Positions 1-64,000 of a DNA stretch of 64,000 nt are shown in pieces. Source of the DNA: Mansonella perstans (taxonomy: Eukaryota > Nematoda > Chromadorea > Rhabditida > Onchocercidae); the NCBI GenBank assembly GCA_037074765.1, contig JBAMDO010000083.1, positions 1 to 64,000 of the forward strand. Direction: 5' to 3'. The notes under the pieces were generated by a model. It was given only the letters and a program-made list of their open reading frames with translations, did not search any database and was not told the DNA's origin. The position numbers and the translations under genes are program-made. Position 1 is the stretch's first letter. The number at the start of each line of letters is the position of its first letter.

Positions 1-168
1 CTAGTTGCTGCCTTCATCATCATCGTACTCATATTGCTGAAACGTTGGAATTCAGAAGTTATTTGCATGAGATATTGTACTCTACTTTTGAATTTATTTT
101 TAATTCATAGGAATGAATCAGATTGCAATCATTTGTCGAAATTTTCATTTTTCAATAATAAAAAGTGA
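1..168 (+). CDS. possible 3' end of an upstream membrane-protein gene (partial)
   Basis: The first frame of the window is open from base 1 to a TGA at 166-168, giving 55 residues. It begins with a hydrophobic run (LVAAFIIIVLILL) followed by basic KRW, like a single transmembrane helix with a cytoplasmic stop-transfer. The remainder is low-information. It could be the last exon of a gene that starts outside the window, or chance. A second frame that would start after the TAG at 2-4 is also open, so the frame is not certain. Family not recognised. Confidence 0.22.
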   Translation, partial: LVAAFIIIVLILLKRWNSEVICMRYCTLLLNLFLIHRNESDCNHLSKFSFFNNKK

Positions 169-1791
169 TTAAATTAAATTTGTTTTAAAATAAAATAAAT
201 CTATATTAACCTTGAATCTCCAATAAACATAACATTTTTCAAGGATAATAAAAAAATTATTTCATAAGTTTTTTTTTTTCTTTTTCACATTCATTTTCCA
301 GTTGTATGTCATCCAAATTCATAATTAAGCAGTTGAAATTTCAGCTGACGAATAAAAACGAGTTACAATGGAAATAATTCGAAGACTTGATCAAGTAAAT
401 GAATTCAGGAAATTGTGTCGAGCAAAACTAGATCATTAGCTTACATTCGTTTAAAAATGAATTGATGTGTTAAAATGTGTTCATTAATTTTTCTATTTTT
501 AGAATGTGAGTAACTAAGCTCAAAAGGATAGTAGTAGTGTCTTGATAACTTCCTCAATTAAATAAAGTTGTTTTCCAGCATTCCTGAAATTACGGTGACA
601 AAATTCATTTACTTTTTTCTTCTCGTGATTATTTCATGTACCTCTAATTTGATTTGTCATTTTTACTAAATTCTAATTTCAATTATTAAGAGGAAAATCA
701 AAATTTGTACTCGAATTTTAGTATAAAACATAACGCATCTATGGAAATAGATAATACTTTTTTTCAATTTCTTGTAGCTTTGCTTTTCATGTTATTGTCA
801 GACTTTGTCCTTCTTGTTTTTCTCTTTTTTTTTTTTTTATTAAACTTACATCAAGGAATGCTTACTTGTTTCAATTTTGTTGCTAAGAAAATTGCCTCAC
901 TTTTTTAAAATTTATATCGAGTCTCCGATCAGCAATTATCTACCCAATTCTTTTGCTGTTGGCATGTAAGCGGTGAAATTGTGTTTGTTATACAAATCAT
1001 CGGAAATTGCAATAGTCAAATCTATTCAGTAAAATAGCAAGCAGCTGCTACCTTTATCCAATCGGTTAAAGTAAATAAAAAAATGTTGTAAATTAAATTT
1101 TTCGAAAAATACTGTCAATTATGGCAATAACAGAAGGCTTTTTATTCTATTCCCTTCATCATGCATCGTTTACAGTGGTAATATCTATGAGGTGAATGAA
1201 AAATATCAAGCTAGTCTTATTTCCACTAATTTCAATTTTTTCTTTTTGCAATATTCAATAACATTTTGGTGATTTCTCATTAACATATGCGTATGTTTTC
1301 CAGATTTTTCAGTGGATAGTAGCACTTTTTTTTATTACTTTTAAGCCTTTAAATGATAGCAATAAAATAATTTTAAAATAACGCTATCATTTAATTGAAT
1401 ATTTTCAGAGAAAATAATAGTTAGGAATTTTTATTATCTTTTTGGAAGTTACAAAATGTTTATTAATTTTATCACTTAAAAATTCAAAAAATTGTTATGT
1501 AAAAAACATGAAAAAATTTAGTTTCAAATAAATTCATGAATGTTTTAAATTATCTACCGTTGTAGACTGGTGCAACGCTCAGAAGAAGCATCTTTGTTTT
1601 CTACAAAATCTTTCCATTACTAAATTAAAAAAACATTATTGAATTTAAGGGAAAATGGTAAAACTTGGATCAGTGTTGTCAAAATTGTGCTTCAATATAA
1701 ACTTTATTTAATTGAATAACTATCATTGTTTTTGACACGTGTAGCAAGTGACAGCAGTATTATCTTCGAAGCAGTAATACCAGCTTAAGTC
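169..1791. other. AT-rich intergenic stretch
   Basis: No convincing exon on either strand. The only longer open frame (705-908) is a low-complexity F/L-rich translation of T-rich DNA. A 12-bp inverted repeat sits at about 1350-1395. This is presumably the promoter and 5' region of the GPCR that follows. Confidence 0.5.
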
Positions 1792-4700
1792 ATGACGAAC
1801 TGTCCAATAATAGAAAGATTATCATCACATTTAACTGTCCATCAAATTATCATCGCTATTTCTTTGGTATGTCTATTGGCTACTTTATGTTTAAACTATA
1901 TCTTTAAATAACAATTTCAAAATTTTTCGTCCTTTTGAAGAATAACAAAATGAAAGAAATCTTCCAAATAGTTAACGTCGAGCAATTTTTAGAGAAAAGA
2001 TAAAATAACCCAGTATTATCTTGTATCTTTTATATTTTTCATAAAAAGATAGATTCTTTAGATGTAAAGATCAATATGTTGTTGTTGTTATATTTAAATA
2101 TATCACTCTGAAAAAATCTTATCTTTGTCTATCAAATCAAATTATTCTAGCTGCAAATTAATTGCTTTCATTTCAGACTATGCTGATATTTTTCGTGATA
2201 GTTGGAAATGCACTTGTCGTACTATCCGTAATCATTTATAAGCGTATGAGAACATTTACAAATAAATTATTGACATCACTTGCCATTTCTGGTAAGTTGA
2301 TCCGTTTAAAGTTAAGGAATGTATAAAAATTGAAAAAATATGCTTAAATAATGAATAATTTACAATTAACCTTAACATTTTATAGTATAAAGAAAGTTCT
2401 TTTTCTTGCATATTTTATTCATTGTCAAAACTTATTAATAATGATGCATCTATTATCAAGATTAATTAAGTTCGAAATAGATTATCACTTTAATTATTGA
2501 TATTACTAACCCATATCCATCTGACTAGTACTTCAATATAATTTTATATATATTTTATACTGGTTTAAGGTTTAATTGACCAGTATATAATAATATTTCA
2601 TATTCGTTTCCACAATATGAAATTTCTAAAATTAATTTATTTCGTTTTTTTTCTACTTTGATGCTATGTTGCCATTAAGATTATCATGGAAACATTTTTG
2701 GTTACGCTGATTGATTGTGAGTGTTCTGAGAAAATTCCATTTAAATTGACAAATTTCCAATTACAATGAAAATACTTACACAAATGATCAAATTTAGCTG
2801 ATAAATTCAAAATAATTCGTATATTAATTCTATAGAATTTTTGAATTTAAATGTATGAAATTCATATTTATAAAATCGATAAATACACTAATGGCAAAAA
2901 CACTTCATTCTTAACAATTCATTTAAAAATTAAGAAAATTGAGAATAGTTGAAAAATTTTCAGATCTCTTAGTTGGTCTATTCGTGATGCCATTATCGCT
3001 ATTGGATTTACTGTTAAATCATGCCTGGCCATTCGATATGCTATTGTGTAAAATATGGTCAACAAGTGATGTTCTTTTCTGTACAGCTTCCATACTCAAT
3101 CTTTGTATCATATCAATTGACCGCTATTTGGCCATTTCTAAGCCTTTAAAATATCTTAGTACAAGGTATTTGACTTTAAATACTTTAATGCTTAATTAAC
3201 AAAATATTATTCAATTAAAAAAATTTTTTTTGCTAGTGAAATTGAACTCTTATCTTGAACTATTTACCCAAGAGTGTAATCGTTAACCTTATAATAGCAA
3301 AACTGATAATAATTGGATTCGATGTTGGTAAAGTGATTTAATTTGCAAACATCTCTGATGCATGCATTATTTATGCAAGCACTAAAAGACAGCTGTTAGC
3401 TGCAATACATGAAATGCAAATATATTTGCACAAAGTTCAATCATCATCTGAAATCGCAATAATTTGTAAATTATCATTTTTAATTATCATTTATGAATAA
3501 ATGAAAGAGAAGGAAAAACTCCGAGTTAAAAAACAAATTATCTTGTTATCATTTTCTTCGAGTTAAAAAACAAGAAGAAAATGATAACAAGATAATTTGA
3601 GACTTGAGATAAAGAGATTTACAAACAATACATCCATATTCGATACAATAAAAGGAATTTAGAGAAATGATCTAATCTAAATTATCAGAATAGTCAAAAT
3701 GCTATCGATTTTTCTTATGTTACAAATGTTAATGATAATTTCATATCTCTTTGCAGAAATCGGAAAACGGCCGCCTTATTATTGGGCTCAGTTTGGCTGA
3801 TCTCGTTCATAGTGTGTACTCCGCCATGGATATTTCATTTCGATGATTACCCCACAATTAATCGTATGAATATTTCTGGATCTACTTCATGTTCGAATAT
3901 GATCGTTTGCGGTTACCCGGGTGGTATCATATATCGAATATACAGTTCGATGGCAAGCTTCTTCATTCCACTCTTGGTACATACAATTTAAGTTTACCTA
4001 TTTCTAAATAGTAGCAAAATCTGCTCTATTAATCTATACAAACAAGCAAATTACTTTTTTTTCTCATTTATCAAGTTAGTTAGAAACAGTAAATTTAACA
4101 TCGGAAAATTCAATATTGTAAAGCGAAGAAGTTTCTGGAAATTACATTTTAGCTGATGTGCTTGGTGTACTATAAAATATTCCGGATTGTATCGACGCGC
4201 GAAAAAGTTTTGTGGAGGAGTATCAATTTGAAATCATATGACAGATCCAGTAAAAGCTTCACCTCTATCAGCTTAAGCAAAGAGAGGTCAAATCAAAATT
4301 TTTTATGGATTCAAATTAAGTATATTGTCATTCTCCAATTTCAACTTTAATAATTATCAATCATAGGTGCAACAATCACACTATTTTCAAGAAGGCATCA
4401 CGTATTGAGTACAATTAGATTAATCTCACTATCTTAAGAATCATTCTTGCATGGTCCCACAACCACTTCACCCAAACTTAGCTAACCAAGATTGAGCATG
4501 AATTTCTGTGAAACGCATCTGCACCATAATCAAAGTAGACAGACTGGAGTTTTGGCACTTGCAGGTCACAGAACTTTCTTTTTGTCACGGAAAATGATAA
4601 TCTATTACTTGGAAATAATAAGGAATTATTCAAAATTACGAAATATTCAACACTTTTGGTCAATAGCAATTAGTATTAATCAACCTTCTGTTGCTGGACA

Positions 4701-6530
4701 TAAATAATTTCTGGACGATTGTGAAAAATGACAATAGTTGTGATAAAAAGAAAAGAAAATTTCAATTTAGAAAATTTATACAGACAATGTCTTCGTGGCT
4801 AGATTAAAATGTAAAAACCTAATCTATAATTGAAGTGATCATGTAAAGTGTGGTTTTTCAGGTCATTTTAAAGATATACCGACCATGACATCTGACCCGA
4901 AAGCTTTAACAGATTCCGTATACTTAAAACTTTTGTATTACGCAATTATTAGCAATAATTTTAGATCTAGTAATGAACATCAATGTACACAACCTAATGG
5001 TATGTCATATTCGAAAAAAGAATTAATTTCCGGCAAGCAAACAACAAATGATTTGATGTACAATGCTGTCAGTATTGATATATCTGCGCTTAAATCGAAT
5101 TCACCTACTTGTGAGATGATAACAAATGATGAATCAAAGGTCCTTTATTTCGGACACCTTTGCTGCTTATAAATACTTCAGTCTTTTTTAATTCTAAATA
5201 GTAAATACAGAATTAAGTATTATTGGTTTGAATATTTTCGTTGATTTATTTATATCAAAGTTTCAAAGATATATCACTGAAAAAGTTGAAATTTTTTCCT
5301 GACCCAGAAATGGATTTTAGTAAATTGTCAAATGCTGACAAACCTCAAAACCTTTCAGATATCTGAATCTTTTCAGATTGATTGCTATACGATTGACTAA
5401 TTACTGAAAGAATAAGATTAAATATTAAGATGAACTTTGATATTGCCAACCAACTGAATGCTTAATAGTAATTGAAAAAGTTTGATTATGGTTTAAAATT
5501 CATTTCCCATTAAGTAAATAACAGAAGGATATTGATTCAAAATTCAATCAATTAAAGAAAGTGGTAAATTATCATTGCAGGCTTGCCTAGAAAAAACTGG
5601 TAAAAGAATAAGCCAAAAATGTTGTATATATCTGAAAAATTCTTTTATTTTAGTTACCGGTGAATCGTATGGATACTGATACTGACGATGGACTTGTGCA
5701 ATCACTAGCCAGAATTGCACAAAATTGTTATCTCAAGTTACAGTCTCATCAAAAAATGCTAGCCAAAGCGGATGATCGTTGCCAAAGTTGCGGCCCTAAA
5801 AAATGTACTAGCAATTCCAGGGAGAAAATTATTTATATGAAAGAACGAAAAGCATTGAAAACGATTTCCATTCTTTTTTTTGGTATTTATATTAAATATG
5901 TTATTTGTTATAATAACAATCTAAATAAACACAGATCGATAAAATTCATTTAAAAAGATTTAAAAAACTATTCAATAATTGTATCGAATTTTTTAATTGT
6001 TTAACGATAGTGCTTTGTAATTTTTTCATTTTTGAAAATTGCTATATTTCAACAAAGTTTTAGTTAATTAGCCCTAGCATTAACTGATTCATCCTTTAAT
6101 TCAATAAATTTCAGCATTTTCAATATGTTGGCTTCCATTCTTTGTCATTTATCTGATCGAAGTGCTAGTGAGCAGCTCAAATGAAATTATTCGTGCGACA
6201 CAAGAAATTTTCCTATGGCTAGGCTATTCAAATTCTGTCAGTCTTTGTTAAAAAATTGAAAATTTTTAATTTTTTTTAAATACAACTGTATGTTAAAACA
6301 ATGTATCGCACGATTAAAATTTTGAAATAACACATTTTCTTGATCATTTTGATATAATATTTTGACTTTCAATTGAAAATTTCCACATGAAATTGCAGGT
6401 GTTGAATCCATTAATCTATACGATGTATAATCATGATTTCCGGCGATGTTTTCGTGATCTCTTAACACTGGGATTCTTGAAAAAACGACGATCAATGAGT
6501 ATCCGTAAACTCTATCAATACACCTGTTAA
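1792..6530 (+). CDS. biogenic-amine-type class A GPCR (octopamine/tyramine/alpha-adrenergic-like)
   Basis: A seven-transmembrane receptor for a monoamine, expected at the neuronal or muscle plasma membrane and coupled to G proteins. Exons: 1792-1866, 2177-2291, 2964-3165, 3757-3976, 4153-4249, 4862-5139, 5654-5882, 6115-6236, 6399-6530; phases match and give 489 residues. Seen in the translation: GN in TM1, LAISDLLVG in TM2, Cys92, the amine-binding Asp99 in TM3, DRY at 116-118, YSSMASFFIP in TM5 with the serines that contact catechol or phenol rings, FSICWLPFF in TM6, and WLGYSNSVLNPLIY in TM7. Asp99 and DRY are 17 residues apart, the canonical distance. The third cytoplasmic loop is long and spans exons 5-7. 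The TM5-TM7 pattern is closest to octopamine/tyramine receptors, but the exact ligand is inference. The exon 5 donor at 4249/4250 was chosen because the stronger-looking one at 4286 puts a stop in the next exon. Extra 5' exons cannot be excluded. Confidence 0.9.
3534..3599. repeat. 26-bp perfect inverted repeat in GPCR intron 3
   Basis: Arms 3534-3559 and 3574-3599 are exact reverse complements, separated by 14 bases. The sequence CGAGTTAAAAAACAA also occurs as a direct repeat next to and within the loop. It can form a long hairpin inside the intron transcript. Confidence 0.85.
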
Positions 6531-7639
6531 AACTATCCATCAGTTTTCAATATGACTCATTTTTGCTCAAATATTTTATTTTATCTTTTTATCCATTATT
6601 TTTTTCTTCACTTATTATTAATGTCACTTGATATACCTAATCAGAGGCACAAACAAGAAAAACATTGAAATTTGAGATAAAAAAATTAAATATATAAACA
6701 AAATTAAACACAACTATCAGTCATATCTAACAATTTAATCATTTTCATTAAAATGTTAATTAATTTGTGTAATTAATTCTTAATTTCAAATTCTAATTAA
6801 TGGAAATGTATTGCGAATTGCATTTTTCCTTTTTTTTTTGTTTTTTGATATTTTTTATTACTAGTTAATTGGATTTATTTTATAAAGTAATTTGATTAAA
6901 ATGATTCCAAATTCCGAAAAAATTTAAAAAACTTAGGAAATATAAAACTTCTATTTACTCGGAAACATTAATTATCCATAATCATACAGTTAAAAACCAT
7001 AATTATGGTTTAGCAATATGCTTAACTTATATTCCATTCTCAGTTTTTATTCGATCTCTGTAAAAAATACCTCCTGCATTCGTGTCTTTCGTTTTCATTA
7101 CTGTTTCTATTACAAATATGCGTGTAATTGAAGAATTGAAAACTTTAAGAAGTTAAAATTTTTCACATGCGACAGACTTAATTTGAAATCAGATCTGTTT
7201 TATTTAGTTTAGCATTAAGTGTAGGCAAATGTTATATTATGCAGGCGACAATAAAAATAATATTGTCTAGCGGTTCAAATAGAATTACTTCATCTAAAAT
7301 TTAGGGAGAGAGAAAGTTAAAAGAGAAGCACAGCAAAGATAATTTCCGCCAAAATTAAAATTTCGTACTAAAGAAGATAAAGATCTCATTTGTTGATATA
7401 ATAAATGCTTATTTTTTATAGTTAAATTTTTTAAAATATTTAATTAAATTTGTTGTAAAAGAATGGCTTTTCTTTCATTTAAAAAATGTTAAAAAATATT
7501 AATTTCAAAAACTGAAATTGATCAAAACAAGCGAACAATTAAGCAAAAAGTAATAATAAAAAGAGAAAATTTAACTGATGAACGGTTTGTTTAAGCATAT
7601 ATAGAAGATCATCGATCACTTTGCAGTGTAAATGCCAAT
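6531..7639. other. intergenic between convergent genes
   Basis: This holds the 3' ends of the plus-strand GPCR and the minus-strand coiled-coil gene. Only AT-rich sequence with T and A runs is seen. No exon, RNA gene or repeat recognised. Confidence 0.6.
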
Positions 7640-10600
7640 TCATTGATAAGTGCGAAATAGTTTAGAAATGTGAATTTTATTTTTCAAATTTGTCCACACT
7701 TGGTGTTGCTCTTCATCTGATAGATGAAGTGTATCTGACAGGTTACGTAATAGTTGCATTCGTTCTTCATCAGAACTGAAATACTAGTCTGCTACTTATT
7801 TTGTTAATTTTTAATAAAAAATAAATTTTTTTGCAACCCATGCAAACAATTTATTGATGAAATTTCTATAGTCTAAGAAAAAATCTATCGAACTATTTAT
7901 GAGTGAAATGGCAAGCCAAATGGAAATGTTATATGACTAACGTTTAAACAAAAAGAGGTCAAAATATTTAAAGATATTTCAGAAAACAAAATTTGAACTG
8001 TGCAAGAATTCAAGATTTGTCAGGTGCTAATTAAGTTATTGAGTTAATTTGAGTATTGTTCGCAGCAAACTAGAACAATGAAAAAATTCTGTTAGAACTT
8101 CACTATTATTAATAATTAATTGCACCTGGTAAGATATTTTAGAAGGAGACGTTTTATTGAGGTGAAGGAGGGGAAATCAAGTTTTGTTTGCGATTCTAAT
8201 GAATCATCTCCAGAAATACGATCAACTTCTGCTAATGATTGCTTCAGTTTGCTGATCCGAATTTTCTGAGCTCGTATTGCACGATCTCGATCAGTTATCA
8301 TTCCTTCCAATTCAAACACTTTCGTTTGCCACTAAATTGCAACAACTTTCTATCACAAAAGACATGTTTGTGGAAAATTCTCTTGAAGTATAAGGATTTC
8401 AGCATCAGTAGAATTTGTGATATAATCGTTATGAAATTAGAAAATTTATTGTTGATGAAAGCGAATTATTCTAGTTCTTTTTTTCTCTCTTCCTGCTTAG
8501 TTTCCTTTTGCCTCACCGAAAGAAAAAAAAAAGAAAAAAAAAGAACAGAAGAATCTTTCTTACTCGTTGAACAATTTCTGAAATACTTTCACCATTTAAG
8601 ATCATTTTTTGCAATTCAAGTTCTCTGGTAACATCATCAAGATCCATTGAAAGACGTTCTCGTTCAATAGACCATTCTCGTTTCTCAAATTCAATCTACA
8701 AAAATTAATTTTTATCACCAATATGAAATATGTTCTAACATTAATCTACAGAACCGTACGCAAATGACAATGAAGATTTCAATAATTTGAGTAGTTAATA
8801 AAAAAAATACAATACAATAAATCATACAGCAAACTGTACTCATAAATTAAGTATTAAGGTTTATTTCAAATGAATACTTAACTACCTAAAACAAAAATAT
8901 TTCAATCAATTTGAAGTTTGAAAGTTACTCGTATTCAATATTTATAATTTAGTTAACTTATTGCTGAATCAATGCTTACTCTTATTATTAAATGGTATAC
9001 CTGCCGCGAGAGTGAAGCGTTCCTAACAAGCAAACCGTCTCGTTCGTCAATAATTTCTTTCAATTTCATATGATTTTGATCAGATTCATCTCTGCAATTC
9101 ATTACCATACAGAGAATGATATTTTTGGTTACAGTAAGACTGTGAAAAAATTAGAAAAAATTTGAGATTATAATAAATGACAAATTTGTTCATATATTAT
9201 TTTAATAAAAATTGAAAAGGAGAAACAACTTAATAGGATCTGCTAATTGATAATGAAGTATAAGCAGAACTGATAAAGTTGAGTACAACAAAGAAAATTG
9301 GTCAATTTTTTTTTGATCAATGACTGATTACCCAGAAGCTTGATAAATTAGAAGATATAAGCTATTTTTTCCTTGATCTTATCATAAATCACTTCATTCT
9401 CTAATGCTGCATCAATTCTTTGCTCTGTCAGTCCCTTATCAACTTTCTGGTTTTAATTTCTTTAAATTCGTGGAAAGAAAATTTGATAAATTGCACCTGA
9501 AGAATGTATGGAAAGATTTTGATTAATAATAAATTAGGAAGTTTTAATTTTACACATTCTACACTTAACCAATAGAATTATTGTACTTCATTTTTTTTTT
9601 TTTTTTTTTTTTTGATTGTAAAATTCAACAAAAAAGTGAAAATGACAAACCCAACAGATTCAATCACTGATTGCAATCTTTTACAATTATATTCCAAAGC
9701 TCTAATCCGATCATACAACTTTCCAATTTCCAAATTTTTCTCATTCAGTCCATTCCGAAATATTCGCAGTTGTTTATCTTTCTTCTCAATTAAACGACAT
9801 AATTCATTTAACTGACTCTTTGCAGTTGTGTATTTCTAAAAAAGTATATTGTTTTAATTTACTTGACAGTAACTCTTGCACAATTCATGCTTATCGTATT
9901 TGTCCATACCTATTTAATAGAGCAAAAACAAGCGAAAATAGAATTCACATTTAACACATAACTTGGGTGACTATTCATTTCATTAAGCAATGGATATTAC
10001 CGAATGTTGATCACAATGCTAATTCAGTAAAACTACGAATGGTGTCTTAGAAATTCTGAAAATTACCTTGTATTTATTGCTGATCCGCAAACAACTACTT
10101 CGATCACTATTAGTTTCTTGTGATTGCTCAGTTCTAAAAAACACTGAACAAAGTGATTGGTCAAAAATTTGAATTTTTAGATAGGATTAGTGATTGAAAA
10201 ACTTACAAACATTATTTATTGCTGAATATTCCCTAGAAGCTTCTTTCATAAGAGAGTTTTGAAATGACAAATATAAATCATAAAAGCATACTTCGCATTG
10301 ATTTCCATTCCTTGATCAACATTAGGCGTGGGATAGAAGGATGACGTTGATGCTGTTGTAACTGATAACGGCGAATATGATGACAATTGCGCAACTACAA
10401 TATCCGTTTATTCTCTTCTTACATATCGCAAACAATGTTTTCGAGATTCCTTGGACATTTCGTATTACAAAAAAAGATTAGTTCAATTTGTTTAGAATTT
10501 CAAAGTACCAAGCACAATTGGTTTTACTAATTGCATACAATCACATCAATGTTACGTTCTTTCTTAAATCTATCTGCCGGAAGTTTCATACCACAACTTT

Positions 10601-11275
10601 CATCATCTTATACATATGCGTCATCTACATGAATGTAGTGTGCACAGTTGGATTTGACTAAGTGGAATGTATAACAATGAAGGAAAAAGTAGCACAGTTT
10701 AAAACGTTTATGAATAAATAAATAAATGAATAATCCCTTCAAACATTTAACGAAATCTAACTGAAAATAATTTAAACCCCCGGGAGTAATTTAAAACCAT
10801 CAATTTAAACTAATGCGATTTAAGCAGAAGTTTTTGTTGAAAATAAAAAAAATTACCACTGGAGTCATCAATCAAGTCTGAATCATCATTACTAAGGCGT
10901 CTACTTGACTGATCATAATTCGATTGTAGCATCTGTAAAATGAATCTGTTATTTTGAAATTATATTCCAATCAGATTAATAAATTCAGTTAATTTCTTTT
11001 CCTTCGTCTTTTACTAATAGGTTATTAATTAATTTCAGAAAATGATTTTTATGAAATTTTAAATACGAAAACAATAAGCTAACCGGCGAGGTTCGACTTA
11101 GAGACTGATTAGAATCATTTGATGATTTATCTTCCAAACGTTCGTCTAAATGAGTATGGGACAGTTTTACTGATTTGACAAATGATCTGTCCCCAACAGT
11201 ATTACCATATGGTACCGAAAAGGTCAATCGCTCATTAGTTCGTCTCTTATCATCGTGATTTTCTTGATTATACAT
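7640..11275 (-). CDS. coiled-coil protein of unknown function
   Basis: Nine minus-strand exons assemble in phase: 11275-11084, 10932-10857, 10394-10292, 10133-10067, 9835-9651, 9091-9001, 8695-8564, 8331-8126 and 7775-7640, giving 395 residues. The first ~165 residues are polar, Ser/Asp-rich and probably disordered. From the exon at 9835 onward the protein is a charged heptad-like coiled coil (for example KSQLNELCRLIEKKDKQLR and FEKREWSIERERL). The last exon has an acidic repeat-like pair, SDEERMQLLRNLSDTLHLSDEE. The start ATG lies 19 bases after a TTTGCAG acceptor at about 11295, a likely trans-splice site. The last exon is supported by phase: the donor at 8125 ends AG and the acceptor at 7776 supplies T. 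It resembles centrosomal, Golgi or cytoskeletal coiled-coil proteins only in general character, and I do not recognise the family. Confidence 0.72.
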
Positions 11276-11472
11276 TATTTTAAATTTATAATCACTGCAA
11301 ATGGATTATCTTAAAATTATTCGTATTATTTTACGAGCATATTTATCGTAAAAATTATTTTGAAAGCATATTTATCGTAAAAAAAAAAAGTTGTTTTTAC
11401 ATTATTTTGAATTTATAATCACTAATATTGTAATGTACATATTACTAAAAAATGTTTTTCTACTTTTTTGAA

Positions 11473-11815
11473 ATAAACAGCCTTTTTCTGTTTATGTAAC
11501 TATTTATCTGGAGTAAATATTTCCATTTACTGCTTGCGATTTACCCGAGTAAATATGAGGGAAAACATAAGGTCTACTCTTATTTAATCTTGTTCCTAGT
11601 GTTGGTTACTGGACTACCAATGTTGTCATTGTTATGTGGACTCTTACCGCACCTTTTCACCGCTTACCTAGAATACTTTAGGCGGTAACTTTCTGTAGCC
11701 CTATAACTAGAGTTACGCCGGCGGGCGTTACTATTCTTCCTTGGAGTTCGGATTATTCTCTGTTGTGCTTATCACACATAGTACCAGACAACGGACCTAT
11801 AGCAAAGTAATCGTT
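11473..11815 (-). pseudogene. bacterial-type RNase P RNA (rnpB)-like relic, probable Wolbachia-derived nuclear insertion
   Basis: Read on the minus strand, this GC-richer island carries the conserved blocks of bacterial type A RNase P RNA in the right order. They are TCCGAACTCCA (for GUCCGGGCUCC), GTAACGCCCGCCGG, CTACAGAAAGTTACCGCC (for CACAGAAA..ACCGCC), GGTAAGCGGTGAAAAGG, GGTGCGGTAAGAG, GGAACAAGATTAAATAAG (for GGAGCAAGRCCAAAUAGG), CTCGGGTAAATCGC, CCAGATAAAT, and a 3' end like ACAGAA..GGCTTAT. Near-complete length (~340 bases) suggests one insertion of the whole gene. Several universally conserved bases differ: GAGGAAAGUCC reads GAGAATAATCC, and AAAUAGG reads AAATAAG. It therefore looks decayed rather than functional. 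Nematode nuclear RNase P RNA lacks these bacterial-specific loops. Origin from a Rickettsiales endosymbiont is inference from the host type; the 5' end is approximate. Confidence 0.75.
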
Positions 11816-11949
11816 GCTATAAAAAGGAAAGTTAGGCTAATAAATTTGATATGGAAGAAGTCATATTAAATCAAAAAAATTAGTGAATGAAGTTAGAAAA
11901 TGAAGTGGCAAAATGAAAGAAATAACTTAAATTAGAAATTGCAAAATTT

Positions 11950-12125
11950 TTAATAATCATGGACGATAAAATGTCACATATCCTTGAGTTTCATATTGTT
12001 GTCAAAATATGTCGTACGGGTTGTTGTGACATTAAAACAGTAGATATTCAAGAAACGCCGGCTGGAATTTAGTAAATATTCCTCGTCAACATGCGCTACA
12101 GTGTTTTGAAGTGCTTTAAATTAGT
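11950..12125. other. coding-like stretch of ambiguous strand next to the rnpB relic
   Basis: On the plus strand an ATG frame from about 11959 encodes 38 residues ending QETPAGI then stops. On the minus strand an overlapping frame of about 48 codons (including VDEEYLLNSSRRF) is open to a TGA. Codon composition is less AT-biased than the surroundings. It could be more inserted bacterial DNA or a gene relic. Not recognised. Confidence 0.2.
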
Positions 12126-12681
12126 TTTACACTAATGTAACATAATAGGACTTTCCTTTTCCTTCAGAAATAATTTTATGAAGCACTTTGCAATTTTCGT
12201 TTTAAATAAGGTAAATGAAATTGCTTGTTTTCAGAATTCTATCCCTTTCAACTTATTTCAAATCTTTGTTTAAAGTCATTGACTGCTTTACCAGTTATAA
12301 AAATTATTTTAATTTCTCAGAGAGAATAAAAGCACAGGGAAAATTGCAGGTCAAATTTGCATAAAACTAATACTATTTCTAATTCGAATTACTTCCATGA
12401 TAGGTATAAATTTTCAAATTCTTCACATGTTGTTAATTTTGCACCTTTTAATCGCTAAGCTAAATTTTAGCAGAAACCACATGTACATATATGTCAAATA
12501 AAATAATTTGAGCACAGGTAATGAAAGAAATGATGAATGTCATGTCTTATCAAAACATTAAATGAAAAGATGTGATAAGTTAAAATAAAACTAAATAAAA
12601 TGAAACAAGTTCATGAGTGAAAAACATGCAATAATAGATTCAAATGTTTGGCGTTATCAATATCATTGTTTAAAGAATTAA

Positions 12682-12894
12682 TTGATGGGACCTTTAACAG
12701 AAGAGTTGGAAATGTCTATTGCGCCATATTGTGAATCAGTGTTTAAGGATGTTACTTTTCCACAGTTTGGAAAAGAAAACTTGTTGACGTTATTGCAAAC
12801 AAGTTTTATTGTAATAACAGCAATTTGTCGTGAAGTTGTCGAGAAAATCAAACTTTCGTTCTCACATTACTCATATTATCCAGAACAAAATTAA
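12682..12894 (+). CDS. small ORF, hypothetical or gene relic
   Basis: An open frame from about 12682 to TAA at 12892-12894 (70 residues) has mixed, protein-like composition with two Cys and a hydrophobic centre (LLTLLQTSFIVITAI). Just upstream, in another frame, an ATG at 12614 opens a short reading (MSEKHAIIDSNVWRYQYHCL). Together they could be a frame-broken older gene. No splice partners are evident and the family is not recognised. Confidence 0.25.
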   Translation: MMGPLTEELEMSIAPYCESVFKDVTFPQFGKENLLTLLQTSFIVITAICREVVEKIKLSFSHYSYYPEQN

Positions 12895-13283
12895 ATTATT
12901 CATTGACAATAAAACAAATCCTAATAGGTTGAAAATAAAATTATATGAGTTAAAGTAATTTGAAAATGAACTTGAGTTACGGAAAAATTGATTTATTTTC
13001 GAAAAAAAATTTAAAAGAATAAATGAGGTGAAGAAAATTAATGAACTAAGCAAAGTTTAAGTATTTTTGCTGATAATTATAAATAAAATGCTTTTGAATT
13101 ATAATTGAAAGCTACTTTACATATATATTCTTGAAAATTTTTCAGTGACAATATTTGTTGTAGTTATTCTGCAATCAAAGTTTGCTTCATTTTCTTTTTT
13201 TTTATTTCAAAATTTCTTCTGAAGAATGAGAAAAGGAAATGTCACCTTAACTTTAAATTTGAGTTTTAATTAAATACAATTAT

Positions 13284-13595
13284 TCATTGCAGATCAATAA
13301 TCATCGAAGTGATGCGAAAAAAGGAACTTAAAATAAAACAAAACGGAAGGATTTTTAGTAAAGAAGGAACGAATGGGTTGGTTTTGGCACAAACATATTT
13401 AATGATGGTTGACAACTTATTGAAATCACAGAGAATGTCGAAATTGTTCTGATGATATGATGGCGAAAAATGATGAGACTCGTTTCTTCTACTACGCAAA
13501 AGGATTTCGATAACATAACAAAAGGCAATTGCAACAGCAGTTATAATAATTAGACTAAAATTGATTAAGAAATAAAATTGCGTGATTTTCGGCAT
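13284..13595 (-). CDS. possible small membrane protein, hypothetical
   Basis: A single-exon frame of 103 residues starts 19 bases after a CTTTTAG acceptor (a possible trans-splice site). Residues ~9-33 are a strong membrane helix (FSLIIITAVAIAFCYVIEIL), then a basic RSRR and a polar middle with two Cys. A second hydrophobic patch near residues 80-95 precedes the stop at 13284. Nothing identifies a family, and in DNA this AT-rich a hydrophobic ORF of this size may be chance. Confidence 0.32.
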   Translation of the reverse strand: MPKITQFYFLINFSLIIITAVAIAFCYVIEILLRSRRNESHHFSPSYHQNNFDILCDFNKLSTIIKYVCAKTNPFVPSLLKILPFCFILSSFFRITSMIIDLQ

Positions 13596-13618
13596 GAATA
13601 TTTGTTTAGCTATCTAAA

Positions 13619-13619
<1 letters not shown>

Positions 13620-13652
<33 letters not shown>
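13620..13652. repeat. long poly(T) tract
   Basis: About 32 consecutive T, just upstream (minus sense) of the small membrane-protein ORF. A simple homopolymer, or a possible 3' tail of an old retroposed sequence on the minus strand. Confidence 0.8.
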
Positions 13653-13659
13653 GAATTAG

Positions 13660-14854
13660 TCAGAAGACTTGTTAGAATTGTAAATAATACGAGAAAATTG
13701 GGTTGATTCTAACAAAAAACAAGCTTTAAAATAGAAGTACTGCAAGAAATGTCGTATTGATATAATGATATAATTTCCTAACTTCCCTCTCTTCTTCTCG
13801 CACCTGTAGTTGTCCTTTTCGCTTTGCTTCACCACGACGCTTTACTTTTCATTCCACTTTCTCAGTAAACATTATTTCATATATTTATTTGATCATGGGT
13901 TTCAGCTCAAATGACTGCTATTTTGGTGCGTTGATATGGTAAGCAAACTTTCAAAACTTCTATTAGATAACCTCTAAGCAGTTGTTCACTTATCAATGCA
14001 TGCATTGGTATGCAATGCAAGTAGTTGTTACTCTTTCATCAGTTAAAATAACTCATTAACTGCACTACTAAGATAAGACAGAGACATATAAAGAGTAGCA
14101 TGAATCCTTCATTAATAGTTATCATTTTCGTATGCTTTTCCACACCAATTACTGCACCTCGCATTTTTTAAGAAATTGGAATTATTCATAAAAGAGATAA
14201 TATTTCCATGTATGTTGATTGTAGCAATTTGAAGGACTACTAATTAATCAATTATCTAATACATTTATCGTGCAAGTGTGAATCGAGTATTGTTCTATTG
14301 TAAGTGCTTAATTTAATATGCTATAATATGTTCTAATGATGGATTGAATGTAATAGTTTACTAGCCATTATAGCACATTTTTTCTGGGAACTGATGATAT
14401 ATGCCAACTGAATGATATGTCATCAAACAGAATGAATAGGATTAAATGATAGTATAGACCAAGTAATACAAATAGATCTATATGTTTTGTCCAGTTGTGT
14501 AACTTGCATAAGCATTTGCAAGCATGATTATCATGTAGGAAAACATAATGTATAGAGTTGAGAACTATTAATTATCAATAATTATATCTTATTTCAGATA
14601 AATACACGAAAAATGAAACCGATAATTAAGAAACTTCCATTTCGTTGCATAAGATAAATTATAACCAAATCGATCTAATCAGAGATTTCAAAGTAGTAAA
14701 TTGTACAAAAGTATTGAAAGAGAGGAGCAAGAGGAGAATTGATATATGTAGAGGGACAAAGTTCACAATTATGATCTTCATGTGCGGTGAATCGCGATCA
14801 GTTGCTGGTGATGATAGGATGGTCGAATGATTGTTTTCGTGGTTGTTGTAAATA
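13660..14854. other. intergenic
   Basis: No supported exon. The overlapping open frames at 14645-14830 (+) and 14659-14862 (-) have no splice partners and no family signal. Otherwise AT-rich unique sequence. Confidence 0.5.
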
Positions 14855-15786
14855 CTAGTCATCGACTTTGCAAATTTCGCGGCAATTGCAATAACATTGC
14901 CAACGAAACATTCTTAGATTCGGTGCAATAATCACTCGAAATGGTTTCTTTAACGAACGTTGTGATTGGGAACACCGCAAATAGCAGGGGGAATCAGCTG
15001 AGAGAAATCAAATTAGAGAATCAAACGATAGCTAAATTTCATCTTATATTAAAAATCATTTTATTTGTCGCGTGTCACAAAAATCGTTGATCTATAGCTC
15101 AATTAAAATTACATTTAAAACAACATAGATTAAACTAAACCCTGTCTCAATTTGAGATAAATGTCGGAAGTTTTAATATCTACAAAATATTTGCAGAAGC
15201 TAAATTTTCTGCTTGTAAGATATGAAATAATAAATATGAACAAGTGAAAGGCAACGCGAAAAAAATAAATATATGCATTGCAAGATAAATTGTTAAATTC
15301 TTATTTAACCAATAGCATGCAAAATAATAGCTAATATTCAAACGATCGAAAGTTTCAGATATTCACTATTTAATTATTTGAATTGATTGGAAGAGTTTAG
15401 AAGATAAGTAAAGTATTAAGTCACAAAATCATTACAAATACATTCTTTTCAGTTCATGAACACTGATTTTGCACATGGAAACTATAAACAAAATTAACTT
15501 ATATCAATCAAATTGAAAAGTAATTTAAAAATGGAGTACGCTCGAGTAGTTGTTTATTAGATTATGCAACAAGACGAAAACTGACTGAACTTTTTGATGT
15601 TCGCACTGATCTGACAAAGGAATGGCGAGGACTAGTTAAAAAATTAAATCTCTGTAGGTATATACAATTAATCATATATATTACTGAACCTTGAAAGTTC
15701 GTTTCTTTTTTTTTCTCGATCAAACAACTCGATAAATAACAGAATAACAGGTAAATGGAGCAGATATAGCGAATGATGAGTAACAT
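14855..15786 (-). CDS. candidate secreted six-cysteine peptide (two exons)
   Basis: Exon 1 (15786-15690) begins MLLIIRYICSIYLLFCYLSS, a typical signal peptide, and ends with a donor CAAG|GTTCAG in phase 1. Exon 2 (14997-14855) follows a strong TTTCTCTCAG acceptor in matching phase and ends at TAG. The joined product is 79 residues. After the leader come KKKE, then SPCYLRC, a basic stretch (QRSLKKPFR) and a Cys cluster QCYCNCREIC before the stop. The mature spacing is C-x3-C, a long gap, then C-x-C-x-C-x3-C. An excreted disulfide-rich peptide is inferred. No known family (ShK, insulin-like, defensin) fits. The intron is about 690 bases, and exon 1 has no clear acceptor upstream. An in-frame read-through of exon 1 to 15562 is the alternative. 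Confidence 0.42.
15561..15657 (+). other. orphan exon-like segment resembling a death-domain fragment
   Basis: A segment bounded by TTTATTAG and CTGTAG|GTATAT encodes about 32 residues, including RRKLTELFDVRTDLTKEWRG and then LVKKLNLCR. The order (short helix, EWRGL, K-L) resembles the start of UNC-5/ankyrin-type death domains (DWRLLAQKL-x-x-x-R). No neighbouring exon with the rest of a death domain is seen. It lies opposite the intron of the secreted-peptide model. It could be a relic exon or chance. Confidence 0.25.
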
Positions 15787-16454
15787 ACTTGTTACTTATC
15801 ATTCATATACAGGATATAGTTAAAATGAATGATTGAACAATTTACCGGAAAACATAGATGGACATTCAGAATAATCGAATGGATTCACTTATTTTTATTA
15901 CGAATAGATTCACCGCTAGAATGATAGTTAGGATATTTATCATAAATGATGAATATCGTCCATTGTTAACGTAGAGGTCAGTAAGTGTCTTTTTTTTGAT
16001 TCAGCTTTAGGAATTATTTTAGTTGTCTGAAAAATCAATCTGAAAGTTTTAATTTACAAAAAAGATTTCGACTAAAATGACAAAGTGGTCATTGAAAAAG
16101 ACAAAAAAAAAAGACAGCGTGTTAGTAGAATACGATATATGTTATTAATATCTCTATATTTGGTCTTTTTCAAATAATAATTTCATTGATACTTTTTCAT
16201 TGTATGCTAACATTTGTTATAATAGCAATAATTAATAACAAATGTAATAGCAATTAACATAAATTATTGCCTTCTGTAACATTATCTTTCTAGATATAAT
16301 GATACATCTATTCACCCTTAGATTACTTCTTGAAGTTTTATCGAGAAATTTTATGAGTAAACTCTTTCTCACGCAATAATTATCAATGGCGAATTGAAAT
16401 CAGACTATTAAATGTATAAGGCTGCTAAAGTGATAATTGTTCTTTCAACACCAG
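15787..16454. other. intergenic, upstream of the SUV4-20 gene
   Basis: AT-rich with a short inverted repeat at about 16210-16240 (ACATTTGTTAT/ATAACAAATGT). A CACCAG acceptor at 16451-16454 precedes the first exon frame of the methyltransferase gene. Confidence 0.5.
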
Positions 16455-16557
16455 TTTGGCGCAGCTGTTTTATTCAGTTTTTGGAAAACTTCAGCTTAAT
16501 ATCTTTCGCATTATTCCAACCGGTGGTGCGCTTCCGGTACGGTCGGGTGCACGCAAT

Positions 16558-19500
16558 ATGGGTTTGAGTCCGGAATTGTTCCAGTTGCCGGATCGTTCGT
16601 CAGGGCAGCATAATATGACAATACGAGAACTTTGTGACAATGATGATATGGCAACCAGCGTTATTGTAGATCCAGTTCTCGGATTTCGCACTCATAAAAT
16701 GAATCTCCAGTAAGTATAACAGTCGGTTCGATCTTATCAGCAGGATAGCCTGATCGTTACTGAAATACTATATTAAATTACAAAGTGTTGGTCAATGTTA
16801 AATTGTCATTACTAATTGAAATACGAGATTCTCTGCTATTTGATCAAGAATAAAACTAGCAAAAGAAAATACGCACTAAACACTCTCTCCAGATTCACTA
16901 ATTTTATCAGTTGGCTAGTTGGAATGTATTAATAATTATCCACAACCTAATTGTCAGATCGTCATATTACTGACAGTGCTTATAGTTATCGTCCGCCATC
17001 ACACGAAGAACAAACTAAACTGAAGAGCATACTGAGGAAATATAAGGAAGATCAGGATATGTGTGCAGCAGTGCGGGACATTTTCCATGTGAGCGCAGTA
17101 ACGAGATTCCTGAAACGTCGAACGCTTAAACAGCAGCTTGCATTCCGAGATCATGTATATTTGACATTTTAATTGCTGCATTTCATCTACCATTACATGA
17201 GAGCAGTATCGCCAATTCTATTCCATTTTAGCTTTTGCGGTTTATGCGGATGTTTTCTTACGATTCTGGCTTTACAGTGCAAGCTTGTCATCGTTATAAA
17301 ACTGAAAATCGCCTTGGTGGAATGCTAGTTGCTACAAAGTCGTGGTACTTTAACTTTTTTCTCGAAATTTTTTCAGTTCCTTCAAAATTTCATTATAGAA
17401 TCATCGTAATGATTTTCGGTATTTATTTTGACAATTGTTTGATGATTGAAGGCGTTTCAGAGATGTTACCGACATCCTTTATTAATTCTTGTTGTACTAA
17501 ATAGTCTACTGTTTTTTTTTTTTTTTTTTTTTGTATGCATAGGTTTTTATGATCATAATAATACTTTAATAAGTTACATTTATTTTAATCATTCCAGGCA
17601 AAAAGGTGATGTAATTGGCAGTTTAGTAGGTGTTATTGGTGATCTCAGTCACGAAGAAGAATCGCAATTGCTGCGAAAAGACGTCAATGACTTCTCTGTC
17701 ATGTATAGTACAAGGTATGCAATATATCTCATTACGAGGTATGCAGTATTTCTTATCGGTCACCGTAACTTCACTGCGTATAATAATTTTAGGAAACAGC
17801 GAGCTCAGTTGTGGCTTGGTCCTGCTGCTTATATTAATCACGACTGTTATCCAAATTGTAAATTTGTTCCCAATAGTTATGCCGCTGTTGTTCAGGTATC
17901 ATTCAGTTATTCAGCCGATAGATTATGTAAGGAGTAGTGTTTTTCAACTACCAGGTTATAAAGAACAATATATTATGGGTTCGTTTAATTCCAGGTACTA
18001 CGTGACATTGCTGTAGGAGAAGAAATTACAGCTTATTATGGCGAGAACTTTTTTGGCGATAATAATAGTCGCTGTGAATGTTTGACTTGTGAAAGGTATG
18101 TTTACCGTTTTTCCACGATTTGCGCTTTGCGCCTAAGCACCGTTGGTTTTTTTTCTCTTACCATTTTAAGGGACTTGGAAATAATAAGACTCATAAATAA
18201 TATATATCCTCGATACACGGTGGCTTATGAGTGTTTGTATAACAATCATGATACGATTTTTGACATTTGCGTTTTTTATCGTAAACTTGTATTTATGTTG
18301 CGAGAAAAGTCGCTTATCCAAAGTTTGTGATTTTTCCAGGAAATTTTAATTTTGTGGGTAATAAACTTTATTTGCAGAGCTTGCAGAGGTTTTTTCACAA
18401 GTTTGGTAGTAGCAGCTGTTGCTCCGTCGGAAAAAAATAATGAATCGAAAAAGTCTGGTAGTAGTTATACATTTCGTGTAACCGATTCGAGGCTTTGTCG
18501 TTATATGCCACAGTCAAATCAGCTGAACACGATGATGACGCTTCGCCGACATACTGCTGCTGCTGCTTTACGGCACGTACCTCATCGTTTCTCAGCTGAA
18601 AGTATGTGATTCTTTAACTTAGATTTAGTGCTAATATCAGAAGTAAATTCCCCTATGAAGTTTTGAGTGCAAATGATTTACACATTTGTTTGGGGAAAAT
18701 GTCAAGATTTCTTTTAGAACTACCAGCGAAAAATGCTATGAATCATTCGAAAAAAAGGACCAGAAAAATGAATAGTAGCCGCTGTGTTATTAGAAATCAG
18801 CAGAGACTTAGCCGTACCATAAGAACATCGTCTGCATCTTCATCTTCATCGTCGTACTCGACTGTGTCTAATTTGCAGTCTTGGATGAACACTACACCGT
18901 ACATGATTGTGAGTAGTACGAAAGCAGAGAGTTCTAAGGGTAGGAAGCATTCGCAGGAAAGCGATTTGAATACCTCAATTAATTTGGTCCCGGCTGGGGA
19001 ATCTCGCATATGCCAAGCTTTGAAGCGAAGAAAATCAGCAAAAAATAATAGGTCCACACTGGTTAATCGTCCTAGCAGAACAAATAGCCAGCTGAACTGT
19101 GAAAAACCGCGTACATCGCAGAACGGTTTACAAATTCTTGCTGCAGTTGCAACCACTATGAGCTTTATTGATGGATCTCATTTATTGTCTTTATCAAAAA
19201 AGTCCTTTAATGGTATTGGTGATATCGACGATGATGTCAAAAATGAGCATTATTCTGATATGGAAATTCAATCAGCTTCTAATTACTACAACGACTACAA
19301 TTTTTCTTTAAATCGCAGTGCTGCAGAAGTTACCGAGAGTCGCTCGTCTTCTGGATCCGATGATTTGGAAGACATGAACTGTTCCAAATCATCTCTTTCG
19401 GAAAGCGATGATGTGCTTTCAAATGTTTTTGATGGAAATGAGTGCTATAATGATGATGGTGATGGTTATGATGGGGTTTCTGAGACCGATTCCGATAATG

Positions 19501-19658
19501 ATATAAGTTGCAAGAAAGTGGAAAGACTTGCAGATCAAGTCCAGTGTAATGATGTTTCTGAAGCAAATTTAGATAAGATGCATAGAAGACGCCAAACCAA
19601 AGTCCATCCTTATTATAAAATCGCTTTTCATAGTTTACTGACGCCTGCTTCTGGATAA
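16558..19658 (+). CDS. set-4: SUV4-20 / KMT5 histone H4 lysine-20 methyltransferase
   Basis: A nuclear enzyme that converts H4K20me1 to me2/me3 using S-adenosylmethionine. Exons: 16558-16709, 16977-17154, 17232-17344, 17598-17714, 17793-17895, 17995-18095, 18378-18601, 18718-19658; in phase, 642 residues. Family hallmarks in order are [20 protein letters not shown] (~residues 24-43), THKMNL, the helical N-SET segment, RMFSYDSGF, the SET blocks [42 protein letters not shown], and the zinc cysteines CECLTC. All expected SAM-binding and catalytic blocks (NHDC, YYG) are intact. The C-terminal ~310 residues are one long exon, Ser/Asp-rich and low-complexity with KR patches, probably disordered. 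An AATAAA at about 19847 is a good poly(A) signal. The frame is open upstream of the chosen ATG to 16455, so a longer N-terminus or 5' UTR is possible. The exon 2 acceptor at 16976 was chosen by phase. The symbol follows the C. elegans SET-4 orthologue. Confidence 0.92.
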
Positions 19659-21469
19659 GTGGATTCATCCCTTATTCATCTGCCATTATTAAGACCTTCA
19701 CCGGACTTAATAGTTGCAACGCACTTTAGTCCTATCATATCCGGTTTTTCTCACACTTATCGCTGTTGTTCGTTGTTACGCATATTATCGTTATCATATT
19801 TCCTCCTACATTTAAATTATGTTATGGTTCTTATCAAACTTCAAAAATAAAGTTGACTATCGTGCTTTGAAATAATTTCCGGTATTTTTTTCGTTCAGTG
19901 TATAACTTGTGATCTCTGATTAGTGTAGCCGGTTGGTTTCATATGTTTCTTTTAAATTTTTCTAATCCGTTTGTTAATTTAATGGTTATGCGGGATAGTT
20001 TAGTTTAATTTGAATTTACTCTCGCCTTGTTCCACTTTCTGTGCTATCAGTTTTTTTATTACTAGATTATGGACCTTAATATACTACTGTACCATTTCTT
20101 TCATTTATAATATTTTGTTGTGTTTTCTGTAAAATTAATTTTTCCGCGCTGTATATTTTATCCAGAAACTGCCATAATTTATGTTTCTGTGTAGGTTTTA
20201 ACATTACCAGTCATTCTTTACAAGTTATCGTTCTTTCTATATGAGTTTTATAAATGTTTTGCATTGATTGGATTGAGTGTGTCAAGTATGGAATGGTCAA
20301 GTTAGTCCTAATGTTTATGAAGGTATCTGTTTATAGGCGGTCATATAATCTGTCAAAAAACTTCGAAAACACTTTTTTATTCCTTCTTTGCAATCAAGTC
20401 ATTGCTTGGATTTCTTTTCACTTGCCACTTCAACAAACAGATAAGAGGAATCCGAACTTTTCGTAGCTGATTTTCTGAGATTATTCGTCAATGCTTCATA
20501 TATTCTAATTTTTTGAGCATTCAAGAGCTGGGGATTTTTAAGAGTTGATTAATTCCATTTACAAATTGTAAATTTCACATCCGTGAATTGTGAATTCTGT
20601 TTACCAAAATACCATGCACGATGATTAGCGTTCAGTTCCAATGCACAACATATAACACAGAAAAGACGCTCTTACAAAAAATAGCTTATCTTGCTAACTT
20701 TTGAAAAAAAAAATTTTTGAATCATGCGAATCTACTGCACTTTTGAAGTATTTGCACATAATAAAATGATTTGTCAGTGGAATTTATCCATCTCGGAAAA
20801 TGCGTTGACGATATGACTTGCGAAGTTTCACTGCAGGAATTTTGGTAGAAATGAAATGCATCAATAGATTAAGTGAGACTGGCAGGTGCATATGTTCGAT
20901 TTAATTAAAAGCTCCAATTCAAATTTGCCCAGAATCAGGAGAGATTATTTGCTAAGGTGATTAAATGGAAGTGAAAAATTATGAAGCCGATAAGGTAAGA
21001 AGAGTTGATTAGAATCTTATGAGGCATTAAAAAAAGTGACGACGATAAAATTACGTGCCACGTGTTAAGTCGTGCTTTACTGTACAATTCCAGTGATAAG
21101 TTGAACTGATAATTTCCAAATGTATTTTAGAGAAGTCGAGAAAGAGATGTAAAGCTAATCTTGACTAATGATTTAATGTAATATGGTAGAGAAATTGCAG
21201 AGACTCTGTTTTACCTTAATAAACAGGGAATTATTACGTCGCTTTATACAGTAAAAGAGCAATAATTCTAACATTTTTGCAATCTAAGTATATTTTGGAC
21301 AGTAAATTCGACTTAATACATGATTTCTGAAAATATGTTTTAGCATTCCTTTTCATTTCTCCCTTCTTTGTTTTCTGTCAGAATTGAGGAAAAGCAATAT
21401 AAGCGGTAGTATACGATGTTGCAAAATTTTGCACTGAATGCATTGAATTGAAAAACTTAGTTTCAGCTG
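19659..21469. other. 3' UTR and intergenic between convergent genes
   Basis: Contains the poly(A) signal of the methyltransferase gene (~19847) and T-rich sequence. The open frame at 20254-20466 has no coding character. No RNA gene or repeat recognised. Confidence 0.55.
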
Positions 21470-24400
21470 TCATAATATCAGTGAGCATAGGAATTGGTCA
21501 TATATGATAAAGGATGAGATCACTATGGTGAAACACATTAAGGATATTTGACAATTGGTTACACTAAATGCCCGTATATTTTCGGGTACTGATCGAGTTT
21601 CCCAGCCGCTGCTTAGAAAATCTTCTACATTGGACCATGTACCATTATGTCGATGTGGTGGCTCGATACCAAATATGTTCATCATTACCTGTCAAAATGT
21701 AGTGAATTTTGAGGCATCTTACGTGTATTAGAATTTAATACAAGGAAGTACTACTACTTAATAGATTATGAAGCAGATGCTTATTTATTAGTTAATCCGT
21801 TTTAATTATTGATAATCAAATATTCTATTGCTTAGCAAATTTATTTTAAAATTTAGCAGCAAGTAAGGAATGTGTGAAAAGTTAATTTATAAATTATTAT
21901 AAAATAAAGTTCATCAAGTACTACGCAAATAAAGGAATCCATTTTTACCTGATAGATGTCAACTACATTGATATTTAATGCTTCATAATCTTCTTTAAAA
22001 GCTGAAAGAAACAACAATTTCGACACAAAAGTATAATAAAAATTAATTTAAATATACGATTAGAAATTAAAACAAATTTCATACCATAATAATATTTCCA
22101 AATCATTTCCCATATCCTTATCAGTTATGTAGATATTTCATATCACTTATCTTATCAATTATATATCTCATATCATTTATATTATCAGTTATATATCCAA
22201 ATACAAATCTGTCTTACCGGGTCCTCGAGCGAAAAAAATGCCATGCATATTAAAATTTTCATTATCCCAACCGCTGGTTAATAGAATATCTCTTTCTTGC
22301 TCATCATGTGGTGGTATAGAAGGTAGTTCACGCTGTAAAAAAATACTTCTTTCCATGTTTTTAATCATCAATTTTTCTTTTCTGTAATCATTCATAATGT
22401 GGTTCATTACTAATAAGGTTAATTGTTATTGAAGATAATTAAAGGGTAAAAGAATTCTTTTCATATAAAAATTATACCAATCCAGTCTTTTTTTCGACAA
22501 AAATAAGGAAAAAGCGGTAGAAAGATAGCATTAGACGAATTAATATCAAAAAGATATTTTTCAGAAAATTTATTCAATACTTCAATATTTTAGATAACTG
22601 GAACTTAATGATCATATACCGTTAATACAGTTGCACCTGGTCGGGTAATCAATACTATTTCTGGCATATACTGGAAATTTTTCCAATGAAAACGATCTGG
22701 TAACTCCATTGTTTGATAGACTGATACAAGTGGTTGCTCATTTTCATCATAATCACCCATTGGTGCCCATTGATCGCACAATTTCAACTCAAAAAATACC
22801 TTAAAAATAGTATTCAAAAACGTTAATTTTGTTTTAGCTCCGTAACCGGATTTGAGAATAGAATGATTCATAAAAGCAAATTATCTGACATGCGTTTTTT
22901 TCGCAGTTAAAAAAGTGACAATTTGTGAAACAGGGTGTAATAGATGTTGCAAGCTGTAAAATTTATAAACATTTTGCCTATGAACTAAATTCGAATCTAA
23001 CCGGAAAATCTCCATGATTTGCATGATTCGATACAATTTTCTTTGATTAAAATAATAATTTTAGACACTTTTATTTTTGATATCATTAACATAATAAAAA
23101 CAGTCTATACACCTCATTAGCTTCATCCGGATTTGTGAAAATCATCATCATTGCATGATGATTAACAACTTTCTGGATTTTCGAATAATCCGTTAGACAT
23201 TCTTCTATGAAAAATTGCTCTTCTTGTTCTATAGTGTGCAGGCCATGCGTCGAAATTACCATCAAATTTGTGGAATCAAAAAGTTTCGCCTGATCAAGTT
23301 TTTGCTGCAACATATCATGCATATTCAAATTTTTTTGCTTAAAATTTTCAGAAATGGAACAAAAAAAAAGTCTTCTTTCTTCTCAAATACATTTTCCGGA
23401 AATGTTTTTGAAATGAGAGAAAGTAAAAAAAAATCACCTGTAATAAAAGAAGACTTAAATCAACGTTAATAAGAGCTTGTTTTAGCTCGCCGCTATGTAA
23501 TCCAAATGTTTCTAATGCTGTCTGTACACCAGCATATCGAAGTAGGAAAAACTAAAATGCTTAAAATCATTTCAATAAAATTAACCATAAATGCTTCCAG
23601 CACGTTCATTAATAATTACTTTATCGCTACGACTCGATTCAACAAAGTAAATTGAAAGCAAGCAGAAAAAATTAGTCATCAAAGCTGTTTTATTATGAAG
23701 TTAAATTACTTGTTGCTTATATGGTTGGTATTTTGTGATTTTTTCGATTATTTCTGGAAAATAGCTCATTAGTGCTTCAGTTTGTTCCGGCAATGAAGCA
23801 TTGTACTTACGCTCCTGTGGTACCATAACAATCATATCTTGGTATGGAAGCTACAAATATTAACTATTGAAAGCAACTAAATTTGAAAAATTCACATTTA
23901 AGGCGACAAAACAGAAAGAAATGATCAAAAAAATTCATAACATAGGAGGCAGACAAGAGAGTTAATAACTTTAACTTCATTTGGAACTGACAAAATACTT
24001 TTGTTTCCAATTATTAACCATTTCCTAGCTGAAATTTGCTTTTTATCTACCGTATTACTTAAGAAATTAGCTGATTAGTTTGGATACGAGACGATGACTT
24101 TACTTCATACAATTCATAAATAAATCATCTGTTAAATTTCGATTCTTTTTTTAATTTGGCATAGTACTGACTGATTCCTTCATTTTTATTTTTCCTTTTT
24201 TTTTTTGAAAAAAATTATTTCAAAGTTACATCACAACCCGGCATCCAGTAACAGTGCACATCGACGTTTGATTTACCCGTAGTATACCATGCTGGTACCA
24301 CATCATCAGGCCACCAGGTATCACCAACACGATTTGTTTCACCATTCAAAAACCTTCGGTTTTTGACTCTATCCCACATGTAATTAGCGCCAAAGCCATG

Positions 24401-24856
24401 ATTTTCTGCATACAAACCTACAAAGCTGGTGTTATCGTGACCTTTAACCCATGCACCACTGAGCTCACACATTATTTTGTAGCCAAGTTAGAATTAAAGT
24501 TCGTTAAATGCCAATTTATAGCCAGATTTTCTCTTGGTTCAAATAATTCCAAAGTGGTGAAACAATATATTTGAATTCAAAAAGCATGATAATAGTAATG
24601 AATGAAAGAGAACGGGAAGATAACCTGTTACAAGACTCATCCAGTTCGGATAATTCTGTGTCGGATAAACAGGTTTTAGAAAATCGGTGTATACTCCATT
24701 TTGAGTTAACAATCGAAAACCAATATTTGATTGATTCAATAATGCTTTACCGTATCCATCTATGATTAATACAATTAAATTTTGACCAGATGGAATTTTT
24801 TCAGTAGTAGTAACGAAATGGACTACTATGCAAAATACATACTGATGATACCACAT
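21470..24856 (-). CDS. ENPP-family ectophosphodiesterase homologue, probably catalytically dead
   Basis: Alkaline-phosphatase-fold nucleotide pyrophosphatase/phosphodiesterase relative; exposed at the cell surface or secreted. Exons (minus): 24856-24625, 24417-24230, 23850-23710, 23551-23438, 23337-23113, 22799-22620, 22332-22218, 22001-21949, 21688-21470; in phase, 488 residues. An N-terminal signal peptide (residues 1-~18), then LIVLIIDGYG (metal Asp kept), YPTQNYPNWMSLVTG, LYAENHGFGANYMWD and WMPGCD follow the family order; a C-terminal hydrophobic segment could anchor it. Compared with ENPP1-7 the nucleophile Thr (PTKTFPN) is Asn68; the DxxxH metal pair is Gln197/Glu201; the Asp of SDHG is Thr (STHG, His kept); and the later zinc His (HGSDN) is Ser380. 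The gene itself is intact with good splice sites, so this looks like a maintained pseudoenzyme. The ATG lies 5 bases after TATTTCAG, a likely trans-splice site. Confidence 0.88.
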
Positions 24857-24860
24857 AATT

Positions 24861-24870
24861 CCTGAAATAT
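24861..24870 (-). promoter_or_regulatory. probable spliced-leader acceptor for the ENPP-like gene
   Basis: On the minus strand ATATTTCAG is followed by GAATT and the ATG. No upstream exon is evident, which is the usual layout of nematode SL1 trans-splice sites. Confidence 0.5.
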
Positions 24871-26174
24871 CTTTTCAAGTGAACAAAAAATTGAAATCTG
24901 TCAAAAGTTTTTGAACAAACACATATAAAAAATTTTCAATCCATAATTCATTATATATGTATATACACATATAATTTGTATTTGAATGGTAATGTAAAAT
25001 TTTTAGGAAATAATTTGAAGTTAGAAAAACCTACGAAAGTTGCAAAATATGGAATAACAAATCAAAGTTGAAAAATTATTTGATAAAAAGCATTTTTTGA
25101 TTAATAGATCAGTCAGATCATGGAGCTCATTTCGTCGTATGTTAACCGAAAAAGATGACAGCGGAAGGAAAAGACGTCTGAAATAAACCATTGATAGTAA
25201 CCATCAAATCATTTTATTTAATTCACCTGCTGATTAGGCTATCGGTGTGCGGTTGATATTTCTGATGCTTGTGATAAAACCCAAACTGTTGAAGCGAAAT
25301 GAAACATCAAATGCAGCAATGTTGCAGATCATCTGTTCCTTTGGCAAAATTCATATACACTCGAGATATAGCAACTTTTGATTTCCTAAAATTCGATGAC
25401 AGCAATCACTCAAAAGTAATTTTTGTTTATGATAAAATTTCAATCACCTTTTTTTGCATAGCTTTAATAAATTAAAAATTTCAGATTATTGATAGCCTGA
25501 TCAGCAGATGAACTAAATAAATGTTATGAAAATTGTGAGTCTTTTTTTTTAAGAACCCATTTGCTGCAGCAATTCAATGGGCCGATATTGGCCCGATGGT
25601 CTTAATCTTGATGTAATAATAAAACTATTTCATATCGAAATAGCGGGGAAAACAACGGTAATCTGACAGTGAGGTGACTTATATTGTCCGTGCCTAAATT
25701 TAAAGACTTTTCTATTACAGTGATGGTGGTAGAAGGTAAAGACGTGAAATAAAATAGAGAACACCAATTAATACGTGAAATAGAAGTGAATAGAACTCGA
25801 TCATCAAGTTATTCCAGCAGCACTCGATCAATCAAAATCTGGAATACTAATTTGAAGTGCACAAATTTAATTTAATCTAAAAAAAAATTTTTAATTTGGA
25901 ATCGATTCTTGCAATACATTTTAGTTTCGTTTTTTAGCTAACTTTTGAACTCAAATTATTTGCGTTGTAGATAATATTTGGGTAATTTGAATAATCAATT
26001 AACAAGGTTTTTGTAGCTTGATAAATTGATAAGATTATTGAATTGCTTATTTAGATAATAAAATGAACAAAGAATTATGGAACAAAAGAATTGTCAAATT
26101 ATTGAGTGCTATGAGTGTCGGAAAAACCGAATTCGGGAAAGTGATTTGCTCTTAGTGTAAATTAGTAATTCTCT
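24871..26174. other. intergenic
   Basis: Upstream region of the minus-strand ENPP-like gene. AT-rich; no exon, tRNA or repeat supported. Confidence 0.5.
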
Positions 26175-26607
26175 TGTAACACTCGTTGTGACATTTTTTG
26201 CCTATGTAAATCACATTCTGTTATTGTATCACATCAAAGATACCGCCGTTGTAACTTATCCACAGTGAACCATAATTAATTCAACTCCCTTTTCATTGTG
26301 ACCTTACGACCTTTGTCTTAAATCATTAATCCCGCCTCCTCTACGACTATATATAGACTCTCGATCCTCAAACCGTACATTCGTACATTCGTACATTCGT
26401 ATATTCATACAGTCATACATACATTCATTCATTAATTCCTTACTTCATTTACTTACTCACTTATTCCTAATCCAATTTTTTCCTCCTACATCAAATATCT
26501 ACGTTTGCGTTTATTAATATTTTTAATAAAAGTTTAATTACCCAAGTGTGAAGTATCCAAATCCGAGCTCGGCAAAGATTATCTGGCAGTCATTGTATTT
26601 CACGACA
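26175..26607 (+). mobile_element. LTR-like sequence (retrotransposon long terminal repeat remnant)
   Basis: Runs from TGTAACACTCG to CACGACA (TGT...ACA ends, ~433 bases). It contains a TATA-like CTATATATAG at about 26347, a (GTACATTC)n stretch after it, and an AATAAA at 26525-26530 that could serve as poly(A) signal. In the inverted copy to the right, the same 3' boundary is followed by TTTTGGTGCAACGAGG, the kind of primer-binding-site and leader sequence that follows a 5' LTR. Assignment to a BEL/Pao or Gypsy family is not possible from this alone. Confidence 0.5.
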
Positions 26608-26960
26608 AATTTTGGAGTGAGATCCATTTGTCGTACTTCATCGAGGAGTCTCTCGAGATTCGCTTTTACCGATTTCGCTCTGACAGTTATACTCTTATAA
26701 CTGTCAGAGCGAAATAAGACGTACTTCACCTCGTTGCACCAAAATTTGTCGTGAAATACAATGACTGCCAGATAATCTTTGACGAGCTCGGATTTGGATA
26801 CTTCACACTTGGGTAATTAAACTTTTATTAAAAATATTAACAAACGCAAACGTAGATATTTGATGTAGGAGGGAAAAATTGGATAAGGAATAAGTGAGTA
26901 AGTAAATGAAGTAAGGAATTAATGAATGAATATATGAGTATACGAATGTATATGCCATAA
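26395..26960. repeat. large fold-back inverted repeat (~270-300 bp arms)
   Basis: The left arm (about 26395-26691) and right arm (26696-26960) are reverse complements around a 4-base centre. The inner 19 bases (26673-26691 / 26696-26714) are perfect. The left arm carries about 20 extra bases near the centre, and a few substitutions are scattered elsewhere. Both arms carry the 3' half of the LTR-like sequence head to head. The 63-codon open frame on the minus strand at 26538-26729 lies inside the palindrome and is not a gene. Confidence 0.88.
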
Positions 26961-29900
26961 ACAACAAAATTCTGTCATACAAATTTAATTATGCCTCAGT
27001 TCCACGCCTTAGTCTTTTTCCATCTAGAAGATAATAATTGTAAATCTTTTCCTTAAAAACAAAATGAATGAAGAAAGAAAAAAAAATTAAAGATGAGCTG
27101 CTGATTTTGATTTGATTTTAAAATTTCAAAATTTCTCATCTGAATTAAATCGATATGCAAGTATAGATATGTCAAACATTATCTGTTTAAACTAACATGC
27201 AAAATCACTGATTCATTAAAGGACTGAGCAAAAGTAAACTTACAAGACCTTAATGAATTTCTTTTAGAAAAAGAAAAATAAAAAACAAAACAAAACAAAA
27301 AGCAGAAATAAAAGGAGTCGACGATATTGTTTATCTTACGAAAAAAGATTACTCTTTTTGACCGAACAATTGTTCAAATTTGAATGATGAAATGAAGCGG
27401 TTTTACCAAAATGATCCGGTTCATCGTCTTGTTTACACCTATTGACCGTTTAAATTTAAAGTGTTTTGTTGAAAGCATTATATTTGCAAATCGATTGATG
27501 CAGAAGCTATGAGCTCCAACTTTCATTTAATGAAATTCCATATAATTTAAGCTATTAATGCTTTGAAGAAAAAAATCTGTTAAGGAAGTTAATAAAAGAT
27601 GATGAAATGAAATGTTAATTTTATAACAGCATATTTTTATAACATTTATTAATTCTGCTCTAGTTCTATGTGAACATTAATAAATCTAGAAAATTATCAA
27701 CACTTTTGCATATTCAAAATTACTTTTTAGAAAAGAAAATTATTTCAGAAAAAGAATTTGGCTAATTTTTTAATTTAGTTTTGAGGTGTTTAAAAATTTA
27801 AATATATTTGTGGCCACGCTAAAAAACAAAATGATTGAATGCGCCAGTTTGCAATATAGCAAAATATAATTTATTCTGGTTTAAAAAAATTTTCAAATTT
27901 AATCATTTGACGTAAAAAAAAGGTCAGCTAAATATTTCTCAACTACAGAGGAATATATAGCGTATAATGTTTATTGGTAAAATACTACAGAGGAAGTTCG
28001 CGTACTTAGTTCAAGACATAACTGTTCGTCGGATATGATTGAATAACAGCCGTTCCAGTAATTTTTTAAATTTGTCCGTTGGAATGGCTGCAAAATCAAA
28101 CAAATGTCTTAAATTGTAGGAAATTATATTGAAAACAAACCATTTCAAATTTGCTTTCAAATTCTGAAATCAATTCAGTTATTTTCTATTAAGAAAAAAG
28201 AGATGTATCTTGAATTCATAATTGAATCGGCGATCACTGGTCGAGAATGCTTCAATAGTAAGTTAAAGTCAAAATTTATTACTTTAATCGGCAGGTCCTA
28301 ATTTTTCACTAGCATATTTAAAAATTCAATAAGACTATAACAATCATAATTCGAGTTTCAATTTCTTAGAATTGACCGAAATTTTAAAAAAAATGAAAAA
28401 GTAAACAATGATTCAGTGCAGAAGAAGACTTATTTTACTGTTCAGTATCAGCTCAGCCAGTTTGCTTGCACAACTCAAAGCTTGTTCGCATCTGTCATTT
28501 TTTCCTGCTCACCAACTGACACTGAAATTAAACACCTTATTTTAACTGCTTAACTGATTTATTTATACTATTTAGTGGAATTTTCAAAAATTTTTTTTAG
28601 TTAGCACTAATCAATACCTAAATTTGTTGAAATTCTATCACCAAATATTAAAAATGGTCTGATTAAAATTTTGGATCGAAAAAAAAGTAAAAACAAAGAT
28701 AATGAATGCACGATATGATGTTCAGTAAATGTCATCTTATGAAACTTCACCAACTCTCAATATGACCAGGAATGGTATGGGTTTTGATTTTTCGATAAGA
28801 GATCGCAGTACACTGTTCCATTAAAGCGTTAATGTATTTGTGTATGAATAGTGTTAAATTGTAGTTTTAAAAACTTGCTTATCTTTTTCACTTCTTACTT
28901 AGAAGATATGAGCATAATTCCCATTATACATTACATAAATTAAACAATACAAATTTGCCAAAATAGTTATAAAATCAATAAAAATTGTCAAATGTTATTT
29001 GCATGCTAATTTATTAGAATTGAACAAGACTTTCGATCATTAATTTATTGGACAAAGTAAGCTTAATAATTGTGTCATTTGTTTAACACTTTTTAAAATT
29101 TGTTTTATTACACTCTTCTAACAAATTGAATAATTGAAGATGTTGAGTGATAACAAAACGATTATTAATAACTTATCAGTATGCAACAAAATAATCACTG
29201 AGAAACATTTTATATCACATTGTGAATTCCAAAATTGGCGTATCATATGCGGAAATTCTTAAATTTTAAGAATCATCGCCCATTTGCTTGAAGCATTTCT
29301 TTGTGGGCATTCAAAAAATTCAAGCCAAGATTGGAGTGCCGTGATGTAAATCAATGTAATTTTTAAATCCTGTTTAATTTGCAATAACTGAAATTATCTG
29401 AGTTAGAGAGTTCTTTAATTGTTGAAAATTAAATTCAGACACAACGCTTGCAATAAAATTATCATATATTTAAAATTTCTGTGAAAAAATGAAAAATCAG
29501 CATTAACTTGATGTTATAATTACGATGAAAAGGATGAATTGCTTGTTAAAACTATTATACGTTATTCTAAGAGTTAAATTCATTTACATTTTTGATATCA
29601 AGCAGAAAAGAGAACATGACCTATGACACACTAGTCATCGCGCAGACCTGGAAAACAAATAGACAGCTAAGGTACGTTGTTAATAAATGCATTCTGTATA
29701 ACTAAATGTTAAATTCAAATGCCGCAATTTTGAATAGTAAATAAGTTTAAATAGTAAACACTGTGATGTTTTTCTTAATTAAAGAAATTATTTCCAAGGA
29801 GTTCAACAAACAAATCGCTACATTTCAAGACACTATTTCTTTTTCGCACTTCATATTGAGCATGAACAATCTTTAACAGTCTTCAACATTGAATATCACT

Positions 29901-32900
29901 GGATAAGTTAAGTTTATGACAACTGTAAGCATTAGCATTATTCCAGTTTATTTACAGAAACCAAAACACAATGAGTATTTAACGAATTTCGACACTGCTG
30001 TACGAAACATTAATTATGCACCAAATAATAGCATTACGAGTTCCATAAAAACAAATTAATTATATACAAAAATACTATTATGGATTGCAGATTTCATTTC
30101 ATTGCTAAATGTTATTTGCTTAATTTCAACTTTAGGGAAAAAAGTGCTCTTCTACATATGAACTTAAATAATTAATAACAAATATTACTTATAAATTTTT
30201 CAAATTTGATGAACAATTCATAAAAAATTTTGTCAGATGTAGTAGTATTATAACGTTAGGTGATACTAAGGAAATTTCAAAATTACAAACAGCATCTTCT
30301 GAAATTTTTGACAGGCAAGCTAGATATGTCGCATAAATTCATGCACATTATTCTGAAATGCACAAAAAGCAGCATACAATTGTGCACTGAACGTTGCACG
30401 AGTAATATATTTGCTAGACTGGCCAGATTAATTGTTTTTATCAAATTCAATCATATTTTGACAGAATGATATGAATATTTACATTAATTCTGTTTTATCA
30501 AAACGTCGAATTATCAGAAAAGAGTGATTGTCATCTTTGATCATTTTTTTTTCTTCCGTTCTTTTAAAATTTTTATGCAATCTTTATCTTGCTTGCGATT
30601 TTTTTTCACACGAATTTTGTTTCGTGTTATAAGTAGACCTTCCACATTATGCTAAAACTTCATCAATAATGTTCAGTTTTTTTCTTGTTTTTTAAAAAGC
30701 TCCGATTAAATTATCACTTCTTTGTTAGAATAAAATTTTATGGCAATTTCGAAATAAAAAAAATTCACAAACAAATAACAATCAATTGAAATAGCTCAGA
30801 AGATAGAAAAAATTTAAGCTTCTCTTATCTCAGAAAAAAAAAAAACTTTTTTCTATAGAATGCAATTTATAGCTCACCAAAGACTATTTAAAACCTGAAG
30901 TTCTGTGATAGAAAGTAATGTTTGAATTCATCCAATTTCACTCCACTTTGACAACAATTCAACAAGTTATTTCATTTATTTACAGCATTTATCCATCCTA
31001 ATTTAACATCTCATTTTCCTTTTTAACTTTTTTTTTGCTTTTTACTCTATGACGTACTTACCGCTTTCCGAATTCGTAAAAAATTGCTAATCCTTGTCCT
31101 TGGCTTTTGTCTGCTTGGTCAGTTTAAATCAACTTAGCCAATATTTTCACATCTTCTTTTCTTCAATTCATCCTTTAAGTTAATTAACTTTTCTGTGTCC
31201 TTTTTTCTGCTGAACGTCATTTAATCACCATGCATTACTTAACTCCTTTGGGTGAATGCTTAGGGAAAATAAAATCTCTTATTTTTATTTTCAATGTTTT
31301 TAGTTTCAAATAACTAAAATTGCCTGACTTCATCTAATTCAACAGTAAGATTTCAAATGCAAATCTAATACGATTTAGAAAATTATAAAAAATGTTATAT
31401 GAAGTTTTTTAAACGAAATACCAAAATCTTACGGTAATTTCTTTTTATTCATAAAATCAGCCACCGTAAAGATGACAAAGCCAACTGAAAGCTGTTATAA
31501 ACTACACTATTTTATGAGTAAGCTTTTTTTCTTTATCTTTTTTTCAATAATTTTATCAAAAAAAAAGCTAACTTTATTCTTCATCAAAAGTTCATAGGAA
31601 AATTTAAACAAATTAATGTACTAATCCGAAGTACGCGGAAAAATAAGGCAATTGTTTTTAGCTTGTCATTTACTACAAATGAAAATAAATAATAAAGTTA
31701 TTTTCATTATTTAAATGACGATTTTTTTTTGTCACAGTAATTTTCAGGGATTAAAGCTTAATGCTAATGGTTTTGATGAATCAGTTATTTTAGTTTCTTG
31801 ATGATTTTTTTGTTGCTTTTCTGTCACAGATTGAAGTAGCGCTAAAAATTTTGATGATTGGGTAAAATTTTTTAAATTTCATCAAGTTAGACAAAAACTA
31901 ATCGGTAAAAAAAATTTATGACACGCCTGAAAGAAAGTTAAATTATTGATTAAATTAGTGCATATCATACAGAGAATTATTAACGATTCAGTTTCTTTCT
32001 TTTTTTTTTTTTAATTTCAAACGAATTGAATTGAGTGGTACTTGAAATGATGGCAAGAGGTTCGGCAAATGGCAGTTTAAAACGTCATCAATGTCAATTA
32101 TTCTTGAGATTAAGGAAAAACAAATGCCTTTTCACACTGATTCCTTCGAAGATCATTTTTTTTCACTTTTTTAGAAATACTTGTTATTACCACTGATAAT
32201 AAAAAAAAATCGACAACTTCTGATCCATTGATGAAAAATTTTTTGAGATGACTTCCAAATCATAAAACTTCGAATTATTTAATTTATGTAAAAGAAGAAA
32301 AACTCTACATTTCGCAGTGTTCAGTCCTTTTTCGCCGGTTAAAGTTAAATGAAAATGCGTATTTTTTTTTTTTTTTTGAAAATATCATATAGAGAATCAA
32401 CATGAAAGTTAAACTTTAAAAAAAAAAAAAAACGCAAATAATATGAAAGTGATGGAAATTATAGAATGAAATAAAATTATATTTGGAAGTGGCAGTGGAA
32501 CATGAAGTTGTCAACAGAAAAGATTCAAAATTAAATATACTTTTTTGAAAAAATTCAAAAAATTAGAGCGATGATAGCACCGCAGTGATAAGATTGATGA
32601 TAATACTTGGAAGATTAGTCCAGTATCACTGCAATAAAAAAAAATTCACATTTTACTAGTCTTATTGTAATATCACTAAACGTTGGATGAAAGATAGCGA
32701 GATGAAAGATTTAACACCTTGATGAAAGATTTAACACCTGTTCGGTGGTATCCATTGACGTAATAGCCATTTCATTAATTTGTCTAAATTATGGTCTAAT
32801 ATCTTAATGGACTATTCGTGCATACATTCGAAAGAAATATATGACACAACAAAAAAATTCCCAATGAAAATGATTTTAATTTTTATATTTTAATTTCTAA

Positions 32901-35746
32901 CAAATTAAGTTATTATTCATTCCAATAAATATTTTGGTTTTCTTTTCATTTTGAATTTGCTGTTTTCATTTTCCCATAATTATAAAACTACTGCACTTTA
33001 TTTTTACTCAAAAAATGCAATGATTTAATCAAACTGCAAAATGATAATGTTTGTGTGCAAGCAAATAATTTATTAACAAGATAATTGCTTCATAATATCT
33101 ATTATCATCATTAATTTACTGCGTTGGCTTTAGTGACATAGCAATTATCATTAATTAGTTATTATTTTCTTTCATTAGTTTCAGGTTAGTGTTAACAAAT
33201 AATCATCATCCGTTATGAGCAGTCAAAATACTAACTAACTGCGATTTAATTCGTAAAAAGCATTAACCAAATAAATTTTTCTTCTTTTTCTCTTTTTTTT
33301 TGGTAAACATGTTTTGAAAATGAAATTCATTAGTATGAAAAGGAAAAGAAAAGGCAATGCATTTGTGAATGATATTTACCGAGATTTCTGTTTCAATCAT
33401 TAACATTTATTTCTTTTCACTGTCATTTAAAAAATATTCTTCAAATGCTTATTTTCACATTAAAAATGTAACTTTTTCGAATTTAACAGATATTCATCTC
33501 AAGCAGTTGGATATTTGTCAATTTCTCCACATTGACATTTGATGCTTTGTTTCGTTTGACAAATATTTCTTCTTCCCTTTCTTTTTTTCTTTCATTTTTG
33601 TTACTTCAAAATAAATTTAACATATCTATTTATATCAGCGACAAAAAAGATTTGGGAAAAATTGGGAAAAAAGAATTGAATTAGGACGGTTTTGTTCAAC
33701 GTTTATGCTTATTTTTGAAAATTAATTAAATACAATTCCTTGTTCAACTGATAGTGCGATTTCTTGAGATCTTTTTTTCTACAGTTATTAATTTAATTGC
33801 TAATGTTCCTTTCCTAAAATTTAGAAATTAATTTTAAATGAGTCATTAACTGGTTGTAATTCGACAAAAAGCATGAAACTAGTGCAATTACATTAGGTAA
33901 ACTTAATAATAATATGGCATATATCATCAATTTTAATCTGCAAATACTTTAACTCGTTGTATTAAAAAATTTATGATAATGTTATCATTCGCTGACTACA
34001 CTGACCATTGCTACAAATCAATGATGTTACTTTCGGAATATTGCAGAGAATTTAGAAGTTTAAAGAATATTTGTTGTTGATCAAAGCTTTTGATCCAAGG
34101 GCAAATGTTACAAATCACTAATTTCTTTAATTCATTACCGATCTATTGTGGCAAATGTTATAAAGCCTTGAAGTTTTGCTGATTCAGTCGGTCTGTAGTG
34201 CAATGTAGTTACGAAGGTATTATTTTTCATGCTTATTTAATTTCAGCCTGAATGATTTTGGTTCGCACTATTAAAATGAAATCAACTACTTAGAATTATT
34301 TTTTTTCAATTCAATGATTGATACATATGTTTCGTTTTTTTTTTCGGTTGAAAAAATACACAAAATTCTAAAATTAATAATAAGAGAAAATTGAAGGGAA
34401 ATAAACTGATGTAATCTTTTTGTTCCTGATCCAGTTGGAAAAATCAAAGTAATGCTTGGTTTAAATTTTTTGTTGTTAAAACTTTATAGTTACGAGTTAG
34501 CAAAAAAAAAAAAAAATTGAATATGTGCCAAAAGTTTTATTCAAAGTGTTAATGAAGCATATTTGTTAATAATACCGTTATTCTTTCAAATTTGCGTTGT
34601 CATCATTATGTGACATTCATTTAATTGTGAAGCAAGCTGGTGAGCAAATGACACAATGATTCGAATTTAGTTCAAAATCTGATATTCAATAATTGGACAC
34701 ATATAATTATATTCGAAGAAATTTCTTTGTGCTCCAACATTACGAATCTTTTTTTTTGTTGTTAAATTTACTTCAGTTTTTCTCACGCTTTAGTTGTAAT
34801 TCATTGTTATCATCAATAAATCTCATAAAGAATAATAGAAATTAGGATCAAAGCAGAGGTTAGTGATACGAAATTATGAAAATAGATGCTATGGATGAAC
34901 AAAAATAATTATGTACTATACGTATACTATGTGCGTCAAGTACGAAAATGAAAACTGTTCTGATAGTTCTGAAAGAAGTTGTTTTGTGACATTCATTTAA
35001 CGAATCCAGAATTGATTGCAATAATGAAAAAGAAAACGAAAATTTGAATTATCAAACATTCAGTAGAACCACGTAAGATTTATTACTATGGCTTTGCTAT
35101 TTCAAATTAACGCTAATATGAAGGAAGATTTTGAGAACTTCAAAATTCACCAAAAAATACGTATGTAAGTGAAATGGCTTCAATATTTTCATATAAACTC
35201 ATCCGCTCCTCTATTTTTCACAATTTTCAAGCTCCCCCTTGTTTTTTTTTTTCGTTTTTTCCATAAATTTTTTTCTCGCAGAAATCTCATCGAGGCAATG
35301 TAATCTCCGAACCAATCAGCAGCATATCTTTTCATTTAATTTTCATGTTTTCCTTTCGAAAACTTTTATTCCCAATTTGTACTAAAGTATTTTATTGATC
35401 TTTCAAGAGATTTTCATTTGGGACAGAAAATGCTGCTATCACTGGGGGTTAATCTCTTTGTAGAATAATAGAATTGTAACACAATGCAACTTCTCAATTG
35501 TTATCATTGATATATTCCAGCTTATCATGTGATTCTTCGCAAGCTTTTCGTATTTTGCTAATTGATAAGGTGTATTTTGGAAATATGAAACTTGCAGGTA
35601 TCAAATGCAACTTAATGTAAATGATAATGTCTTCGGACGCTATATGCGTTTCAGCAAGCACAATGCGATTTATTTACAGAACAAAACAAAATGCAATCAC
35701 AGAAGCACTCAGTGATAAAAGATCAAAAAAGTAACGAAATTTAAAA
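26961..35746. other. 8.8-kb AT-rich gene desert
   Basis: No exon with family signal, tRNA or rRNA was found. Long A and T runs are frequent. A 20-bp tandem duplication (GATGAAAGATTTAACACCT twice) lies at about 32701-32740. The open frame at 30260-30469 lacks splice partners. It may hold distal regulatory DNA of the downstream GPCR, but nothing in the sequence shows that. Confidence 0.45.
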
Positions 35747-38410
35747 ATGATTAAAGAACTGTTCGATTCTAACGGAGTGATTTGTGCGATAGGAGGAATT
35801 TATATATTTACTGGAATTGCTGGTTCATTGTGCAATTTGACAACATTACTAATGATCACATGTTGTCGGATGTATCGTTTATCAGCCTATACTATTATGG
35901 CTAATCTTGCATTGGCCGATGCTATTATGCTCATTATTGCTGGTTTCGTTTGTGGCCTCAAGATCATCCAGGTGCCTTTTCTCAATTACGACAATGCTGC
36001 CAATAATAATTCTATTGAACTTTTAAACAGCAGCTATAAAAACATGGTTGACCTCACAACTTTAAGGACGGTTAAATTCAAAAGTGAATTGTACAATATA
36101 AATAGAAGCCAGTTCAATATAATTCCGCAAGATTTACATTTTTCTGTATTTTTGTTATCATTCCTTGAAATAGCTGCCTGGATGGCAGGAATAATAAGTT
36201 ACACATTACTGGGTATCAATCGTTGTATTGCGATTTGTTTCTATCATACATGTGCTAAAAGAATCAATCGAGTTTCATTTGCGCTTATGGGCTGTACAGC
36301 AACATGGATTATCGGAATTATTGCAGGTTCATCAATTACGTTTCAGTAATAATTCGAAGTGAATAGATGATCGGAATTCAAATTTCCTAAATTCAAATAT
36401 CACAGAATTGAGGAAAAAAAGAAAAAAAGAGGAAAAAACAGGCTTAAATAATTAATTATCAAACATTAAAGGGTTTTTAAAACTGCAAGCAAGGAAATAA
36501 TATTTATTTTCCGTCTCAAATAGCTTTCTGTGTTTTCTGTAATACTTTGAGTAAACGATATATATTGTTGGATAATGTACATTTTGATGTTTTATCATCT
36601 CCCTCCTAATCATTGCTACCGTCTCATTTTTATTTTATCTGACATAAAACTAAGACTTGGCCCATCAAACTTTAGGTCTTTACCTTTTGCTTTATTCTTC
36701 AAGTAATAGTTTAATTTTTTAGCTTGTATCGGAACAATGCCTATACCAGTAATAGGTATGCGTACTGATATGTGGACAGTGAGCTTTTTAAATATATCTG
36801 AAAGAAGATCTGGTGATTTTTTGGTATTTCACTTTTTCTTTTGAAAGATCTAAAGTAATTACAACTTCAAGAAAAAAAAGAAAAGAAAAAGTGAACCAGA
36901 AGTTATTTCTAAAATAAAGCCTTTTACAGCATCATTTATGATATTTGAATTATCCATCAATTTTGGAAACATATTAGTGCAGTGGATATGCTCTTTAATG
37001 GTGCTTAAAAAAATATATAAAGTTCGGCATAAAATTAATTGTAACAAATTGAATATTGGCAGCAGTAAAAGATTTACAAAACAAGTAAGGTATTTTTGAC
37101 GTAATACATTAAACATATTTCTAGCAGAGTGGTACTGCTACTACTGCAATTGCAATTATAACATGCACCAATGAGGTTTTTGTTATCTTTTGTACGAAAA
37201 TAGAATTACAAATAAAAGATTTATTACTTTTCTTCTTTTCAGGCTCGTTTAACATTTCAATTTTTTTATCCATCACTCATTTGTACTATTTCTTCTATTA
37301 TATTTTTTGTTAAACCATTTATGATTGATTTATTGACCAATTGGCAATATGTATTTCTACATTTGGTAAGACAATCTTGCAAAAATCGAATAGCTTTTTC
37401 GCCGTTAATTAATTAATTGCTTGTTTTGTGGAGAGATGCAAGTAAATTGCGAAATGTAACTTGTAATGACGACTGTAATTACTGCCAATGACAAAAGCAC
37501 TGGTGGTTCAATTGATCGACATCCAGGCTTATTTGAAAGTCGTTTTACCTCTCATAAAGCGATGAAGTTTTCTCATTGCGGTGAATATATCAACTTCACC
37601 TTAACATTAATTACTGAATGTTATGTAAATTGTAATGCAATTTACTTCCAATTTGCAGTAAATAAAAAGAATTGATTAAAATTATTGTTACTTAATAGCA
37701 TGTGTACTATTTATAGGTTTGGCTATGTAATTATGTGTGTAATCCATTTATTTATGCATATTTCAATGAACGTATGCGTTTAACCTATAGGCAGTGGTTA
37801 ACATGCTCATCATTACGAAAATGTTTCAGTAGATTTGAGAAGCACTATACGCTAAAACACGGGGAATTTCTTCGACTATCAAGGTAGGACCTTAAAAAAG
37901 ATTTAAATTAGAATAATTGTAATGATTTAATGATTTTTTTAATCTGATTTAGATTTGATCAAATAAGAGAATAACTTTAGAATAAGATTTAGATAGTAGA
38001 AAATAGAAAAATCTAAACAAAATCAATGAATTAAACTGCAATATAATATGTGTTACAGGCGATTAAATGTAGCTACATCAAAAGTAAGAAATTCATGTCG
38101 GCGTGGTCGAAGCAATCGGAATGATTTCTTACGGTCAAGTTTACAGATACAAAGTCGTGATTTTGAACAATTCTGTGAGATGATGTTAAGCGTCAATACC
38201 TCAAATGAAAGTAGCGAAGGATGGACGGAAAGTAATAGTGATATGGAAGCGGAACCAATCATTACAGCGATCCATGCAATACCACACACATTGCAACATA
38301 ATAACATTATGCATACTGAAAAAAACATTGAATTATATTCGCTTGTTTTCGATTTTGGACGTCAAACAGTGAAACGATGGGCTAATTTTGCTAAGAGTAC
38401 AAGCTTTTAA
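35747..38410 (+). CDS. orphan rhodopsin-like GPCR
   Basis: Exons: 35747-36326, 36723-36812, 36930-37084, 37125-37175, 37243-37365, 37717-37883, 38059-38410; in phase, 505 residues. The first exon covers TM1 (GIAGSLCN), TM2 (LALADAIML), TM3 and TM4. TM5 is the exon at 36930 (FELSINFGNILVQWICSLMV), TM6 is in the 37243 exon, and TM7 has NPFIYAYF, a clear NPxxY. Odd points: DRY is replaced by NRC; no Cys lies at the top of TM3; and a ~60-residue insert with possible N-glycosylation sites (NNS, NSS, NRS) separates TM2 and TM3. The C-terminal tail is long, basic then acidic. It resembles nematode peptide or chemoreceptor-like class A receptors. Ligand and subfamily are unknown. Confidence 0.82.
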
Positions 38411-39430
38411 ATGATATAGTTTATCGATATATTTTGATCTTTTGATTGATCTTCTTCCTGTTTTCTATTATCTGAAATATTACATGTCGAAGATATATCA
38501 ATTATTTTCATTCAATATAAACTATCTAATAGGATATGGCATGATAGTAGTAAAAGTTAAAAAAAAATATTTGGTGTATAAAGTGCCTTATCATTCAGCA
38601 CATTAATTTCTTCATAAATGTCCTTCCTTATCACTGTCTATTTCAATAGACATAGCTTTGATAAAAATTGTATTTATTGATTTAAAATTTAACTTACTGT
38701 AATAAAAATTATATTTATTGAGTCAGAGTTGCATTTACTATATGAAAATTGCATTTATCAAATGAAATTTAGTGAGTTATTCTCAAACAGCTTACTTCAA
38801 CCTAATGATACATTCAATTTCATGGTTGTTGCACAATTTAAGGCGGGTATTTAAAATTTTCAAATTGATGACTGTAATCAAACATATAGCAACTGCTACT
38901 ATACGGGCACGATTCGTTGAAGATTTCCAGTATGTTTTAGGTATATGGAGAATAGATACTGTATTGCCGTGCAGCGAATTAATCACTATATGTGTTCTGC
39001 ATGATGTAAAGACTTCCAAACCATTCGCTGGTTAGGAAAGGAATTTTTAAACTTGTAGAAAAATACAGTATGTTTATTTGTAATTACCGTAGCTGCGAAG
39101 CTGAAAATTTCAGCCTTTATGGATTGGGTATAACGGGATTATGTGGTTGCATGTATACTTAGAAAAACATATAATTGACTAATACAATTGTACGAAGCTG
39201 ATAATTATCCCGTGTTGAATGCCAACAAAGTTCTATTCTTCAGCGAAAGAGAACAAACCGAAGCACATAGTAATGATTGATGCCTTATTCATTTTTTCCA
39301 TAAACAATTTTTAGCATTCAGAATACAATTTAATGATTTAAAAAAATTAATAGGAGATTTATATCAGTAAGCTGGAATTAAAGAAAACTAGCAACAATAT
39401 TTTTTTTCTTTTTTTTTTTTTTTTTTGCAG
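38411..39430. other. intergenic, with a possible 5' exon of the MES-4-like gene
   Basis: An ATG frame at 39219 (MPTKFYSSAKENKPKHI) ends at ATA|GTAATG. Splicing that donor to the acceptor at 39430 would create A|TG, a split start codon, if this segment were 5' UTR. Open frames at 38772-39035 on both strands have no family signal. Confidence 0.3.
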
Positions 39431-42400
39431 TGCTGCAACTATTTGATAATGAGCTTGATGATTTCAAGGAGGATCGTTGGAGAAGGCGTCATTTCAGTAT
39501 GTTTCCTAATTTTTTATCCATTTGACTTATCAGATCCCACTCTTTTACCATTCTCTGTGTACGCAAGCGCATATGCATGCATATTACCCAGATTCTGAAT
39601 AATATGTAAGAGTTTCCTAGTGATCCAAATGCTCGCACACCGGCTGTTCTACTCAATTATTGCCTTTTCACTACTTGATTAGTTTCCTTAGGTCGATTTT
39701 TGTTTGATATATATTCAGGGCGTTTGCATATAACATGCATATCTGCGGAAACTTTGTCACATATGCACCTGAAAGTAGCTTACTCATCGGTTTAATACTC
39801 TGCAAACTAATATAGTTTTTGGGAGTGACTGAGAATATCAAGTTTGACGGCAAGCATAAATATCATTTTGCGCAAAATTATATGCTTGGTTCATTTCCAG
39901 ATATCGGAAAACGTGAATGCTTTATTTGTGAGAAGATGGACGGATCTGAAGAAAGGGAATTTATTCGTTGCCCTTCAACTAGCGTTGAAAATAATTTTTG
40001 CGATACAAATACAACCACTGTTGAAAAGGATGCTTCTGTTTTTGGCCTTAAGATTAGGAAATGCAGTTTCCCATCGTGCACTTTGCGATTCCACGAAAAC
40101 TGCTTTTTGATTTTTACAGAAGGTCCTAATTCAAATAGTCTAAGTTTCTTACTGCGGAAGTTGTATTTGTTCCAATAACAAAACAATGGTTATCATTCTA
40201 TTAACTAGTTCTGTATCTGTGTAGTGTGTAGCAATGAAATTTAAAGGTGACTTCGTGCCAAGAATTCATATATTGGACAGACATGGTGATCTCTGTATTA
40301 ATTTAAAAGAAAGTAAAAAGTGGATATGTCCTCAACATGAATGCAATTTTTGTAATCAAGAGCTTTTGCGAACACGGGCTCTTCAAGGTGATCATTTTTA
40401 CCAGTCTTTTGCTATAGTTTAGTAATTCGTCGATTTTTAAACTCTAAATTTCCTTCAGATATTTTCTTGTTGATTGTGAACTCAACATTTTAGAAAGTGC
40501 CATATATGATCAACCTTTGTTTTTGTCGACTTTCAAATGGTCTCAAGCGGACAAAAAATAGTGATATTCAGCTATTGATCGGTTGCAATCCCGAAGCTTA
40601 TAATTTATTATTAGTTTTCAGGGCAATTTATACGATGCGTAAAATGTGTGTTCGCTTGGCATCGTTCATGTGTCATAGTTGGTTCTTTGCATATGAATCG
40701 GAAATGTGATCGCTATATACTCTGTCCAAGACACAGCACTGTGAAACGTGCTTCAAGACGAAATATCCCATACTGCATCAAATGTGAAAATTCTTTCGGT
40801 GAATATTACAGTAAAAAAAATGGATCGGCAGAAAACATGTTCTAAACGTTTCAGATATTCTTACTTTCTTTTGCAGAAAATGAATCTCAAAAAGTCGCTT
40901 GTGACTCCTGCATACGTTCTTTTTGTCGCAGTTGTGTTGCTGAGAAAAATAAAACCAAGGATGCGGAGGTCGAAAATAGCGCTTTTATATGCGATTTCTG
41001 TAGATGCTTCGATTTCCCGAGAATTGGTGACTACGTCCTAGTGACTTACAAATCTAAGTAGGCCGCCATTTTTCCCTTTTTTTTGTGTGAAATAGATTTA
41101 ATACATTTTGTATTCACATGGGTCGCTTACTCAAAATTTGTATTTGTAGCACGTGATAATGTTCCGTTAGCAGTTCAAAAAAGTAGATTTCTTTTTAATT
41201 CGAATTTCGGGGAATGAAGGAAAATAAAAGTCACGAGTTTTACTAAAATAAGAATTCTATACATTCGTTTCCTCGAATTTTACTAAAATAAGAACTCTAT
41301 ACTATTCGTTTCCTCGAGTTTTACTAAAATAAGAACTCTATACATTTGTTTCCTCTTATCTGGCTAATGTTTTGTTCCAATACGTTAAATAGTTTATTGA
41401 AGAGATTTACATAGTAAATAAAGATTCATTTTATTTTTCAGTTTTTGGCCCGCAAAATCTGTTCATAGTGATTTATTACCAGTATCATTGCGTTCTATGA
41501 GTAATTTGATTGAAAAACTTCGCAAGGTACTGATATTTTTGATTAATATATCTCAAGTATGAGAACTGTGCTGTCCTTCACATTTCTGCAAAGTCCTTCT
41601 TTAGATCTGTTATGTAACATGTTTTTTTTTTAGCCCGGTTATGTGCTCGTACAGTGGATTGAAGGATTGGTTGTTCCAAATTATGATGTTGTAACATTTA
41701 GAGACTTGGTTCCGTTTCCAAAGACGCTGGATTGTTCATTTTGGAAGCGTATGAAGACACATACAAAGATTTACAAAGGTTTTTTTTTTTAGATTAATTT
41801 ATATATGTGCAGTGTAGTTGTACCAATGCTATAAGTGTTTAAATGAAGTTTTGATTAAGTTATGAGTCTTTTAACGCTATGTTACTCTCTAAGCGTTGTG
41901 AAATTTCATTAAATGCATTCTTAGTAGAATTTTTTCTCAGACTACGAATTTTTGTCGCTATGCTTGTTTGTGTACACGTACTGATTAGATTAGTGAAATT
42001 TTAGCTGTTGAAGCTATATACGCTAGTTCGAGGATAGCAGTTGGTGCTAGGCGCCCACTTCCACGAGAAGTCAAGGCACAAGAAGCACCAAAATATACGA
42101 GAATTAAGGTGCCTTTCGAATAAATATTTGTATATTCTGCACATTACACTGTTCCACCATTTTATGAATTATCAGTTGGATGCTGGTAGTTATTCAAAAA
42201 TTGAGAACCTAGAAAACAAATTGTCAAACAAGTAAAAGACTGAGAAGGATAGCTGAAGTCAAGCCACAATTTTTGTGAGAATTTCCAAAATCTGAGTAAG
42301 ATGCTGGCTTACTACAGAACACTGTAGTTGTTTTCATAAATTTCAGACAAATATAAACATGCGACTAGCCAGGGCGTCATCGGGCACAACCGAATTGGGT

Positions 42401-44556
42401 CACTGTAATTGCGAACCTATCAATGGAAAGCGTTGCACTGTTGCCCATAATTGCTTGAATCGGATCTTGATGACAGAGTGCCCTGAGGTTATTCACTAAC
42501 CGAACTTTTGTTTTTTTTTTTTTTTTTTTTTAATCTTAGTTAATTCTTTTTATTTATTCCTTGATGCATTAAATGGCATTGTGAATACTTTAAAGTTTTG
42601 TTAAAAAAAATTAAAATGAAGTTTTGTAGGACTGTGATTCAACTTACTTCGGAAGACGGAACGCACTTGTAAACGGTACAAAGCGACAGATTTTGAAAAG
42701 AACTACTAAACTGGTTGGCAAGGAAATTTTGCTTTCACCGTCAAAACAAATGTGTACCAATAATTTTTTGCGGCATCATGATGCCAATGATGATAATTTA
42801 TTTATGGCAGAAAAACCAACCATTTCGAAGGGTTTCGGTGCCTTCGCAAAATGTAATATTGATAAAGTAAGATATTAAATTGTGCGGCGCTCTTAGTTCA
42901 TAACTTGGACCTTATTAGTTTCATCATGAATATTTCAAAAATGAAATAGCTATATATTTTTCTTGACATGGATAGAAGATCTACTTATTTTCGTGTTTTA
43001 ATAGTTTATTAAATAATTAGATCTGGGAGAAGGAAATATGACTTCGTTTTTTCTTGTGACATTCAAATCCGTAATTTTCCATCCCTTTTTTAAATATTGA
43101 TTGCATATGAAATAGTGAAGAGATAAAACCATAGTTAATCAAGTAGTCTTTTAGGATATTGATTTGACCGAATACGTTGGACATGTGATGACGAAAGAAG
43201 AATACTTAAAAAAACTACGGTTCCGTTGTTTATTTAATGATTTGGAGGCATCATATTTTGGGATGCAGTTGACAAATGATTTTTACGTAGATGCACGAAA
43301 TTATGGCAGTATTGCTCGGTCATTTAACCATTCATGTGAACCGAACACTAAGGTGGATGCTGTGATGGTGCGTACTTCTGTTTATTATCTGGATTCTTTT
43401 ATTGCCTAAGTTATAATTTTCAGAGTTCTTATCAGTTGCTTCTTTGCAGGTTGATGGAATTTACAGACTCAAAGTTTCCACAATTAAAGAAATCAAGGAA
43501 GGTAGTCAGTAATCTGAATTAACCCAATCATTACGATTTTGTATACTTGACATTGATGTATTTGATTTAGCACTTGTTTTGTTTTTATTGCTAATCACTG
43601 AAGTTTCTTTGCATAATTTTCAGGTGAGGAGTTGACCTTTGATTATGACACAGAAATTATTGATGGCCTTGTGGGCATGGAATGCTTTTGTGGTTCTAGA
43701 AATTGTCGGCGTATAATTGGGGTAGTTTGCATTTCACTAGGCTTTATTTTTTTCCTCCATTCTCTTCTTTTTTTACACTTTCGCTGTACAGTCTGAGTGG
43801 AATTTCCAGAAAAAGGCGAATACAACGCGGAAAACTACAAGTGTCAAAGATCTCTCTGTAAAAACTACAAGTGTCAAAGATCTTTCTGTGAAAACTACAA
43901 GTGCCAAAGATCTCTCTGTGTTGAGCGAACACACCAATATTAATCATGGAAGTTGGGGTGTTCAGTCACGAACAACCGCATCTAAGAGTTTCAATGAGGT
44001 AATGTCTGTTTTCTGTATTATGGAAGAAGCTCCTTAATTTTTCAATTTGTCATAAATTAACTAACTTATAGGTCAGTGAACTTTCGGGACAAGAGTATGT
44101 GCTGAATAAGCGAAGAAAATATGCTGACGAAAATAATAATGCAAGGAAAGATCAAGCTTGTGAGGTTTCTAGACTTTTTATCTGAACTTTTGACAGCTTA
44201 TCCACTTTGGGTAATTTTTGGACCATTCATATAGAGTTTTGCTTCATTTTGAAAAAATCGCACTACAAACATTTTTGGTTAATCACATACAGTGTTATGA
44301 TATACTTAGTTATTGCCATGCAATAAATTAAGGTTGTTTTGATATTGATTTTTAGATTCTATGAAGATGAAGAGCAGTGGTGAGAAAAAGCGACCACGGA
44401 AATTAAAAATATGTAAGTTTTGATAATTTCAACACAAAGATTGCTTGCTGCCGATTTTTTCTAACATCCCTCTTGAATTCATCATATAAATACTTTGCAG
44501 TTATTTCTGGACAGATCGCTCAAAATGAAAATATCGGAAGAAGTGAAGCTGAATAG
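39431..44556 (+). CDS. mes-4: NSD/MES-4-type histone H3K36 methyltransferase
   Basis: Nuclear chromatin enzyme. Exons: 39431-39496, 39901-40122, 40232-40387, 40622-40798, 40877-41057, 41442-41526, 41634-41778, 42005-42108, 42347-42487, 42630-42866, 43155-43367, 43450-43501, 43624-43721, 43792-43998, 44072-44159, 44356-44412, 44501-44556; about 761 residues if the start is a split A|TG. Order: PHD-like fingers (ECFICEKM...CTLRFHENC...WICPQHEC; FIRCVKCVFAWHRSC...ILCPRH; VACDSCIRSFCRSC) over residues ~25-265; PWWP (IGDYVLVTYKSNFWPAKSV...GYVLVQWIEG) to ~345; AWS cysteines (CNCEP...C..C..C) from ~395; SET with RSFNHSCEPN and GEELTFDYDTE; post-SET CFCGSRNCRRIIG at ~615-626. Catalytic blocks are intact. 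The C-terminal tail has three 10-residue repeats and basic patches. Domain order matches NSD proteins and C. elegans MES-4. Orthology to MES-4 rather than another NSD protein is probable, not proven; the 5' end is unresolved. Confidence 0.9.
41233..41356. repeat. three tandem ~42-bp repeats in a MES-4 intron
   Basis: The unit CGAGTTTTACTAAAATAAGA followed by A(C/T)TCTATACATTCGTTTCCT occurs three times with few changes inside the intron after exon 5. Confidence 0.85.
43837..43923 (+). repeat. in-frame 30-bp coding repeat (KTTSVKDLSV x3)
   Basis: Three consecutive near-identical 30-base units in exon 14 of the MES-4-like gene encode KTTSVKDLSV, KTTSVKDLSV and KTTSAKDLSV. They lie in the tail after the post-SET domain. 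Confidence 0.9.
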
Positions 44557-46748
44557 AATTTGCCCTTAGGAAAAGATCTGGCAAATAGGGTTGCCAATGC
44601 GCCTGTCAAAGATGCTCATTATTAAGAGGACAGCAGCTGATTGACTCAGAGGATGAATTTCTTAGAAATTCTACCATAGAGCAGCTGAAAAGAGGGAAAA
44701 ATGAATATAGACACGGAGTGTTTTCTTAAATTGCTAAAATTATTAGGCATTAGATTTAATTTCTTTCCGCGTTAACAAGATTCTGTTTAAAGACTTCTGG
44801 GATTTTTGCTGGACTTTTTTCGAAAATTACTATTAAGACTTGTGTTAACAAATGATAATGAACTCTTAATGGCGGATTTCATGCAGACAACAAAAGAAAA
44901 AAGTGGAAAAAAGCTTTGTGGCTAATATATTTAATATTTTCGTTTTTTTTTTCTGTTTTTAATCTGTATGCGTGTTCAAATATTTTCAAACATCACAATT
45001 TTGTTGTATAAAAAATCGTTTCTCTTATAATTATAAATATATTCCGGTATTGCTCTATTTTGGATTTCAAATTTCCTGCTGGAGTATATTTTTACTAAAC
45101 TACACTTTTATTGGATTTCTGTACTTTGGCTACTGGCTAAAGTTTAATGAAAATTGCTTTTAACTCATGTTCAAACGTTAGTTAACATGATTATTGATAG
45201 ATCTCTTGTTTTTTTTGTAGTTTTTGTGATTCATTCTTCAATACAACACGAAACCCATTTATTACCTTATTTGTATTACTTTTTTCGGGTTCCAAGTGCT
45301 GCATTTATGAGATTTAGTCTTTTTAATAGTCTTATTCACTCATTTAGTCTTTTTATTAGCCCTTCCGTAATATTGCTCTTTTTTTGAACTTGAAGTCATT
45401 TTTTCTTATTTTTATGTAAGAAAAGTCGTTCTTGAAACAACAATTTTGATCACTTTTATCTATTTCTACGGTATATTTTTAAATCCAGTGTGATTTTCGT
45501 AATGTTTGTTTGTGCTTATTTTGTTCATTGTGTCTTTTTGGTATGAAAAAGTCCAAGAAATGAACTTTAACAAATTTCGTGCGAAGATAGTTATATTAAC
45601 TCGATGACAAGTGGCTTGCAGAGTAGTAGGTGCATATGAGTCAAGCGTTGAAGTTAAAGTTAGATTTTCCAGGTAGTGCAACATTTGAATAGACATTACT
45701 CTGTAAAAAAAATGGATGTTCTGAAACAAGAAATCATTATTCATAGGTGTTAGAAACTATCATTTAATCAACCGGAATTTTTTCCGGCAAGTTTTTTCCT
45801 TGCCATTCGACTGGAAATATCAATTTTCCTTCATTTCGTTTGGCTGAAAATATCAGAAGTTCATAAGTCATTTTTAAATTTGAAGAAAAAGTAACTGACA
45901 AAAAAAGAATTCTGATGACTCATACGTGTCATAAAGTAATTTGCTTGCTTGTCTTTCTCTATCCGGTAATTTGGTTGTTTTCCGATTTCTTCGAATTGTA
46001 TGGCTTTTAACGGGAATGTAGTTTATGTTGATGGGTTAAGTGGTAAAAGTTAAATGATGAAACGACTTGAATTTGGTTCAGTTTCACAGGTTTAGTGTGA
46101 TCGGTGTCCTTTTTCATCAGTGGAAACTGTAAAGAAAAGGGTCAGTGGTCGCCTTCATTTTTGTGTGGAACTTTTTTATTTTGCAATTAATATGTTCAAA
46201 TGCATAAAGAACTTCCAGAGGTACTCCTTAAATCAATTCTAGTAGGGGAAATAATCGTGCTGAATTACTAGGTGTTGCGAACATTCCTGAATCTAATTTC
46301 AAAGTAATTTAACAAAATGAAAAACAGAATCTCAATTTTGTTACTTTAAAGTGGGGTGATAGCATCAGTTTAACGCAGATTATATTTCTTCCCAAGGTAT
46401 TGAAATTTTATGTTGGGAGATAGCTTTTGAAGGAATCACTCAATAGAAAATGGTACCCACGAAGTATTTGTAGTGAATTGAAATTTTATAGGAAAACAGG
46501 GAGAAAAACATTGCATCACTGTCGTTCGTTGCAACAACTTTGAGTGACTTTGGATAACAACTGTAATCTTGTACTTTCTGCAGAATTATTCTTTTATTAA
46601 TTATTTACATAGAATAAGCCGCAATATATGCTGTAAATACGGGAAGAATATTAGCACCGCTGGATGCAGAAATAGTTAGATGAGGTTGACAAAGCCGAAA
46701 GATTCAACTTTGGATTAACAATGATCCAGGATTCAATCACTAGGTTTG
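44557..46748. other. 3' region of MES-4-like gene and intergenic
   Basis: After the TAG at 44554-44556 the same frame stays open for 26 codons. A different frame then gives an acidic coding-like run (QLIDSEDEFLRNSTIEQLKR) ending at 44729. This may be an older, now untranslated C-terminus. Beyond 44800 only AT-rich sequence is seen. The minus ORF at 45466-45744 has internal acceptor-like signals but no family. Confidence 0.4.
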
Positions 46749-47400
46749 TCAAGAAGGAAGTACCACTGGTGATTGTTTGATGTTTTGCTCTTTAAATTTT
46801 AATTCTTTTTTTTCACGTATTTTACTGTCCAAATTCATTTCCGTTTCATTTTTTCCATCTTTATCATCTTCCTCACTGCTGCTACTACTCTGTTTTTTAT
46901 CTTTCTTTTCTCCTGCGTTATGGTCGTGTCCTGTAAATTTTATCATTATCATAGGTAACTGCTGCCTTCCCCAACATTAAGAGTGATTTCTTATATTAAT
47001 ATGCATATTATACTTCGAAATAATTAGCATACAAATTTTCGACATGTAAAAATACCTCAACAAGAAAGCATTGAATGAAATCAATAAAGAATCTGAGTTA
47101 TTACAAATTAACTAAACTTTCGTATTATGGCTTATGTCTTTTCTATGTTTGTCTTCATCATCATCTTCTACAAAACATAAAATTATGGACAGTTATTTTT
47201 TCCTTCCTGAATTACAATGCTCTTTGCAAAACAAATAATAAAGCAATAAAAAAGGAAGTTTTACCCGAAGAGGACGAAGTTAATCGTGAATTATCGCTCC
47301 GATCAGTTGTCTTTTTCCGGGAACTTTTACTACGTGCTGCATCTATCTGCCATAGTGATATACCGATTATCAATACCGCAACAATTACTTTGATATTCAT
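46749..47400 (-). CDS. small secreted low-complexity protein
   Basis: Two exons (47400-47265 and 46930-46749) join in phase 1 and give 105 residues. It begins MNIKVIVAVLIIGISLWQ followed by IDAA, a clear signal peptide with cleavage near residue 22. The mature chain is basic and Ser-rich at first (RSKSSRKKTTDRS), then GHDHN, then a run of serines leading into acid (SSSSSEEDDKDGK), then Lys/Glu-rich, ending VVLPS. There are no cysteines. The start ATG is 12 bases after TATTTGCAG, a probable trans-splice acceptor. Secretion is inferred from the leader. No family recognised; such proteins occur among filarial excretory/secretory products. Confidence 0.65.
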
Positions 47401-47414
47401 CGTAACGTTGTACT

Positions 47415-49337
47415 GCAAATATTCACTTTTTAACTAAATTTTCGTTAAAAAAAATGAAAAAAGTGATACGGAAAAAGCGCAAATCACTTAAATGCTGGAA
47501 ACTTGTGATTTTTCTAAAAAGAATTAATGGAACACTGAATGGAGAAGTTAAACAAACACTTATTTATTTGTCACAAGTCAAGAGGAATATTTATAACTAT
47601 CTTTGGAGAAGTAGTGTGAAAATTGAAATCAACAATTGAAAAGTGGAATAAACAGAAATCCCGAAGATATGGCAATTTAAAAGTTGACAGTATGCGAAAT
47701 AACAGTCAGTTACTTATATATTTTTTTGAGAACAGAAGTTTGCAGTAATGAATAATTACTGAAATGAAAGAAAACATTAGCTCAAAATATCAATTTATTT
47801 GAGGAAAAATCCATTTAACAGATATAAGGTATTATATATAAGGAAATGTTTATTAAAAAAAAGCAGTATGATAGTTATCTAGTCGTAGTAGTTACCATAA
47901 GAAAGAAGTTATTTTAGTTTTAAAAATTCATTCTTGTATTTCTATTTGACCCATCTTGACCTCACTGAAGAAGAATAGCAAATCATAATGATACTTTATG
48001 ATTTAAATATTATATTTTAATATTGCTATAAAAAGAAAATTTTTCCGACAAAAAGTTTTTTGCTAATGAAACCATACATAAGATATAAGTAATCGAGCAA
48101 TCATATAAACTGCACTTTTATCCGAAATGAAATAGAAATGTCCGATCACACTAATCAAATAACACTGAAAAAAATCAAATAACGCTGAAATCCATGGAAT
48201 TCCGCACTGCTAACATTTTGGAAGAAAATTTGCTTCATTCTTTACCATACACTTTATGTACAAATTTATTTGCTGAATCTTACGACATTTGCAACAAATA
48301 ACATCTACAAATTCCTAAAAAATTATTATCACTCAAATATTTGTCCAAGCAATGAAATAAATAAGAAATATGAATAGAAAAGAAAACTGGGGAATTGTGT
48401 ACTGCTTAAACTTAAACTGCTTAAACTTAAATAAATGATGAAGAAACAAGTTTTAGAAGAACAGCTGTTTCTACCACAATCGAAACATAATTCTTTTTGT
48501 TCTTTATGTAGCAGAAATAAACAGTTTCAATAATGAACGATAATAAATCACAATTCTATCGCATATACACACAGACACGCACACATACATATAGATGCAC
48601 ACTCATATACACACACACATCTATGTACATTATCCTTCCTTTAGTAGTTATGTGATATCTACAAGTTTAACCTCCTGAACTTTTAAAACATTTCAGACAT
48701 CAAACACTTCCACATCAATACGAAAACTTTACACACAAAAAAAAGACTGGATTACATCCCTCCTTCGAATTCATACTCGTAATCACTTTTTCTTTTTTGT
48801 TCCTCTGGTAGACAGATGGTCACTTGAAATAGTAAAACTTAAGTCTAGCTCCACTGTATACAACCAACTGATTTGTAATTCGCGTAATGTCTACAACATT
48901 ATAATTGCTCGACCTAACCCCCTTAAAAGTATCTTTGTTTTTTGTTCTTTTTTATGTATTGAGAACTCCCTTCATTTTATACTTCATCCCATCAAATGTC
49001 AGCTTTTCGATTTGTTTCACAGTGCATCGTTGCCTTTTTGTAAGCTTAATTTTTAATGCTATAAATCTGCGAAATTTTTCATTATATAATTAGCAAAAAT
49101 ATCACAAAAAAAAGACAGCATTACAAATATTTATTCACAATGTGTAGGAAAATGGAAAAATTGGAATTCGCTGCATTTTATTTCCGAGCAACACAAGCAC
49201 GCAGCTTCCTTTATACGTAGCCGAAGTCCAATCTTTTTGAGATAATACAAAATTTCAGAATTTACAAATTACACTTATAATTTACTTTCAATTTAGATAA
49301 TGGACAATTAAAAATGGGAGATCTTGGCAGTTAAAGT
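47415..49337. other. intergenic
   Basis: No gene supported. The lysine-rich open frame 47454-47639 looks like translated A-rich DNA. Short direct duplications at about 48155-48190 and 48404-48432 and a CA-rich microsatellite at 48568-48625 are present. The right part is presumably the 3' flank of the CLPTM1 gene. Confidence 0.5.
48568..48625. repeat. imperfect (CA/CATA)n microsatellite
   Basis: A run of alternating ACAC, ACAT and ATAC units with interruptions. Confidence 0.85.
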
Positions 49338-52300
49338 TTATTGGTCTTTCTTCGTTTCAACATTACTCTGAACTGTTCCAGTCTGCAGTTCATTATTATT
49401 AAGCTGTTTAGCATCCGTCAACTGCTTTTTTGATTCTTTTTCACCAACTGAATCTTCCAACGAAACACCATATTCATTAACACGTGTTGGATCAACTCGA
49501 TAAATCCACCTTTGGTAAATATATATCTAAACAGATTTAAAAAAATATATATATAAATGTCAGGTAATTTTTCACTGCAGATTAATTTTACAAAAACCAA
49601 TAATGAGAAGATAAAACAAAAGGTTAAACGATTGAGAAGTTATCTTGACGATGGAAGGCTATTATTTAGTAAGAATTTCTGGTACATTGTAGTATATACT
49701 TATTAGTATACACTTTATATACTAGTACATACTTATTTCTAGCCCAAGTGAATTCAAATTAATTTGCTCCCAAAGATTTATCTCTTATTAAGAAGTTGAC
49801 AACCAACCAAAAACACAATATCATCTCGAAAACATCCTAAGCGATACATTGTTGGCATTCTGATGACAAATGCGAAAAGATCATCGATAAACGTATTGAT
49901 GAATTTGTATGTTAACATACGCCAAGGCAAATGGGCCACAGATTTTAGCTTATAATTTATAAAAAGCTGAAATATTCAAAATGTACTTCATAAATAAAAC
50001 ATATATTTAGAAATACATACCAAATATCATTTCGCAAAAAAGGTAAAATTTTTAATTCCAGTAAAACCAACCTGTGGTGTCATCATAATAAATCCAAATG
50101 TAAGTAAAAAGCTATAAAGCATGCCCAGTATCCAACTATACCAACCACGCTGTTCGACATACATAAGGGAATATACTGCATAGCCACCAAGAAGCGGAAA
50201 TAGCACACAAGACAGATACTTGAAGGCTAACTAAAATTATTTCACAAGTAACATTGAAAGGTCCAACAAATTTATCACCAAACTTTCGGCAATTTTAATA
50301 AATATCAACGAAAATTTCAATTTTTTGTCTACAAAGTTCTTCGATTCTTCACTTCAACAAGATCATTTAAGAACAAAATCACACATCTGTTATCGAAAAA
50401 TCTCAGATTATGTAACAGACCGCAACCACACAAACTAACCTGATCATACTGTTTTGTGTCTGATTCAACATATGATCCCTTATCAGTAAATATGATCTTT
50501 GGCAAGAAACCAAATAGTTTTTGGGTCCGATCAACCTCAAATAGTTGTTTTGAAATAATTAGTAAATTCTTGTTAGTTAGTTTAGGATAATATCGAGCAT
50601 GGAAAGGCTAGCTGTGAGCATATATTTATGTATATCACCTGTCGGTCTAAATTTTGCAATAATACAAGATGACGATTCCCAATATATGTTTTGGAAATTA
50701 TAAACATAAAAAACTTACATTTATATTGACACATTTTGGTATTTTCCATAACTCAATCACTAGACCAACTCCAACAGACATTTTGATAATCCATGAAGTA
50801 TCGTTATCACAGATATATAAGAAAACGATAACAGATTGGAAGACGCTGAATAAAACTGAACGAACAGATAAGCCCTGAAAAACAAATCCAAGTACACAAA
50901 TAACATTTTAAAGAAATTTGAAAACACCGCAATAAAAAACTTCACATACCTCTAAGCTCTTCCGTGATCTCCAAAACTGAATGTCATTTTTGAAAGCCAA
51001 AAATTCGAAAACAGTGTGTAATAATGAAACAGTAATTGTTAGTCCTGGAAACACCGAAATTTTCTGCAAATAATTTCAACCAAAAATTGCTTGTGAATAA
51101 AATAACGGGCACACTTCTAAAATGAAATGACTAACCAAGCAATAATGGACTTGTTTCGAGAAGTGCCTGTTTGATTGAGTCCTGGTCATCATCCCCATCC
51201 TCAAACAGTTCACTACCGAACATTTGTGACCATTTTCCACGCATCTGTAAGCAATTTGTAAAAAATATTGAAAATTAAATTCGGGAAAAAAATTTTTTTT
51301 TAGCAGATGGGATGTAGGTTGAATGGTTGACGTTCAAAACTGACTACAATTTTGAACGCTAATTGCTCACCATACTTTTTAGCGCTTTATGCAAGCCAAA
51401 CAAAATTTTTATTTGAGTGGCTGAATAGAAGCGCGAAAGTTTATTCTACAAACTTTGTTCATAATGTTTCACATATTTTTCTGTACTAAGCAAAACCAAC
51501 CTGCTGCGATGCGTATAGCTGCCATTTAAACAATGATATTGGAGCATACCGGATTGAGAGCTTTAGTTCTTGAACTGAGCTATTTATTAAGATGTAATCC
51601 GCTGCCAAGTTCCAATAATCATTAAAAAAGAATATGGGCTTATAAGTGTTATCAATTGGATCAAACTTTACAGCTTCATCGAGGGGAGAAGGCAACGAAC
51701 CTGCAAGAAAGATCATAGCTAAGTTAATAAAGAATTAATCAGAAAAAAACAATGCAAAAATTCGATTATTACACTGTTACTTATAAAGAATTTCATGTAA
51801 ATTTTTGAAAAACTGGAGCATTTCAAAAAAGCACCTCTTTGCCATGCCGTTTGATCGTCGACGAGATTAATCGTTAAATTTGGGTGCCAGTAATTCAGTA
51901 CTTCAAAACTCATCACTTCAGCCTTCTTTTGTTCTTCTTCGGTCTGTTCTGTTTTTCCAGTGAGGAGATTTTGTGTTTTTTTGTAATACTTTTTCTTGTA
52001 TTTGTTAAGTTGTCGTACATTATACAACATCTGAAAACTACAAACAATAAAACTACTATTGGCTACAAATTTCCAACAAAGACGTATAATGCCTTAACAT
52101 ATTTCATAATTAAATGAATTTAGTCTTGAAATCACAAACTAGGTTCGGAAAGTTCGCTGTCACTCGACTGAATATAAATGCTGTTGCCATTGTCATGAAC
52201 AAAAAAATAACCTCTCTTTTAACATGATGACGACTTCTACGATCAGGTGATTGATCTTTTTTTACAATGAATACATGTATGTATAATGAGCCATTATTAG

Positions 52301-53055
52301 CAAGCGATTTGGGAGTGGAAAATGTAGCTGATTTAGTACGTGAACCATCATTATCTGGACCAGATGTCCAATCACTGTATGTTATATCGGTTTCTTTCCA
52401 AAATAATGCACTTTCGTCATCAAATTTGTCGAAATTATCCTGCTGGAAATCTTCCAACTTCACTTTGTAAAATATAAAATTAAGTATTAATGGATACCAT
52501 ACAATTATTGTAATAATAACTATGTCTAATAAACATATTTTTGAAAAAAAATAGAACCAAACATCAAGTTACATTTAAAACAAACCGAATCCGAGAGATA
52601 TATATAAAGATCAAATTTCTGTCCAGGTTGGAAAAGATTTCGTGATGGTAAAGAGGAACTTCCGCTCGGTGCTCCCGTATTATTATAACCAACACCACCT
52701 GATCGTCCACTCATAAAATCTATAATAAGACTATGCTCATTATTTGAAATATTACAATAACTGTTGGATAAACAAGAAAAAATTGATACTTTTGAAAAAT
52801 GACGTCACGAAGTAAACAATCATAATGCGATATAGCATCCCTTTGATAAATTTCCATGTGTCGAATCCCTGAAATATGAATTGAAAAATAAGAATTCACA
52901 TTTCTTCCTCTCCTCTTATCTTTATTGTAAGATAAAAAATTAGTAGAAAGTGAGATTATATCATATTAAAAAAGTACTGGTTGTTCTGGATTAGCTTGAG
53001 CTTGTTCAACAATTCCACCAATTCCAGTGCCAATAATTTCATTGCCCCCTGACAT
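49338..53055 (-). CDS. CLPTM1: CLPTM1 family multipass membrane protein
   Basis: Homologue of cleft lip and palate transmembrane protein 1, an endoplasmic-reticulum multipass protein; in mammals CLPTM1 controls forward traffic of GABA-A receptors, and its relative CLPTM1L acts on glucosaminyl-PI. Exons (minus): 53055-52978, 52868-52790, 52719-52586, 52457-52212, 52030-51835, 51700-51501, 51244-51136, 51044-50950, 50874-50719, 50535-50440, 50230-50072, 49966-49808, 49526-49338; all phases agree, 631 residues. Recognisable blocks: N-terminal helix WKFIKGMLYRIMIVYFVTSF, SRNLF, SALFWKETDITYSDWTSG, NKYKKK..KTQNLLTG, YWHPNLTINLVDDQTAW, FFNDYWNL, SLFKWQLYASQ, DDDQDSIKQALLETSP, VFEFLAFKNDIQFWRSRKSL, GLSVRSV, the LFPLLGGYAVYSL..Y..RGWYSW region, HLPWRMLTYK..NTFIDDLFAFVI, and YQRWIYRVDPTRVNEYG. 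Length and order match the family with no gaps. The ATG lies 10 bases after ATATTTTAG, a probable trans-splice site. The polar C-terminal tail is shorter than in mammals. Confidence 0.95.
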
Positions 53056-53276
53056 AATGCACAACCTAAAATATTATAAAAGAATGGAAACAATTTTTCA
53101 ACTAAAAAAAAAAAAAAAAAGGAAGAATATTTTCCAAGCAAACAGTAATAATCTTTCCGCCCATTCTTGACCTTTTTTAACATTTCTCATCTATCATGTA
53201 TTTAGGATTACCAATACACCGTAATCCAAACTATTCCTAATCATTTATGGTTATAACAAAAAAAAAAAAAAAAAAA

Positions 53277-53625
53277 TGGAATCAATAGAGTTTAAAGATC
53301 AAATGATTGAATTTTTCAATCTTAAAATTAGAAAAGCGCGAAAGGAGTTATATAAGATGAGAGAGTATCACGAGAGATTGAAAAAAAATGTAAAGAATAA
53401 CATGCAATTGCTGTAGCAGAGAAACAAAGCTTTTCAACGCTAAATAGTGAATGGAAAGAAGAGAGTGAGAGAAATTGCTGTGCAAATTCCATTACAACTT
53501 CCGTCATCTTTCAATTGCTATCAATAAACGGCAACATTTTTATCGTTTGTATTATTTGTCCAAAGAACATTGCTAAAAAGCGATGGACACAATGCAAAAT
53601 CTGAATCCCATCGATGATATTTACA
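53277..53625 (+). pseudogene. coding-like relic, unidentified
   Basis: After an A-run, an ATG at 53277 opens 46 charged codons (MESIEFKDQMIEFFNLKIRK and onward) to a TAG. A second frame is then open for ~60 codons (AEKQSFSTLNSEWKEESERN...). The two could be one coiled-coil-like protein interrupted by a frameshift. No family assigned. Confidence 0.25.
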
Positions 53626-53699
53626 CTGGAACTGAATTGGGATTAGTTATTTCTCGTAAAGAAAAAGAAAAAAAAAATTTCGAAATTTAACCACTTTTC

Positions 53700-54724
53700 A
53701 TTAATCAAATTTCCGTATGGCACGTACATATTACTGAAATGTTCCCCTAAATAGTCATACTGAAATTGGAAGAATCGAAATTTCCGCTACTATTAATTTT
53801 GTCAAAGTTTATTTCGACTTTAAATAAGTTGTGTTGTTGTTGTTAAATAGGACTGAAATTTTAAAAATTTGATTTTGAACAGCAATTAATGAAATCTATA
53901 AAGATGAAATCGATCGCTATAATGCAATGAAAAGATATTTCATCGTGACTAAAATACTTCAAGTTATTGTCATCTTTACAATCATAGTTGCTTTAAATTA
54001 TTGTATTCTTTGACCTTTAAATGCTGAATCATCACTAATTTAATACCACCTTCAATTTTATCGATTGTGTGACCGTCGCAACCTGCTAGAAAGAGAATAT
54101 TACTGATGACAGACTGTCAAATAATGGTGACATGCTAGCAGTGTAGTTAACGAAAAGAAATTTGACAAAAATTTTTTTTTTTCTTTAAAATTTAAAAAAA
54201 AAAAGTTTTTTTTTAAAAGACTTTTTTTTAAATTCACTAACAAATGTTTGGTGTAATTATAGTGAAAGTGAAAATGAAAATGAAAATAATTAAGTAAATT
54301 TAATCATTGTAATAATTTCCTCTAAATGCCTTTGAGTATGGTCGATGATTGATGTAAGAGCATGCTGCAACAATTATATTTATCGATTAATTTAATTTAT
54401 CTCAAGAATTATGAACACTTAATTGTAAAAAAAAATTGTCAATTCTTTTTCATAATTAATAGAAAAAATTTCATAATAAATAATTAAATGAGCTAAGTAA
54501 AATGATATTTTATTTAATTTATTAAATTCCGTTATGGATAACAATTAAGGAATATTGCTAATATCATCGAAATCCTTTAATCTTATGCATCCTCCTTATA
54601 TCGTCGCTAACTAAGTCAAGCCTATTAAGAAAACCTTATTTTAATTCATTTTGTTAAACTTTACGAAGTTTTTCGTAACTTTGCAAATGATCACTTGCCC
54701 TACGTTATTATCAAACGATGATAT
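53700..54724. other. AT-rich intergenic
   Basis: No coding signal. A and T runs form an A/T palindromic patch at about 54172-54235 (TTTAAAATTTAAAAAA followed by its approximate complement). Confidence 0.5.
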
Positions 54725-54967
54725 TTGAAAGCTAAATTCATTACACATCAGCGGTATTTTGAAAATGGATTTCATTTCGGATGCCTGGAGAGATTTGATG
54801 TCACAATATATAGAATGATGATCAATTTACAAATAATTCCGACACAGCAGTTGACCTTCCTGTTGAACCCAAATAAAACGTTTGCTTTTGGATCATCACG
54901 TTTTCAACTACAATTTATTGACTTACATGACAAGCGTTTGCTGCAGAATGTACCCTGGAGGATATGA
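54725..54967 (+). CDS. unidentified ORF, possibly one exon or a relic
   Basis: Eighty codons open to TGA at 54965-54967, starting at a TTG with no ATG at the front. Composition is protein-like (for example HFGCLERFDVTIYRMMIN and FGSSRFQLQFIDLHDKRLL), unlike the surrounding AT-rich sequence. No splice partners or family. Confidence 0.25.
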   Translation: MKAKFITHQRYFENGFHFGCLERFDVTIYRMMINLQIIPTQQLTFLLNPNKTFAFGSSRFQLQFIDLHDKRLLQNVPWRI

Positions 54968-57423
54968 TTATTTGCATTGTTGGACATGAATAACTTCATT
55001 TATGCAAAAGTTATAAAGGTGTGTTGGGAAATTAAGTGAAGCTATCTTTTTCTTAATTGTAATTTCAACTTAGTGTTCAAGAAAGAACACTTGACATTTT
55101 GATCTTTTTTAAGCATCCTTCATCAGTATAATATAGGGCCTAACTAACTAACACAAATTTTTACCAAAGTACATTCCAAAATTTTACGAATTCTTTGCAG
55201 TATTGTAATCACTTAAGGCCTAAACATAAGATCCATTTCTACAATATTGCAGTAAACCGATGTGATAACTGCACTCTGGATAATATTCCTTTTTTTTGGA
55301 AATGTTATCATTATCAGTTGAAATAATGATTTAATTTTTGCCACCTCAGCGGAATTCGCCATCTGCTATGCGTCTCCAGTTTCAGTTTATGCAAGGGATT
55401 TGGAACTCATATTTCTATCTGTATTAGTATTTATTAGCTAAAAAATAGTCCAGAAATTTCTGGAAGTAATTTCTTATTCTAAGAGATGAAAGTAAATAAC
55501 AAAAAAAGTTTATGCGATCATGGGAATTCCTCAAGAAAACGATGCTGTTCATTTTTCTGACTGTTTTATTTCTTTTACAGCATGTTTGTTTGTGATAAAA
55601 ATATCAAACCTATTGCTGTGTAAATCTTAAAAACGCTAAAAAGCCTAAACGCCATTTTCTGCTCAAACAGTGAGTGATAAAGTTGGAATATCTGGAAACT
55701 GAAATTTTTTCATTTACTGCGAACTCTTTTTCATCAGTGCTTTATTTTTTGATCCTGACTATTGCAAATTTCTAATTCTCAACAACACCACAATTATAGT
55801 ATGTCAAATATAACAAATCAATTATTTCAAAATACGGTTGGATATATTTCCCCAACAAGCAATACTGCAATACACCAGCATGCTGAGATCAAGTTGACTG
55901 ACATCACTTCGTGTTTTCATGTTATAAGTGTTATTATTATAAGTCAGTTCCTGTCATTATGACTCCTTTGATGCTTTTATTATTAATATTGAGAAGCAAA
56001 GTTAGCTTTCACAATAAGGAAGCTAGAAAGCTCAGATGTTCAAAAGTAATCATTCGACCGATTCCATCTAATCATTGCACATTATGTTCATGGAATTAAA
56101 AGTGATAGATGTTACTTTCAATGATCGTCAAATGATGAACCATTTGAAAAAAAACTCTTATTGCTTCTATAACGACATTTTATACTTCCATATTGCGCAA
56201 TCACTTTAATATAATTTAGAGTATGCAGTCAATAAGCTCCATTAATTACATAAAAGACATAAATTGTCCTGGAGAATATCCTACAGGAAAAAAAATTTAT
56301 TGTCCTGGAGAATATTCTAGAGAAAAAAAAATGCATCTGATATTCTTTGAAACAATGCAATGATGTTATTTCTACTGGTACATTGTTTTCATCCTTTTCA
56401 GGATATTTCTGATTCCTTGAAAATTCAAAGGTCGAATTTCGAACAGCTGCGGATTAATTAGAGAACTTCTATAATTTCTATAATTTCGAATAAATTTTTG
56501 GAAGTTTTTATTTTATGAGATGACAACGTTTTTTGTTAATTGCAAAGATAAATAATTTTACACAGATTTATAGATTGGCGGAGGATTTATTCTGCGTCTA
56601 AATTACAGGACGACCATCAGAAAATAATGAACAAAGTCGAATGAATAAATAAGCAAACACTGTAAACTAAATTAGTTAAATGAATGACTGCCCATAGATA
56701 ACATATTCTGGACTTATATATCGACTTGAGCATCCGACTGAAAGATTTTAACGTTCCGAATTCAGGAAGCTTTTTACAACAATCGATTTATAACATATTA
56801 ACCACAGAATAAAAGCTTGGCTGTCAAATATGGAAGATCTTAACAACAGTTAGATAAAACGATTCATCATTTCAAATATCGAAATATTCAATTTATTCTT
56901 TTGTGTAATGAATCATTTGTCTAACAAGTATTCAAAATAAAACAATCTTTACGCTATATGTTTTTAGAAAAGTACTTTGTTTATTCCGACAAGTGAAACC
57001 TTCCTGACAAGTGGTAAATTATCAATTTCCAACCATTAAACAGCAGTAGCTATGAAATCAAATGAAGTCGGAAATTTCACTAATAGCGGTCCCACAATCT
57101 TCTTATAAACAACTATGGTTAGTTAACTGCAGCGGGAAATGTAAGCAAAAATGATACTTGAAGGTTCTGTTGAAATTCCGAGAATTAATTACGCAAAGAC
57201 ATTCTTGCATTATTCTCAACAGTAATTGATTTTGAACATCAACAGATTTTTGCCCGATTTTTATGCTTCACAGAGGTTTTAAAAACGGAACGCTTCATGG
57301 AAGCGCCAATTTGAATCTGTGGGACAACAGAAATTAATTTTACGTTCTATCAAAAACTCGTATCAATACAAGAAGACACGTGTAGAAAGAGGCTTCAGCT
57401 TATCATTTGAAATTAAGAGCTTA
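54968..57423. other. intergenic
   Basis: Nothing coding is supported. A ~35-bp imperfect tandem duplication (ATTGTCCTGGAGAATAT plus A-run, twice) lies at about 56265-56330. Confidence 0.45.
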
Positions 57424-58619
57424 TTAAAAGTGGAGATTGCAGAACGGCTTGTTAATGTGTAGAAGTGCTATGAATTTCTCGAAAATTTCTATACAGCGCC
57501 AAGTATTCCTGCCAATGGCCACAACAAACAATGAAGACTTCTGTAGGGTCAAAAATAGATCTAATACATCTTTAAAAGTTATAAATAAATTTACGAAGCC
57601 GTCGTCTATCAAATTTTCAAAAAATCATCGTCACCTTCTCACTAATACTAAGGACAAAAATTTTATTAGACTTTACTGTATGCTTAATTTGTCAGCATTG
57701 ATGTCTAAACTAATGGTACTTTGTTCTATCATCTCTCTCCCTCGACAAATCAGTCAAGTTTCCATGGTGAAATGCAAATTTCTTGTAGTATTTTATTGTC
57801 AATATGCTGTACATAGTGATAAAACATTGATAAGAACTTACTGCAATTTTTTTATAGCAGCCATACAGATAGCTGTATCACTACAATGGAAATTGATGGT
57901 AGAGCGGACATAAGGAACATCATCATTTGCAATCTGTCGAAGTGCTTCGCAAAGTTGGTATTGAAATCTTTATCGCATTCCTTGGAAATTCAATTCATCT
58001 ACTTGTATATTCATAGTTACTAAGGAACTACTAACAAAGTGGTTTCTGCCCAGCGAATATGCTATGTTATCTATTCGCGGTGTCACATCATTATTCATGG
58101 AAAGATCCTTGCATCGGTCGATGGAATCAAGTAGATCTGACCATTTAAAATTGGCTATATCTCTGAAATAACACATTTTTCTGTTCGGACAGTACTTCCT
58201 TCGCCATAATTGCAACCGAAATGTAATGATATGCGCATCTATGCTCGTTGTCGTTACAAAATCCGGGAATTGACTTAGAATGAAGCAATGGAACATGCAT
58301 AGAATTGAATACAGCATGTTGCAGGATGCTTCTGAAGCATGTTACAGTTACAAATATCAATTTAGAAAGTTATTTGAATGGAAGAAGTTTAATAGGGTGG
58401 GTTCTTATCTTTGATTCATTTGGTACTTTTTGAGGTAGCCAGCTTTGATACAGTCACATCGGCATTTGTCGAGTGCCTACAACAAATGCCAAATATACTC
58501 GAGTAGAAAGAAACCATCTGAAGACTGACCGGAAGAGAAATAATTATCAACAGTAATCCGTGTGCGCAAGAGTCCATTTCCGAGAAAAAGAGGAGCGGAT
58601 AAAACAAATACAAATTCAA
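57424..58619 (-). pseudogene. frame-broken locus resembling a secreted or membrane protein
   Basis: On the minus strand several protein-like frames follow one another but do not join in phase. First a leader-like MDSCAHGLLLIIISLPVSLQ (from ~58574). Then IPGFCNDNEHRCAYHYISVA (to ~58180), then DIANFKWSDLLDSIDRCKDL with NIAYSLGRNHFVSS (to ~58000). Then CEALRQIANDDVPYVRSTIN with HCSDTAICMAAIKKL, ending at a GTAAGT near 57855. GT..AG intervals between them are only 33-35 bases and phases disagree, so either introns are misjudged or the gene is decayed. Cysteines are frequent. Family not recognised. Confidence 0.35.
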
Positions 58620-58679
58620 ACATTTCTGCTTCAGTGGTTTCTTTTCACGAATAAAAAAAGTGTCGATTTACAACATCAA

Positions 58680-59130
58680 TTTATGTGGTAGAAGGACACA
58701 CGTCATGATGAAATCATTGACGCGAACACTGCGGGTGGTCCAATATATATCATGCTCGCTATTGCTCGTCCAGTAGATACCTCACAACAGTCTAAGCTTC
58801 GTGGGTGGTCTTGTGCGGCAACATTTCCAGTCGCTCGAATAAAACGAGTGTTCAAATATGCTGCGACACATGGTCAGAACTATCAAGGATCCTGCTCAGT
58901 CCTTCTTAGTTAGAGACTGATGAACCGTACTGGTGGCCGTTGCTTGCTACGCGATTGCTCAAATTATCCGGACTAAGGGCTAGAAGGACCAGATCTTTGA
59001 TAGCTTACTTGCTCTTACAGTTATTTTTGATCTTAACTATCATAGAAAACTGCAGATCACAACGACTGTTGAGGATTTCCCAGATCTAAACCAGTCAGAG
59101 CAGATGATTAGGTAGTAGAAGAGCGCCGGC
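58680..59130 (+). pseudogene. GC-richer relic with a short histone-fold-like peptide (tentative)
   Basis: This intronless stretch is clearly less AT-rich than its surroundings. One plus-strand frame (from ~58740 to TAG ~58913) contains FPVARIKRVFKYAATHGQN, similar over about 9 residues to the FPxARIKxIM start of NF-YC/DRAP1-type histone folds. Downstream frames are broken by stops. It may be a processed pseudogene or another inserted sequence; the identity is weak. Confidence 0.2.
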
Positions 59131-59469
59131 GCTTAAAATTTACATTTAAATCTAACTACATGTGATCAGGTTAATCTCAAGGCTTAATCTTTATATTGTA
59201 ATTGCCAGTCCTTCTATCTAACGAAACATTGAACAAAATTCGCACAAATAAGGTAGACTAAGTTTAAGGAGTTTGGAAAAAGTTGATAATATGAGTGATA
59301 TGTGCTCGATACCTGCATTAACGTAATTCCAAAAATGATTTCAAGTGCTAGTTTTTTGCAAGGGAATAACGATAAAGCTGACCATTCGACATCTTTCACA
59401 TCCTAAAGTCGTATCTTTTTATTTCTCTTAAATGTTTGTTTGTGGGAATGTTTTCAACAAAATTATCTA

Positions 59470-60060
59470 TCTATATATATCGTCATGGCTTGGCTTTGCA
59501 AACGAAGATTTGAGGGATTTTACCCACGTTTAGCTTGTGATTCAGAATACCAATGCTGAATAGGCGAGCACGCTTGCATATGGTACAGAGAAGGTCCGCT
59601 TACGATATCTCGATGTTAATTCTACGGGTAGTCCCAAGGGAGATGGCAGCATTTATAAATTATCTCAATATCTCCCGATTGGATGCTGAGTTCATCATTC
59701 ATGATAATTAATATGACTAAGGCAAGATACTGTTTTAGAGAGTCTGTATATCGCTTTTTAAGAGCACCTCTGATGCGAGATTCGGTGGCAAATTCGCCAT
59801 ACAGGACAATGTTAGGTAGGCGGTGATTCTCCATCCTGGAGATGTACCCTGCTCAGTTGAACTGAGTCCTGAATGTCATGGCTTCAATACTGGTGATAGC
59901 TGCCTATTAAAGGACTTTCTCATTTGTTAAATGATCAATGCAGTGAATGCTGAGGATTGAGTGGAGACTGCGCTGACGGAAGGTGGAAGGTTCGAGGAAA
60001 CGCAGTGTTGGCGGTAAATGACTTGTGATTGAGGTCTGTAGAGTCAAAAATCTATTACAC
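59470..60060 (-). mobile_element. 3' end of a non-LTR (LINE) retrotransposon, degenerate
   Basis: On the minus strand the region reads like the tail of a LINE reverse-transcriptase ORF. A broken frame includes LRFLEPSTFRQRSLHSIL, ITSIEAMTFRTQF, AGYISRMENHRLPNIVLYGE and RIRGALKKRYTDSLKQYL; the motif RW-AGHV-RM-x-D-RLPK-x-LYGEL...RG-PKKRYKDSLK is common at the end of such elements. In-frame stops and a changed tail show it is inactive. A FVCKAKP-stop near 59505 may be the original C-terminus. Confidence 0.7.
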
Positions 60061-61348
60061 TTTTATGTTTCAAATACCGGTGTAGATTCAATATTCATTC
60101 AAAAGCTTACTTCACTGATTATCAAATTATGCATTAATTGAAGCGGTGAAGTTTTACATTCGGCAGTTGGAAATTTACGTCTTTGGTTGAAAAAAAACAC
60201 TGGATGCCTGATTATCCATTTTGTGGTATTTTTGCAAGTTTTCCAAGTGCAATATCTCGTTTATCGTAAACACGCTAAATAGCCATTTGTAGTGACTGTC
60301 ACAAAATCTTGTTTAGGTAGCAGGAGATCTTCTATTCAAATATACACCTTTAACAATCTTCTGTTCAAAATCTTTCGTCACTGCTCAGCATTTAGTACTC
60401 CATTAGCCTGCCAATGTAAAATGCGAAATGTTGAGCATTAGATGTTTTCGGTAGAGATTCAGACCTTTTACCTCCTTGATGCGTATAAAGATCTTGCTTC
60501 CATGATTCCTTGGTTACGGTGCTGATATTCTGGTAATATTGACTTTAGATTTTAGAATGGTTTTATAATTTTTAGGTTTACTTTTTCTTACAAAAAAATA
60601 TATGTTTTATTCATAATCAAAACAAAATAAAAGTGAAGCTCAGAATGTCGAATAGCATCACTTATTATGGAGGTGAGTGTGATTAAGTCCAATTAAACAT
60701 TTCAAATCTCAAAGGAGCAATAGTCATTCGCGAAATAAAGATTTGAGAAATTCGAAATTGAAAATCCCTTTAATAAAATACAAGTAGGAAGAAGCAGCAT
60801 GGGATGATCATCCATATTCAATCTTTCAATCATCCGAACTAATTAAAGAAACAGGATTTCAGCTGACTTTTCAGCTGAAAAGAATTTCAGCCGGGTGTAA
60901 AATTTCACCGTTTCAATTACTGCATAATTTGATGATCAATGAAGTAAGCTTTTGAATGAATATTGGATCTACACCGATATGTGAAACTTAAAGAAGAAAA
61001 GTGTAATAGATTTTTGAGTATTAAAGGATACCATGGAAAATACCAAAAGATACATTTTCTTGTGGATACCATTCTTCTTCATTCAAGGATCTCTTGTTTG
61101 ATCCTATCCGATTCGAAATTTTCAATCGAAATTAAACTTTTAGCCCGAGAAGGAAGAATAAAATATGGAGAAAATGGATCTGTAATTATTCTCAAAATTA
61201 AAAAATTTATATTCAATTATTCATTAAATTGCATAATATAAAGTGTTCTAAAATTTCCCACTGAGCGGTGGCGAATGGTGACAAATGGTTAACGATTTTT
61301 AAAAGCATTTTTGTCGACAATTCCAAACCGTTTTTTTTTTTTTTTTTG
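60061..61348. other. intergenic
   Basis: No gene supported. The frame 60963-61241 (starting at TTG) is hydrophilic and open for 92 codons but has no splice partners or family signal. Confidence 0.4.
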
Positions 61349-61443
61349 TAGTTTCATTTCAGAAACTTGTCCAATGATTCTTTCTAATATATATAGAAAT
61401 GTGCGATTTATCATTGCTTGGACAAGTTTCTGAAATGAAACTA
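61349..61443. repeat. 26-bp perfect inverted repeat with 43-base loop
   Basis: Arms 61349-61374 (TAGTTTCATTTCAGAAACTT...) and 61418-61443 are exact reverse complements. The left arm directly follows a T-run. The structure would fold into a hairpin if transcribed; no known small RNA is recognised. Confidence 0.88.
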
Positions 61444-64000
61444 TCAATTATAGGTTCATCAGTTTTGTTGTACGTCTGATACAATGTTGATGTAGGAAGA
61501 TGGGCGGAATTATTCCTAACAATGTGGTAATTCATCCGCTCATACTATCCACTATCACAGTTTTATACATTTTCATACAGAATCTATGAATAATTGGGAG
61601 ATCTAAAAGACGAGAAAAAAACGTGGAATTATCATTTATTCGTAGATAATAAGCATCATTAACATTACTACTAAAGGAATTCATATTTTCTACATATAGA
61701 AATAAAAATTAAAAGTTACATCGGAAATACATCTAAAACCTTTCAATTCATTTTTTTTTTTTGTGTATATGTAGAAATTAGATTTAATTTTGATAAAAAT
61801 GCGAAATTTTTCTAATTTAAAAAACTGCTACATGTGCAAATATTATTACTAAATTACATGATTTTACTAATTAATCCAGTATAATTTTTAATTTATATGT
61901 ATTAATCATACTGTAAATACTTTATCTGAACTGTTTAAATATTACTGAGATGGTTATACATCAGTATGCAGCTGCAAATTCAGGTCTTGATCAACTGGCA
62001 CCTGCAAATAACCTTTGCAATGCTGTTGTACACTACATTAGATGGATCGATTAAACAAGCACTGATATTTGAAAAATGAAAATCACAGTTTGAAAATATA
62101 CATAAACAATATCGATCAGCATTGCATACCTTTTACTGTTATTTTATCCTCTCATTGATTGCATGCTATTAATCATCGATGACGGGCATGTATTATCAGT
62201 TTTAAAGCAAGCATAATTGTTTAACTTTATTTGAATCACAAAGTTCTTATATAAATTGCGAGGAGCAAAATGTAATTAATTGGAGAGATGTTGTATGCTA
62301 TTTGCCGATTAAATTCATTAATTAATTGTATAATTCAAAGGAAAAAGAATTCAAATGTAAAGTTACAAAAAACTGTTTAAAAAAAATTTCATAAATTTAG
62401 TTTTACATAAATTTAGCATTGAACTGTCGTTATATAATTTTGAGAAAATTTAGCAATAACTTTTGGTTTCAGCAAAAAATTTTCTTTTGCGTTAATTATT
62501 AGTTTGCAGCTTTTCTCTTTCAATATGGCACTTTTAATAATTCAATTTTATTGCTTAAAATCTTGCAGTTTATACGAAATATACTTACAGCAGTGCTTTC
62601 ATTAATATCAAATACTAGGGATTTGGTACCTGCCGATTTTTCAATTGGAATTTTTTTTTTTGAGAAAACCGAAAGTCAGATTAATCATTATTGCATTCAG
62701 TGATTTCGAATTTCCGTAGCTCAATATACGTAATCGCTCAAAAGTTGAAGAATAATTTGTCAATCTGTTACTTATGTGCTTATGATACCTTGCGCAGTTG
62801 GCATTTTAGGTGATAGTGTATTCGTTTCATGCATTTTTACGATAATGCCAATTTTTTTTTGCTGTTTTCATCCAAAACATAGTTCATTTTACATGAACTA
62901 AATTCACATTTGTTCTGAAAAGCATGAATTTGAGCAGGATTTGAAATTAAACACAACAACTCATATTTAGAAGCCTTTCCGAAGGTAAAACAACTAGCGG
63001 TAACAATGATACAACTCAGGATGCATTACAATCAATCACAACTCAGAATGTATTACGATTAATCACAACTCATATATTGAAAGGATATGCAATACGCAAA
63101 GTGGAAGCATTCAACGATCGGATCTATACTTTTCGATATTGACAATTATTGGTTGGGAACAAGATATCACTGGACGGTACGGCACTGCATTCGGTTTCAG
63201 GAAATCTTGTCGAAATATTTTTGCTTGGTTGTGAGAGTAATTATTCATTACCCAGTATTTTTTTTTAGGATAACTTAAACTATTTGTCAACACGAAACAG
63301 CTATTTATATCATATGGATTCAAATAAATGAAAAAATTTGGAATACATAAATGGATCGCCCATATATGATATTGTTTATCAGTAAGAATTTGTAACATTT
63401 TTCAAAAGTATTTGTTTTTACATTTTGATGAAAAACTAAAATAAAAAATTTTCTTGAAATTATTCAAATTTACAGCGGACAATTAATTCTTTACACAAGT
63501 TTTGAAAATACTAAAAATAGAATTTAGATTTATTTATATATCAACGATATGTTTAGTATTGCTGCAGATTAAATTGCTGTTTGGATGAATGCAATGAAGA
63601 TTTCCATGCGTCCTCTCCTTATCACAAAATTCTTGGTTCGCGAAATACATCATCAACTTCCCAATTTCAACTGCACTTTTTTTCATGTCTGATTTTTGAC
63701 TTCTCTACTTGCATATTTAATTAATTAATGAGACGATTTGTTGCAACATTTCAAATAATCTTTCCAACTCTTTGAATCTTGGAAAAAACTTGAGATTTGA
63801 AATTTAGCTTTAAAACAATTACTTCATTGATGCATATGTAATCTGGAATAATGAACTGGAAAAAACAATACATTCGATTTTCAATATTCCATTCATTCTT
63901 CATTGAGAAAATGAAGAATGTAATATCGAAAATAGAATTTATTACTTTCTCATTTTCTCATTCTTTATAAACAGAAGATAAATGACTACTTCAAATAAAG
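61444..64000. other. AT-rich intergenic to the right edge
   Basis: No gene supported. Imperfect ~32-bp tandem repeats (ATCACAACTCAGAATGTATTACG and variants) lie at about 63005-63075. Overlapping frames at 63087-63278 (+) and 63111-63398 (-) are unexplained. Confidence 0.4.

What the first reader, a model, noticed from the sequence alone, without database searches (positions are those of the whole stretch)
11473..11815. Near-full-length bacterial RNase P RNA relic in a nematode nuclear region
The minus strand shows at least eight conserved blocks of bacterial type A RNase P RNA in order, including GGTGCGGTAAGAG and the 3' ACAGAA..GGCT end, in a locally GC-richer island with eukaryotic multi-exon genes on both sides. 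Substitutions in invariant positions indicate decay. This is best read as a horizontal transfer from a Wolbachia-like endosymbiont, and it is a structural RNA gene that a protein-based search for transfers would miss.
Basis: partly seen in the sequence, partly recalled or inferred. Interest (0 to 1): 0.75.

Follow-up and report, generated by a model that had tools for sequence, protein, structure and literature searches.

The report
Decayed Wolbachia RNase P RNA fragment
A broken copy of a bacterial RNA gene, left in a nematode chromosome by a past Wolbachia symbiont, is an ordinary genomic fossil, although its kind (an RNA gene) is one that protein-based surveys miss.

Summary
The minus strand matches Rfam RF00010 (bacterial RNase P RNA class A) at 128.4 bits, E about 5e-39, the only such match reported in the 75.7 Mb assembly. 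The DNA shared with Wolbachia is 11469-11778, 310 nt of an RNA of about 350 nt. It is 79-89% identical to rnpB of 40 Wolbachia and 64-66% to 2 Holospora. Likelihood favours a supergroup F-type source; supergroup C and the remaining strains are rejected weakly (AU p 0.039), wCfeJ is not. It is dead: 24 nt at the 5' end and 9 nt at the 3' end of the model match are missing, 14 of 184 positions invariant in live copies are changed, and changes ignore conservation. The assembly holds other short Wolbachia-like pieces, including 16S and CtrA-like fragments. So this is a NUWT (nuclear Wolbachia transfer), a well-described class, here from a structural RNA gene. I looked for signs of RNA-mediated insertion: the match stops close to the RNA's 3' end, but there is no target-site duplication. 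Ordinary DNA insertion is much more likely.

The parts
11469..11778 (-). Wolbachia-derived rnpB pseudogene core (310 nt): from inside helix P3 to 5 nt before the end of P1's 3' strand (9 nt before the end of the model match in the four closest live copies)
   Evidence: blastn match in 40 of 41 Wolbachia genomes; nhmmer profile with flanks; cmscan RF00010; missing ends counted; helix names recalled, positions from the structure line
11779..11804 (-). Stretch that the covariance model aligns to the RNA 5' end but without significant similarity to live rnpB; most likely host DNA or scrambled
   Evidence: envelope to 11798; anchored score 0 for 4 of 4 reference strains
11450..11468 (-). A-rich stretch where Wolbachia has the last P1 nucleotides and its 3' flank; no significant similarity to either
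   Evidence: anchored p 0.34 to 1.0 for 4 reference strains

Best explanation
A fragment of the genome of a supergroup F-like Wolbachia, carrying most of rnpB, was inserted into a nematode chromosome and has since decayed without selection. Shown: homology to Wolbachia rnpB, single copy, flanks unrelated to Wolbachia, loss of invariant positions and pairs. Inferred: germline insertion of a short DNA fragment by end joining, as for the other Wolbachia pieces in this genome; no function in the host.
For: RF00010 match of 128.4 bits against 256.1-296.6 bits for live rnpB in 40 of 41 Wolbachia-genus genomes. Identity (gaps left out) 79.2-89.4% to the 40 Wolbachia sequences against 64.2-65.7% to 2 Holospora. 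Placement with wOc, G026 and G030 as likely as the best tree; AU test rejects placement with supergroup C (p 0.039) and with the remaining strains (p 0.039), not with wCfeJ (p 0.113). Decay: 14 of 184 live-invariant columns changed, against 0 in 26 of 40 live strains and at most 10 in the others; 24 changes private to the relic, 11 of them G>A or C>T; 14 of 24 at invariant columns, as expected if blind to constraint (204 of 338 columns, p 0.84). 36 marks of non-standard pairing against 8 and 10 in two live copies, counted by eye; some of the 36 come from the missing 5' end. Flanks single copy. Other Wolbachia-like fragments: C65 84.8% over 375 columns inside a CtrA-like gene, a 16S piece in C52 at 93% over 614 columns that includes 167 bp upstream of the Wolbachia 16S gene, and 37 matches at 25 places, the relic included, to one 20-kb Wolbachia stretch.
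Against: No reads were available to span the junctions. The supergroup placement is weak (ultrafast bootstrap 50-63 for the nodes around it). The match ends close to the RNA's 3' end, which a random DNA break does not predict. Two short matches (32 and 46 nt, E 4.6e-5 and 1.1e-4, one genome each) lie about 1.9 kb away on either side in the 4.3-kb stretch tested; they do not adjoin the relic. No non-Wolbachia DNA was run against the assembly as a negative control.
Confidence: 0.93

Rival explanations
1. RNA-mediated insertion: the RNase P RNA of the symbiont was reverse-transcribed by a host retroelement and inserted, as a processed pseudogene of a bacterial RNA.
For: Wolbachia flanks on both sides are recognisably conserved between most strains aligned, yet the relic matches the RNA alone and stops 5 nt before the end of P1's 3' strand, followed by an A-rich stretch; the 5' end is truncated. 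In two arthropod strains the class of three non-coding RNAs that includes rnpB draws a relatively high share of reads (passage of PMC12558409).
Against: No target-site duplication (longest exact shared word 6 nt). The A run is 6 nt in a 30% GC region. The 5' boundary lies 24 nt inside the RNA. A 16S fragment in the same genome includes 167 bp upstream of the gene, and another fragment is from coding DNA.
Confidence: 0.05
2. Assembly artefact: a piece of live symbiont DNA misjoined into the host contig.
For: Reads were not inspected; 16 of 22 filarial species surveyed carry live Wolbachia (abstract of PMC12693587).
Against: The copy is too decayed for a live gene: the 5' end is lost, 14 of 184 invariant columns are changed, 128 against 256-297 bits. 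No other rnpB was reported in the assembly. A 310-nt misjoin inside a 229,887-bp contig is unlikely.
Confidence: 0.01
3. A functional host RNA derived from bacterial RNase P RNA.
For: Most of the fold can still be aligned by the covariance model.
Against: Changes ignore conservation (14 of 24 at invariant columns); the 5' strands of P1 and P2 are lost; many pairs broken; the DNA upstream of the Wolbachia gene is absent.
Confidence: 0.01

Closest known systems
NUWTs (nuclear Wolbachia transfers) of filarial nematodes, PMC12693587
   Same: Short decayed Wolbachia fragment in a nematode nuclear genome, supergroup F-like source, among other such fragments; NUWTs of supergroup C origin in Onchocerca average 434 bp in that paper
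   Different: Source is a structural RNA gene; that survey used protein orthogroup models and says it cannot see sequences outside protein-coding genes
5S rRNA nuwt of Brugia malayi, PMC3849323
   Same: A Wolbachia structural RNA gene inside a nuclear insertion (passage)
   Different: That insertion also holds a protein gene and is transcribed in L3 larvae; here the fragment holds rnpB alone and expression is unknown
Wolbachia rnpB (RF00010, RNase P RNA class A)
   Same: 79-89% identical, aligned to the whole model
   Different: Relic lacks 24 nt at the 5' end and 9 nt at the 3' end of the live model match, has a 7-nt deletion and lost pairs

Membership tests
NUWT | Sequence nests with Wolbachia rather than with other bacteria | tested here: met
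   79.2-89.4% to 40 Wolbachia, 64.2-65.7% to 2 Holospora; trees. Anaplasma, Ehrlichia and Rickettsia were not sampled; Mesenet gave no rnpB match
NUWT | Flanked by host DNA | tested here: met
   No adjoining match of the flanks in 41 Wolbachia genomes; eukaryotic domains in the same window
NUWT | Evolves without constraint | tested here: met
   14 of 24 private changes at live-invariant columns, expectation 60%, p 0.84
NUWT | Reads span both junctions | not testable with these tools
   no reads held
Functional RNase P RNA, class A | Covariance-model score above gathering | tested here: met
   128.4 against 100 bits
Functional RNase P RNA, class A | Intact outer helices and invariant core | tested here: not met
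   5' strands of P1 and P2 without similarity; GAGGAAAGTCC of 40 of 40 live copies reads GAGAATAATCC; 14 of 184 invariant columns changed
Functional RNase P RNA, class A | Catalysis or expression | not testable with these tools
   no transcripts held
Retroposed (processed) RNA pseudogene | Target-site duplication | tested here: not met
   longest exact shared word 6 nt between 90-nt flanks; an old duplication may have decayed
Retroposed (processed) RNA pseudogene | Ends at the transcript 3' end with an A tail | tested here: inconclusive
   stops 5 nt before the end of P1's 3' strand, then 6 A and A-rich DNA in an AT-rich genome; the mature 3' end of the Wolbachia RNA was not measured

The most novel reading that the evidence does not exclude
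The insertion went through RNA: an abundant symbiont RNA was copied into the nematode chromosome by a host retroelement, which would be a second route for symbiont-to-host transfer beside DNA fragments.
Probability: 0.05. Interest if true: 0.55.

Novelty: new member of a known kind. Interest (0 to 1): 0.2.

Why it matters
As a single locus it adds little: Wolbachia fragments are common in filarial nuclear genomes. It does show that structural RNA genes (here rnpB, and 16S pieces in the same assembly) can serve as markers of past infections that the published protein-orthogroup survey says it cannot see, and that covariance models still find them when diverged.

Tried and rejected
RNA-mediated insertion was considered because the match stops near the RNA's 3' end while Wolbachia flanks are conserved; no target-site duplication, a truncated 5' end and DNA-type neighbours (a 16S fragment with 167 bp of upstream DNA) argue against it. 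A larger insert with decayed flanks: not supported, since flanks gave no adjoining match to 41 Wolbachia genomes while the core matched 40. An empty or repeated site elsewhere in the assembly: none found, 10700-12700 is single copy. Similar DNA in plasmid and phage records: short or weak matches only, the best 23% of the query at 75% identity in a Legionella plasmid record. Host species: not identified; the assembly size (75,729,464 bases, 539 contigs) is near that of Mansonella ozzardi (76,054,666) and Cruorifilaria tuberocauda (75,516,636) in the table of PMC12693587 but equals neither. Planned searches of the assembly for 23S, alpha tmRNA and spliced-leader RNA did not complete.

Full report
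What is there. The minus strand of 11465-11804 matches the Rfam model of bacterial RNase P RNA class A from end to end (128.4 bits, gathering 100). In the whole assembly, 75,729,464 bases in 539 contigs, this is the only match reported for that family; the tool scored 15 of 387 first-look candidates, so weaker copies could be missed. ARAGORN finds no tRNA in the window. The window is the first 64,000 bases of a 229,887-base contig.

Whose RNA it is. Live rnpB was found in 40 of 41 Wolbachia-genus genomes at 256.1-296.6 bits. The relic is 79.2-89.4% identical, gaps left out, to the 40 Wolbachia sequences and 64.2-65.7% to two Holospora. The best are the unnamed G026 (89.4%) and G030 (88.5%), then G018 (88.2%) and wOc (87.9%). 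G018 has the size of wCfeJ (1,201,647) in the table of PMC7750005 (passage). I take wOc, whose record title mentions wOsmia, to be the supergroup F strain wOcae of PMC10195089 (passages); that G026 and G030 are F-type is inferred from their rnpB alone. A maximum-likelihood tree puts the relic among G026, G030 and wOc, together with the long-branched G028, with low support (50-63).

Where it starts and stops. Against 41 Wolbachia genomes a 4.3-kb stretch around the relic matches at 11469-11778, or part of it, in 40 genomes, plus two isolated short matches of 32 and 46 nt about 1.9 kb away; seven candidates per genome were scored. A profile built from nine Wolbachia loci with 250-nt flanks aligns the same 310 nt (envelope 11450-11798). 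The region upstream of the Wolbachia RNA and the DNA downstream are recognisably conserved, by eye, among most of the 14 Wolbachia strains aligned, but absent here. Anchored alignment finds no significant similarity beyond either end. In the four closest live copies 24 nt at the 5' end and 9 nt at the 3' end of the model match lie outside the relic; 5 of those 9 belong to P1 (structure line).

It is dead. Of 184 columns invariant in the 40 live sequences 14 are changed in the relic; when each live strain is treated the same way 26 of 40 have none and the most is 10, in a long-branched one. Of 24 changes private to the relic against its four closest kin, 14 fall on invariant columns, the share expected by chance (204 of 338, p 0.84); 11 of 24 are G>A or C>T. 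There are nine deleted and two inserted columns in the core. The block GAGGAAAGTCC, the same in 40 of 40 live copies, reads GAGAATAATCC. The model marks 36 non-standard pair positions in the relic, some of them from the missing 5' end, against 8 and 10 in two live copies, counted by eye.

Its company. In Wolbachia G026 the gene just downstream of rnpB encodes a response regulator whose best NCBIfam match is CtrA, below that model's cut-off. A fragment of it lies on another contig of this assembly (C65, 84.8% to wOc), with a smaller overlapping piece on C21. 16S-like matches lie on C52, C270 and C371. The C52 piece is 93% identical to wOc and includes 167 bp upstream of the Wolbachia 16S gene; C270 is 83% identical; C371 was not compared with Wolbachia. 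One 20-kb stretch of G026 gives 37 matches at 25 places, the relic included, 46-370 bp long. Of these, 24 matches at 14 places fall on a roughly 480-bp repeat of the Wolbachia genome, so the count is not one of independent insertions. Eight places (C65, C83, C537, C61, C59, C26, C89, C21) are matches of 71 bp or more at 83% or better outside that repeat. No non-Wolbachia control was run. The relic is therefore one of a number of short Wolbachia-like fragments, of different divergence.

Host. An ORF in the window matches the Srx chemoreceptor family above Pfam's cut-off, a nematode family by established knowledge. Filarial origin is inferred from assembly size, GC and the Wolbachia fragments; the species is not identified.

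Literature. PMC12693587 (abstract, methods, results and the first part of the discussion read) screened 22 filarial genomes with models of 2,647 protein orthogroups and states that sequences outside protein-coding genes are not detected. PMC3849323 (one passage) describes a 5S rRNA nuwt transcribed in Brugia malayi larvae, so RNA-gene insertions as such are not new. Searches for rnpB or RNase P RNA together with Wolbachia or endosymbiont transfer listed no paper that I recognised as reporting an rnpB insertion; I saw listings only (20 of 38, 0, 8 of 8 and 10 of 80 papers), apart from what is named here and passages of PMC12558409. Most subscription journals are not held.

Verdict. The locus is an ordinary NUWT that happens to come from a structural RNA gene; the RNA-mediated route remains a low-probability alternative.

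Noticed in passing
G000:C52:220299-220802 (L093), C270:29763-30056 (L094), C371:1292-1571 (L095): 16S rRNA-like fragments in the same assembly; C52 93% and C270 83% identical to Wolbachia wOc, of different divergence; C371 only just reaches the model cut-off (50.2 bits) and was not compared.
   Followed up: partly
G000:C65:31703-32072 (L090) and C21:224387-224457 (L091): Two separate fragments of the CtrA-like response-regulator gene that neighbours rnpB in Wolbachia, on contigs other than the relic's.
   Followed up: partly
L096:1582-2056, 12639-13098, 16471-16935: A roughly 480-bp repeat of the Wolbachia genome G026, with no frame over 96 residues and no unusual folding at the copy examined, accounts for 24 of the 37 host-genome matches; why it is so common among them is not explained.
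   Followed up: partly
G032 and G004: No RF00010 match in one of 41 Wolbachia-genus genomes and in Candidatus Mesenet longicola; perhaps incomplete assemblies.
   Followed up: no
L096:13129-15309 (-): A 726-residue open frame (stop to stop) with a long threonine/serine-rich part and a hydrophobic stretch near its C-terminal end, in Wolbachia genome G026, about 700 bp from its rnpB.
   Followed up: no
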